From Fragilaria crotonensis (taxonomy: Eukaryota; Bacillariophyta; Fragilariophyceae; Fragilariales; Fragilariaceae): DNA of 59,155 nt. Below are positions 1 through 59,155 of this stretch, piece by piece (the first letter of the stretch is position 1; each line of letters begins with the position of its first letter). Below the pieces are notes generated by a model that saw only the letters and a program-made list of their open reading frames with translations, made no database searches and was not told the DNA's origin. A program made the position numbers and the translations under genes. Location: assembly GCA_022925895.1 (NCBI GenBank), contig JAKSYS010000380.1:1-59155 (forward strand). Direction: 5' to 3'.

Positions 1-666
1 CATGAAAACATGGAATACCTGTGCCTGTCTGTCTATACACCCAGTTGTCCAACGTCAGTTGACTCTCGCTTGTATTGCAGCCTGATAGATGGGTTGGAAT
101 TGCTCGACATCCATAACGCCAACAGAGACTAGTACGTTGTACCAGATACCAGGTGGATGCATTGTGCATTCACACTGTTCATATGCAACACCGAAATCAA
201 CATTGCTACCGGAACCAGGAGTTCACAGTAAATGAAACGGAATCTCGAATCTAGTACTACCAGGTAGTACGTCTGCACGAACAGCAGGTACATCGGTATT
301 TATGTTGGTTTTTGTCAAGAGACGAAGCACTATTGTACTTGCTAGGAGATGCTTGCATCCATGTTCTGAGAGTCTAGTACTTAACTCTTGAGGGATCATC
401 TGCACTTGTATATCAACGGGCAGTCTACAATTGGGCATCTATCGGCCTGCTAAGAAGTATAAACGGCAGGGCTGTTCATTCGAAAATTTTCTCATAAGAT
501 TTCTTACTGGAAGATTGAAACCCTTGCCTTGCATTTCGTAGAGATGCATACACTATAAATGATCACCATCACACACGGAACGTCCTATCCAACATCCAGG
601 GACCGCGTACTACATTGCACGGTTTCAGCAATTCATCTATCTTGTCGAAGGAACGATTAATTTGTG
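1..666. other. Intergenic, no gene seen
   Basis: No reading frame here resembles a protein I recognise. The stretch holds scattered GTAC-containing words like those in the other intergenic regions. It lies downstream of the minus-strand M6 protease. Confidence 0.5.
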
Positions 667-2698
667 TTATGACGTTAGCACTACAACAAAACAGAAAACG
701 GCGACGGACTTGGCAAGAATCGTAGCCAACATTGAACCTGCCGATGTTGGTGTGTTGGAACTCATGCGGCTGTCGCTGGCAGGCTTCTGTGACATTAGAG
801 TCACCGGCCTTGTCGGCTGCAGTCCAAGGATGGTCGTTTCTGGGTCGTCCGACGGGAAGGCCGACGCGACAGGAGATCCAGTTGGTTGACTAGTAGGCGT
901 TCGAGTAGGTTGACGAGTCGACGTTCGAGTAGGTTGACTGGTAGGCGTCCCGAGCGGGCTGGGCGTAGCCAGCGGTGGCTTCGTGGTAGGGGAACGAGTT
1001 GGAGGCAATGTTGGTGGCGGAACTGGAGCCGGACTTGGAGTTGACGTGAGCGGTGAGGCGGTGGACATGCCTTCCACTTTGAAGGACATGACTGTACCGG
1101 ACTGGGAGATATCGTAGATACGAAGGCCGGTCAGAAATATTCTGCCAAACATGTAGGAGTTCGTGTTGGGATAACGCGAGAAGTCGGTTGCCACAGATTC
1201 AAACAAGCCGGGCGCCAATTCGCTACCGGAAACCCAGTAATCAGTGTCATCCCCGTTGTTGTTGCCATTTTCGAGATCGAAATTTCGATCACTACCGGCA
1301 ATCGCAACGCGATAGTGATTTCCGTTCCCTGGCCAACCATCCTGACCAGGAAAACCTCGACGGCTGTTGTTCTCCATGTTGTCATCAATGTGCCAGATCA
1401 ACAACCCGCCGCCCCAGAGAAGTGCATCCCAACCTATGGGTTGTCGATTCTCAATGAGGAGATACTCGGCACTGGGAAAGTCGTCGCGGATGATATAGAC
1501 GCTTGGATTGAGGGCTGACGCTTCAATGAAATATTCTCCATCTTGTGTAATTTCGATAGGATCGAGCCACCCTGATTGCATCTTCACCCACGGTCCCATG
1601 TTGCCAGGGTGAGTTTGAGCACCATCCAATCCATAAGGATTGGACATGATATCGAAAGTACCAATGCCCTTCCCTATCCAGTCTCCCGCCGTATCATAGA
1701 GATCAGGAATACCCCATGTGTGCACAAATTCATGTGCCATGACTCCTATTCTCGCCAAATCTGAACCACATATTCCTCTCAGACTCGAGGCCACAGTGTA
1801 TCCGCCAAGGGTGTATAGTCCATTTTTAGACGTCCACGGATTATTAATGGTCCCCATCGCGTGTGACCAGATTCGTTCTTCGGGTGCTCGGTTCTTGTAA
1901 CAATCAATGCCTCCCACTTCGGCAGGAAATCCCGAATGCAAAACGACGAGTGAGTCGATAACTCCGTCGCCATCGAGATCGTATCTGGAAAAATCGATCC
2001 CTTGGTTATCCAGGGCTTTCAAAGCGGGAAAGGCGAAGGATGCTAATTCACTCGACAAACCGGAAAGACCGAATGAATAGTAGAGCTCCGTGTTGTCTGT
2101 TGTGACCCAATCAAAGACATCGGCTTCGAGATATAGGTTGTCATATGAATTTTGTCGTATATATTCTCGAATGGAGCCGGTTGGAAGGATATCTGCTGCT
2201 TCTCCTTCACCAGCTGTCCAGAGAGCTTGGATATCGTCGAGCGAAGGAAGAGTTCTGTTCTTGTGATCTGCGAAACGAACACAAAGGACCAATGTTCTGA
2301 GAGTTCCAGTAAGCACTAATGCACGGCCTCTCCGTGTAACTGAGGAAACTATCATCGAGCCGTCGGCATTCTTGTTCAGTCAGGCCATGACAAAGTTCAG
2401 GACTCAGTCGCCGCAGTTTTAAATTCCTTTTCCTTGCTTCTGATATTCTTGTTAATGTGTGGTTGCTTGTTGCAGTTGCCGACAGTTTCCGTCGCCTTTT
2501 GTATTCCTCCAAATAATCTGGATGGGGCGGAGCAATGCCCATTACCGTCGTCATCATCGATGCGAATGCAAACAGCACAATCAAAAAGTGTATCATCAAC
2601 ATCATCATCCTCATTGATGAATCAGGTTTGAGTTCGTGAAATCGCCTTGTACTACTACAGAGAAAATGATCAATGTCACTCGAATGAGTACCACGCAC
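667..2698 (-). CDS. Secreted M6-family metalloprotease (immune inhibitor A-like)
   Basis: This is a zinc metalloprotease of MEROPS family M6. The main frame (2355 to 667) carries the zinc motif HEFVH followed by TWGIPDLYD near residue 208, then the Met-turn-like FDIMS, and the N-terminal M6 block RTLVLCVRFADH. A second frame (2698 to about 2330) supplies a hydrophobic signal peptide (IHFLIVLFAFASMM) and an R-rich propeptide. The two frames are offset by one base and meet near 2340, where dropping one base of a TTT run joins them; a short intron cannot be excluded. The C-terminus is a Pro/Thr/Ser-rich stalk with a repeated TSQPTRT-type unit, ending in a hydrophobic tail that could be a GPI signal or membrane anchor. 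It is likely an extracellular or wall-associated protease. The family call is firm; the 5' structure is less certain. Confidence 0.85.
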
Positions 2699-2726
2699 CA
2701 GTATTTCACTCGGAGTACAAGTACTG

Positions 2727-3785
2727 AATTACCTCCACCCTCCACAACAATCGACAAATAATCACAAGATTATCTCGCAATCGGAGTGTTTCACGGGATT
2801 AGGAAAAACCGCTGTCTCGACTGGCACGGGCTTACGTGCGTGGTGCGGATTTTACTGTGTACTGTAGTATGAGCGGAATACATGCACCAACACGACAAAA
2901 TCTGAGAACCTGCCAATGCTCAACTCCGACTGTGCATGCCGAGAACTATCTTTGTAACGAAAAGAACTGCAGGCAAAAACACGCAGACACAGACCCCGCC
3001 TCAGCCGCAGACGGTGATTGCCTCGAACGAGAGGAAAAGAAGTGATTAGTTTGCAATGTGAGCACCAGATCCAGCACCCACTTGTTGATGATTCACTCCA
3101 TCCGCCTCAGTCGCCTGTAAAACCTTTAAACTCAATCGAATGCGAAGCGCTCAAATAAAACTCGACACACACGGTGACGATTGGTACTTCATTGGACAAA
3201 CAGTGCAATACTACTGGTAGGCACATGTAATTTTGGATTTGGGGTTTCCCGTGTTCGAGTACAAGTACAGTACCACATACACAGATCAAATACACACACA
3301 GACGAGTTAGAATTTCCATTGGTAGCAATGTCAATGATCTTCCTCGAAAATGTATAACGTCAAATGCATGTTATGACATGTCGAGGTTTAATCAAAACCA
3401 TGTGTGAGTTATCCAATCATGTAGTCGTGTTGAATTGTGTATCGTACGTGCCGGCATGGTACTCGAGTACTTGTACGATATCGACAGATTTCTCCGATAC
3501 TTCCTCCCTACCGGTAGCGTATAGTAACAGTACCGGTAGCACATCGCGACTCTCATCATCACGGGTCGCCAGTCGCCAGTGTCGCCAGTCGCATCATGAC
3601 GAGTCGAGTGCTACAGGACAGGCACAACTGACGATTGTACTTGAAGTGCTGTGCGACGAGTGACTACACAAGGCGGGGGAATAGGGCAGCGAGCCAAGGA
3701 ACAACAATGTTCGATGCAGGTAATTGCCCCGTATAATACACACGCACAAAAATGAACGTAACCGTACAAGATGGAACGACCACTG
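2727..3785. repeat. Long direct repeat, copy A (upstream of M6 protease)
   Basis: About 1.06 kb that aligns by eye with 5163-6125 at high identity, with small indels. Shared anchors include AATCGGAGTGTTTC, CTCGACTGGCACGGG, CCAATGCTCAACTCCGA, ACACACAGACGAGTTAGAAT and CTACCGGTA. Copy A has extra pieces that copy B lacks: a GTAC-rich insert near 3258-3275 and a TCGCCAG microrepeat at 3568-3595. It begins about 30 bp upstream of the start of the minus-strand M6 protease gene. Confidence 0.85.
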
Positions 3786-4038
3786 TTCCTTACTTGCACA
3801 CACATCTCCGTCGCTCGCTATTGGAGTGTGAGAATCATACGCCCACCGTTTTGGCGTGGTATTCATAGCCACAGATTGTCAGCCACAAGTGGTAGATTGG
3901 CGTGCTAAAGCGCGATGCTTTTTGTTCGGATTTAGACGACACACTACTTGGGCGTCAAGGTTCCGAATGATAGCAATCTTTAAAGCCTGCCACCACAGCA
4001 TGAACGATCCCAAAACTGGCACAAAATTGATCACATTT

Positions 4039-4942
4039 TCATCCACGAATCTCGAAGAAGTTGACATTGATAAAGATGACGCTTCCCATCAACAAACCCT
4101 TCTCCTGGGGTGTGGCATCTTTTGGGAAGGTGAGATCGAAAGCCCCGGCGTTTGTAAAAATTTCCTCTTCAAGTGACTTGGGAGCCCTGAGAATCTTTCC
4201 GATGTACGGAGCATCGTCGTCTGTATCGACCTGGCTGGCAGGGAAGACATGGAATGGAACCTTAAGACAACCCTCTCCGCAGCATGGATTTCCTTCGGTG
4301 TACCAGTCGATACATAAACCGCTGCAGCATGTTGGAGGGTGGACCTTGTAGATAGGATTGCCATCCGGCGCCTTGATCTGGAAGGAAGGCACGAAAGCGA
4401 AACAATCTTCCTTCATGCTTCCAAGTTGCTGTCCACCAGATGTAACAGTAGCCTCCTGGTAGCAGCAGCACTTGAACGTGCCAAAAGAGGAGCGAAATGG
4501 ACGGTCGATGGTGATCATCTCGGCCCCTATGTTGGCTTCCTGTTGCGGAGGAGTATTGTTTAGTGATGAGATGTTTTGCGGTACTCAATGGTTGTACCAC
4601 GTTCCAATACGGTCCTACCAGGTTGACCACAGTGCTTTGGAACCCTTCGCCTTCGGTCCCATCATTATGCAATAGCGATTCTAGAACGATGATTCTTCCC
4701 ATGCCCACTCCGTGTTTTCGACGTACCTTTACAACCATTGTAAATGGACGAATCTGAGGGCAACACAATCGGCAGCAGCAGTCGGCGTCTTCCAATCCAT
4801 CGGCGATCTGATTCCCTCCCACGAATACCTCAAACTGGGTACGCGCCTCACATCCACGACGCGTCTGACGAATCAACATCGTCTCAGTGTCACAAACATG
4901 AGCCTTCAAGATATCGTTACCGCGATCCATTTTCTCGCCCAT
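4039..4942 (-). CDS. Phospholipid scramblase family protein, one intron
   Basis: Scramblase (PLSCR/LURAP-like beta-barrel family), thought to move phospholipids between membrane leaflets. Exon 1 (4942-4727) contains the family block ending DADCCCRLCCPQIRPFTMVVK. Exon 2 (4539-4039) continues with ITIDRPFRS, CCCYQEATV, the middle core FVPSFQIKAPDGNPIYKV and the closing block EKGLLMGSVIFINVNFFE. The intron 4726-4540 (187 nt) has donor AAG|GTACGT and acceptor CAACAG|GAA, and joins the exons in phase 0 to give TMVVKEANIGAEMITIDRP. The product is about 238 aa and looks complete. The ATG at 4942 was chosen because the similarity with the truncated copy at 9.3 kb runs through it; in-frame ATGs up to 5092 exist. 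The usual PLSCR C-terminal transmembrane helix is replaced by the weakly hydrophobic MGSVIFINVNFF segment. Confidence 0.86.
4540..4726 (-). other. Intron of the scramblase gene
   Basis: A 187-nt GT-AG intron. The donor is AAG|GTACGT and the acceptor CAACAG|GAAGCC. Removing it restores a continuous scramblase domain across two otherwise separate frames. Confidence 0.85.
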
Positions 4943-5162
4943 TGTTGGGTGCAAAAAGGTTGGCAAGTCACATGTGTAATGGTGCTCCATTCGTTCTGAA
5001 AGATTTTTAGAGACTGACATTGAATAACTATTTCTCGTCATCGGAAAAAGTCCGGGAAATGATGTGGCTGACGCCAAGAAATCTCCTAACAATAGTGTTG
5101 CTGTTTCAATGTTTCACTGGAGGTTGTCAGACTCGTATGAAGAGGAAAGGAGAATTGCGACT

Positions 5163-6125
5163 CGGATTTACCTCCATAACAATCGACAAATCACATATAA
5201 TTATCTCGAAATCGGAGTGTTTCGCGGGATTAGGAAATAACCGCTCCCTCGACTGGCACGGGTTTACGTGCGTTGTTGGGATTTTACTTTGTACTGTAGT
5301 ATGCGCGGAGTATATGTGCACGACAAAATCTGAGAACCCGCCAATGCTCAACTCCGATTGTGCATACCGAGAACGATCTTTGTTACGAAAAGAAGTGCAG
5401 GCAAAAACACGCAGATCGCCTCAGCCGCAGATGGTGATTGCCTCGAAATGAGAGGAAAAGAAGAGATCAGGTTGTAATGTGAGGCACCGGATCCAGCATC
5501 CGCTGTTGATGATTCAATCCATCCGCCTGAGTCGCATGTAAACCTTCAAATTCAATCGATTGCGAAGCGCTCTAACTAAACTCGACAAACATGGTGACGA
5601 TTGGTACTGCAATGGACAAAACAGTGCACTACTACTGGTAGGCACATGTAATTTGGATTTGGGGTTTACGCTGTTCGAGTGTACCACCTACACAGGGCAA
5701 ATACACACACAGACGAGTTAGAATTTCCATTCGTAGCAATGTTATTGATCTTCATCGAATATATGGGTAACAACAAATACATCTTACGGCATCTCGACCT
5801 TTTATGCACGCATGGACTTGTATGTCATAATATGTCCACGAAATCATCGAGTCGTGTTGAATTGTCTACGTGATGGGTACCTATGTTACCTAGTACGATA
5901 TCGACAGACTTATGACGTACATCTACCGGTATTGTAGTTTCTGTACCGGTAGCACCTCCCGTGATAACGAGTCGAATGCTATGCATAGCACATGCCAGTA
6001 CTTGAAGTTCTGTGCGACGAGTGACCACAAGACGGGGTAATGGGGCAGCGATCCAAGGAACGACGATGTTCGACGCAGGTAATTGCCCTCTATTGTAAAC
6101 ACAAAATGAACGTACCGTACATGAA
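5163..6125. repeat. Long direct repeat, copy B (upstream of scramblase)
   Basis: Second copy of the ~1 kb repeat described at 2727-3785, in the same orientation. It starts about 220 bp upstream of the scramblase ATG and so lies in that gene's presumed promoter and 5' region. It is shorter than copy A because it lacks the GTAC-rich insert and the TCGCCAG microrepeat. Confidence 0.85.
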
Positions 6126-6764
6126 GGATTGACCACTTTTAATTACAAGGTCTGACGCACTACACTGAGACGGTGGCTGACTCCAGCACGGCGATACCAA
6201 GAAGTAGCACGGTCCTTACAAAGTACTCCGGGCAGCACCTAAATAACTTCAGCAGCATCACTTAGTTAATCACTGGAAGCTCCTCTCATGACAACATGAT
6301 CCTGATTCCTTGGAATATGGGAGCGATGCACCAGCTTGTCATCCACGGATTTGCTTGCAACACTAGCTAGTAAGCAAGCAAGGACAGCTTTGTTCTGGAA
6401 CTTGCTCATGGAGACCTTGGCAACTGCACAGCCTTAAACACCATCCCATGCAAGAAGGAAATGGCGGGACCCATTGCCACAGTTGATTTGGGTTTGGATG
6501 AGCCATGATTGCCCCATGACTGGAAAGTGCGCTGCTTGGCGCTGAGTCACCAGAAGACAAGTGCACTCACCAGGGCCATTGAGAATGAGGAGGTCCTCAC
6601 CAAACTTCCAAATCACCACTGCTTCATATCCCCAAAAGTATTTGTCATCAAAGTCAGGGGATCTAAACACCTGTTATCATAGGATCTGGAGAACTACCAG
6701 TGCTCTGTCAAAGACAATCACATATAAGTGTTGCACTGGAGGAGGAGGCAGCTGGTATGGCATG
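6126..6764. other. Unassigned stretch with a minus-strand ORF
   Basis: A minus-strand frame runs 6670-6434, and a protein-like segment continues just past its stop (FQNKAVLACLLASVASKSV, around 6390-6330). I do not recognise it. It directly abuts the copia fragment and may be decayed transposon sequence. Confidence 0.3.
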
Positions 6765-7516
6765 CTCAAGGAGATTGTAATTGAACTTGGGCGCATTGAT
6801 ATTTATACGGAAACGGCCTTGTTGTCTCAGCATCTTACATTGCCGAGAGTCGGGCATCTGGAAACCGTCTATCATGTTTTCTCGTACATCAGCCGACATG
6901 AAATGTCGAGTATAATTTTTGATCCGACTTACCCTTTACCTAACACACCAACGCGAGCGAAAGCCGATTGGTCATCCTTTTACAGTGACTTGGAGGAAGA
7001 ATTGCCACCAAAGATGCCGGAGCCTTGTCTTGGTCACCCGGTTAACATCTACACCTTTGTTGATGCGAATCATGCCGGAGATGTTGTGATCGCCCGGCCG
7101 GCGTTCACACACTGGGATTCTTCTTTTCCTGCAAAACTCACCTATTGCTTGTTTGGCTCAGCCGATGACAGAACACGGTTGAAACGTCAACCTATGGAAG
7201 TGAATATGTGGCTTTGCGAACGGCGCTTGATATCATCATATCTATGAGGTTTAAGTTGCGAATGTTTGGGGTGCCATTAGAGGGTCCAGCCCACACCAAT
7301 AATCAAGGTGTGGTTATGAATGCCAGCATCCCTGAGTCGGTATTGACGAAGAAACACAACGCTATCAACTATCATGCAGTACGCGAGGCGGTAGCGGCAG
7401 GCGTTTTTGATGTGATCAAGGAAGATACCAAGACCAACTTGGCGGCCTTGTTTACTTAAGAGTTACACGCGGACCGACGTCGAGAGCTTCTTGGATCGAT
7501 CCTTTACAATTTGTGA
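6765..7516 (+). mobile_element. Copia (Ty1/CoDi-like) retrotransposon fragment, RNase H end of pol
   Basis: Decayed 3' end of a Ty1/copia pol gene. Readable blocks in order are GRIDIYTETALLSQHL, LPRVGHLETVYHVFSYI, FDPTYP, EELPPKMPEPC, IYTFVDANHAGDVV, then in a shifted frame NTVETSTYGSEYVALRTAL, KLRMFGVPLEGPAH, NQGVVMNASIPES, KKHNAINYHAVREAVAAG and, after a stop, LHADRRRELLGSILYNL. DANHAG and the following ETSTYGSEY are copia RNase H signatures. Frameshifts and an in-frame TAA after LFT show it is inactive. The upstream polyprotein and the 5' LTR are absent from the window. Confidence 0.88.
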
Positions 7517-8236
7517 GCGACTGATTGATGCCCAAGGTTTCCAATCACTCGGTGATGCGGTACTTCCTGCGCGACCAAGGTCGTGGGCTTATAATGCAGG
7601 TGGGTATATGTTGAGAGGTGCACTGTTGAATGTGGTGGAAATACGGATCGCTCGGACTGTTTACTACTGGTCATAGTCTATACCGTATCATACTATACGG
7701 TACTGACGACAGCAACGCTGACGTCGTCGATCCGAATTCCCAAGTGCACGCGAATACGAGACTTATATTTTTTTCTGTTGTTGCTTTGCTTTTGCTCTTG
7801 TTGTTGTTGATCTTAGAGCGTAGATTGGTAAGTGATACCTCGGTCGTTCTTAAACATTTAATTATGTTCCGGATCATTATTATGAAAATATATGCTCTTG
7901 CGTTCATTTCTCGCACTGTAACGTACGCACACACGCACACTCCTTATACATTGGTTGCGTATATCAATTGTGCATTGTGCTTCAAGGCAACTAGAAGTGC
8001 GAGGTTGTGAGTCCTACAGCGCACATTTCTGAGAGTCGCTTTCCTCGACCTGATTGTCGTATTTAATTATTGGCTCAGCAAGTAAAGTCGGAGTTGATCT
8101 GATTCGAGGTCTTGGAGACCAATCGCAATCGCTTCTTCTTGAACGTTTCAACTCACGTACACACTGTTCTGTTCCAGTACTCCAATACTTTTAAACTCCT
8201 CCAGCACCGGCCGGTGTATAATTCCTGTGACTTCGG
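7517..8236. other. Possible copia 3' LTR remnant and LRR gene 5' flank
   Basis: The sequence directly after the copia pol end includes a purine-rich stretch (GTATATGTTGAGAGGTGCAC) followed by TGTTGAATGTGG, which could be a polypurine tract and LTR start near 7624. No second LTR is present for comparison. No gene is seen here. Confidence 0.3.
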
Positions 8237-9174
8237 ATGGAGAATCGTGGCAGCAGTACCGACGACGTTGATGACGTTGTCAGGGACTCGTCGCTTGATG
8301 CCGAGGCCCAACACCTCACACCACTGAAATGGTATCAACGTCGTTGGATTGTTATTGGTCTTGCCTTGTTTGCGTGCGGCCTTGCTGTTGCAGTGGTTGT
8401 ACTCGTTGTTCGACAACAACCATCTGCGGCTACGAGCAATTCTTCATTGACGTCCCCCCACCACCGTCCCAATTACTGGCGCGCCCCCCAATCCGGTTCC
8501 ATCTGAAGACGCGTCTTCCACCCCCGACCCAACCACGGCGCCTCCAATTACAGGCGCGCCCATAACCCGCGACCCGACTGCGGTGCCCCCCCACGCCGAA
8601 ACCAATCAGCACCGCGCCCCCCACACGGGCACCGACTGCAAGGGCGCCCTTCACCTCGAAACCGACCTCCGTCTTGACGCCGGTAGGAATTGCCTGCAAC
8701 TTTCTTTCCCTTCCAAATGTTACAAGGTGTCGATCGACATTCAAGTTTAGCTCGTACAATGGGGACAGAACGACTGGTTCCACAATCCCCAGTGAAATTG
8801 GACTCTTGACGCAGTTGCAGTCGTTGAATTTCTACAGCAGTTCATTGACTTCCTCAATTCCCAGTGAGATTGGACTCTTGACGCAGTTGACGTATTTGTC
8901 TTTCGCCTCCAACTGGTTGACTTCTTCAATTCCCAGTGAGATTGGACTCTTGACGCAGTTGACGCAGTTGATGGTCATCGACAATTCGTTGACTTCCTCA
9001 ATTCCGAGTGAGATCGGCCTCTTGACAAAGTTGACGATGTTGGCTTTCTCCTACAATGCATTGAGCGGGACAATTCCATCATCCCTCTGCTCACTCCCTT
9101 CTCTCGTCCCCGATATCTACATCGAATTTGGAGAAATCACGTGTGCTTCAGGTTGTTGTTCCTTCTCACCATAA
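8237..9174 (+). CDS. LRR membrane protein, broken by two poly-C frameshifts
   Basis: The ATG at 8237 starts a short acidic cytoplasmic tail, followed by RRWIVIGLALFACGLAVAVVVLVV, a single transmembrane helix. A Pro/Thr-rich linker comes next, then a leucine-rich repeat domain with four plant-type units of the form SIPSEIGLLTQL and a closing TIPSSLCSLPSL, ending CASGCCSFSP. The frame shifts at C6 (8454-8459) and again at C7 (8586-8592). Changing each run by one base gives an uninterrupted Pro/Thr linker into the LRRs. The LRR units are nearly identical at DNA level with a 72-bp period, so they arose by recent tandem duplication. It probably works as an adhesion or recognition surface protein outside the cell. 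Whether the frameshifts are real is open. Confidence 0.72.
8779..9071 (+). repeat. 72-bp tandem repeats encoding LRR units
   Basis: Four units share the core CCCAGTGAGATTGGACTCTT or a one- to two-base variant, spaced about 72 bp. Each encodes one 24-residue LRR. The last unit is the most diverged. Confidence 0.85.
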
Positions 9175-9176
9175 AG

Positions 9177-9248
9177 GAATGAATGAATGACTGTGGTGAA
9201 ATCACATGTCATACAGATTGTTGTAATTGCTGAATCTAAAGGAATGAA
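9177..9248 (+). pseudogene. Duplicated LRR C-terminal tail
   Basis: Directly after the LRR stop, a ~60-bp segment repeats the gene's last exon sequence in diverged form. It encodes GEITCHTDCCNC and a stop, parallel to the upstream GEITCASGCCSFSP, and both copies are followed by AAAGGAATGAATGAATG. It looks like the remains of a tandem LRR duplication or unequal crossover. Confidence 0.6.
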
Positions 9249-9297
9249 TGAATGGACATGAAGGTTAAAGGCACAGGACACAGGCGACGGGTCGTGT

Positions 9298-9531
9298 TTG
9301 CGTTTCGAGTTGTTTGAAATTGGCGGCGGTGTCTTCCAATGCATCGGCGATTTGATTCCCTCCCACGAATACCTTAAACTGGGTACGCGCCTCACATCCA
9401 AGACACTCCTGAAGCCATCCACGACGCGTCTGACGAATCGACATCGTCTCAGTGTCACTAACATGAGACTTCAAGGCGTCACTACTGCGATCCATTTTCT
9501 CGGCCATTGTTGAATGCAAAAGGATTGGCAA
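9298..9531 (-). pseudogene. Truncated scramblase copy (exon 1 only)
   Basis: The frame encodes AEKMDRSSDALKSHVSDTET, IRQTRRG and ARTQFKVFVGGNQIADALED, matching scramblase exon 1 at 4.78-4.96 kb. Nucleotide similarity begins near 9535 and stops abruptly after LED, before the CCC-rich block and the splice donor, so all of exon 2 is missing. This copy carries 21 extra bases (about 9389-9410, encoding roughly WLQECLG) next to a CATCCA microhomology. It cannot encode a functional scramblase. Confidence 0.85.
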
Positions 9532-10030
9532 GAGACACTTTTTTGATGCACAATTAGTGCATTAAGATATTATGAGACCGGAATGACAAGCTTCTCTCCA
9601 GCTATCCAATTCCGACACCGGACGCTGGAATACTCCAGTACATGCATTCAAAATGAATGTACCAGTAGAGTACAGTATTTAAGTCGGAGGACAATCCATT
9701 CGTAAGCGCGAACGATCCGACACTCGATCTAGGTTCCGACTGCAAATAATGGCGTTTTCTCCTGCAATGGCGCCACATTATTATTCTCGCGTAGGGTCTA
9801 GCACAATTATATCTTAGGACGCCCTATATTCAATGACGAGCGGGCATTCGCGACGCAGCGTTATCGGAGGACGGGAGCCCGCCTAACATAAATACCGTAT
9901 ACCGTGTCAGTAGTCAGTAGAAGCCAGTACTCCTTTAAATTACTACCGTAGAGAGATGAAATCATTCCTGCAGTCCTCAGGATGGCAATTTGCGAATCGG
10001 AGCGACGTAACCATTATGTCAATGATTGAT
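9532..10030. other. Intergenic, no gene seen
   Basis: About 500 bp between the scramblase fragment and the 3' end of the prolyl oligopeptidase gene. No coding potential or recognisable repeat was seen. Confidence 0.5.
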
Positions 10031-12418
10031 TCAGTTGCTATCATTTGCAGCATTTTCAGAAAGGGTTTTCATCATAAAATCGTAGGCCAGTGTCGTCATA
10101 AAGGCCGATTGTTTGGCATCGGCAGCACCTCCATGTCCTCCTTCAATGTTCTCGTAATAGTAGACGGGCCAGTGCTTATCCTTTCCTAGCTCCCACAGTT
10201 TCGCCACCATTTTCCGGGCATGGGCTGGATGAACGCGATCGTCACGTGTCGACGTGGTTACCAACATTGGAGGGTACTTATCCACTGATTCATCAATGTT
10301 GTGGTACGGAGAATACTTGTGAAGGAAGTTGTCCCAGTCGTCCGTATCTGGATTTCCATACTCCGCCATCCAACTCGCGCCGGCAAGCAGAGTATGAAAT
10401 CGCTTCATATCCAAGAGAGGGACAGCACAGTGGATCGCACCAAACAGGTCTTTCCCCTGAAGGTACATATTTCCCATGAGCAACCCGCCGTTGGAACCAC
10501 CACGGGCAGCAAGCGTGCCTGGCTTGCACAGTCCACTGGCACACAAATCTTCTCCAACGGCGATAAAGTCTTCATAGGCCTTGTTGCGATTCTCCTTCAG
10601 GGCTGCCTGATGCCAACTGGGTCCGAATTCGCCGCCGCCACGAATGCAGGCTTCCACGTAGGCTCCACCGCGTTCTAGCCAGGAAATTCCAACAGAGGCG
10701 ATGTAGTTCGGGCCGAGCGAAACCTCGAATCCTCCATATCCGTAGAGAAGAGTAGGAGTCTTACCGTTGAGCTCGATTCCCTTCTTTCTGACGATAAAGT
10801 ATGGAACTTTGGTCCCATCCTTGCTGGTAGCAAAATTCTGCACTACTTCCAAGTCTGACGCATCATATTGGGCCGGCAAGGACTTGACAACTTCCAAGAC
10901 ATAGTCCTCTCCACTCTCCACCTTGGACGCGTCGGCAAGGTTCAGCGTGGATGGTTCAGTATATCCAGAAGTAGTGAACCAAAACTCATCGCTGTCTTGG
11001 GAATCGACTGCCGATGCGCTTACAGCTCTAGCTTGAGGTTCATTGTCGCCACCGACATACTTGAGAGAAGTGGCGTCGTCTTCGATTTTGTAGAAATCAA
11101 GTTTGGATTTGACATTGTCCATGGTCACGAGAATGACATAGTTCTTGGTAGCAGTGTAGTATTCCAGAGCGGTTCTCTCTGTGGGTTCAAACAAGATAGT
11201 GTAGTCACACTCATCCTTGCCTTGTTCGAGGAACTTCTTGGCGTTGCAGTAAATGACAGATCCCTGCTTAAAGGTCTGGCCGGCAACTTGCCAATCCGAA
11301 CGAAGTGTAATGAGTAGCATGTTGCCTAGGAAATCAACTTTGGCGTCATCTTGCACATCCACCTCCACAAAGTCCCCTGGTTCGTCCACTCCTTCTCGTG
11401 CCTCGGGAGCGAGCAAATGCTCATATTGAAGAGGTCGAACCCAATACTTGGAGGTATAGAATGTCATGGAGCGATAGCGGATCTCATAAATTGGACCGCC
11501 GTAATGACGATTGTCATCAATGTAACAACCAACAGACACATCCGTCGATTCGCCTTCAAAAATAACAGGCGCATCCTGAATGTCTGTTCCTCGTACCCAT
11601 TCACGTACTTGACGAGGATATCCCGAATCCGTGAGTGATCCTTCACCCATATCGGTCCCAACCAACAATACATCTCTACTTTTGTACGACGCACTCGTCT
11701 TGGCTTCGGGCAAGTTGAATGGTCGGTCGGTAACAAAGTCCCCCGAGTCGCAAATCAAATTCCTTGGTATGAACGGCATCGGACCCCCCGCGCGACAGAC
11801 TGAGCAAGGCGCGTGTCACAACTTTGCCATCGTCTGATTCTGGATCGCGTCGACGAGGCAAGACGCGAGACCCCTTCCAAACCCAGGACACTTGATCCTG
11901 TTCGGCCAGGTCGTCAACGTTCAAGACTGTCGTCCATTGAGGTTGGTCTGTTTTGTAGGAATCCAGAGTTGTTTTACGCCAAAGTCCTTTGGGATTCTTG
12001 CTGTCTTTCCAAAAATTGAAGACGATTGCTTCCCCGTCGGTATTGTAACCCATTTTTCCAGCATATGGAATGCGATCATCACTCTCGAGCACAGCAAGGA
12101 CGCGATCATACGTCGATGAGGACGTCGGGTCTCCCAACTCTGCCAAGCATTTCTCATTGGCACTCTTAGCAAAGTTGAGAGAGATGCTTCTGATTCGACG
12201 TCTTCAAGATAGGTGAACTGATCCGTCGCAATGACATTGACAACGGCATTGGCATCAGAACTACTTGATTGTTGTGTCGATTCTGTTGTAGTCATCTTTC
12301 GATTTGAACGTGGAACAAAGGTCGCAAATGGCAATGCAGAAAAGGCAGACACAGGAGCAACTGTAAAGAGCAAAGAAACAAAGGAGCGTCGTCGAAATGA
12401 ACGGCTTAGCAAACTCAT
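10031..12418 (-). CDS. Prolyl oligopeptidase (S9A) with plastid-type presequence
   Basis: Serine peptidase that cleaves short peptides after proline. The C-terminal hydrolase domain shows the nucleophile motif GGSNGG, the acid loop TRDDRVHPAHARKM and the histidine EGGHGG, plus family blocks LLYGYGGF, GGAYVEACIRGGGEFGP and HKYSPYHN. The N-terminal propeller part includes LEDVESEASL, KCLAELGDPT, GTDMGEGSLTDSGYP and REWVRG. Three frames must be joined: at GAGAGAGA (12177-12184) and at the C5 run 11740-11744, each in a simple repeat. The ATG at 12418 starts MSLLSRSFRRRSFVSLLF, then VAPVSAFSALPF, a signal peptide with a phenylalanine at the predicted cleavage site, as in diatom plastid targeting. 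A cytosolic start at the later MTTTEST is an alternative. Most S9A enzymes are cytosolic, so plastid location is an inference. Confidence 0.9.
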
Positions 12419-13466
12419 TGCGTGTAGCCTTGCTGATGATGTGACGGAGATGATCTGACAACGATCAGTACTACTGGTAGAACACAACCATAGTACTGGA
12501 GTAGACCTACTACATGTATGATAGTGTTGTGCGTTGTGCGTTTGGTGTGTCTGCGTGTTGTTCGTCACAGATCCTTGTGCTTCCAAAGATTTTCAGGTCG
12601 TGTTTAGTGACATACGGACGGACATACACGGGCTCCCTACATCACGAACATCGTACTGAGTCTATCAAACATCAAACCGTTGCAAAAACTGGAATTGCTC
12701 AATTCCGCTTTTTTGCACCGGCGCGGCGGCATGATGTTGCGGATTTATACATACTCTAGTACGTTGTACTTGTACTCGACACTGTTTACATAGTATGCTA
12801 CCAGCAAGTGGATTGCTCATTCTGCAACTATGCCTGCGTCACAAGTCCTCCCGTTTTCGGGTTTACAGTTTTGAAACGTACTGGAGTATGAGTACTGGAG
12901 AACGGAGCAGTCTTATGATAGTACTGTAGTACGACGTACTTGACACAGAACTGCGATTCGTACTCCAGTTATAGTACAAGTAAATTTCTTCTACAAGTAC
13001 TAGTACCGCAAAGCAGCTCTGCGGTTCAGACCAAGGACTTGTGCGTGATTTTGACCAATTTTGCGGGGTGGGTCTTAACCTATGTAAACTGAGAACAAGA
13101 TTCTGTTCAGATGTGAACCATAAAAACATTACAAAATAGTTTTTTCCTTCCTATCTGGCTCGTGTTTGAGAAACTTCCTCACTGTTGTTGGTTCTCATTG
13201 TTGTTCGACGTCGTTGTCTACAATGATTCGTGGGACTACTGGTGCTCTTATTCCTAGCAGCAAAAGGCGGCGTTTCGCAAACTTTGAGAGGCTTGCAAAT
13301 AGCTAGAATGTTTGTTCCGTTGAAGAATGTGCGCGCACGCATGGTTTGTTCGGCATGTTTTGGGCCAAAAACCCAAAAATGTCTGTTGGCACCCCAAGGA
13401 ATCCGTCAAAACTGTAGTCCATCACCTGTATATTTGAATAGAAATCATTTGTAAAGTCATCTGATT
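12419..13466. other. Intergenic, GTAC-motif-rich
   Basis: About 1 kb upstream of the oligopeptidase with no convincing gene. It contains many GTAC, AGTACT and TACTCCAGTA words, notably at 12765-12775 and 12880-13010. Confidence 0.55.
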
Positions 13467-14709
13467 GGGGTTGCGGGAAACACCGATTTTTCAATACGGT
13501 TCCCGAAACCCCGAAAATTCCGGCATACAGTTCAGTACTGGTATCAGTAGAGAGTAGAGAGTACTGAAATACAGAGTCTGTATAAGAGTATAGCAATAGT
13601 ATATATATACTAACTACAACGGATAAATGAAATAATTTATTTGATTACGTGTGCTGCTTCCTCCAAAAGCCAGTATTGTAGACTACTCTATGCATACTAG
13701 AGAACACCGTTGTCCCGGCTTCGTAACAGCGTCTTTGATTGCTTCCATTGAACAGCTCGTATAGCGCATGATATATGCGTAGCTATATGCCATACCTATG
13801 AGCATGTAAGAAACGCGAAGACAAAGCCGGCAGCTTTTTTAGGGGTTGCGGGAACCGGCTGGAATTGATTGTCGGATGTCACGCTATCGTGTCAGAGAGA
13901 ACTCAACACGGATTCGTCGAGATTCATATACGAAGTTGTACGAGTGATCCGAGAAGTTGTCCGAGAGCGTATCCCTAATGCATTGCGGTACTTTGTACTA
14001 GGGTGTGTAGGAGTGTCAGTAGAGTGGTCCATATAAAAGTTGTTTCATGCTTTGAAATGAGTTTCAAAAAGTCAAATTGCTCCGAAAAGTCGTTTCAAGA
14101 AATGAATTATCCGGAATCGGGATCACTTCTTTTTAATCCCTGTAGACTTATACCAGAAGCTACACAAAAATAGGGTTAAGAAGTGATCCAGAAGGACAAC
14201 TCGAAAATCCTCCGGACAACTCAAAAAATCCTCCAGACAACTCGAAAATTCTCTGAAAGACGCCACTTTTGTCGAGCTCTGTTTTTCGATAATAGTGCAA
14301 AACAACAAATTGATACCAGCTGTTTCCCGCATCCCCTAAAAACGCTGCCGGCTTTGTCCGTCGCGTTTCATACATGCTCATAGGTATGACATATATGCAT
14401 ATATCATACGCTATACGAGCTGTTCAATGGAAGCGATCAAAGACGCCGTTACGAAGCCGGGACAACGGTGGTCTCTACTAGTATGATAGCGTACAACACT
14501 GGCGGGTTTTTGGAGGAAGCAGCGCACGTAATCAAATATATTATTTCATTTTATCCGTAGACTAGTAGCTAGTATATATATACTGTTGCTATACTCTTAT
14601 ACATACTCTGTATTTCAGTACTCTCTACTGATACCAGTACTGAACTGTACGCCGGAATTTTTCGGGGTTGAGTGAACTGTATTGAAAAATTGGGGTTTAC
14701 CGCAACCCC
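13467..14709. mobile_element. Foldback/MITE-like element with ~400-bp inverted repeats
   Basis: The element begins GGGGTTGCGGGAAACACC and ends with the inverse of GGGGTTGCGGTAAACCCC. The left arm is about 13467-13873 and the right arm about 14308-14709. They match as inverted copies through the TACTGATACCAGTACTGAAC, TATATATAC, ACGAAGCCGGGACAACGGTG and GAGCTGTTCAATGGAAGC segments. It is flanked by ATT on both sides (13464-13466 and 14710-14712), a possible 3-bp target duplication. The ~430-bp centre encodes nothing and holds three ~21-bp tandem units. A 3-bp duplication and GGGG termini would suit a PIF/Harbinger-type non-autonomous element, but the family is not proven. Confidence 0.85.
14194..14256. 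repeat. Three ~21-bp tandem repeats inside the foldback element
   Basis: Units follow the form GGACAACTCGAAAATCCTCC with one to three differences each. Internal subterminal repeats of this sort often serve as transposase-binding sites, though nothing here shows that directly. Confidence 0.7.
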
Positions 14710-14819
14710 ATTATATAAGTGTTATACATATGGAACTTTTTGGTCAGGTTGTTCATTCTAGCTAGAACAAAGCACAACTGGATTGGCATGCACATGTCTG
14801 GGATGGGAAAAGACTCTTT

Positions 14820-15569
14820 TTGGCGGGAGTCGTGGGTCTTATTCTACATGGGGTTTTAACCAGAGAGTTTTACGATAGTCAGATGTACAAGGTACCTGGT
14901 ACTCGTACACAACTTCTAGCCACTAGATACCTTCTGTCTGTCCGATTGCTGTTGTGCGTTTGGGAATCGTCCACCATGGTGGATCCATTCATTCTGCAGA
15001 CGGGATGTGGTTCCCTTTGCGGTTTCTTCACGCGCATGCTCCCTTGGTCATACACTCTTGCAAGTGCCCGACTATTCCCTCACCAAATGACCACCAAATG
15101 GTCCATTAACCTCCTCGTCTGTCGTTGTTGCACTCCATGCACAACTTGCAGAAGAAATTCAACATTGCTGCCTCGGTCCCAACTTCATTGGCTTCTACTG
15201 ACACTCCTGCTGCTTGGTTGGCACGAATTCCGTGGCTTATCGCCGAGCAATTTCAAAAGAGAGCTAGGAATTCAGTACTTCTCACCATCCAAAGGTGAGG
15301 ACTCAATCTCGCCACTCACTCCTCAACCATCTCGTGATGAGGAGACTCAATCTTCGGCCCCAATGTTATTGGCCACCGGCATAACTGTTCTGCTGAAATC
15401 CCAGTGGTGTTTCAAGAGAATTGCTTCAGTAATTCCCCATCAAGAGCGATATGATGTCGCATCTTCACCTTCATCCTCTGCCAGAGGAAAATTTTTTTTT
15501 TATTTGGATCCAACTTTGTTGGCTTGTTCTCCTGTCCTTCATCCCATTGTCCTTTTGGTGCTTCAGTGA
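14820..15569 (+). other. Unassigned ORF of 249 aa
   Basis: An open frame with no start context or domain I recognise. Its composition (many Leu, Cys and Ser, no clear secondary pattern) does not resemble a conserved protein. The flanks up to the LINE insertion at 15803 also show nothing recognisable. It could be chance coding or decayed mobile DNA. Confidence 0.2.
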
Positions 15570-15786
15570 CTTCTTGGACATTTTGCATTGTTCCCTTTTC
15601 ACAGGGGACCACTCATCAGATGGTGGTCTTCCTACTTCTTCATTGGAATGCACAAGACTCTACACCTTGTCCTTTGGCTGCCTACACACATTTGGCATGG
15701 CGTGGTCTTCCTATCACTTTTGAGGTGTATTGCTCGATCTAGAGAATTCTGTTTTCCAGTCACGTGTGTGTACATGCCTCATTGTC

Positions 15787-15802
15787 GTCAAAGTCATAAA
15801 CA
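15787..15802. repeat. LINE target-site duplication, left copy
   Basis: GTCAAAGTCATAAACA is repeated exactly at 24177-24192. The two copies bracket the LINE coding region. Confidence 0.8.
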
Positions 15803-16304
15803 AAAAAAACCAAATATCTATTTTATCGTGTTGCCGCTGTGCCCAGTATTAGGGGCACTCGACTCGCACGGTAAGACACTACTCGCGAGAGAATAGCGTC
15901 CTACATAACGTCGAGTTGCCATAAGGCACCTCTGAGTTACTCACCAGGGACCGCTGTGCCAACGTGTCCCCTGCTGGACCAAAATAAGTCCGAATATACC
16001 GGACCCCTTGGATTGCCCGTTTTCGCGCCCTTTGGAGGCTCGCTTTGAATAATGGTGCGTGGATTGTGATCCATTCCCTTGAGACCCAAGTTGGGCGCTG
16101 CATATGTGTCCGGATATCTTGACACAGGAGTGATTGTGCACTGGGGGTTCCATATGTTGGCGTTGGGCGTAGATGAGTTCCAAGTTCCGGCGTACGTCTC
16201 GTGCCTCGTCCGCTTGGGCAATCGTTATGGCATCCTTTCCGTAGACGTCTTGGTTCCGCATTTCCATAACGAGTGCCATTTCTCCCATATGAATGTAATC
16301 AATT

Positions 16305-16873
16305 TTATTTGCCATTTGTGACCTGACCTGGAGTTTGATGGCAAAGTATTCGATGAACTTGTCCGAGATGGTAATACGCGTCTTGAAGATGTGCCCATTC
16401 CGTGCTAAATCTTCCGTTGAAGACCTGGCGCCAGCCAATCCGGAGTTGCTGTCGAAGCAGTAACTGCAGCTCCTGCGGATACTCCGTTGGATTTGGTTTA
16501 TATTCCCACATGCTCGCATGGTATAACCACGCTCTAAGTGATGTCGCCAACAAATTTTGTAATGGCGCGTACGTTTCATTGGTGACGCAAAATGTGTGTA
16601 ACTCTGCCAGGAATGAATGCCTCCACTTGTTCCGACCGGCGGATGGGCAGCGCAGTATGTGATCTCTGTCTTCTGAGATTTCTGGACAACCTGGGCAGAC
16701 GCGGCGTCCTGCATCATACTTATTCCTCAGACTCTGGGTTGGAAGGAGATCGTGAACCAATTTGGTGTAATGCACTCGCCTGTGAATTTGTTTCTTCATT
16801 GCACAACCATGAGCTTCCCAGTTAATTGATTGCATCTCGGGAGTTGACAATTGATTGCATCTCGGGAGTTGAC
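16305..16873 (-). pseudogene. LINE C-terminal zinc-binding segment
   Basis: The frame shows HDLLPTQSLRNKYDAGRRVC followed by CPGCPEISEDRDHILRC, a CCHC-type zinc-binding motif typical of the end of RNase H-bearing LINE ORF2 proteins. It is cut off from the RNase H frame by a 25-bp tandem duplication at 16824-16873. Confidence 0.78.
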
Positions 16874-17570
16874 CATTTATTTCGTTGCTGGATATATTGG
16901 TACAGTGGTGGCCCTGTCCTTTCATGCCGAATCGATTGCGCGTAGTTGGACAAGACGGTGCCTGACTGATACTCCAAATGAACGCCAGCGCGTGGCAACA
17001 TCATGACAACTGGGCGCTCTCGTCCATGTTCATCTTGGAACAAGCCCGCCATATGATCTGCGTCAACATTCAACTGTGCTAATAAGGGAAGCCTGCGGTA
17101 TGCTGTCTTGCGATCTTGGTGTCCTTTTATGAAGTGCATTTGTACCCCCAGTAAGCGGAGTAATGATGTTTGAATTTCTATCAAGATATCCCAATCTGGA
17201 CATACTAGGACGTCCAAGATGATCGTTCCTTGAGGATCGACGGGTTCTTGATCCAATGGGTGTTGCCTTCGAAAGTCTTTTCCGTGAAGTGTTTTCAGCA
17301 CACTCTCACTGTCAGACACCAAAAAGACCTGTCCATGGTTCGAGCATTGCCGTGTATTCCGCCACGCGAATTAAAAACCGGAGGACTGAGAGCATAGCAC
17401 ATGCTTCTGCTCGATACGACGTCGGACGAGGACCTTGAGCTGGGCCCATCCCTGTTGCAATTCTTTCGCCAATGTCTGTACTCAAGGCCCATCCGAAGGA
17501 TCCGTGGCGATGGTAGCGAACGGACCCGTCGCTTCCAACCTTGAACCCCTGTGCCAAACTATCGCATGCC
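16822..17570 (-). pseudogene. LINE RNase H domain
   Basis: Two frames join to give a full RNase H: the first strand with VGSDGSV (catalytic Asp), the glutamate helix SYRAEACAMLSVLRFL, VSDSESVLKTL (second Asp) and MHFIKGHQDRKT with LNVDADHMAG (His and last Asp). All four expected acidic positions can be seen. The frames meet near 17315. Confidence 0.85.
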
Positions 17571-19064
17571 ATGTACGGGTCTGTAATAATGACGGTATGA
17601 TTTAACAAATCTGCCTCCCACGGAGGCAGTTGATTGATGAAGTCGGTGAAGGTGGCTGCGATTGGTATCATGGGTGGAGGAGGTCGAAAACTCATATTCC
17701 TCTGCGTCTTGAGGCGCCATCCGGTAGGAGTGACTTGTTGAACATCGATTGGCTGCGCAGTATCGTGCAAAGCGGAGAAGGGAATATATTGATTGGTTTC
17801 AATGAACATCTGTTGTCGCACTCGATGCACTTGGTAACCCTGTGTTTGTCGGAGAACCAGCTTCCTTGGATGAATCAGGTATGCGAAATGTTGATTCCTT
17901 TGTAGTGTGCTTGCATGTGTCCATGCTCCCATCGGGTGATGCAAATTGCCATCTTGGTCGCTCCATAATTGATTCGCTTTTCGCCATAATTTCCACTCTT
18001 TCTTGGATGGTTGGTCTTGATTAATCTGAACATACTGTGTTGCGCTACTGTATAGCGATGGTGTTCCCATCAACTTGCTATGGTCCAATTGGCATCCATT
18101 GGATACTGTGAGATCTGCCAGAGTGACTGCTTGCAAGTACAGCCGACAATAATTTAGGCGACGGAGTTGTGCTGGCGTGAATTGTTGTGAGGCGAGTATT
18201 TCATCCATGACATACCGATCGTTGACACGTTGGAGTGGTGGGATACCCGGGTCATCGATTATCAACAAAGCATTGATGGAAGCAAGGAATGTGCGTAACG
18301 ATGATAACCATTTGGATTCCAAGTGAGGTAATGCCGGCGTGACATTCTTCAGTATAGAATAGGAGGTTCCAGCTGTCATTTGAGTCCACGCCAATGCGCA
18401 TCGCATTAGCTGTCCCGTTGCAGATTGTTGACGCCAATGCCTCATGAATGCTGTGACTTGTCCCACGCCTTGTTGGTGCAAGTACAAATGCCGAAAGTTT
18501 GCACCTCCATATTCAAGGGGGCCGTACAAAATTTCCCGTATTTCTGTTGTATCCGCATTTTGCGACTATGATTTGCATTGCTGTCCGTTGTATCCGATCG
18601 AGTTGGGGTCGTGTCATGGATGAGCATGAAAGAGGATAACCCACGCTTGGCAAATAACATGCATAATAATAAGTAGATGCTTCCAATGGTGTCATTTCAC
18701 ATTTCCACATGAATGCGGTACTTGCATCGCTCTTTGATTGCAGCTGTCGGTATTGCTCTTGTTGACTGCCAGCTGGTTCCTTACAATGGCCAAGTGTCTT
18801 GTGAGCAGTATGTGGCAAGAGCAACTCCATAACATGAGCATTCCGGGTGATGGGATTGTTCACGGTGACTGGGCATGACAACGATGGTGCCACATTTATC
18901 AACACCGGGTCTCCTTGTAGTAGCTATGGAAAATTTCCATGCCAATACATGACACGAACATCGTGAAAGCTCAAGTGCGCCCCTGCTTGCCCCCCAGCAA
19001 ATCTGCCCATGTTTGTGCACTGTGTTGTAAATCCTGCAGCATGTGTGGTAATGTCGTGTCAGTT
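17571..19064 (-). pseudogene. LINE RT thumb/connection region
   Basis: The frame 18529 to about 17570 is open. The upstream part (19064-18530) is broken but readable as LQHSAQTWADLLGG-like and ALELSRCS-like text across frames, matching the thumb region that follows the RT catalytic core in this type of element. Confidence 0.6.
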
Positions 19065-20852
19065 TCAATCATTTGTTTGACCGTTACTATCATCCACGAA
19101 CCCAATCATTCCAATATTAAGTTCATTTGATCGGTCCGGATAGCAGTAGGTTGCTTTGTGGGATAACTTGTCATAACAATTGAATAAAACGCTGGACAAA
19201 AAGCACCAGATCATAGGAGAGTTCCCGCTGCCTTGTCCTGTGCCAAATATTGGGTTTTCCGAAGAACGTGTATACCCTGTGGTCGAAACGCCCATTTCAG
19301 TTCGGATCCGATATTCTGTGTTTTCCAATGTCTTGGCATTTGTCAATGTTGTCATTTTTGATACTCCATACTTTCGGCTAACGAGCATTGCTAAATTTGG
19401 AATGATCCGGTCATAACATGACATGGCATCATAGTTCGTTTGTACCAACATTTTCCGTGTTGCTCGTGATTTTTCGAATTGGAGTTCCTCGATCAATACC
19501 GGGTCAACTGCGTTCCGGTGTGGTCGGGACCCGTATTGGCCTTCGTTCAATTCATGTAATGCCTCTGCCTGGTATAATGCTGCCCGCCATTTGATACCCA
19601 GCGTCAAGTTATAATCCGCTTCATAAATATGTATGACACGTGTGCAATGCAATCGGGCATTAGCATTATCATTGTCTTTGAAGAGTATAGTATTTGACAC
19701 CTGTTTCCATCGATCATATGCATATCCACGTTCCAATGCATAGTTCAACATATGGGCGTGAAGCGTCAGTAATTTACCCTGCATAAAATTCCACTCGACC
19801 CGTTTCGCTGCAATTTCATCATCTTCATCTTCGCTGCTCTCTGTGTGTTTGTGTCTAGCAATCAACGTTTTGTAGTGACCCAAATGTACTCCCGACGGTG
19901 ACGTCGATGTAGATTCCTTCCATACTTTTACCTTTGCGACATAATCTTCCTCTGATATTGTGGGATAAGCATCCATACTTGCAATTTCTGCTGTTTGCTT
20001 CAGATGGCGGATGATAATCACCACGTTTGGTGCGTACGCTGTGGTGTCATACGTCCCATCAAGTATCTTCTCGGCATCTTTGCCGTTGCCGCAAAACCCC
20101 AGATCGTCGGACAGTGGTGGAATGGTAAACGGTGTCCCTGCTGCTTGCCTGAAATGAAGTTGGTTGCGTTGTTGAAGGTGACGTAAAACTTCTGTTGGGA
20201 CATCAATCGTTTGCCATTCACAACAAGATTTGGGATCTTGAGTTGGATAAAGGGGTATTTCAATGCGTGTGACTCCTTGATGGGCATGAGTTGCTCGAAG
20301 CACCCTTAATTTCCGAGAGAGATTTTTTAAAGCTTCAGCCTTTCGTAAGTGTCGCAATCGTTGTGCAGTCTTTTTATCGTTCTTCGATGTGAATGGGGAA
20401 TCAAGAGCCTTTATTCGTTCCTCACGTTCGCTATCCCGTCGAGCAAATGATTGGGATACAATTGCCTTAACCTCGGACTTCACGGCTCTTATCGCTTGCG
20501 TGCACTCGTGGACAGTTGCTGGAAGCACATACGATGCATCGCCTTCATTGAATTCACTTGCATCTTCCTGTAACTGAAGTGTATGATCCAATTGTGTTCG
20601 TGCCATTGTCAGACACTTCGAGAGCATGGTGACTTTCTTTCGTGCTTTCACCAATGCTATTGACCATGCCGGTTGACCAAATCTTTTCATCTTTCGTTCT
20701 GCTGACAAACTGGCTGCTATGATATCTCGATCAAGACGTTCAGCGTTCGCGTGGCGGTTCCCTGGATGGGACAACCTCTCTGCTCGGGCAAAAGCATCAT
20801 GTTCAAGTAAGAGATCGTAGAGTGCTTTGATATACTGTGTAACTTGTGACAC
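19065..20852 (-). CDS. LINE reverse transcriptase, open over 595 codons
   Basis: Contains the RT core in order: motif A in QTNYDAMSCYDRIIPNLAML, motif B in FGTGQGSGNSPMIWCF, and motif C in MIGFVDDSNGQTND (FVDD at the active site). Upstream it carries the linker GVHLGHYKTL and GRPH-type template-gripping residues. The frame begins inside the coding sequence, directly after the endonuclease. It ends soon after FVDD, where the LINE coding continues in another frame. Confidence 0.9.
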   Translation of the reverse strand: MSQVTQYIKALYDLLLEHDAFARAERLSHPGNRHANAERLDRDIIAASLSAERKMKRFGQPAWSIALVKARKKVTMLSKCLTMARTQLDHTLQLQEDASEFNEGDASYVLPATVHECTQAIRAVKSEVKAIVSQSFARRDSEREERIKALDSPFTSKNDKKTAQRLRHLRKAEALKNLSRKLRVLRATHAHQGVTRIEIPLYPTQDPKSCCEWQTIDVPTEVLRHLQQRNQLHFRQAAGTPFTIPPLSDDLGFCGNGKDAEKILDGTYDTTAYAPNVVIIIRHLKQTAEIASMDAYPTISEEDYVAKVKVWKESTSTSPSGVHLGHYKTLIARHKHTESSEDEDDEIAAKRVEWNFMQGKLLTLHAHMLNYALERGYAYDRWKQVSNTILFKDNDNANARLHCTRVIHIYEADYNLTLGIKWRAALYQAEALHELNEGQYGSRPHRNAVDPVLIEELQFEKSRATRKMLVQTNYDAMSCYDRIIPNLAMLVSRKYGVSKMTTLTNAKTLENTEYRIRTEMGVSTTGYTRSSENPIFGTGQGSGNSPMIWCFLSSVLFNCYDKLSHKATYCYPDRSNELNIGMIGFVDDSNGQTND

Positions 20853-21725
20853 ATTGTTTGATTTGAGAATGCGAGGGCGTGCGCTCCCAACGTTTGTGTG
20901 GCGGTACCAAACAATCGTTCTGTGTCAAAGTCCAGAAACGATGCCCTGTGGTCCGTATGAAATCGAGCATTGAATTGTTCGTAACCAGCGCGCTTCAATG
21001 ACCGAACCACATGTCCTGTTGCCAACAAGTAATCGAGTCGTGTCCTTCCCCGTGCATAAGTCGCAGGGTCCGCTGATGAGTGGCGGGAGCGCATCATGTC
21101 TATTAAGTTGCATTGGAGTGCTATATTGACCATCCCTTCAAGATCCATGCCGAAGACTTCATTAAAATCGCCGACCAGTAACATTTCAGAGCCCTCTGCA
21201 CGGCACGTTTGAATGTGTTTGCAAATCGCGGCAAAATGCCCGTCTCGGATCTGTTATTACATCTTGTGCCTGGATAAGCAAACTTTGTTGTTGGGAGGCT
21301 GCAGTAATTGAACCCGGCATTGTGGGCTTCTGTACCACTTGATATGCCAAAATTACAGCAATACTTAATGCTCCGCGGCCTTTGTAGATATGGGTCATCC
21401 ACCGTCCCCATTTATCTTTTGATTGTTGAATCACTCTGCCCGTCAAATCACCTGCTGTAATCATGAACATACCGCCTGGTTTATAATTACTTGCAAATCC
21501 AATGGGTGATGTACCAAATGTTATGTTTGATCATGTCCAATGTTGTTGTGCCGTATTAAATAGAATACTTCTGATTTGTGTTTTGTCAGAATCCAAGTTG
21601 TGTTCTTGGCCACATAGGATATCTGCCTGCACTTCCCGTTGTACCTGGCATACTGTTGAAAACTTCCCGCCTCTGTGATCGAGGCTCAAACCATTAACGT
21701 TCACTGCATATACTCTTGTGACTGA
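20853..21725 (-). pseudogene. LINE apurinic-type endonuclease (EEP superfamily)
   Basis: Spread over three frames. The N-terminal strand reads RVYAVNVNGLSLDHRGG, then ADILCGQEHNL (the catalytic Glu). A middle frame has KPTMPGSITAASQQQSLL. The C-terminal frame has LLVGDFNEV (GDFN) and RFHTDHRASFLDF with the terminal His. These are the expected catalytic stations of LINE endonucleases. The frame breaks make it inactive as assembled. Confidence 0.82.
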
Positions 21726-22176
21726 ATCAGGTTTTCCAATAAGACATCTCCCAATGCGTATTAGCCCGTTGATTCTCCACTGATAACACAACTGGGCGAT
21801 TACCATCTGGGACTTGGTCATCATTTGTTCTGTGCCGCTGAAAGAATTGTTGCCATTGATCTCGTGCACTTGGTGGAGTTAAATCTTCCATTGGGGTCAT
21901 CCGGTCACCTTGCTGACGGGAAGCATTTCCCATGCTCCTTGCTTGCTGGTTCAACTCTTGACTTGGTTGACGACGAAGCATGACATTGATCGGTACCAGG
22001 GTTGGGTGATTTTCTTGTGGGGCAATCACTCCTGTGTCTCGTATGACGTGTTGTTGATGAGGAACAAGTTCTGGAAGAGCAGTGTTCGCGTTATCATTGT
22101 TTGTGTTCTATCTAATACTCTGCGTGTGACCTGGATGAAGGCCTCTATCCGAGGACGATGGATTTGTTGTGTAGAC

Positions 22177-23940
22177 TCAATCATTTAATTGTTGTGGCGG
22201 TGTATCGTCCTCCTCCATGGCGGACAGATACTGTTGCGAATCTCTCAGATCCATTTCTTCGTGGAACAACTTCTTGCCCGGAGTGGTGCGAACGTCTCGT
22301 CGCTTCTCACTGTGGGAGTTGTCTTCGTCATCATTACTTGGTGTTCGTTTATTGTCTTTTGCTGGTGTTGTCGGAATGCTTGGTAATGCTGTTAAAAACT
22401 GACGCATCAGTGATTGCATATCTTGACGGAGAGCACTAATTTCAAGCTTTGTCTGGTCCGTCGCTTGCTGTAACTGTATTGTTGCATCATCTTGCGCTTG
22501 TGCCTTTACGTGTGCCGCTTGAGTATCCTGTGTTCGGAGTTCCATATCTTCCATCCGCTGAGCTTTAAACTTCTCGATTTCCAATCATTGTGCTTCGATA
22601 GTCGCATTTGCAATCGCAACTTCTTTTTGGTGAGCTGATTGTATTCGTTCCATGTCGCGCTTGTGGATCATGTCGACTTCTGTTCTTGCCGCCGATAATT
22701 CCGACATTGATGCTTTAGTACTCGTTGTGTCTACCTCTGAATGTAGTGCGTTGGGTTGCCCTTGGAATAATGATGGGACTGCGATTTCTGCATACGAAAA
22801 AACGCGAGTTGCATTCATACTGGTAGCAAAGAAGTCATCCATCTGACCGGCAGGAAGGTCCATTGACATAAAACTTGCGTTGCTTGTGGTCATCCAGGTA
22901 TTTTCACCGCTACAGTTGCCATCATTATAGAGTGGTTTCACTCATGCCTCGCCCGGAAACTGGATTTCTGTTGGCAGCGCATCACTTGGTACTTCTTCCG
23001 CTATCCACTTTGCCAAGGACTGATTGATGGTACTCCGGATTTGAGTGAACTTGGTTTTATTGACTCGGATTCTATACCGTCCCGTGTCTTCGCCCTTTGG
23101 TGATGCAAGTATTTCGAGTACTCCTGGCACCTGCATGATGTGGTCTTGTAGATAAAACATCATGTCCGTACTCACGTTTTGCAAAATAATGACCATTGAT
23201 GATGTAAGAAGTTGAGTTTGGTAACGAATTGCCTTTTCGTATCCTTCAGGGTATTTGTGCCTCATTGAATATGGGACAAACGCCGTGGTGTCCTCTGCTG
23301 TGAGTAGCTAATGCTTTAAGGATAAGTGACCTTTTGAACTGCATCTTCCTATAGAACTTCGATCACGTATGCTTTTGTCGATACCGTGCTGTGTGTACCA
23401 TGTTTTACTTGTGGTGAGGAGAACACCATGCGGAAGAGAGGAATCTTACTTTTCTTGACTTGCGGTTGGGCATGGAGATAAGCATTGAATTTGATCTGTG
23501 CTTGGGAGCGATTGTAGAAGCTGGGGTCGTGGTTAGTGACGAATCCAATGCGTGTAGTATCCCATTGTGTCTCTGTCCACTGGTGATCGGTGATGTAGCA
23601 CTGATAATCTTTCAAAATACGACGCACAGCTGGGATGGCCTTGATGTTGCTGACAGTTTCGTTGGTGAGAACGCGATGAAGAATGTAGTAAGTTGTACGA
23701 CGTCGGTCAGCAGCATCTTTCCCTTTATTTTGCTGGTAGAGCTTGAATTGTTTCTGATGAATGGTCGGATCCGTCCACTTCAATGTACTGACCATTTCAA
23801 CTGGTTGGTTATGGTTGTTGAGGATGATGATGTCAGTTCCGAGTGTTTCCTGAACTGCTTGGATCCAATGAGTATGGATAGTACTTGGAGAAACTTGATG
23901 ATGAGTGGTTCAGGAGTACACGAAGCTAAATTTTAGCACT
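22177..23940 (-). pseudogene. LINE ORF1-like region
   Basis: Several consecutive frames (23795-23349, 23265-22942, 22941-22585, 22584-22177) encode hydrophilic, Gln- and Lys-rich protein. The 22584-22177 frame is coiled-coil-like. No zinc knuckle or RRM was recognised. The position at the 5' end of the element suggests the nucleic-acid-binding ORF1. Stop codons separate the pieces. Confidence 0.55.
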
Positions 23941-24176
23941 TTAGAGGTCAACGTCTGGTCGTTTGTTCCGTCATTTTTTCCTTGAGGTATAGTGACATCA
24001 GACATGTCATCGTGGCTAGCGGGATTATCCTTTTTGGAAAACGAGGGTCGTGGTTAAACCGCATCGGGAGTTGTCGACATGGTCGATAGTCGATAGGGCT
24101 TGACACGAGGGGCTACACACGTAACCCGTAGAGTTTTTGCTTGGACTTTTTAACTACACTCTAACGTTAAAATTCT

Positions 24177-24192
24177 GTCAAAGTCATAAACA
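24177..24192. repeat. LINE target-site duplication, right copy
   Basis: Exact copy of GTCAAAGTCATAAACA at 15787-15802. Confidence 0.8.
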
Positions 24193-24238
24193 GACTCGTA
24201 TCTCGTATCCACATGTCACGAATGAGGTGCATATGCTC

Positions 24239-25101
24239 CTACGGCCACATGTTGGCGTATTTCTGCCACACGGACAGCAAATCAGCATCGGTTGTATTCT
24301 CCTTGCGTTGGTATACACACAGTGCCCCACCCGAGTGGTTCACCAGATTTAGCAAATGATCCGCTGCTTTGTACATGATTCGGTTCGGTTCATTCGTCGC
24401 CAAGGTTGCGGCGCAGTCATGAATCAGAACAATGGTGTGGTTGTGTGGTGCACCATGACTGGAGGCGTGTAGAAAGCTCACCATCATGCAAGCCAATCGC
24501 ATACGTCCATCGACCATGTAAACATCAAACGCACTTGGTTCCGCTAGAAGAGGAGCGAATTGATAATCCAAGATGGACTTGGAGAGTGATGTGTCAAATG
24601 GCATTCCCCAAATACCTGTGCGCCCAATGTCCGCAAGGTAAGCGAAAATGCGTATGAACGGCATCACGGGACTGCCTGACCCAAATGGCATCCGAGTCAA
24701 CTCCTGAATAGCGGGAACTCCCACGTGACTGGCAATGAAGGTCGATTCGCCGAGGCCATATTCAAAGACTGACGATGCGTTTCCGTAAATTTGCGCCAAA
24801 GGAGGCGATCCATGTCCGACAACCCTCCTGTTCCTCTAGTCCAATTGGAAAGGTCAAACTCCTTTCGGGGTGGCGTTGCTTTCTTCGAAAAAGCCATTTC
24901 GTAGGCTGTCTGCACAGCGGTATCAAACGCTGTCGTCGTGTTGGCAAAAGCGTCGCTCGTTTGCGCGGATGCCACAGTCGTATTCCTGTTTTCTTCCACG
25001 GCAGTGCGAAATTTCAAGATTGAAAACTCTCTCATGCACAGAATGACATTGACAATCATAAAGCCCAAGCATGCGATGGTGGCTATCTTGGGTTGAACCA
25101 T
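24239..25101 (-). CDS. Type II membrane protein of unknown function, frame-broken
   Basis: The ATG at 25101 begins MVQPKIATIACLGFMIVNVI, a single N-terminal membrane anchor with a short cytoplasmic side. A lumenal stalk with N-glycosylation sequons (NTT) follows, then a conserved-looking domain: SDMDRLL, AQIYGNASSVFEYGLGEST, ASHVGVP, ADIGRTGIWG, DTSLSKSILDYQFAPL, VDGRMRLACMMVSFLHAS and TIVLIHDC. Two frames need joining at an A-run on the plus strand (24798-24800), and two compensating shifts lie near 24713-24715 and 24640. The layout suggests a Golgi or ER type II enzyme, such as a glycan- or lipid-modifying enzyme. I cannot name the family. Confidence 0.65.
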
Positions 25102-25920
25102 CGTTTGATTTAGTGTGCTGGTCCTCCTCTGTACTCGTAATCATGAATCACTTCCAAATTGTGTGATGGTACCCGCTTGTGGTCGTACAAGTATTATAAT
25201 GTAGTACGTAGTACCAGCTTGTCGACTACGACAAGGCGTATTTGTGAACGAAGGCCGTTACACGGTACTATCAGTATCGTCTACTGTACAGGTTTTAGGG
25301 TATGCATGTATTCAACGCTAGCTCCCTCGGTTTCATATTAATACACTGTAGTATAGCCAAAAAAGGACAATGTCGATCGTGAAAAATCTGACATTTCGCC
25401 GCATGCTGCCTGCTGCCGGGTCGTGAGTCGTGAGTTGTGACTGGGTTCTCAAATACTTGTTGGTGGGTGTCCAGTATGACATTGCCTATCTGGTACAAGT
25501 ACTGCAGCAAAAAATGTCCTACACAGGTATTCTTTGATGACAATCTGGTGTTGCGAAACGTAGCAACATCATCATAAATTGATATATGAATATTTATAAA
25601 ATAAAGGGTGTTTTTGCAATTTCCTGATAAAAAAATCTATACCGTGCAGTGTCGCACTGGTTACTGGAGCATGGATGTATTGTTTTACTGTGCACACAGG
25701 CGACAGTAATTAGGGACCGGGATAGATGTAAAAGTATGTAGGGCGATACTGGAAGTCTGTCAAGAATCGAAAAGGAGGCGGAACCCCAGTATATTGTCGT
25801 AACCCGTGTAGGTCAACTCCGAGTGTACTCCCTCCATGCGTTAAACTGATCATTGTTATACACCATTGTACTCCTGTAGTCGTGCTGTTGTGCAGTTGCG
25901 CAGTTGTGACTTCTGTGACA
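25102..25920. promoter_or_regulatory. Intergenic region between divergent genes
   Basis: About 820 bp separating the start of the type II membrane protein (-) from the start of the J-domain protein (+). It should contain both promoters. It shows GTAC-rich words (25185-25215, 25495-25505) and an AT-rich stretch at 25580-25640. No defined element can be assigned. Confidence 0.4.
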
Positions 25921-27963
25921 ATGATGGATACACGTTGCGTCTTGTTTTGGTTCGCCGCCTTCTTTCCTCCCGCCAACGATGAGGATGATATTGACTATTA
26001 TGAAGTTTTGGGAGTTTCTAGGACAGCCACGAAGGAGGAGATCCGCAAGGCATACAAAAAGAAATCGCTCGCGTTGCATCCTGATAAGATTCAACAACGG
26101 GGTGGCAATCCCAGCGACGCGGCATATCGCAAGGAATTTCAAGTCGTTCAAGAAGCTCATGCCGTACTGAGTGATGACAAGAAGAGGAAAACTTACAATC
26201 TTGTGAATCGATCGTCGACGCGGTACAAGTTCATGACCGACGAAGGTGCTCTTACAGCGGCCTATGATAATCTTGGCAAGAGCACATTTGAACAAAAATC
26301 ACGTCTCGTCTTTCTCCTGGCACTCATATTCGCTGTCGTACTTCTGCAACCAATCTTGGTGTGTGTCAAGATTAATCAAGTACTGGCACAAAATGGTGGC
26401 ACTTTGGAAGACACTCCTTGGGTAGTCCTTCTTATCCCCTATTGGATTGCATGTTTCTTTTATTTGATGCTCACACTCGTTGTGACATTGTTGATGGGAT
26501 GTAATTTCATGGTCCTCATCAAGTGTATTGAAACTGTCAGTTGGGTCGTTGGACAAGTCATGTTGGCGCTCAAATGGGATCTTACCATTACGGCCGACTA
26601 CACTCGCGTCTTTATTCCCTTTTACATTGCACTTGGTCTCCGCTGGCTAGGACTGCTCCTTGTCATGCAGCAGATGAAAAGTGATGTCCGTCATATGATT
26701 ACGATTGAGCAATTGGAGAAAGTATTGGGCAAATCGTATCAAGATTTGACAGAACAAGAACTAGAACATGTCGGAAAGGAATTCATTATCGTACATGTAC
26801 CACCTGACGCCGAAGGCGCAGATATTGATGATGACGACTTTGTACAACTCTCACCCGAATACCAGGCTGCCATGCAAATGTATTATCAATCCTTTTTGGA
26901 ACTATTCAATGGAATGCTATTTGGTATTCCATTCATGGTACTCTTGGTTTTGAAACTCGATTACATTTTATGGGCCAGTTGGTGGACTGTCTTTGCTCCT
27001 ATTTGGGTCTACCTCGGTCTGCAATTGCTGTTCAACTGTTATTCGTGTTGTTGCACGACAGTTGGTGATCAAATTGTCATTATTGCACCCGATGCACCGG
27101 AAAATGACGATGCTGAGGAAGACACAGCAGACAAAGACCTGGAGAGCGGAGGCTTTGTTCAAGCAACCAGCCCAATCCATCAATTCAACAAACCTGCCGA
27201 ATTCAAGGAGACTGATTCAGGTACCAAGACCTCCAAACCTGCAGCTGGTAAGGCATCGTCGGTGTCCTCCGCGGCATCCTCATACGCCGTGCCTTCTACG
27301 ACGACGACTGCACCCACGACAACGAGCAAGGCTGACGTTGCACGAGATGAGACCAAGGATAACAACAACAACGGTGACAACGACGACGACGATGCATTTC
27401 CTGAAATGGACGAAGAAACTTTTGAGAACTTTCAACGAGCGTACCAGCAGGCAGAAGCCAATGCTACTGATGCCACGTTCAGGGCTGCCGGAAGAGTTTG
27501 TTTTCTTCTCTATCAACTCATGATGGTTTGTCTGGTGGTGGGCAAATTGCAACAAGATGTACCGAACGATGACAACAATGTAGGTTACAACGCCCTTTGG
27601 ATTCTATTTCCCGTATTCTTCATGACTGGGTGCGTCTTTTGTTGCTGGGCATGTTTGATTTACTGTTCTGGAAGGGAAAGTTTGGATGAGTTGGTAAAGC
27701 GAGCCGCCGCTGAAAAAGCCAGTGAAGAGGCCGAGGGCAAGGAAGACAGTGGGCCGGCAACAGAAACTCCAGCACCCAAGGATCAGCCCATTATCTTTGC
27801 GCCTCCACCTCCTAGTCCTCACGATGGTACTGATGGTGCTATTATTGACAAGGATGATGCTGTCGTGTCGACACCACAAGAGCCTCCGAGTACGACAACG
27901 ACGGCACCTGCAAAGGACGAGGCTGTGAAGAGTGCTGGGTTCGATCCCGATGACCTGGATTAA
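25921..27963 (+). CDS. J-domain polytopic membrane protein (TMEM185-like body)
   Basis: A co-chaperone-type protein of about 680 aa. The J domain is at residues 24-95: [20 protein letters not shown], then the HPD motif at about 53-55 (ALHPDKI), and [13 protein letters not shown]. About eight hydrophobic segments follow, including [59 protein letters not shown] and [18 protein letters not shown]. The last two resemble the TMEM185 (transmembrane Fragile-X-F) family. A long acidic, Thr/Pro-rich loop separates two further C-terminal helices. The ATG at 25921 was chosen because the hydrophobic N-terminus leads straight into the J domain. It probably recruits Hsp70 to an internal membrane. The J domain is certain; the TMEM185 link is by eye. 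Confidence 0.88.
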
Positions 27964-28211
27964 GTTGTGCCAATTCGGAAAAGCATTGTTGTTTGTTTGT
28001 GCAAGCCTCTGTGTGTGCGTACACAGGATGGTATGTATACGTCTGTTATTTGAGTGAAAGAGGTAGGCTCCGCACTGCGTTGGGGAAGATCAAAGGTACG
28101 GCCGACTTTCCTATATAATAATAATTGTTACTGACTATTAAAGAGAGTTAACCAAACGTGTCACCAAACATGATACGAGTAGATGCCAACAAAGTGCCCT
28201 CAACTTTTTGG

Positions 28212-29852
28212 TTATGCATGCAAATCGAGATTGGCCAGTGTTTCACTGACATCAGTCAATTCGGTAAAGTCTGACATCATACTGAGCGACGATGCCTGAT
28301 TACGATTCGCACTCATTTTAGATCCTCGAGTTGTTTCTGACATTCCTGACAACATGGAAAGTCCGCTCATACCAGATTGTGCTGATTTTGTCGACATGAG
28401 CGACATGGCAGATTTTTGAGTTGCGGCTGATAAGTGAGTCCTTGTGGAAGTTTGCTTGTGCAACGAGCTTGACTTGTCGATACTGTTAAAATCGAGCTTG
28501 TTGTGTTGCCGTTTCTCCTTCTTTCCTGCCTTATCTCCCTTCTTCGCTTGCTCCTCTTGCTTGAGTTCCTTCCTCAGTGACTTGTCGAGCTCCTTCTGCA
28601 ATTCAACACCGAAACTTCCATTGGAATCGTCAAGTGTCATTTCATCGTTCTTGCTACTGTTTTCTATCGAATGGAATGACTTGATCCATGAATTGGAATG
28701 CATACTTAGCAGCTCATTCGTGCGCTGTAGGTCTAATTGATCCGCACTAGCAGTATGATTGAAGCCCTGCATGGATTCCATGTATTCTTCCAAGGTGAGT
28801 TCCGGCTCTCGTGACACTATACCAACACCACCATTGTTGAAATTCTGCATCGACATGGTTGCCGTGGATTCGACCGGATCAGGAGTAATGTTGGCAAAGT
28901 CTGTCGCGAGGGATAATTGATCCAACGTGGACAAGGGGACGTTGGAGAAGACATGATTCGGTGGTGGCATGGTACGCAAGTCGCTCGTAAAGCTAGCTTG
29001 ATCCCACCGCTGTGGGTCTTGCGACATTTGTTGCAGAGAAAGAGGATCATCGGTAGTTGCAGAGTAGGAAGACTGTGCGTTTTGAAAGCCGTGGGTGAAA
29101 AAGTGTTCAACGGAGAAGGCGTTGTTAATATCAGGCTCGGACATGGTGTGGGGCATCGACGAAAGAACACCATGGGCCATTGCGGCGTTGAAGCCAGAGG
29201 TGTCCAACCCGTTTGCATTCATGGCTGCCAACATATCTTGTATGCTCGCAGTATGTCCATTCATCATGCCACCATTGACGTTGCCGCCGTTGACATTGAG
29301 ATTCATGTTCGACATTTGCATACCATTTGGATTGACATTGGCACCAACACCAACAGCTGCACCTTCATTACGCAAGCGCATTTGCTGCTCCACCAAACGA
29401 AGTCCTTGACCAGTCATAACATCCTGTTGTCTGCGCATTTCCCGAACATAGGGTAAAACATCCGGCGTCCGTTCCCTGAGACACTGACTGGCTTTCTCGC
29501 GTGCTTTTTTGTCTCCAACATCGTACCAAACGTTTCCATCTGCTTTCACAGAGCCAGGACCTTTCTTCGAGTCACCTTTTCTCGCCAAGAATCGTCCTGG
29601 TGGATCGAGACGTCGCCACGCATCGACTACATCACGAGCAACCTTGGGTTTTTCAACCTTGGATGCAGCGAGGTAGCGTAGCTTGTATTCATTAATCACA
29701 TTGCGAAACTTGACATTCCCAGGATGATTATTCGTCCCACCACCCCGACCGCATAAAACGTCATGTTCCGTGGGTTTCGTAATGTGCATCCAAGCCTCTG
29801 GCGTAGGTTCAATACCAGCTCCTACGTCATCGTCATCATCCGAACACGACAT
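28212..29852 (-). CDS. DUF6824 domain protein
   Basis: A 546-aa protein with a DUF6824 domain at about residues 25-140: EHDVLCGRGGGTNNHPGNVK, FRNVINEYKLRYLAA, EKPKVARDVVDAWRRLDPPG, NVWYDVGDKKAREKASQCLR. This domain is expanded in diatoms and is thought to be nuclear or regulatory, though its biochemical role is not established. The rest is low-complexity, Asn/Met/Ser/Gln-rich, like a transcriptional regulator. It has a basic KE-rich stretch and a closing SMMSDFTELTDVSETLANLD motif typical of family members. The frame is unbroken. The ATG at 29852 follows the usual acidic start and I see no better upstream choice. Confidence 0.87.
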   Translation of the reverse strand: MSCSDDDDDVGAGIEPTPEAWMHITKPTEHDVLCGRGGGTNNHPGNVKFRNVINEYKLRYLAASKVEKPKVARDVVDAWRRLDPPGRFLARKGDSKKGPGSVKADGNVWYDVGDKKAREKASQCLRERTPDVLPYVREMRRQQDVMTGQGLRLVEQQMRLRNEGAAVGVGANVNPNGMQMSNMNLNVNGGNVNGGMMNGHTASIQDMLAAMNANGLDTSGFNAAMAHGVLSSMPHTMSEPDINNAFSVEHFFTHGFQNAQSSYSATTDDPLSLQQMSQDPQRWDQASFTSDLRTMPPPNHVFSNVPLSTLDQLSLATDFANITPDPVESTATMSMQNFNNGGVGIVSREPELTLEEYMESMQGFNHTASADQLDLQRTNELLSMHSNSWIKSFHSIENSSKNDEMTLDDSNGSFGVELQKELDKSLRKELKQEEQAKKGDKAGKKEKRQHNKLDFNSIDKSSSLHKQTSTRTHLSAATQKSAMSLMSTKSAQSGMSGLSMLSGMSETTRGSKMSANRNQASSLSMMSDFTELTDVSETLANLDLHA

Positions 29853-29963
29853 GGTTCCAGCGCGTTATATCTACTTGCAGAATGCGGTACCAACTACTGG
29901 AGCAACAATCAGGCGTCAGTTGTCAGATATCAACAATGAAGCAATCAGCAATGCCTTTGCAAT

Positions 29964-30560
29964 TCAACAATCAATGGACAAGAAGATGAGAACAAGTGAT
30001 GGTTGTTGATGGGCGAACAAGGCATCAATGATTGCGATTTCACTATGTTCAGTGTACCCAGGTAGTGGTACCATGTAGTACAGGAGGTACTTGTACCAAA
30101 AGGCATACCCCACTACAGAACATTCGGCCTCTGGAGCAGTGGACAAGTGAACACGGATTGACGTTTTCCGCCGTTTTTTACTATCGGCGTTTATGATGGT
30201 ATATAAATCATTCTTTATTTCAGAGTCTTTAACGGCTTTTTTGGATGGTTTTTCCTCAATAACTTCACCAATTCCTGAAACGACGATGAGATCGTGCAAC
30301 TTTGACTTCCTTGCATATGTAGGTCTCATGGGTTGCACGTTCGCATCGAACTTTCGATTTTCAAGATCGTCGACTTCGAGCATGATCATCGACTTCCACG
30401 TGGCATGCAAAAAATACCTGTACTGATTCCGACGTAGACTTCTACAGAAGAAAATCTGATCTTCAAAATTCACGTTCAGGCACGTTGTGAAACACCGTGT
30501 TGTGAACACACGATGTTGCTTTGGACCGACAACAATCTCATTGTCATGCGTCCAAAACAC
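29964..30560 (-). other. Unassigned ORF within an inverted-repeat unit
   Basis: A 198-codon frame with a Lys-rich middle (EEKPSKKAVKDSEIKNDLYT) that I do not recognise. Its 3' part runs through the left arm of the inverted repeat at 30109-30150, so the frame may be part of a transposable unit or chance. Confidence 0.25.
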
Positions 30561-30952
30561 AATTTACATGGATAATCAGCAGTCAAATAACTTGTATAAT
30601 GTTACACTTGATAATGTTATAGTCAACGTTTCTCTTGTTGTTGCTTGAAGAAAGATTGTGGAGGGCATTTTAGGGATGATGGCATGGTGACAAACAACAT
30701 CTCTCGCGACGTCAACACGAAGCATAAATAATAAATACTGGGGCACTCCAGTACAAGTAAATTCACGAAAGAAGAGCAGGAAAAAAATTTAACGTCTGAT
30801 CTAAAAAAATCGATGCTGTCTTCGTCATTATATAAATAGATATTGTGAAAGGCGTTGATTGAAAGTTAAACAAGGGACATTTTTAATATAAAGTTGCGGC
30901 ACATAACCAGTCACTTGTCCACCTCTCCAGAGGCCGAATGTTCTGTAGTGGG
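30109..30952. mobile_element. Short non-autonomous DNA element bounded by ~42-bp inverted repeats
   Basis: The left arm begins CCCACTACAGAACATTCGGC and continues CTCTGGAGCAGTGGACAAGTGA. The right end is its inverse with two to three differences (30911-30952). The unit is about 844 bp. CACTA termini recall CACTA/EnSpm elements, but the flanking 3 bp differ, so no target duplication supports this. The inside includes AT-rich DNA and part of the unassigned ORF. Confidence 0.65.
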
Positions 30953-33363
30953 TTGCCTTCTGGCACCCGAACACTGAGAATGACCCCTTTCCAAGTGAAA
31001 TTACTCAAATTTCATCACCTGTTAAATTCATATAAGCGTATGAACATCGTAAATTCAGGAAAGAAATGTCTTGAATGAGTAGGATTTATAAGTGAAACTT
31101 CTCAGGTGAATGATACTGGAACTACTTTGGGAGTACGATAGTACTTTAGTACAGCGTACTATGAATCCGACAACAGAATCTTTGTCACCATCACAACGTC
31201 GCTCGTATGATACGACATTTGGTTTTCGATGAGGTGCACTCGGTGTAGCATTTATGCTAGTTTGGAAGGATTCCGCTTCAACGACACATGGCATGGTATG
31301 TCAGGTAATGCCAGTCAGCAACTTGTCCTAAGTACGTGGTGTACTCGAGACCAGGGTTTGATAAAAGGTTACCACCGCTACCGGAGGTATTATACTGCAG
31401 GTTTTATACCGTACCAATACCTTCTCTCCAGCAGCCTGCAGTGTCCGACCACCGGGTCGTCAGGCGTTGGAATATCCCACCACCGGAATGAGGGCAATAC
31501 ACTGACCAGTAAGCGTCACTCTGTGGGAGCCATATACCAAGTTTGTCCGGTGATATTTTCAAACCCAGTACTTGAGACATATTGTGAAGTAACTGTCTTT
31601 TACCAGAAGGTTACTATGAGCGCTATGGTCTACTGTACTTGCAGTACTGTCGTGTGAATAGACGGTACAGCAGCTGACAGTTACTGAATCACCTACCGCA
31701 CCAAATTTCAAATACCCGTTATTTACTGCCAGGCGATAAGCGAGTCGGTACAACCGTAATAAAAACCGTGAAGACGTTCGCACACCGAGTGATCATTGGT
31801 GCAAGTCCACATAGGGGTGGTACACCATAATACGTACCGGCATCCAAATGTACCAAATTTTTCAGCTTGCAGTATTATTTTATAAAACCCTGCTCGAGAC
31901 AGCTTTCTAAAAAATAATCGATTCATTCCGCCCGAATAAATGTAAAAGTAGTACCATTAGACTACCAGGGAAAAGGCAGGATGCGAGTGCTCAGTGCTCA
32001 CGATGAATATCTGCAGAAAATCGTTGGATCCGCAACGAAATGACTCTTCGCACCTCGTAGCATGAGTACCTGGTACCTGTAGGACATTGATAGAAAATTT
32101 CGTATAATTGTTTGCTTGTGACCCTGTTATCTGTAACACGATACAAACGAGGGCGCGGCCTTCAAGCGTCCTTCAAATTGCTCCTGCTGGAACTTTTCTC
32201 TCACTTCATATTATGACAATCCCCGTTCTCGCACGTGATCATTCGATAAGAGCGACGATATCGGTCCTCTAGCTATCGATCCGACCCTTCATCCTCTTTA
32301 TCTGCTTGCTTACATTCTGGTTCTAGACCCGACTAGGCTTCTTCTCATCCTCCTCATATCCTTTCTTTGAATCCTTACTCCATGCGTACTAATGCATTCT
32401 CTTTGGCAGGGGTGCGATTGCTGAATTCCCAATTCTAGGCACTATATAGGAAGGCCACACTCACGTGTGATGTATGATAGATACCACCTTGAGGATTCCT
32501 CGATTAGTCATTGGCTTTTCAGGTTTCTGGTATCAAGCCCGAAGGCAAGTCTAGCTGTATGTTTTGAACATGACTCAAGATCTTGGTGAGTGAGGAAACG
32601 TCAAGACTATACCACTGTCTACCGTACTTAATCTGGGAAACGTGTCTTGTGCCGTGTCTCTATTCTCCGTCGGAATGAATGTGATCAACAACTCCATGAA
32701 GCTTGCAAGCGATTTTGGCAAAGGGACAAACAGAAGACTCCCTTTCAAATGGATTTTAAAAAGTACACGGGTAAATCTATACCAAGGATGCAGTCACCAA
32801 CATTTCAACTGAATCATCACTATTTCTTGTCTCGCGGTGTTTGCTCTGCACTTGTCGCTCTAGATCAATTCAAGAGCAGGATGAACTCCATCTTGTTTGC
32901 GGTCAATTGGAAGTCATATTTCGCGACAGCCAACGCGCCTCCCACCAATGCTAAAACGAAGGGGGGATACTCACGTATCCAGCAACAAACGAATAAGGAT
33001 GCCGAAATATCAGAAATTTATTCTCCATGTGTGGCTTCCATAGTAATGCAGCATCATTCGGTTATGATGTGCAGTTTGGAGTAGTTTACATCAACAAGGG
33101 CAATTGTTTGATCGGAGACAACCAGGGTCGTAACATGACTAAGGCCCTGGAGGTCGGAGTGCAAACGAATGTCTGCCATTGATTAATATTTCGATCTTAG
33201 AAAGTAGTGTTAGAACCATACTTCGGTCGTGCGTACCGTTAGGAATCACTGGCTTGTGCTCAATGTCTATGTGAAATCGACTCCATGGCTGCTGGTATAC
33301 TTGCAACATGTTGTCGATCCCTTGATTGATCAGACCCGTCTCATGTAAGGCAATTTCTCACGT
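30953..33363. other. Long intergenic stretch without a convincing gene
   Basis: About 2.4 kb with stops in all frames apart from one 145-codon plus-strand ORF (32647-33084) that resembles nothing I know. GTAC words cluster at 31115-31150. The part around 32160-32600 is CT-rich and has no long frame. I see no RNA gene. Confidence 0.5.
32647..33084 (+). other. Unassigned ORF of 145 aa
   Basis: The frame starts MCRVSILRRNECDQQLHEAC. It is not recognised and has no membrane segment or motif. It may be chance or a fragment of a decayed gene. Confidence 0.2.
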
Positions 33364-35265
33364 TCATAATCCGATCTTGGTCGCAGCCACTATACTTTCA
33401 TACCTTTCCATAACATCTCTACTGTATCTTATCAATAATGTGAGGCCACAAACCACCCCATCGTGCCTTTCGTGCCGCTGCATACTGCCCAGGTGCAACC
33501 TTGGCACTTCGAGCTTCCCAAGTCGATGACGTACAATCTTACCACTGCCATCCGTACCAACAGCACAATAGTCGACCATAACGTGGCCCTTCCGCTTGAG
33601 TGGAGCACGAACGATACGACCAAACGATTGGCGATTCTTGTCTCCCACGAGAATGGAAAGTCCCAGGGGATCATTGTCTGCCATGTCTTCAAACTTTTCT
33701 TTCGCCTGGTCAGCCTCGTAGAGCATGATTTCATGATTGATGGGGTCCCGATCATTGCTGGAACGGTACGTTTCGGCAAGAAGATCTGCCAGGTTGGGAA
33801 AGAGGGGCTGGTCGATTGTTTCCGTCGTAGGATACCTCTTTTGGGCCACAAAGTAGCACAGCTTGTCGCCTTTCGCCGTATTGGTCGCCCCCGGAATGTT
33901 GTGCACAAAACTGCAAAAGGAGCTTTCGAAAGCAGCAGTGTCTGTGATGGCCCCGAACCGATCATCCCCATCTTCTGTCCATTCAGCTTCTTGGACATTA
34001 TCAGCTGTGTCCACTTCTTCATCAGACCCTTCACTTTTGTCGGGCCAAATCTTTCGTCTGTGCCGTTCCATGGGGCAAACGCCGTTGTGCGTGCACGGTG
34101 CAATGACGTGGCACTGGTCAAGAACCAAATCATCTTCTTCATCATCGTCCGCGTCACTCTCTGGAGGACAACAGTCCAACAACATGCTTCGGACAGATCT
34201 AATATTGCTGAAACCATCTGGCGTTCCTGGTTCAATCATGACAAAGACACCGTTTGGATTAAGTTTTTCCCACAGAACGGCAGCTGCTGCCATGGTTGCT
34301 GCAATGTGTGGCAAGTCTGTTGCCGTAAAGGCAAACAGAACCAGATCAAAAGTTCCCTTGACAGACTTTGTCGACAGAGAGGGATCTGTAGTTACCCGTT
34401 GTCCTCTGTTTTCCAGCACGCGTTCCGCACACTCTCTCATGCTTCTGGATGGATCAATTCCATGAATCCACTCAATGTCAGGATAAATGTCGATAGCCGC
34501 CGCTGACGCGCTTCCCACTCCAATTCCAAAGTCAATAACTCGTTTTGGCTTGAAATTTGGCAACAATGCCTGCGTTTCCTCCAGTACTCGTTTAATAATG
34601 GCTAGATTAGGCAACAATCGATGTTGTAGTGTCGCCAAGGTAAAGTCTGGTTTGTAATACACTGCCGACGCCGTGGAGTCTCTTGCATTGTCATGTTTCT
34701 CCGCCAACGAATCCGGCTTTCCCCGTCTGGATAGTTTTTCTCGTCGTCGTTCACGTTCTCTTCGTTCTTGTAGTGCCTTTTGCGATTCCAAAATCTTTTG
34801 ATGACTCCGTTTCAATTGTTTGAGTGTCAATTCTGATTTCTCAATAATCCCATGTCGTCGTTCCGACCAATGGATGGGTGGTGTTTGTTCCGAAGTTCTC
34901 CATGCCGCTCGTGCTGCTGGTTCCAACAAGACACGCCAGGCATGTTGAGCACTACTACTGCCACTGTCACTTTCTTCCAATTCTTGCAATCGTTCCATTT
35001 CTTCTTCATCCATCTCGGCAAGTTTCTTTATTTCCTCCAAAGTCAATTCGTCCACATTCGTATCGCTTAATAATGACGATGATGATGGTGTGTGTTTTGA
35101 TATCGAAAAGAATGTTCGATGATAATGATTATGATGTATTCGTCGGACTGTGCCGTGAGGAAGCACTTGCATTGGTCTTGGTATTGACAGTGACATTGAC
35201 ACACTTTGGCGTCCCAGGATCATGCTACGGCTGCTGCTGCTGCTACTGAACAGGAATCGATTCAT
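33364..35265 (-). CDS. Rsm22/METTL17 family mitoribosome assembly factor
   Basis: About 634 aa. The family has a methyltransferase fold and helps assemble the mitochondrial small ribosomal subunit; in METTL17 it also binds an Fe-S cluster. The ATG at 35265 gives MNRFLFSSSSSSRSM and an Arg/Ser-rich, acid-poor N-terminus, a plausible mitochondrial presequence. The ORF extends 36 codons further upstream but without that character. The SAM-binding motif VIDFGIGVGSASA lies near residue 244, LVLFAFTATDL near 310 and FVMIEPGTPDG near 340. The Rsm22 cysteine motif IAPCTHNGVCPM is near 390 and FCSFVHN near 455, both potential cluster ligands. An acidic insert (SDADDDEEDD and SDEEVDTAD) lies between the catalytic parts. 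The C-terminus ends in an OB-like region rich in basic residues. The frame is intact. Confidence 0.9.
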   Translation of the reverse strand: MNRFLFSSSSSSRSMILGRQSVSMSLSIPRPMQVLPHGTVRRIHHNHYHRTFFSISKHTPSSSSLLSDTNVDELTLEEIKKLAEMDEEEMERLQELEESDSGSSSAQHAWRVLLEPAARAAWRTSEQTPPIHWSERRHGIIEKSELTLKQLKRSHQKILESQKALQERRERERRREKLSRRGKPDSLAEKHDNARDSTASAVYYKPDFTLATLQHRLLPNLAIIKRVLEETQALLPNFKPKRVIDFGIGVGSASAAAIDIYPDIEWIHGIDPSRSMRECAERVLENRGQRVTTDPSLSTKSVKGTFDLVLFAFTATDLPHIAATMAAAAVLWEKLNPNGVFVMIEPGTPDGFSNIRSVRSMLLDCCPPESDADDDEEDDLVLDQCHVIAPCTHNGVCPMERHRRKIWPDKSEGSDEEVDTADNVQEAEWTEDGDDRFGAITDTAAFESSFCSFVHNIPGATNTAKGDKLCYFVAQKRYPTTETIDQPLFPNLADLLAETYRSSNDRDPINHEIMLYEADQAKEKFEDMADNDPLGLSILVGDKNRQSFGRIVRAPLKRKGHVMVDYCAVGTDGSGKIVRHRLGKLEVPRLHLGSMQRHERHDGVVCGLTLLIRYSRDVMERYESIVAATKIGL

Positions 35266-36463
35266 GTTCTTTTGGTCTTGCTCTATGTTTGGCTCTCGCA
35301 ATAATGGTCTTACACAGCAAGCACTACAAGGCACAGTACTTGAAGGATAAAGGAGCTCAGCAGAGCCTTCCAAACAAGCAACAAACGATGCAAACGTTGA
35401 GAATCGATAGTCGAAACGAAGTCAAAATGCTACGACAGAAAATCAGAAACTGGGGCTCCTTGATGTGTGGTTGCAGTAGTTTTGGACACCAACTACCGGT
35501 ATATATGTGTGGAATGGCGTCATACTGTTTTTATACAGTAAGTACCTGGTACTAGAGCACTGTGCATTGTGAATCGAACTCAAATCATCAGCTAAAGTAA
35601 CTATCGGTAGTCGCTAGAGTACATGGTTCGTACCAGGTTGCTACTCGTACCAGTGGATGGCTTGTGGCTTGAGGCTTGTGCTACCATACTCCCATACTGT
35701 ACCTGGTACCTCATACGGTACCTGGTGGCTGGTAAGGTCGTTTTTTTTTGCCCAAGCTTGACGTAGAGGCTTGATTAAGGGGACATACTACGAACTACGA
35801 AGTACCATACGTGTACCTCCATGCATAGAGGAGCCTGTAGCAGAAGAAGGCTATGATAAAACTGCAGCACAACCCAAACTCATGAGAATCTAACTCTTGA
35901 TTCATTGACACACACGGATTGACACACACAGATTGATTCATTGTCACACACGGATTGATTCATTGTCACTAGTTCTTTTAAACAGCTCAGTTTAAAATTT
36001 AAAACAGCATACCACTACTAGGGGCTACAGCATTCTACTACGAATTTCGAACCGGGCAAAAACCTGAGCAGGGTGCTTCAAATAAGGCGGGAAAGTGCTC
36101 TCTCTAGCATGCAACCCGCACACAAGAATCAAAAATCAAATCCTACAGGCTGGACATGCCAGAAAAATGTTTGTATCCATACTCGTATTTCTGTATGGCT
36201 TCGTTGCGCCTGGAGTCCCGCGTATGGTTTGGTAGACTGTCGTGTTCTCTATACGAATGCGCTGGACCGCCATATACTACAGTCCAGAGTCCGAGGCGCA
36301 TATGACATAGTCGTGACGAGATACGATAGTGTGAACCAACCGACCGGACCCCTCTCACCTGTTAAACAGGATGTCCAGATTCGAGGTCACAGTTTTTCAA
36401 ACTGGATTTTCTTGACACTTGGAGAGAGTCGTGTAGTCTAGTAGCACACACAAAATCATCAAC
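35266..36463. other. Intergenic between divergent genes, with GTAC words and a microrepeat
   Basis: About 1.2 kb between the Rsm22 gene (-) and the CAP gene (+). It is rich in GTACCTGGTAC-type words at 35545-35720 and contains a short tandem repeat at 35899-35970. No gene was recognised. Confidence 0.5.
35899..35970. repeat. Short imperfect tandem repeat
   Basis: Three to four units built from GATTGATTCATTGTCACACAC and shorter variants. Confidence 0.7.
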
Positions 36464-37251
36464 ATGTTTTTTCGCGTACGGAAAAGGACAATCAAGTAAG
36501 AAGCGCCTGCGAGTTGCAAGCTCGAAAGGTGAGATGCGTGTTACAGGCTCAAGTGGTGAGACGAGAGTTGCAAAGTCAACTGGTGAGAAGACTCGCACCA
36601 TTGGAGGTGGCTACCGAAGCTCACTGTCACATCAAGGTGGAGCGCGAACATTCGTGAGCGATGACTCATTGGAAACGACAGGCACTTCCAGTACTCAGGA
36701 CCTCGAATGCTGCAGTTGGTCAAGCTCTGGAGAATCAGGTTTTCATAAGCACGCACCACTTCTCGCCAAGCCCCTTCGACCGTCGTTGACGAGACAAGAG
36801 CCAGACGGAACAGCCGAGGAACAACCAGTTCTCGACGAGATCGCTGAGTTTGGTCAGATTATGGAACAGCAACGCCAACAGCTTCCTGGTACTTGGTACT
36901 ACAGCAGCAATCACATCCTGGTTAATAGGGGAGAGATTAATGCGCAACATTCCCATACTAACACGACGGATAGAACTCGATGCGCTCGCAAGAGAACGCG
37001 CCGAGGCAATGGCCAGGCTTGGAAGCATTGATCACAGCCGTCCAGAAGAAATTCAATTCCGAATCCAACCGTGCCGTCGATTCGGAGAAAATGTCGCATG
37101 CGGCAGTTCCATCCGAGAGATTCATAGCGACATGATAAACAACCCTGCTGATCTGAATAACATGCTGGATCGTCGATATTCGTACATGGGAATGGGAACC
37201 GCAAAAGGTGAGAATGGGTCTCTCTATTTCTGTCAAATATTCAAGGGCTAG
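36464..37251 (+). CDS. CAP (SCP/PR-1-like) domain protein, frame-broken
   Basis: A CAP-superfamily protein. The domain reads WYYSSNHILVNR, then in the next frame ERLMRNIPILTRRIELDALA, ARERAEAMARLG, GENVACGSSIREIH, LNNMLDRRYSYMGMGTAKGE and LYFCQIFKG. GENVACG and the Tyr/Gly-rich end are CAP hallmarks. The frames meet at a G4 run (36928-36931); G3 would restore LVNRERLMRN. The N-terminus has three imperfect 9-10-residue repeats (RVASSKGEM, RVTGSSGET, RVAKSTGEK). The ATG at 36464 (MFFRVRKRTIK) reaches them only through another shift or a ~50-nt intron near 36496; the ATG at 36534 is an alternative. CAP proteins are usually secreted, but no clear signal peptide is visible. Confidence 0.75.
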
Positions 37252-37726
37252 TTTGCCTACTCTATCTATTGTTCTGTATGTTTAATTGGTGTTTAATACT
37301 AGCTATTTTAAAATTGTATTATTGAAAATCACGATAGTGACAATGGTAAGACGTAACACCATATAGTGGATAAAGTTGCATTTTCGTTGCAAACCCTTGT
37401 TGCAATCGCTCGGCAAAAAAAGAAACACATATGGCTTGTTTCACCATGAGGCAATATATGGTAGGAGCACGTAGACTCAGTATTCTAAAATTTTAGTTGA
37501 ACTGAGAAACTGCCTCCAATCCTCCGGCAGTCTCCTCAAAATAGAACAAGAATTCGGTATGATCCATAAATCTATATCTTCGACAATCTGTTTCATTCGC
37601 ATCTATTTGCACTACGAGGCCGAAACGATGAAGAAGCAACGAGAATAATTGAAGGTGAGCTGCACGTTGAACAGATTCGTCTTTATCGGTCTTGCATTTC
37701 CGAAAGTACCGATAGCGTCTCAGACG
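37252..37726. other. AT-rich spacer before a transposase remnant
   Basis: No gene seen. It may include the 3' end of the neighbouring transposon, but I found no terminal repeat here. Confidence 0.4.
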
Positions 37727-40700
37727 TTATACTCCTGCTGCTGGCGTTTCATTCTTTGCTGCCATCAGAACAACGTCCTCTATTGCAGGCGAGACAAAGC
37801 TTTGCACAAAGCCAGCATCAAAGTCAACTACAGCTCGGTGGGTTTTGAATTCCTTCCTGACGCGTTCAATCCGAGGCAAGGTGAGTGCTGTAGGAATACT
37901 GTCCTCGCAACTGTTCAGGTTTTGTTGATGAAGGACAAAGTATGCACATATGTATGATCGTGCCCGTCGTGAAAGCTTTCGCACTGTCACTGTTTTGAGG
38001 ACATCTCTGCTTGTACATTCTTTCACTAACGCCTTGAAAGATGTCTTTCCCTTTAGAATCCAGTGGCATTTTGCGGTAGACACTCTTCGACACCCCCAAC
38101 TGTATTCAATTCCTCGCCGGCCATTTCGGCGTGGAACTTTGGAGTGATGAGGACCGAAACTCCAAGTGCATGTCCCACATGCTGCAACGCTGTCATCTCT
38201 TCAGCAAAGTCAAGACACGATGCCATCAGATATTTTAAGCTCCAATTTTCGGCATCCTCCATATCTTCACCATCATTCTTGTCCTTCGCAATATCCATTG
38301 TATACTTGTCAATATTGCCTTCATCTATCCATCCTCGCTCCCAAAGGACTTGCATGAGACCTTTCGGCTGGCCTAACCAACCTTTTTCTCCCTTGTCCTT
38401 TCCACTTTTGGATCCAAATTGTTATCCCTTGCAATCTGTTGTAATTCGGTCAGGCGATATTGGCGGCGATTGCTCAAGATATTGAGTGGAGCGAGCTCCG
38501 ATTTGAGTTCAGCGATGGTTTTGTTTCGCATTCGCGGAATGCCTGCCGGAGATGGGAGTATGCGGTCATCACGGTTAAGTTCCTGTTCTTGTGGTGACAT
38601 CCAGAATGGACCATCATCCTCCGAGGTAAACACAAAAGATTGTGTGTCGCCAACGTTTAAGGTTCGTGCAGCATGCATCCCGAGGTACCCATCGTGTTCC
38701 TTTATTTTTGACTCACGCATTATTGGTTGTGCTCCTCCATAGCTTCTATTCATACTGTAAGCATCTAGACCGCCCGTCAATTTCTTTGAATGTCCCTGCG
38801 AATGATCAAACAGAAAACGAAGTCAAATTGGGGGTATATAACTTTGATGCAGTCGACGCAGTCCTCAAACTGCATGCTCATGTGATTGTAAGTCCAATAC
38901 CCTTCGTTGTTTGCTCCCAATTCAAACTCACAACAAATGGCGATTCTTCCAGGTCTTTCTTGGACACTTGGCCATGAACTGCAATCGCTGCATCAAGGTC
39001 AACATAGTTATGACCACGACGAGTCTCATTTATTTCTTCCATCTGAATCCGACTGATCGGAACTCCGAATCCGGTTTCACGCGATTGAATTGCGGAGAGC
39101 ATGAGGCTCATTCCGTCCGTCTTTGGCAAAAGTGGACGTTGACCTAGTGGCCCAACCCATTGGCGTGATTTGAGCAGAAACTGGTTGAACACGCTTTCAT
39201 CTTGGCCGAAGATCATCAGTGGTTTCAGACCTAGCGGCTTGCGAACGCTGAGGTTCCTCCAAACATACCAAAGCCCATTTCCTCCGCAACCGAATGAAGA
39301 AAATCAAAATCGTCCACGTGGAATTCAATCATTTCTTTGCCCGAAGGCTGCTCTTGGTAAGAATATCCTTGACCTCCGACGTCGTCTGAAATTCTTTCTC
39401 TGACTTCCACTTTTCCACAGTTTCTCTTCTCACTTGAATCCATCGATGGGTTCGAGGTTCAAGCTTCGATAGGTATTTCGTGCAGAACTCGTTCCGGTGG
39501 AATACGACATTGGGTCTCTATGCCCATCAACAAAGAAGGATTTCTTGCGACTGTCGTAATGAAAGCCGAGACGTCGAAGCCATCGCCAGGTTGTCGTCAA
39601 TGAGATAGGAGAATCTAGATACGTCTGAAGGAGTGGGCAGCAGTCTTTAATTGTAGTACTAGATTCACTGTTCTCGTTTGTTGCATTCTCCTCCGTGTCA
39701 TCGTCATTCACCTGCGAACAATAGTTAGGAATTATCTTAGTGATCAGCTCGTTACGTGCCGATTCCACTGTTAGGTCAGCAAGGCTTCCAATACAGTAGT
39801 CAATCCATGGTAATGTGATTTCTTCACGGAAGTACTCTAGAAGATCAGGGAGGGTTTCTTTTGTTTATGTATCTTCGGGTCTGGTAACGGAAAGTGCTCG
39901 CGATTCGCTCGCAGTAGGATATTCCAGCCTGCAACTGTAAGCTTGCTGGTTGCGGCTTCAATGCCCATCCTATTGCTATCATAGACAGCCTGGGAGCAGC
40001 AATCTTCTACCCACCGAGCAGAGTTCATCTCCTCCAAGGCCATGATATATGCTAAGCAAAGAATGGAGCATCGCTGTCGTATTATGAAGATATCATACGG
40101 AGAACAGAGATTGTCTACATCATGCTTATCAATGAGGTCTCTCCACCCGTCAGGACTTCTATTGACTTGCTGCAGCCTTTCTATACGTTGCTGAAGAACA
40201 TCAACAACGCTTCGGTTGTCGGTTGAGCTCCCAAGGAAGAGCTTTTTTGCCTCCGGACTGTCCCAGTAGCTCTCTACCGAGATAATTGCCGAATCAGATC
40301 CAGAAGCAAGTTGAGAAGCCTTTGCTTTCTTCTGACTACCAGGAGATTGTGCCGCAACAGCTGCACCTGCTTCAGCTTTCCTCTTTGCTCTCGATTGGAT
40401 ATGAATTTCCGTCGTCAGATCCACAATTTCCGATGAACCACGTGCCACACTATAGCGATCATTTATTCCTGCGTCTTGCAACAGAGACAAGAAACATTTC
40501 TTTCCATCTGGCGGACGTTCGACCAATCCTCCGGGATCTGTTACGTAGTATCCCCAGATCTTTCGTTTTGGATTGCCGAAGATATCAAGGCCTTTGGCTG
40601 ACCTCCGGAATCGGCCAGTATCATTCAATTCTGTGAAGTCATCAAGTGTTGCGCCTTCGCATGATGAAATTGCTTTGTTCAACATGCCTCTATCGAATCC

Positions 40701-40832
40701 AAGGGCCTTGAGAGTTGGAAACTGGGCATTGATTGCACGGAAATAGAGTTCGTCTGACAGCCATTTGTCTCGGTATCGTTGTTGCTTGGTGATTTCAAGC
40801 CAACACTGATAATACGTTGCGAGCGTCTTCAT
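37727..40832 (-). pseudogene. Decayed DDE transposase, IS630/Tc1-mariner-like
   Basis: A single large transposase can be read through seven or so frames. It starts at the ATG 40832, directly after a stop, with a 331-codon N-terminal part (LGFDRGMLNKAISSCEG, DIFGNPKRKIWGYYVTDPGG). A helix-turn-helix-like segment follows, WRWLRRLGFHYDSRKKSFFV then DGH, and FHRNEFCTKYLSKLEPRTHR. The catalytic core has IFGQDESVFNQFLL (first Asp), WVGPLGQRPLLPKTDG, SAIQSRETGFGVPISRIQME, and a second station read out of frame as a VFLFDHSQGH-like piece near 38800. The C-terminal part is SKIKEHDGYLGMHA, IAELKSELAPLNILSNRRQY and WERGWIDEGNIDKYTMD. The GQDES and LLPK layout matches IS630-type families of fungi and protists. 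The breaks again include homopolymers (TTT at 39864-39866). Confidence 0.75.
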
Positions 40833-41135
40833 TATGTCTCAACTGCCGACCCTCGCAAGTTAAACTCTGCCTTGAAGTATATTATTGATCCAGTCGCAAC
40901 AAAAGGCTCGGCAGTTACGAAGTGTAAGTTGGTGAAGTTGTCGTTACAATATCATGGTCCGAACAACTTTTTTTGGTGTGGTTTCGATCGTCTTGTTTCG
41001 ATGTGCGAGGCTGCCATCCCCTGGCATAAAACGAAGACGTCACGGATTTTGTACTGATCCTACACGAGTTGCACTATATTTTGCTACGAAGCGAAACAAG
41101 CCATACATAACGAGAGCACACCAGCAAGTAGCAGC

Positions 41136-42002
41136 ATGACAAGACCCAAGGATTTAATCTGGTCTCATTTTGGAGGTGTGTTCAGGGTAGGGGGAGTGTC
41201 GAAGACTCAGTACTGCAAGTGCAAAGCCCGTGGTGATGCTGTGATAGCAGCCTCCGTTCGCCTGCGTGACCATTGGGGAATGCGCAAGAAGTGACCACGA
41301 GCCATTGGTCAAATGGATGCTGGCTTCATGCCATACGATTTGAGACACAAAAAGCAGGAAACAGCTACCAGCAGCGGCCATTCCTCCTTTCAACAACAAT
41401 AAGACAGCCGTGCAGGGGCAACAAGTTCTGCAAGTACTAGTGTTTCCTCTCAAGTACAACACGGCTTGGGAGCATTCTCTCAATCAGGCAACACACTGGT
41501 GGCAACAAGGTGACGGTGGGCTGGTCTGTTGCTCTAAGAATGAACACTTCAGTAATCCCCCAATAATCTCCTTCTGCAGTGACTCACCAAGTGTGATGGT
41601 TAGCTAAGCACCACAAGGACTGCCTGATAACCAAGGAATTTCACTTTTGCATATGGCTGTGCTCTGCATTCAATCCACAACTTGTGTATGGATCTTGTGA
41701 AGCACTTTCCAGGCATGAAGGATGTGTTGAAGCAGACATTAAACATGGTAAAAACTCTGAATCGTTGAACCATCTCCTGGCATTGATTGATAAGCTATGT
41801 TTTGAAATATACAAGAAACCCTACAGTATGATCCTTATGAAGACACAACGGGGAACTGTCTACTTTGTGGCACAGTGTGCAAGTCTTGTCAAGGCTACTT
41901 GTGCAGCCCTTCTGAGAGAATTTTTTAACTCCGATCTGGATATTGACGTATGCGAGCCGCTCCAATGTACTGGAAGGGTGTCGCTGCCATGGAGAGTCTG
42001 AT
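41136..42002 (+). pseudogene. hAT-like transposon remnant (BED and DUF659-like pieces)
   Basis: Fragments on the plus strand. A BED zinc finger-like start reads TRPKDLIWSHFGGVF and SKTQYCKCKARGD. Later comes HNLCMDLVKHFPGMKDVLKQ, broken by stops, then RGTVYFVAQCASLVKATCAA. These resemble hAT/DUF659 transposases in order and spacing. No continuous frame and no terminal repeats were found. Confidence 0.55.
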
Positions 42003-42539
42003 CAAGACAATAAGCTCATGTCTGACATACTTAGACGGTGATGAAGCAACCTTCTCATCTGTGTATGCATGCTTTGTGGTGATTAAATTCCACCTTTCTA
42101 CTCTTTTGTAAAAGACAGCCTGAATCTTATCAATGCCGACATTGAACACATGCTCCAATTCACTCACCACCCCGAAATAAATTCCGAGTCTTGTCCAAAT
42201 TTCTCTAAGTCCGTTTAGTCGGATGAGTCGTCTGCTTCGTGGTTTCGTCGTACCGTTGTCTCGCGCACTGTCGCGTCGATTCGTGTGTTGTCTGTGGTCA
42301 TTCTCGTTTCTCTTTTGTGCTCGTGAGACTAGTAGAAATAGATAGATGGCATCGGAATCTGGTCCTACTAATAGTTTTGTCTCTCTCTCCTGGTTCGTCT
42401 CGCGGTGTCGGTCCCGTGATAGTTATCTAGCGGGGGTCCGTCGCGCGATTGTGAGTCGACCTGGTTTCCGCCATTTTCCGGTTGTCGTTCGTCCGCAGAA
42501 TCTGGGGCGATCGTGTAGAAAGATTGTCGACTCGTCATG

Positions 42540-43270
42540 CGTGCGGCTACCCGAGTGTCGAGTCCGGCACTTGAATTCGGAGGTATCTCATGAACGTCTG
42601 GCTTCGCCACCTCCCACCATCTGAATCGTCTCACTTGGAACTCCGGCGAGGTGCATGGCCATCGCGGCGCCTGATCTGATCGAGTGAGTGCCGATGCCAC
42701 TCGCCTGAGGCCAAGCCTCTCCTCCCCTGCGAGTCGTCGCCATCCTGAGCTGCCTCAGTATGGACTTGGAAGAGATGTGTTGGGGTTCGTCTGAGTCCTG
42801 CGTCCTGACGGCGTTAATCTTCGGGTTCGTCCGTGAATGGCAATCGTAACTCCGTACCTCGTCGTCAGGTCCGCTAGCACGCGGACGGGGCAGATGTCCG
42901 TTTGTCCCTGCCTGTCGTTTCGATGCTGAGTCACTGTCGCGCCTTTGTCCCCGTTCTTTGTCGCCGGAAGGTGATCGACACGGTGTCGGCATTCTCCAGT
43001 TGTCCTCGGTCGGTTGTCTGCAGGTCCTGTCCCTTCTGTCGGAAACGAACGTCGTCCACTCTGATCACTGATGTCGTCCGTCGGCTTCCGACATCGGAAT
43101 ATTCGCACGACCTCATGGCGAAAAAGAACGCGACCACCACAAGTTGTCCAATAGCGATGTCCGTCTCGTTTCTTGCCCAGGATCGAACCTTTCAATCACC
43201 TCTAACGGCAGCGCCTGCTGTGGGTAGGTCCTGGGTCCTCGTCGGCGTAACGCTTCAGTTGTAAAGCCAG
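42540..43270 (-). pseudogene. DIRS tyrosine recombinase
   Basis: Spread over frames, the recombinase shows FFFAMRSCEYSDV (first Arg box), the HxxR box in THSIRSGAAMAMHLAGVP, and, after a CCC-run shift at 42613-42615, WRSQTFMRYLRIQV with the catalytic Tyr at about 42583-42585. Arg, His-x-x-Arg and Tyr stations are all present. Confidence 0.82.
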
Positions 43271-43799
43271 AAGGGGTCGAGTCGTCCGGCGGCGTCGTGG
43301 ATTGGGCTCTCAAATTTGTTAAGCCTGAAGGCCTGAGCCACACCGTCGAGGGTGGCACGAATGGAACCGGACAAGGGTCCATTGCCAGCTTCCTGAGGTT
43401 GTCGGGAGCGAAGCCGTCCGTCCCGAAGGGCGGCGGCGAAGCAGGCGAACGTTTCTGCTTTCGCTTCTCGTCCGAGTCCTTGAGAAAAGCTCCCTCCCGA
43501 CTCCGTCGATTCGTCCGAGGAATCTTTGTAACAGCGCCAGCTGCTATCGCGCTTGGCACGGGTTGAGTCGGCAAGAGCTGCGTTTTAGCAGCTGCAGCCA
43601 GCCTCCAATCTGCGAAATAAGGGCTGGCCGCAAGGGATGATCCTGAAGTTCTGTGGAACAAACGGTGAGCAGTTTTTCGTGATCAAGTCTGTCAGTGCCG
43701 CGTCGTCTAGAGCGAAATCTCGGAGAGCATGTCCGCCACCTTGTTCTCTTTCCCGGGAACCACTGCGTGTAGTGGTCTATCTCGTGCGTGAGGCAGAAA

Positions 43800-44100
43800 T
43801 CAGCGAACGCTCGGGCTATCGTCAGGTGAAGCGGACAATCGTCGTTGAAGTTCGACTTAGCAAGCCATCCCGCTGCTGAGGTGCTGTCTCCTGACTGAGC
43901 AGAACGTCTTCGTCCGTCCACGCGGCCCCTTCGTGGAATTCCACGATCATCCCCACAAAGGCAGCAAGGAACTCGAGAGTGTTTAGGGTCGCTCGCCCCA
44001 GCAGGTGCTCTGGTAGCTGATATCGCCACGCCAGGCCGCTCTTGAGGCAGTAGCCTCCGATGCCTTGTGGGCATGCGTCCCTCACTATGCGCGTCGGCCA
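43800..44100 (-). pseudogene. DIRS RNase H
   Basis: The frame reads DACPQGIGGYCLKSGLAWRY and LNTLEFLAAFVGMIVEFHEG, the first Asp and the Glu helix of a DIRS/Ty3-type RNase H. It follows the RT directly. Confidence 0.8.
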
Positions 44101-44189
44101 CCGGCAAACCAGCCTGTTGATCGAGATACCTCGCGACGCCTTCTGAAGGAAAGCCTTCCACAGAATCAGGTCGTCCAGTTGGGGTTTGG

Positions 44190-45310
44190 TCAGTCTCGCC
44201 TTCCCGGCCTGCTTCGAACGCCGCAGGCCTTGTATAGCCTTCCCATAAAGTGTCTTGCGTAAGGGATGACGTAGGCGGCGTGGCTAAAACGTCCGAGGGT
44301 CGTCTCTAGGTCTCTCGTCGTCACGAAGGCATGTCTGTGCGTCAGCATCCTGTCAACGGCTTGCGTCCAGCTCATGTGCTTATCGTGAGGCAGTGCGACG
44401 ACGAAGCGGCGTGTGTCCACGATCCATCCGAGGATCATCTTCCTCTCGGATGGTTTGGCCTCGGCCAGGAACTTTGGGATCGCAAGGATATCGTCTCTGG
44501 GAAAAGTCTCCTTAACCTCGGGGTCGCAAGGCCTCCCGACCAGGTGGAGCGCCAGCGGGATCGCGGCAGCGCTCTTTCTGCGTCGCGGGGTTGAAGGCCC
44601 CAAAATGTCGTCCAGGTAGCAGTCGAAGCGAGGGAGGTCGTCGTAGGGTGGATAGTTCACTGCGAAGTAGTCCGCCTTGCCGAAAACACTCATTTTGTCG
44701 ACCGACCCTTTGTCATTGTCCACTGCCCCTTCGGTGTCCAGGAGGTGCTGGTGCGGCGAGTGGTAGACGCTCGGATCCCAGTCGTCCCTGCGGACAAGGT
44801 CGTTTGCCAAGTCCGTGATCATCTCCGACACGTCGCTCCATTGCGATGGGTTTGGCGCCCACCGAACGTCATCCTCAGCGCCACTAACAGCAGGTCGTCG
44901 ATACTGTGCAGGACTTCATGGCTGTGGCTGCTTTGAGATGGATTCGTCTGTAGGCGGATTTGCAGTCGACCTTCGTCATCCAGATAGGCTCGTCTGGCCA
45001 TAGTTGGCGCAGGAACGAGATGTGGTACATGAGTCTGCTGAATGCTTTTCCGAAACGTGCTTCTGTCAGTTGGGATGTGTCCACGCGTTCATTTACGCTT
45101 CGCCCTGCCACTCCGCTCGGGCTGAATGACTGGTCATGTGTCAGTCGGAGTTTCTCTATTGAATTTCCTTTCGTCGATCGACGTCTGCGCGACCATCCCC
45201 AGAGGCGCGACCTCGCATCCCTTGATCTCTAAGGCGGCTTCTCGCGGCAGTGGTAGCTGCCAACCCTTGAGGCTTCGTCCTTCAGCATGGATATCAACTT
45301 TGCCTCGTGG
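44190..45310 (-). pseudogene. DIRS reverse transcriptase
   Basis: Three frames give GWQLPLPREAALEIKGCEVA, LGMVAQTSID, LRLTHDQSFS and AFSRLMYHISFLRQLWPDEP, then motif A MTKVDCKSAYRRIHL. Motif C is FDCYLDDILG (YLDD) with the thumb ALHLVGRPCDPE and KMILGWIVDTR following. YLDD and the QLPLPREAA start are typical of DIRS RTs. Confidence 0.87.
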
Positions 45311-46652
45311 CCTCGGGCCGATTTGTGATTGCCGCGAGCTAAGTTGGCGCGCACGTCCGCGAGGCGGTCAGAATCCGAGATCTCGCGAAGCGGGAACTCG
45401 GCCCTTCGAGATGCGCTCCTGAAAACGCGGCCAGAGGGTGGGCGGACAGGAGCGGGGCGAGAAGTTGGTGGGGCGAAACTCGGATCCCGGCGTCAGGGCG
45501 CTGAACGGCTGGGCCCGAAGGGCGGCGTCGAGGTCGAGGGCGTACCGTTTGAGCACCGCGAGGTTGTGGCGGGCGGCGTCGTGCGTCCAGTCGAAGCGAA
45601 ACTCCGTCGCGTGGGTGCGCGGTTGGCCGGAGTGCAAAATAGTGGCAAGGGCATCGGCCAGGCGTGGTTCGGGAGTCGGGAACGGCGAGTCGACGTTCGG
45701 GAGCGGGATCGTCGGCAATGGCACCAACGATGGGAACTTACCGGGAAGCGGGCGTGGCGTGTCTGCGAGGGCTGATGTCGGCGCGTCGTGGGCGTCTCCG
45801 GGCGACAATGCGCGCGCCACGGAGTGGTCGGTCGGTGGCGAGTCGAGGGCGGAGCGTAGCGCTCCAGGCCCGACTTCGTTTCGTGACGGGTCGTCGCGGG
45901 CTGGCGAGAGATGCGGGGCGTCGGCGACGTGGCGGGGGCGAGAAGGTTCGTGCGCGTGGGTTCCCGCGGACTGTCTCGGGCGGCAGATTCCGATAAAGTC
46001 CGGGGCGTCCTACGTGGCGTCTGTTGTGGAACTCGGCCGTCGACCGTTCCTGGTCGAACGCCCATTGCGACGGCTGTGCGACGAAGGCGGGCTGGAAGTA
46101 AGCAGATGCAGAGGGTCCTAATTTTGTTTTCTTGCTGGGCGGCGTCGCGTCGGACGAGGGGCGGCGCATGCGCGCCCGGCACTGCTCTATCCACGCTCGT
46201 ACGGCGGTCGTCTGTTCGGTCGTGAGGGCGACGTGCGAGGCGCTCAAGAAACAGCTCTTGACGCACTTCCCGTTTAGGTGCCACCTGCAGCACATGTTCG
46301 GGATCGGTCCACTTCGGACGTGATCGAGGAACACCTGCCAAGTGTCGTTCGCGTCTCTCGGGAAAAGGTCCTGCTGTGGGTTTGTGACTGCGTCCGCGGG
46401 TTGCCCGCGACGTCCGGCTCGAGCGCTCCCGGCGGCGGCTACAGGCTGCGAGTCGCCCTTTTGGTCGACTCCACGTCCCAGCCGCTCCTTGAGGAAGTCG
46501 CAGGCCGGGAAGACAAAGGCGCCGTCCTCCAACTGCTGCCGGGTGGACCTGAATTCTAGGAGTGCTGGGTTGATCTCGTCCTCGTGTTCGACTCCAGCGC
46601 AGAGAACTAGGTATTGTTGCATGCGTTTTCGATGAACCAACCTAACCTGCAC
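45311..46652 (-). pseudogene. DIRS gag C-terminal / linker region
   Basis: The frame 46652-45738 contains a CCHC-like CCRWHLNGKCVKSCFLSASH (Cys/His-rich) and a long Arg/Pro-rich basic tail. It lies between gag and RT. Frames overlap and shift near 45750. Confidence 0.6.
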
Positions 46653-48336
46653 GCGGCTGAGGGTCAGCGTGCGCTAGCTGGCGGAGCGTCGCCAGTGTGG
46701 AGCCGACCGCCCTGGTCAGGAAACGGCTCCACTCGTCCAACATGTGTGTGAGCGGGGAATTGGCTCCGAAAAGGAGCTCCAGCACTCCGCTCATGTTCTC
46801 GATAAGCCGCGCGAGTTCGTGAAAATCTTTCGGCACCGTGAAGTTGAGTTTTGTCATGCTCTTGATGTCCTTCTCCGAGAAGCCCGTGGTCGTGTCGGTC
46901 GTCTTGAGTTGCATTTGCACAAGGGTGCTGGCGTGATCAGAGGCTTCTCGCCCGATCGCTGCTGCTCGGGCGAACGTCTGGGGACCGCAACAGAAGAGGC
47001 TGAAGGCCCTGGCCGGTCAGGTGTGTCGGCCGTGAAAGAAGCGGTGCGGATTGCGGCGCAGAAGCCCATGGGAATGAACGCGTCTCGACCTTTGGTGTTC
47101 CTCAAGAAGTGGTGGATGTGGTTTTGTACGTAGGCCACGTTGCTAAGCGTCAGGATGTCCGAGAAAGACTGGACCGGGCGGCTGCGAATCATCCTGTCGG
47201 CGTCCCTTTCGGACACGAAAAGGACCATTCGTTTCGTCGACGGCGGGAAAGAGTCAAAGCCTGTCTTCGACGTTTGGGGGGGACGAGGTCGCTGCGTTTG
47301 CTGCCTGTCGCTCCAGTAACGTTGACAGGTTTCGAATGGCGTCCTCTGTGCGTCCTGGCGTGCTGGCATGGTCGTCCGTCCGAATGAGGCTCCTAGCTCT
47401 GACCGCCAGATGCTTGAGGTGTAGCGATTTCGCCCATTCGTCCGATCGTTTGGAGTATGCGTTTGATGCCGCCACCCCCTCGCTTTGTCGGTCCCGGGGT
47501 CCTCCTCGAGTTTACCGCTACGCTGAGGACCCACCGCGGGATGTAAGAGGCTGCCTCCGCGCGGATGGTTGCTCTGGACGGGTCTGGGTCCTCGCTCGCT
47601 CTCTGTTTAATGGCGTTGACGATCAGTAGGGCGAGCTCCTCTGGCGCGGTGACGTAAGTGTCCATGATGGCGGCTGCGATGAAGGCCGGCACCGGGACGG
47701 TGGGCTTCATCGTGAACCCGACGACCGTGACGTCGTCTGTGTCGTCCTCGCTCGCTTCGACTGGCTTGCTTGGCTTCGCCCGGTGCTTCGTTCCGCTTCC
47801 TTTCTTCGGTCGTCCTCTGGTTGCAGTCGGCAGGGTGCCGGCTGGCTCGGCTTCGCGCGTGGCTCCGGTGCTGACGCCTGACACCTGGGCACGTGTCGTC
47901 AGAGATTCATTGATCGCCGCCAGTACGTCCGACGTAGAATTCCACGAGAGCATCCTCGACCAATCAAAAGGCGTTCCGATGTGTCGCTCTACGACCTGTT
48001 TCGTGTCGACCGCCATGGCGGCGGCGAAGCCGCCAGCCCCATCAGTGCCCAAAGGGCGTTCGTCCCGTCGTTGAGTCCATCGTCAGCGTCGTGGTGGAAG
48101 TGGTGAAAGAGTCGGATGACTCCGTGCGTGTTTACCATAAGGTGGGCGACTTCCGAGAGCACAAGTGTACGAATCCTGTAGAATTTGTACTGACCGAGTT
48201 CGTCTTCGAATTCAAAGCGCTGAGCTTTTCGACGACCTCCCACTGGTCGAGCTTCCTGAAAACGTCCAACCACGTCAAGGTCATCGTCATCGGTGAGCGA
48301 GCGTCGTCTGACCCCTCCATTGCGTCTGTGGTTCAA
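46642..48336 (-). pseudogene. DIRS gag-like region
   Basis: Three overlapping frames cover HRRNGGVRRRSLTDDDDLD, KQVVERHIGTPFDWSRMLSW, FIAAAIMDTYVTAPEELAL and FSEKDIKSMTKLNFTVPKDF. The content is hydrophilic and helical, in the gag position at the 5' end. There is no domain I can name. Confidence 0.55.
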
Positions 48337-48370
48337 GTCGGGTCGGGGGAGAGGCCAGATTAACTAGAGT

Positions 48371-48861
48371 AGTGTCTTTGTCGATTCGAGTTCGTTCGGA
48401 TTGTGAGCAATTTGTATCTTGTGTTGTGTTGTGTCGTGGTGTTCGTCTGTCTGTGTCTCGTGTTCGTCTGTCTGATGGCGACTGCCCGTCCTTTCCCGAT
48501 CTTCGGACATGCCAATCAGAAGGCGGAAAATGTTACAGTGACATATAAATGGTACAAGTTCACTATAATTGTTCCACCCCGTACTAAGTAATTTTGATGC
48601 GACAAGTTGCAAAATATTCTTACAATGTATGAGGTTTTATTTTTTAATCAATATATACTGTGGAATTGTAACATTTTGGTGTGATGTCCATATGTTTTTT
48701 TCCATGAATTGTTCTTGTGCCGGCGGATCAATAATTTATGTTCTATACAAGAAGATGATTGGGCTGTAATAGCTTATTTGCAAAGGTCACGTAATAATGT
48801 AAGTTGTGTTACTGGCCCGACATTCTTTAGTAGTAAAGCAGGAAGTATAAATCCGAATGTA
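48371..48861. other. AT-rich spacer between DIRS element and gene A
   Basis: Composition falls abruptly from GC-rich to AT-rich here. No gene or terminal repeat was recognised. Confidence 0.5.
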
Positions 48862-50459
48862 TTATAGAGAAATGCTACGTATGCATGATGCATTTATTGC
48901 ATCACATTTCGTTCCAAGCATCTTCATGTTCTTCATTAGCCTCCACCGTTGCCCGACGTGCCTGTTGACGCATATGTTTCTGCAAGACAAGTTGTCCTTT
49001 GGAGTTCCTTGCAAGTAGGTTAGTAACTCTTGCTCAGCAGCCTGCCCCTTGTCAGAGAGTCGATCGGCCATGATCTGCATGCAATTGATGTTAAATTTTC
49101 TGACACCTTCACGTGACCACCCTCCAAATTCCGCTTGTCCAACCTTCTTAGATGTATACTTGCCATGCATGCGTGGCATCTTAGCTGTCATTTCTGTTTT
49201 GGTACAGTTGTCCGAAAGGCGCATGCCACTTTTCCACATAATTTTCAAACAATAAAAGAGCAAATGCTTCATCACTAGTTGTGATATTCCCAGTGATGGT
49301 TCCCAGATATTTGGAATCTCTGTTGTTAAGTTTGCCAGCCACACAATCAATGAAGTTTTCAAAGAACCAGAAAAAGCGCACTTTTCGCGTGTGGTGGCAA
49401 AGTTGCGCATAGCACTGACTTCCTTGAGTGTATAAAAATCTGCGGTAAAATCACGCACGCCCAGGACATCATCGGTGGATACAATTCGACATTTGTCCAA
49501 CCAAATTAGATGTGCTGTAGAACCATCGGCAAAATGAGTTTTGTGTGGTTGGGCAGCGACCATGCTATGCAACTTACTTACCACTCACTATGTTGCCTCC
49601 GAGTTGGGCACACGTGCCTCGCTTTGTGTTGATAGCATCCATCATTGTAGAGCGATAAACATTGTAGAACCCTTTGAACTTGTCTTCATGCATTTGAAAC
49701 TCCATCATGGCAGTTTTGATTGCCATCGTGACCATTGTCTCATTAGTTGCAAACTTCAACTTTTTGAATAGCGTGTGATTGACAAACGTGTGGATGCGCT
49801 GCACTATATCCGGCTTATTCTTTGTCTTGGCTTTTCGATACGAGAGTGCTTTTGAAAACTGATCTTCCTCTGCTGTCACCAACAAGCAATAGGTGAGAAA
49901 TGTCAATGAAATCATGGAGGTTCTTCAGTGACTATCTCGTCGTTGGTACTTGCCATCATTTTCGAAAATGTTGTTATGGCATCCCGCGATGTCTTTGGCC
50001 ATGCCAAAGTTGCTGGTACTTATATCTGGCGTAACTTTGTGTTTTTTTGGAGCGTTCTGCCTCGCGCTGTTTTTCTTGAAGTTGTTTTCATCCTCGGCCA
50101 TTTCATCGTCATCGTCTTCGTCTGACGCAAAATCAACGTTTGCTAAAGTGTCCTCCGCGTCCTCTTCGTCATCTTCAAAGTTTTCATCCATGCTTGCCTT
50201 TTCTTCAGCCGCTGCTCTTTTGTTCTTGTTCTTCTCCATTTCAGCCATCAATTTGCGTTCTATAGAGTTCATGTGAAGCGAGACGGGCATTGCAGAGTTA
50301 GTCATTGTATTGATCTTCCAAAACCAAACAGGTCGCACAACAGTGAATAACACAACACATACTTTCTTCATTGCGCCTGTCGTTGATATGTGCTTGCTCC
50401 TCTGCCGTCAAAGCGTCAACCTTCTTCTTCTGCCTTAATGATCCTTGCCGTTTCGGCAT
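48862..50459 (-). CDS. Gene A: four-exon protein of unknown function
   Basis: Exons 50459-50363, 50259-49954, 49872-49582 and 49514-48862. Introns use AAA|GTATGT with TATAG|AAC, G|GCAAGT with GACAG|CAG (GC-AG type) and AGTG|GTAAGT with CTACAG|CAC. All three keep the frame, which strongly supports the model. The protein starts with a basic tail (MPKRQGSLRQKKK, NLS-like), then an acidic Asp/Glu region. A globular part follows: QRIHTFVNHTLFKKLKFATN, HLIWLDKCRIVSTDDVLGVR, FTADFYTLKEVSAMRNFATT. After a shift at A5 (49371-49375) comes WFFENFIDCVAG and TSDEAFALLLFENYVEKWHA. After a second at TTTT (49197-49200) come KYTSKKVGQAEFGGWSREGV and a helical end. Total is about 500 aa. I do not recognise the family; TSDEAFALL with a Trp-rich tail resembles repetitive proteins of diatom transposons. 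Confidence 0.7.
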
Positions 50460-50964
50460 CTTTGCTATTTTGTAAATTTATGAAGATTCGCGTATTATTC
50501 CTTTGGTTATATAATAGCAGGCCATGCCTTTGATCATGAAGATGTATAATACCATAAGACGAATTTGAATGGTATACTACATAGGTGTTTTGCTGATACA
50601 CCATGGTGTATCTTCTTAGTACCTTTTGGGTCATGTCCTTAAGTAATCAGCATTCAAATTTAATAGGAATGTATATTTTTGCCACTCGGAACATATCGTG
50701 ACCCGTATAACAGCATCATTTTGGAAAGGCATTTTGTACCCATTATCATACGGAGGCGGTGTATCTCATGCGATTATAAACAATCATTTTTCGACAATTG
50801 TGATACCTAAAACAATGATGAGGAGCAGTAATGATGTATGTATGCATCACTATTCGGTAAGCCGTTTGGCGCTTGCGTTCGTTGTTTAAAAAGCATTTGC
50901 CACCACTTTCTTATTTTGTACTCCGTACGACCTATTGTGACTACGGAGTACTATTTATTTTGGT
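50460..50964. promoter_or_regulatory. Divergent intergenic region between gene A and gene B
   Basis: An AT-rich stretch of about 500 bp between the ATG of gene A (-) and the start of gene B (+). It presumably holds both promoters. No specific motif can be named. Confidence 0.4.
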
Positions 50965-51543
50965 TTGCATGCAACCATGGAAGAAGAAAACCCTTTCTGC
51001 TGTGGCGAATGGACTCCAAAAGATCGAAACTACCCACCCACTGCCGCAATGCTTCCCCCAGTTATTGCCGAAGATGTGCATGATTACAACATGTTTCCTA
51101 TGCCGGATTGTGTGACCAACGCGCAAGAAATTGTCACATCCTGGCATGAAGATCATCGTCACCTGGTTGCGCACGCTATTGTGGCACAAAAGAAACATAA
51201 ATTTGGGAATCCTATGTCGCCTGCAGAAATGACGCTCATTCGCACTGAGGCCCGACAAAATTATGCAGTTGCCAAAGGGCTGCTGACTGTTTCCGAAGCT
51301 GCTCCGTTGTCTGTTTATGACATGTTTCCATTGCCGGCATACACTGCATTGGCCCTAGACATTATGCGCGATTGGCATCAAGACAAAGAAAACCTTCAAC
51401 TGCATGCCATGGCGGTTCAAAAACAGTACAACATTGTCTCGCCAATGTCTGTTGCGCAACGTGCCTTTGTAAAGAAATGTTCCGAGGACAACTATGCTTT
51501 TATTCAATTAGCATTTGTGGACTCCCAAGAAGATTGGTTGTAA
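50965..51543 (+). CDS. Gene B: tandem-duplicated 192-aa protein
   Basis: An intact frame. After a short N-terminus (EENPFCCGEWTPKDRN) come two copies of a ~70-residue unit: YNMFPMPDCVTNAQEIVTSW ... HLVAHAIVAQKKHKFGNPMS, and YDMFPLPAYTALALDIMRDW ... LQLHAMAVQKQYNIVSPMS. Each holds MFP(M/L)P, a conserved Trp-His, a HA-x-x-x-QK motif, a PMS turn and a closing (N/D)YA segment. I do not recognise the unit. The ATG at 50965 or 50977 could start. The gene is convergent with the polyprotein gene, with only 37 bp between the stops. Confidence 0.75.
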   Translation: MHATMEEENPFCCGEWTPKDRNYPPTAAMLPPVIAEDVHDYNMFPMPDCVTNAQEIVTSWHEDHRHLVAHAIVAQKKHKFGNPMSPAEMTLIRTEARQNYAVAKGLLTVSEAAPLSVYDMFPLPAYTALALDIMRDWHQDKENLQLHAMAVQKQYNIVSPMSVAQRAFVKKCSEDNYAFIQLAFVDSQEDWL

Positions 51544-51580
51544 TTCTTTTAAACTACCCACACAACGTCTAACCTCAGTA

Positions 51581-53179
51581 TTACTTTTTAATAGTTCTAC
51601 AATAAGCGGGCACAAGCGTCATTTTGGCCCTGAGTTTTTTCTGCTTGCCCATGTACCGAAATATGTATCCACGACGAAAGTCAATGAATGTGCTGGGTTG
51701 GTCTTCGGTCGAGGTGCAATAATCTAGGCCTTCCTGGCACAAAGGGACAGCAATCGTTTCATTCGCATCATATATGAACCCCCCATGGATAGTTATGGCA
51801 TGGCTGCAGTTACCATCTGACGCACTGAGGACCGCTAGGAACACACTTTTTTTGTCCAATTCTGTCCTCCAGTTAAAGACAAGCTTTTTGCGGTGCATCT
51901 CAATCCAGCTTGGCAGCACCTCCTTTGCATAGATTGCAACCTTCTCCAAAGCATTTACGGCTCCTCCAGCCACCCGTGTTTTTCCAAACTGTGCGATTTG
52001 CCTCGCTTCATCGATGAAACCTAAATTATGAAACGCTGAGGCCAATGAATTCGAAACGCACAGATCTTCACTGTTTCCTTGAACAAATTGTATTGTTGGA
52101 GCTCCACAGACCTTTAGGTGCGGATGGCGATGAAGCGAAGACACTTTGCAATCGCCAACTGGAATGTCCACAAACCCTTTTTTCGTCCGTCGTAGTTCCT
52201 CTAGGAATTTTGCAGAAAAGTTTTCCACCACCAATGGGTCAGTTTCACAGAGTTTTAATGTGTTCCCATCAGAAAATTTTACTCGCCAATGTGCGTCACT
52301 GACAACTTGTTTTTGTTTGTGCTGTTGTGTCGGCAGCCTTGAAGCAGCAAAAGCCTGACTAGAAGCATTGCGCTTTCCTGTCATCACCACATTTATAGTG
52401 GGCGCCTCTGCTCTCATTTTATGCACATCAAGAATGTACCGAGTTTGTCGGGCGACAAACTTTATCCGCCAAATTGTTCTGTCATGTACTTTCAGTTTCA
52501 TATCCAATGGGATGCTAACAAAACCATCGCTGTCCAGGTTTTTGGCATTCTTAACAGCATCCAATGTCATGCCAGCCCTGTCTTTTACCCAATCGTCTGT
52601 TACTTTGATTTCGTCTTTCACCGTTTTAAGGCGAACCTTATTTGGTTTCGTTTGGGTTGGCACCTTGTTCACTTGTTTGGTATTGTTTGCTTCTCTGATT
52701 ACCCGTTGGGATTCCACTCGCGCAACGAAAACGTTTCTTTTATTGTCGAACTTTATTCCCGTTACCGTTTCTGGTTCATGAAATGTTCTATCTTTTGGAA
52801 CAACAAAATATCCACCCTCCACATCCATATCCAGTATGTGTTGCAAAACGTCCTCAGCAAAGCCAGCTTCATGAAGGACCCATTCTTCAGGGACTTCAAA
52901 TTCATCTTCGCGTTTAACCCACATTACTTTCTTCGTCTGTTTGTCTTGTTGTTGATGCTGGTATGTGCATCGTGCAGTAAACTTGTTGGTTGACCTGTTG
53001 AATCGAACACCAGTAACCATTTGAGGATCGGTCAAAAGGAATTCTTTCTCAAATTGTTGTCGAAAATACCTTCTTTCTTTTTTCATTGCCGTTATCAAAT
53101 CTGAATAGTATTGTTTGATAATTGCTTTGTCCTTATCCGACTTCACCATTTTTTTGGCTTTCGCGTCCCAATTCGCCAA
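51581..53179 (-). CDS. Giant protein, C-terminal part: repeat module and papain-like cysteine peptidase domain
   Basis: The open frame of 532 codons contains about three related repeats of ~85 aa, for instance VTGVRFNRSTNKFTARCTY ... GGYFVVPKD and VTGIKFDNKRNVFVARVES ... DGFVSIPLD, then WRVKFSDGNTLKLCETDP ... KGFVDIPVGD. The C-terminal domain reads SEDLCVSNSLASAFHNLGF (Cys near residue 374), SHAITIHGGFIYDANE (His near 460, Asp 471 or Asn 473), an order consistent with a Cys-His-Asp peptidase of papain-like or OTU-like fold. The family is not identified and activity is inferred. The frame joins upstream to 53133-53492 at AAA 53178-53180. It probably continues the protein beginning at 56476. 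Confidence 0.6.
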   Translation of the reverse strand: MANWDAKAKKMVKSDKDKAIIKQYYSDLITAMKKERRYFRQQFEKEFLLTDPQMVTGVRFNRSTNKFTARCTYQHQQQDKQTKKVMWVKREDEFEVPEEWVLHEAGFAEDVLQHILDMDVEGGYFVVPKDRTFHEPETVTGIKFDNKRNVFVARVESQRVIREANNTKQVNKVPTQTKPNKVRLKTVKDEIKVTDDWVKDRAGMTLDAVKNAKNLDSDGFVSIPLDMKLKVHDRTIWRIKFVARQTRYILDVHKMRAEAPTINVVMTGKRNASSQAFAASRLPTQQHKQKQVVSDAHWRVKFSDGNTLKLCETDPLVVENFSAKFLEELRRTKKGFVDIPVGDCKVSSLHRHPHLKVCGAPTIQFVQGNSEDLCVSNSLASAFHNLGFIDEARQIAQFGKTRVAGGAVNALEKVAIYAKEVLPSWIEMHRKKLVFNWRTELDKKSVFLAVLSASDGNCSHAITIHGGFIYDANETIAVPLCQEGLDYCTSTEDQPSTFIDFRRGYIFRYMGKQKKLRAKMTLVPAYCRTIKK

Positions 53180-53689
53180 AGTAAGTCAAGTTCATGCTAT
53201 GTTCGGCATTAGAACTCCATTTCCATTCGACGAAGCGACTCTCCACATACTCAGCCATTGCGTCATTGTCAACACGCTTATTGCCCACACCCTTAAATGC
53301 TTTCCACTGTTTATGATAGTAAGACAATGCACCTTCTGACAATTCGCAGGCTCTTTCCACCGTTTCGGATTCCACCATCTGATTGTCTTTGTCATCGTCA
53401 TCTCCAAAGAACGACTTTGGGTCGCCCTTTGTTTTTTTTTCCAATTCGGCTTCCATGTGTTTGGTTCTAACTTTTCTGGTACATCTAACCAAATAGGGGC
53501 GAGAACTTTTGTAACACCTTGTGCTCTCGTATTTGATGCATCGTCATTAGCATTTGACGAGGATTTGTTTGGCACAATGCTTTTGCGCGCTTTTTTTCTT
53601 TCGTTTAGTGTTGAGAACACAACTTTGGAATCCAAAAAATGAATTCGGCTTTTGGTTAGCCAGCACTGTAGGTATCTTTCTGCCACCAC
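53133..53689 (-). CDS. Giant protein, linker segment (two frames)
   Basis: Two frames connect the Ulp1 part with the C-terminal part. The first (53689-53441) has DSKVVFSTLNERKKARKSIV and KVLAPIWLDVPEKLEP. The second (to 53133) has KGDPKSFFGDDDDKDNQMV and HKQWKAFKGVGNKRVDNDA. They join at T9 on the plus strand (53432-53440), reading WKPNWKKKTKGDPKSFF, and at A6 (53634-53639) with the Ulp1 frame, reading NSFFLDSKVVFSTL. No domain recognised; it is Lys- and Asp-rich. Confidence 0.55.
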
Positions 53690-55049
53690 TTTCCAATGTC
53701 CTCTTCCTGCCCGCAGATGGTGTTGAAGATATTGTGGGCGTCAGCATGGGCGGCTTGGGTTTTGTAATGGGGCCAACAGAGAGCAATCGCGCTTTCTTCG
53801 TTGAAGATACGTCCGAATCTGAATCAAACAGATTAAAAGTATCTGGTTCGTTTGCAATTGATGGTATCGTTTGTGATTGTTGTTGATTTTCTGACCGCGA
53901 TTTCTGTTCCTCAAATTCAAACAACAAATTCAAATTTACGGCGCCTTGCTGTGATTGTGAAACAAGTGTGGCGGTACTCATATTCAGCAATGATTCGGCC
54001 GCTGCCCTTCCTTTTTCCTTTATATTATGTTCGCCAGGGGACACGTCTTCCTCTCTGTCATTGTCGACTGGGAAACCGAGTGCACGCTTAACACGGAAAA
54101 AAGGTGCATCATGTTGCACCTTACCATACAACATTTGCTGTTTAATGGTTGCCTGGTGGTTAAATGCTGCCAAACGATCGATGAGTGTAAACCATTCTTT
54201 GCGAAGGACGGAGAGATAGTCTTCCTGCTTTAAAAGCTCAACATCATTGGTTTGAGAAAGCCTTTCTAGCATTTCTTTAGGAAATTTGATGTACGTTTCA
54301 TTTTCGTGTTCGCAGAATTGCAAATTTGTACCCTTGGCAGAAAACGACTCGCGAAAAGGTGAATAATCATTATGCTTGCTCTTGGTCACATTTTGCATTA
54401 TAATGGCAATTGCAGCAATGAGGCCGAACCCACAGTTGTACAAATCGTTTTGCTGTGGCAATGAAAAACCTTCCACCACTCGAACCGAAGGAAATCTTTC
54501 GGTACCCTTCAGCGAATGTTTCGACCCACTCTTGAATGGATCGAACCATAACATGCCGTCAGACCCTAGAGTTGCCAGCTGGTGGTGCTGCTTGATGCTG
54601 TACAAAAAGTTAAGAAACCATATCACGTCAAGAGAATCATGGTCACGTTTACCGTTGGGTTCGCTTGAACAATAACGAAAAAAGCATGGCTGTAACATAC
54701 TACTAGCTCTTTCTTCCTCCTTCATGTGAACAATGCTTCCCGCATTAAAAACAAAAACGCAATACCAATGCCGACCTGAGCACTTTGGGAAAACCAACAA
54801 TTTCTTCTCGAGCATTGTGGGATTCGGTTCAATCACATTTTTCAACAAAAGTTGGATGAGCTTGTTGTATTCCATTTCAATATCATCACCCATGCCGATG
54901 ATGCTTTTGTGTGGGCTCAGGTGACATGCTAAACATTTCTCGTGAACAGTTGCAGCATTGCCAATCGTCTCCACGAAACTCAATGGAATTACTGTGACGT
55001 CGTCCGCATATCTGCCATCAGAGAAAAGGATCGCCAGCATCATTTCCAT
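53547..55049 (-). CDS. Giant protein, Ulp1/SENP-like (C48) protease domain
   Basis: A Ulp1-type cysteine protease, a family that removes SUMO or related modifiers and is frequent in plant and protist DNA transposons. In the 500-codon frame His94 lies in CSGRHWYCVFVF, Asp138 in KRDHDSLDVIWFLNFLYSI, Gln199/200 in SLPQQNDLYNCGFG and Cys206 in the same motif. All four catalytic stations are present at the usual spacing. The beginning, ILFSDGRYADDVTVIPLSF, corresponds to the entry strand of the domain, so the frame starts inside the domain and not at a natural N-terminus. After the domain comes Ser/Pro- and Lys-rich sequence. The ATG at 55049 overlaps the upstream GNAT frame by 10 bp; restoring one base at CCC 55052-55054 fuses the two. 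Confidence 0.83.
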   Translation of the reverse strand: MEMMLAILFSDGRYADDVTVIPLSFVETIGNAATVHEKCLACHLSPHKSIIGMGDDIEMEYNKLIQLLLKNVIEPNPTMLEKKLLVFPKCSGRHWYCVFVFNAGSIVHMKEEERASSMLQPCFFRYCSSEPNGKRDHDSLDVIWFLNFLYSIKQHHQLATLGSDGMLWFDPFKSGSKHSLKGTERFPSVRVVEGFSLPQQNDLYNCGFGLIAAIAIIMQNVTKSKHNDYSPFRESFSAKGTNLQFCEHENETYIKFPKEMLERLSQTNDVELLKQEDYLSVLRKEWFTLIDRLAAFNHQATIKQQMLYGKVQHDAPFFRVKRALGFPVDNDREEDVSPGEHNIKEKGRAAAESLLNMSTATLVSQSQQGAVNLNLLFEFEEQKSRSENQQQSQTIPSIANEPDTFNLFDSDSDVSSTKKARLLSVGPITKPKPPMLTPTISSTPSAGRKRTLESGGRKIPTVLANQKPNSFFGFQSCVLNTKRKKKSAQKHCAKQILVKC

Positions 55050-56476
55050 TTCCCAGTTGCCATATGAGATGATTCATTGTGCATCAAACGGCGCTTTGAT
55101 GTCATTTCACCTTTGAGCAATAATGATGTCGCGGGCAGCAGTGGATTTAGAGGCATGGGGAAGAAGCGTGTAATTAAAGGCAGGTTCTTGAAACACGCCG
55201 CGACAATGAGTTGTTCCTCAGGCTGGAACCGGGTGTTTGTTTCAATTGGTGGGTACCTACACCACATAAATGAATCCTCATTTTGTTCACCAAAGCCTGC
55301 TTTTAAAGGTGAGTCAGGCCCCTCGTCAATGTCAATAACATCATTCTTGGGGCAAACATGAAAGTGACCTGGCTGTAGCATGTAGAGCACCGGTGATGGG
55401 CTTGTCGCATTGTCATGAAGCCAAGTAAAGCCAGCATCGTCTTCTTCTTCAACACTTTGTCTGATTGACAAGGGTAGAGAATGGTATGCATCCGGGCTGT
55501 TGGATTGATCAAAGGTTTTTTGGTTCAATTTAACAAATCCGCACGCTTCATAAAATCTTCTTTTAGTAGGGTTGTCTGTGCATTGTGAATAGATGGTTAC
55601 TTTCTGTACTCCAGACAAGGGGAGACCGTCAAATCCACCAGAAAGAGCACTTTTTTGTCCATCATTGACACACAGCTTGATGACCGAGAGAAGCATAAAC
55701 GTTCCAAATCGTAAACGCATCCATGATTCAATGTTTCCCGGTTTAACTTTCTTGGTTGCTTGAGATACTGCTAACCATGTTACGAGTGCACAACACGATT
55801 CGTTCGTCTTTCCTTGACGAAAGGTAACTGCGGACACTATTCCAAATTTTGGAAGATTGCAAACGGACTTTGGTGGCTGCTTCGATTTGTCGAAGCGGAA
55901 GGCGATGATCATAATGGACTGATCGCATTGCACACTGTATTTGATTCTCTGGGCATCAATGTCGTTATGTATCAAGTTTCTTTGATAAAATGCCGCCAGC
56001 TTTTCTTGTGCCCAAGCTAGTAGCTTATTGTTAACAGGAATTCCAACGTTCCTGTTGTTGCGTGGTCGTTGTTGCGGATTTATGAATATGATTCGATAAT
56101 CCCAACACCATTCAGTGCCGGGGATGATGGATGCATCAAAAATCTTTGAAAACGGTAGTTTCTCGAACCAGGAATGAAAACACTTTAGAGGGGCTTCGTA
56201 CATCTCCGGTTTTTCATTTTCCGACAAGGTGAGAAACTTTTGCACAGCCATTTTTGGGTCACACCACTGATATGGTGTTCCAATTTTGCGACACCTGTTG
56301 ATTAAGTCTCCGAAATCAACTTTGGGATTGAAAGTGTAGATAACTTCCACAGGTAAAAGTGACCGAGGCTTTAGAGGAGTGATTGGTATACGGAAGGTTG
56401 ACATATTGCGCTCCTTCCTTGACGCATTGGCAGCAGCTTCATCACAATTATTCTCCGATGCCTTCAAAATATCCAT
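55040..56476 (-). CDS. Giant protein, N-terminal part: GNAT-like acetyltransferase domain
   Basis: The frame of 478 codons begins at ATG 56476 with an acidic lead-in. A GNAT-like fold is at about residues 190-320: strand IMIIAFRF, GIVSAVTFR, CALVTWLAVS, the acetyl-CoA loop region RLRFGTFMLLSVIKLC (254-270), strand VTIYSQCT, and the closing NPTKRRFYEACGFV (302-315). The N...RRFYEACGF signature is typical of GNAT motif B. The loop RLRFGT is a degenerate form of R-x-x-G-x-G/A, so binding of acetyl-CoA is uncertain. C-terminal to it is a ~150-residue region of unknown type. The final residues run into the Ulp1 frame. Confidence 0.7.
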   Translation of the reverse strand: MDILKASENNCDEAAANASRKERNMSTFRIPITPLKPRSLLPVEVIYTFNPKVDFGDLINRCRKIGTPYQWCDPKMAVQKFLTLSENEKPEMYEAPLKCFHSWFEKLPFSKIFDASIIPGTEWCWDYRIIFINPQQRPRNNRNVGIPVNNKLLAWAQEKLAAFYQRNLIHNDIDAQRIKYSVQCDQSIMIIAFRFDKSKQPPKSVCNLPKFGIVSAVTFRQGKTNESCCALVTWLAVSQATKKVKPGNIESWMRLRFGTFMLLSVIKLCVNDGQKSALSGGFDGLPLSGVQKVTIYSQCTDNPTKRRFYEACGFVKLNQKTFDQSNSPDAYHSLPLSIRQSVEEEDDAGFTWLHDNATSPSPVLYMLQPGHFHVCPKNDVIDIDEGPDSPLKAGFGEQNEDSFMWCRYPPIETNTRFQPEEQLIVAACFKNLPLITRFFPMPLNPLLPATSLLLKGEMTSKRRLMHNESSHMATGKWK

Positions 56477-56503
56477 CTTGCTTCAAATCGTCAAATCGTC
56501 AAA

Positions 56504-56526
56504 TTGACGGTTGATTCAACCGTCAA
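56504..56526. promoter_or_regulatory. Perfect 23-bp palindrome near giant gene start
   Basis: TTGACGGTTGA, one T, then TCAACCGTCAA: two 11-bp arms with a single-base centre. It sits 28 bp upstream of the giant gene ATG, next to TCAAATCG repeated twice. It could be a protein-binding site, a hairpin in the 5' UTR, or part of a mobile-element end. Confidence 0.65.
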
Positions 56527-56871
56527 AGGTAGTAGAAAACGTTGCGTAACAAATCTTGTGATCAGAATGGTAATTAAATCCGAACCTTTGCACTTCGTAA
56601 AGAACAATTCGATCAACGGTGCGCAGCTGGTAAAACACGTACTGGTTCGGAAAACGCCTGTGAGCGTAACCTCTCGCAGGTGACCAGGTGCAATCACTGT
56701 CAAAAGTGGCAAGGAATGTAACACCAACTGATCCAAAGGACTGCTGCGTAACAAATATCTGAACGTTGGCAGTAACAACAGAGAATTGAAGAAGACAGTT
56801 TTGTGAAGTATCACTTTGGCAACAATGCTGAATGAGACTTCAAGCTTTACAGTGGAGCGATCCCAAAACCT

Positions 56872-56983
56872 CAAAGATACAAAAGCACATTTTGTCGGTT
56901 GTACATTTTATACGGACACTTTTTCCATGTGCAATAAAATGTGCGACACATGAAAAATACGAAGATGTGCTTTTGTGTCTTTG
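56872..56983. repeat. 19-bp inverted repeat pair
   Basis: Arms CAAAGATACAAAAGCACAT (56872-56890) and its inverse at 56965-56983, with one mismatch and a 74-bp centre. It may mark a transposon end between gene C and the Harbinger transposase. Confidence 0.6.
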
Positions 56984-57049
56984 CGTGTTTCTGTGCTCAA
57001 AACGAGTGACCTAAATCAGCACAAAATTTGGTAACTTGTTATAACAACC

Positions 57050-58277
57050 ATGATGGAGGACGACATTGAAATGATGCTGCTCTTTTTGCTGTTCAAACAG
57101 CATACCAGGAAGAATGGTATTTATGTGCATTCCAGGTACAGAAAGACCTACTTAAAGAAGCTTAAGTCCGTGCAACGTCGTTTGCGCCAGCGCCGCATTC
57201 CTCGCGTCGCACTCCAAGATGCAACTCACAGCGCTTGGAAGACTTTGTTTCACTCGGGCAATGATCAGGCCCTCATCACATTGACTGGCTTGGATTTCGA
57301 AACATTCAATTGGCTGAGTCCAAAGTTTTCCGCCCTGTACGACACGCACTCACCATTTGTTGACCCTGACGGTCGCATTGTTCCCCTTCGTAATCTGCCG
57401 GTCAACCAAGGAGGAAGACCAAGGATGCTGTCAGGGGCGGACTGCCTTGGACTTTGCCTTGCATGGACCAGGACTAGGGGGTTCAATTATGGTATTGCAG
57501 ATCATCTTTGGAATGGCTGGAACACCAGTCAGTATGTACCTTCGCTTTGGTCGCCGAATTCTGATTGAGGTTCTAAAAGCTGAGCCCCTTGCCGCCATTA
57601 AGACGCCGAGCATTGAAATGATCCGCACCTTCCAAGAGGTTATCCGGCAGAAGCATCCAGCCTTAGATGGGGTGTGGTGTTGCATGGATGGCTTGAAGTT
57701 GTACTTACAGCAGGCCGGTGATTCCAATACTCAAAACAGGTTTTACAATGGCTGGACTTATGACCACTACGTGACATCTGTCTTTGTGTTCTGCCCCGAT
57801 GGCACAATTCCTATCTGCTGCTACAATCTTCCAGGGTCCATTCATGATAGCATGGTGGCTGAATGGGGAAATATTTACCCCAAATTGGAGAAAGTGTACA
57901 ACACGGTTGGTGGTCGGTGTGCTGTTGATTCTGCTTTCTCATTTCAGCGATATCCTTTTTTTGTCAAATCGGGTCAGCAACATCCTGTCACCAATAGTTA
58001 TAGAGAGTTTTCTCGACAACTTCAAATCAATAAGGAAGCAACTGCAATGAGACAGTCTGCTGAGTGGGGGTATGAGGGCAATTCAATCGTCATTTCCACG
58101 TCTCAAGGATCGTTTTACCTACGAAGAAAATGGAGAGAGGAAACTCATATTGAAGATGATGATTCTTCTCTACAATCTTCGTGCCCGGAAGGTTGGTATC
58201 AATCAAATAAGGAACACTTACATGCCAGCATTGAATATCAATGCAAACCGAACTTTGATATAAGATATACTTTTTGA
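57050..58277 (+). CDS. PIF/Harbinger-type DDE transposase, one frameshift
   Basis: A DDE_Tnp_4-like transposase. The first frame (57050 to about 57480) has LTGLDFETFNWLSPKFSALY, GGRPRMLSGADCLGLCLAWT. The second (to 58277) has GMAGTPVSMYLRFGRRIL, VWCCMDGLKLYLQQ (catalytic Asp), WTYDHYVTSVFVFCPDGTIP, NLPGSIHDSMVAEWG (second Asp), AVDSAFSF and RQSAEWGYEGN (candidate final Glu). The frames join if the G5 run 57477-57481 is G4, giving TRGSIMVLQIIFGMAG. All catalytic stations survive. Family members usually act with a separate SANT/Myb-like protein, which is the neighbour at 58366. Confidence 0.87.
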
Positions 58278-58365
58278 GATTCTAGACTAGTCGTATGTAA
58301 CGGCACAGCCAAATAACAATGAAATTACTGAATACGTTGATAAGTAGCTACTTGTGGAGTTTCAA

Positions 58366-59155
58366 TCAAGGTTGGTGCCCATCCTCCTCATCCTCATCCT
58401 CCTGCTGTTCGTTGTTCTTGTTGCTAGTTGTTGTAGCATTTTCCTGACTCCTGTTTGACATCGCAGCATTGTTGCCCATCGCAACCATCATCGTCATCAT
58501 CATCTGCTGGAGGAACTGCTGGTTCTGACGCATTTCATCGCGACGCAGCCTCTCCTCAACTTGGCGATCTGCCCTATCCTGGTCTCGTTGCATGAATGAC
58601 ATCTTCATGAGCTGCTGGATGGAGATGTCGTCATCATTATCGGCAGGTCGACGAGCTTGTTTGGTACCAGTTCTTGTGATACGATTACCAGTACTACTTC
58701 CGAAGGTGGTGCTGGAAGTAGACGTATTCGTAGCATGACCTCCTCCAGCATAACTACTGCTCCTGCTGCCAACGCTGCTGCCACCAACACTCGCTGCTGC
58801 TGTTCTTGCAGCAGGTGTTCTTGACACTCTGTTTGCGGTTTCATCCTTGTCGACTCCTTCCTCTTCATTGTCCTCGTCTCCTCCTGATAGTAGAGCGTTG
58901 CCGTCACCATCAAAGTCACCGTCGCTGGCAGTACCAGTACGGTTGCCATCTGTGTCGCGATTGTCATCTGCTGCTAATGATTCGTCTTGTCCATCCTCTT
59001 CCTCCTCGTCGCCAACTACTACATGGCCTTCTTCGCCTTCAGATAGGTCGACGCTCTTCTTGATTTGTTCGATTATGTACTTGGCACGCTTCACGTCGGG
59101 TGGGCATTTGGGGTCACCTGTTGGTATCTTCTTCCTGTAGAGCGACACAAACTTT
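58366..59155 (-). CDS. DUF6818/SANT-like partner protein, cut by window end
   Basis: The frame is open to the window edge, so the N-terminus is missing. It begins KFVSLYRKKIPTGDPKCPPD then VKRAKYIIEQI, the C-terminal end of a DUF6818 (Myb/SANT-like) DNA-binding domain. It continues with acidic repeats, a Ser/Gly/Thr-rich linker and a helical, Met/Gln-rich end (MSFMQRDQDRADRQVEERLR). PIF/Harbinger elements carry such a DNA-binding protein beside the transposase. The two genes are convergent, 88 bp apart. The role is inferred from family and position. Confidence 0.75.
   Translation of the reverse strand, partial: KFVSLYRKKIPTGDPKCPPDVKRAKYIIEQIKKSVDLSEGEEGHVVVGDEEEEDGQDESLAADDNRDTDGNRTGTASDGDFDGDGNALLSGGDEDNEEEGVDKDETANRVSRTPAARTAAASVGGSSVGSRSSSYAGGGHATNTSTSSTTFGSSTGNRITRTGTKQARRPADNDDDISIQQLMKMSFMQRDQDRADRQVEERLRRDEMRQNQQFLQQMMMTMMVAMGNNAAMSNRSQENATTTSNKNNEQQEDEDEEDGHQP

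Follow-up and report, generated by a model that had tools for sequence, protein, structure and literature searches.

A partial, frame-broken copy of the long accessory gene of a repeated Plavaka-like DNA transposon, with a possible nuclear role in protein modification

The minus-strand frames at 51581-56476 of the window (the whole stretch of DNA that was analysed, 59,155 nucleotides) are pieces of one gene, and this gene is the large accessory gene of a repeated, Plavaka-like cut-and-paste DNA transposon, of which the window holds a partial, frame-broken copy. The preferred reading, given a probability of roughly 0.6, is that of a partial broken accessory-gene copy of a Plavaka-type diatom transposon, whose product would strip modifiers and acetylate in the nucleus. 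The features of the region are as follows.

55040..56476, minus strand: GNAT-like N-terminal frame, 478 amino acids, with family matches to Acetyltransf_10 and NAA50
53547..55049, minus strand: Ulp1/C48-like frame, 500 amino acids, from alignments and weak C48 matches
53192..53740, minus strand: first linker frame, stop to stop, little conserved and read through in contig C253
53133..53543, minus strand: second linker frame, stop to stop, with a charged segment and a conserved W-x-W block (by eye)
51581..53179, minus strand: C-terminal frame with the cysteine-peptidase-like domain, 532 amino acids, from invariant-residue alignments
48515..55455, minus strand: segment 98.8% identical to contig C253, with different flanks on either side

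The segment common to the window and C253 covers most of the gene and a small-protein gene behind it, and genome matches to the window parts numbered 72 for the GNAT-like frame, 86 for the Ulp1-like frame and 97 for the C-terminal frame. The minus-strand pieces overlap or abut one another in the open reading frames of the window; the preliminary description had proposed one possible long protein with these domains in this order, and both claims were borne out, the single protein by bridging frames elsewhere, above all in C253 and C449. Window peptides from either side of each junction were compared with open frames of at least 100 amino acids at loci L001-L042. Across these loci, 13 copies, each on its own contig, have junction 1 (GNAT/Ulp1) inside one open frame, and 12 copies have junction 4 (linker/C-terminal part) so placed; junctions 2 and 3 fall in the linker, where conservation is low, and C253, at 98.8% identity, is the only copy with frames through both of them. 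The left side of junction 2 was unmatched in every family copy other than C253, and that of junction 3 was matched in the sister copies C733 and C839, where the two sides sit in different frames, so that a break near junction 3 is common to the window and both sisters. Single frames bridging all four junction positions were observed at L001 (C253, 885 amino acids) and L002 (C449, 1,411 amino acids), as each contains counterparts of junctions 1 and 4; the linker and the C-terminal domain share one frame in C2 (702 amino acids) and C259 (821 amino acids). We infer a full-length protein of about 1,600 amino acids, for which none of the copies examined holds an end-to-end open frame. The GNAT-like, Ulp1-like and C-terminal parts follow one another in order on one strand at 49 of the 69 C-terminal loci across the genome, and given this number the domain order is not chance. 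A programmed frameshift is not favoured, since none of the four positions is broken in C253 or C449, whose breaks lie elsewhere; it keeps some probability at junction 3, where the break is shared with C733 and C839.

The transposon, which the preliminary description had missed together with its dozens of copies, was delimited from near-identical copies. Seven bounded insertions represent elements of 11.6-12.2 kb with inverted ends CATCTAA...TTAGATG, and their 2-bp target duplications match in six of seven cases, C407 being the exception; they comprise a 12.1 kb element in C140, C259 and C407 (99.7-99.8% identity), an 11.6 kb element in C449 and C686 (95.5% identity) and a 12.2 kb element in C454 and C2 (99.7% identity). 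Plavaka elements are CACTA/EnSpm-related (CMCT) cut-and-paste DNA transposons, and in the complete elements the Plavaka transposase and the long accessory gene are encoded convergently, on opposite strands. PF18759 (Plavaka) scored above the cut-off in three of seven scanned convergent-gene frames (L011, E 1.7e-12; L004, E 6.5e-10; L003, E 1.1e-14) and in relatives such as C140, C259, C407, C872 and C874, with matches in 0 of 14 control genomes; the transposases of C449 and C686, absent from the list of the PF18759 genome scan, were found by the transposase protein search. A convergent transposase is present within 6 kb at no fewer than 53 of 69 C-terminal-domain loci, and some accessory-gene part is convergent at at least 57 of 70 transposase loci. 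In the window, PF18759 and transposase protein searches detected no transposase, and none was detected convergent beside C253; the gene described earlier is present at the window locus, in a partial element without detected transposase, a point that had been overlooked. With no transposase detected nearby and a degenerate GNAT motif, the window copy is unlikely to be active.

Low dN/dS ratios (0.10-0.26) were observed in 14 of 17 comparisons, including 0.20-0.26 for the GNAT part (4 of 4 pairs), 0.16-0.25 for the Ulp1 part (5 of 5), 0.13 in C872/C140 (C-terminal part) and in C131/C106 (linker plus C-terminal part), and 0.10-0.12 for the transposase (2 of 2 pairs). Of the two linker pairs one gave 0.48; between the window and C253 the C-terminal part gave 0.57, from three changes, and between C449 and C686 it is unchanged. 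Stops were absent from the 7,424 compared codons, and among the compared copies the accessory gene is under purifying selection. Genuine decay is seen in others: in-frame stops were counted manually in 25 of the 86 Ulp1-part genome matches, indicating that many copies are dead.

The youngest pairs are richer in indels than in substitutions (7 substitutions vs 17 indels, 12 vs 19, 6 vs 24 and 4 vs 23), which suggests that the frame breaks may well be assembly errors; the preliminary description had missed this possible source of the breaks. It is unlikely that the breaks are instead real mutations and the copies, including that of the window, decaying pseudogenes, even though breaks occur in nearly every copy examined, the Ulp1-part stops and the shared break near junction 3 fit such decay, the GNAT motif of the window is degenerate, and the window and C253, with 50 substitutions and 20 gap events between them, are not a very recent pair. 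The excess of indels in the youngest pairs, as opposed to 396 substitutions vs 80 indels in the older C449/C686 pair, argues against it, as do the stop-free codons and low dN/dS of the pairs compared and the adjoining frame switches seen likewise in two host silicon transporter genes (on C349 and C637). Leftover indels have probably broken up long transposon genes in this assembly, and annotation calls for caution. That the host is probably a diatom is supported by the silicon transporter, which gave 19 matches in the genome (best E 4e-193), against a match in one of the 14 control genomes, under the cut-off.

GNAT enzymes, among them the N-terminal acetyltransferase NAA50, carry motif A (R/Q-x-x-G-x-G/A) plus motif B, and both motifs were found in the family, the window copy being without the first Gly. 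Acetyltransf_10 (Pfam) matched six of nine trimmed family members (best E 1.7e-6), the best solved-structure match of the family GNAT profile in PDB was NAA50 (E 4e-4, over motifs A and B), and the whole L002 protein gave a GNAT match of only E 0.036. The window copy alone had no GNAT match in the Pfam profile scan; at 55703..55726 (minus strand), which we take from the R-x-x-G-x-G motif to be the acetyl-CoA-binding position, it reads SWMRLRFG vs W-R-R-x-G-x-G in aligned relatives, with Arg in place of the first Gly. A GNAT identity is supported at the family level, and the earlier GNAT claim stands for the family and not for the window copy alone.

Ulp1/C48 peptidases use a His-Asp-Cys triad with a Gln oxyanion residue. 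In the Ulp1-like domain the His is conserved in 10 of 10 aligned copies and the Gln and Cys in at least nine of ten (window, minus strand: His 54768-54770, Gln 54450-54452, Cys 54432-54434), whereas the Asp position is apparently Cys in all ten, with the register set by eye (window: 54669-54671, minus strand). Peptidase_C48 matched three of ten members, at best with E 0.003 and 17.9 bits vs a cut-off of 20.7; none of the 44 matches of a genome-wide C48 scan was at any locus of the accessory-gene family, and alignment of profiles against C48 proteins from the same genome reached a probability of 1.3 over 29 columns around the His. The earlier Ulp1 claim has the conserved His, Gln and Cys in its favour and the sub-threshold match and the apparent loss of the Asp against it, and the putative Ulp1 assignment is weak. 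Proteins with a clear C48 domain also occur in the same genome, and in L040 one continues into MULE-like transposase text (by eye).

Clan CA papain-like cysteine peptidases show Gln, Cys, His and Asn/Asp in that order, and the same order was found in the C-terminal domain, where five residues are invariant in 15 of 15 aligned rows, some of them near-identical.

52079-52081, minus strand: Q367
52058-52060, minus strand: C374
51800-51802, minus strand: H460
51767-51769, minus strand: D471
51761-51763, minus strand: N473

The domain had no match in Pfam or PDB sequence and profile searches, and its putative assignment as a cysteine peptidase, called papain-like earlier, rests on the invariant Q-C-H-D/N pattern. 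SIM-like motifs in the linkers would support SUMO binding; of six linkers tested, four showed enrichment (p 0.0002 to 0.04), these four belonging to copies related to one another, and no such motif was found in the window or L002 linkers, for which reasons the enrichment was discounted as support.

Under the preferred reading, the accessory protein would travel with the transposase and act in the nucleus, where its two hydrolase-like domains could strip SUMO or ubiquitin-like modifiers from host silencing or repair proteins, or from the transposase, and its acetyltransferase-like domain could transfer acetyl groups to histones or to protein termini at the element, which might then evade silencing or complete transposition. 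Precedent is provided by DNA transposons that carry the chromatin enzymes TET/JBP and SET (PMC12730594, excerpt) or Ulp1, OTU or C19 domains (PMC2836005, excerpt). Against this reading stand the weak Ulp1 match, the apparent Asp-to-Cys replacement, the C-terminal domain unmatched in Pfam and PDB, the transposase undetected in the window and, in convergent position, beside C253, the linker, window/C253 and C449/C686 comparisons, the SIM-like motifs missing from the window and L002 linkers, the many dead copies and the want of any examined copy open throughout. A more specific proposal is held tentatively, as distinctly the less probable one: that diatom Plavaka-like transposons carry a single-chain editor that adds acetyl groups and removes ubiquitin-like modifiers through two cysteine hydrolases, undoing silencing or licensing post-excision repair.

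The element and gene could be the same and the Ulp1-like and C-terminal domains non-catalytic modifier-binding modules that keep the transposase on chromatin marked with SUMO or ubiquitin; the apparent Asp-to-Cys change in all ten copies (register by eye) and the low similarity to C48 would fit, yet the conserved Ulp1-like His, Gln and Cys and the C-terminal Q, C, H, D and N, kept in every row (some near-identical), are unneeded for pure binding and make this improbable. Still less credible is a polyprotein cleaved by its cysteine-peptidase domains into separate working proteins, since the Ulp1-like domain is closer to de-modifying enzymes than to processing proteases, for all that one chain holds two peptidase-like domains and a poorly conserved linker separates the domains. 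Four independent genes that merely adjoin, as the frames standing apart in this assembly might suggest, were rejected, given the single frames bridging the junctions in C253 and C449 and the part order fixed across the genome.

A virus origin was also rejected: viral contigs held no relative of the C-terminal domain and, in a close-relatives-only search, none of the GNAT-Ulp1 protein, and a 50% identical transposase in one IMG/VR record lay beside phage-like text on what is apparently a chimeric contig, whose examined 11.5 kb contained nothing of the accessory gene. Among bacteria and archaea no relative of the C-terminal domain was found. Pfam otherwise told nothing further about the window pieces or the frames next to them, and neither the Rfam nor the tRNA scan gave a match in the window.

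The combination of GNAT, Ulp1 and cysteine peptidase was not found in the literature searched. The match to NAA50 covers only a 56-position core, and a long extra N-terminal part is present here. The transposon resembles Plavaka elements in its transposase, which matches PF18759 above the cut-off, and in its 2-bp target duplications; a further gene, encoding an enzyme connected with silencing marks, is a possible third likeness. PlavakaB elements (CMCT clade), as described in fungi, carry TET/JBP as the extra gene and have ends 5'-CATCA..TGATG-3' with 2-3 bp TSD (PMC12730594, excerpt); the CATC..GATG termini are shared and the fifth base differs (here CATCTAA), and in contrast the present genome is diatom-like and the extra gene GNAT-Ulp1-cysteine peptidase. 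EnSpm-Plavaka elements have been named in a green alga (PMC12633428, excerpt), so algal occurrence in itself is not new. As in Ginger1 and Mutator, a cut-and-paste element carries a domain of de-SUMOylating or de-ubiquitinating type, here a putative one; Ginger1 bears such domains C-terminally within its transposase (PMC2836005, excerpt), whereas the present Ulp1-like domain belongs to a different gene, which converges on that of the transposase and also encodes the GNAT-like and another peptidase-like domain. Transposons repeatedly acquire enzymes that may counter host silencing (PMC12730594 and PMC2836005, excerpts), and a conserved multi-copy gene with acetyltransferase-like and two cysteine-hydrolase-like domains would represent a ready test case for whether SUMO/ubiquitin removal plus acetylation aids a transposon. 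A possible functional likeness is VANC of VANDAL elements, a transposon accessory protein that counters host silencing and is described as a sequence-specific anti-silencing protein (PMC10398659, excerpt).

The minus-strand frames that fill 51581-56476 of the window, three of 478, 500 and 532 aa and, lying between these, two linker frames that overlap and span 182 and 136 aa from stop to stop, belong to one gene, as the preliminary description had proposed, and this accessory gene is real: single frames in the copies on contigs C253 (L001, 885 aa) and C449 (L002, 1,411 aa) bridge all four junction positions, each containing the sequences that correspond to junction 1 and junction 4. When the peptides flanking each window junction were compared with frames of at least 100 aa in loci L001-L042, 13 copies had junction 1 (GNAT-like/Ulp1-like) inside a single open frame and 12 copies junction 4 (linker/C-terminal cysteine-peptidase-like part); junctions 2 and 3 fall in the poorly conserved linker, and C253 crosses both. 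Further long family frames were observed at three loci (L003, 1,144 aa; L004, 1,124 aa; L022, 1,077 aa), and we infer a full length of ~1,500-1,650 aa, since none of the copies examined is open end to end.

The gene is a repeated family in the genome (G000; 62.1 Mb, 881 contigs, the window being contig C314), with 86 matches to the Ulp1-like piece, 72 to the GNAT-like piece and 97 to the C-terminal piece, which cluster into at least 66, 61 and 69 loci, respectively, once second pieces of the same locus were removed by hand; all counts are lower bounds. Upstream on the same strand, at least 59 of the 69 loci with the C-terminal part carry the Ulp1-like part and at least 49 carry the GNAT-like part as well; a convergent transposase lies within 6 kb of at least 53, and the complete set occurs at at least 37; ten lack the Ulp1-like part, and three (C312, C317 and C687) are distant relatives with the C-terminal domain only. 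At L031, L032 and L033, distant relatives of this domain lie in frames of 459-591 aa; the sequence around them yielded neither a GNAT nor an Ulp1 part, and L032 and L033 carry by eye a Cys/His-rich, PHD-like stretch upstream of it.

Comparison of near-identical copies lying in different flanks set the element ends, which are sharp (5'-CATCTAA...TTAGATG-3') in three subfamilies, and two-base target duplications match in six of seven copies (C140, TT; C259, TA; C449, CA; C686, AA; C454, TT; C2, TA), the two bases at C407 failing to match. The product of the convergent, opposite-strand gene matches Plavaka transposase PF18759 above the cut-off in three of the seven frames scanned (L011, E 1.7e-12; L004, 6.5e-10; L003, 1.1e-14); C449 and C686 are not listed in the PF18759 genome scan and were detected by transposase protein search. 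A second kind of Plavaka element on C8 (L042) has a convergent gene with 486- and 208-aa frames that resembles neither the GNAT-Ulp1 gene nor any Pfam family. The IMG/VR record L041 seems to be a chimeric contig: its Plavaka transposase, 50% identical to the one in this genome, sits alongside phage-like text and, by eye, piggyBac-like text.

Selection acts on the accessory gene in elements that carry a transposase. In Nei-Gojobori comparisons of copy pairs, dN/dS was 0.20-0.26 in the GNAT part (4/4 pairs), 0.16-0.25 in the Ulp1-like part (5/5 pairs), 0.14 and 0.48 in the linker, 0.10-0.12 in the transposase (two pairs) and 0.13 both in the C-terminal part of C872/C140 and in linker plus C-terminal part of C131/C106; within the C-terminal part, C449/C686 showed zero changes, and the window/C253 value of 0.57 rests on three changes. 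By these ratios and the absence of stops among the 7,424 codons compared, the long gene is maintained in those copies. Divergence is uneven along the elements, as if segments had been exchanged between copies.

The frame breaks point to residual assembly error, because indels exceed substitutions in the youngest pairs: within one subfamily, C140, C259 and C407 differ pairwise over 12.1 kb by 7, 12 and 6 substitutions and 17, 19 and 24 gap events, and C454 and C2, aligned over 12.2 kb, have 23 gap openings against 4 mismatches. The older pair C449/C686 shows 396 substitutions and 80 gap events; the window and C253 show 50 and 20, and 11 of the 13 one-base gaps between them fall in homopolymers at least three bases long. 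Assembly indels in host genes are also suggested, since silicon transporter genes (C349:33494-34817; C637:18844-20192) switch frame at adjoining profile positions; the genome has 19 silicon transporter matches (best E 4e-193), which supports a diatom as the source of the DNA, and one of 14 control genomes matches, below the cut-off. That the breaks are instead real mutations and the copies, the window's included, decaying pseudogenes is unlikely given these indels and host-gene switches, yet two observations raise its odds: in-frame stops, by our own count, in 25 of the 86 Ulp1-part matches, by which many family copies are truly decayed, and a break near junction 3 common to the window and its sister copies C733 and C839, which also match the left side of that junction and have the two sides in different frames. 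The degenerate GNAT motif of the window copy (MRLRFG at the R-R-x-G-x-G position) favors it as well.

Those frames of the window gene that were scanned singly against Pfam gave no significant match. The proposed GNAT identity is sound for the family, although the GNAT part of the window copy has no domain match: Acetyltransf_10 matches six of nine trimmed members (best E 1.7e-6; whole L002 protein, 0.036), and the family profile finds NAA50 as its best PDB match (E 4e-4), which covers the R-R-x-G-x-G helix as well as the F-Y-x-x-x-G-F strand. The Ulp1 assignment is plausible but weak: Peptidase_C48 matches three of ten members below the cut-off (best E 0.003; 17.9 bits vs 20.7), profile-profile comparison gave a weak match and PDB no C48 match, while His-Trp, Gln and Cys are kept as in C48, and an invariant FFRYCS block has Cys at the site that reads YDS in the genome's C48 proteins (44 matches; register by eye). 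Other proteins (L040, L035 and L037) carry C48 above the cut-off, that of L040 running on into MULE-type transposase-like text (by eye). For the part called papain-like, Q, C, H, D and N are invariant in 15/15 aligned rows, even in distant relatives that are 25-26% identical, and neither Pfam nor PDB gave a meaningful match.

The window copy is partial and rearranged rather than a complete element. Positions 48515-55455 are common to C253 at 98.8% with different flanks; at 55455 C253 changes to other sequence, with a frame matching Plavaka transposase just upstream on the strand of the gene, and both belong to the 16 of 69 C-terminal loci without a convergent transposase. Its neighbors are as follows.

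48862-50407, minus strand, small-protein gene, 116-aa core with 90 genome matches
42588-45228, minus strand, frame-broken retroelement, RT-like KVDCKSAYRR and YLDDI (by eye; no Pfam match)
57050-58277, plus strand, PIF/Harbinger-type transposase split over two overlapping frames, one with a DDE_Tnp_4 match (E 1.8e-8)

The small-protein gene, which matched no known family, lies behind the C-terminal domain in both the window and C253; one match to its core falls in the C8 Plavaka element, at a different location there (L042:8300-9853), and a relative was seen by eye at L003:8048-9289. The retroelement has a tyrosine-recombinase-like end, as DIRS-like elements do (Phage_integrase E 0.0088, below the cut-off), and the PIF/Harbinger-type transposase directly adjoins the 5' end of the accessory gene.

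The product may be a nuclear protein that edits modifications. Its most likely role, tentatively put at a probability of about 0.3, would be to take ubiquitin-like modifiers off silencing or repair proteins and, as a second activity, to acetylate; the linker's SIM-like motifs are spread too unevenly to back it. The literature searched held no description of the GNAT-Ulp1-cysteine-peptidase architecture. The setting is of a known kind, a DNA transposon that has acquired an accessory gene: several DNA transposons are described in PMC2836005 as carrying Ulp1, OTU and C19 domains, with the ubiquitin pathway suggested to act in transposition, and PMC12730594 names TET/JBP and SET as other chromatin enzymes acquired by transposons. 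Plavaka in an alga is not new by itself, because EnSpm-Plavaka elements are named in a green alga in PMC12633428. Compared by ends and target duplications, the elements here agree closely with PlavakaB, for which PMC12730594, grouping Plavaka with CACTA/EnSpm in a CMCT clade, gives ends of CATCA..TGATG and duplications of 2 or 3 bp, and differ from it in the fifth base.
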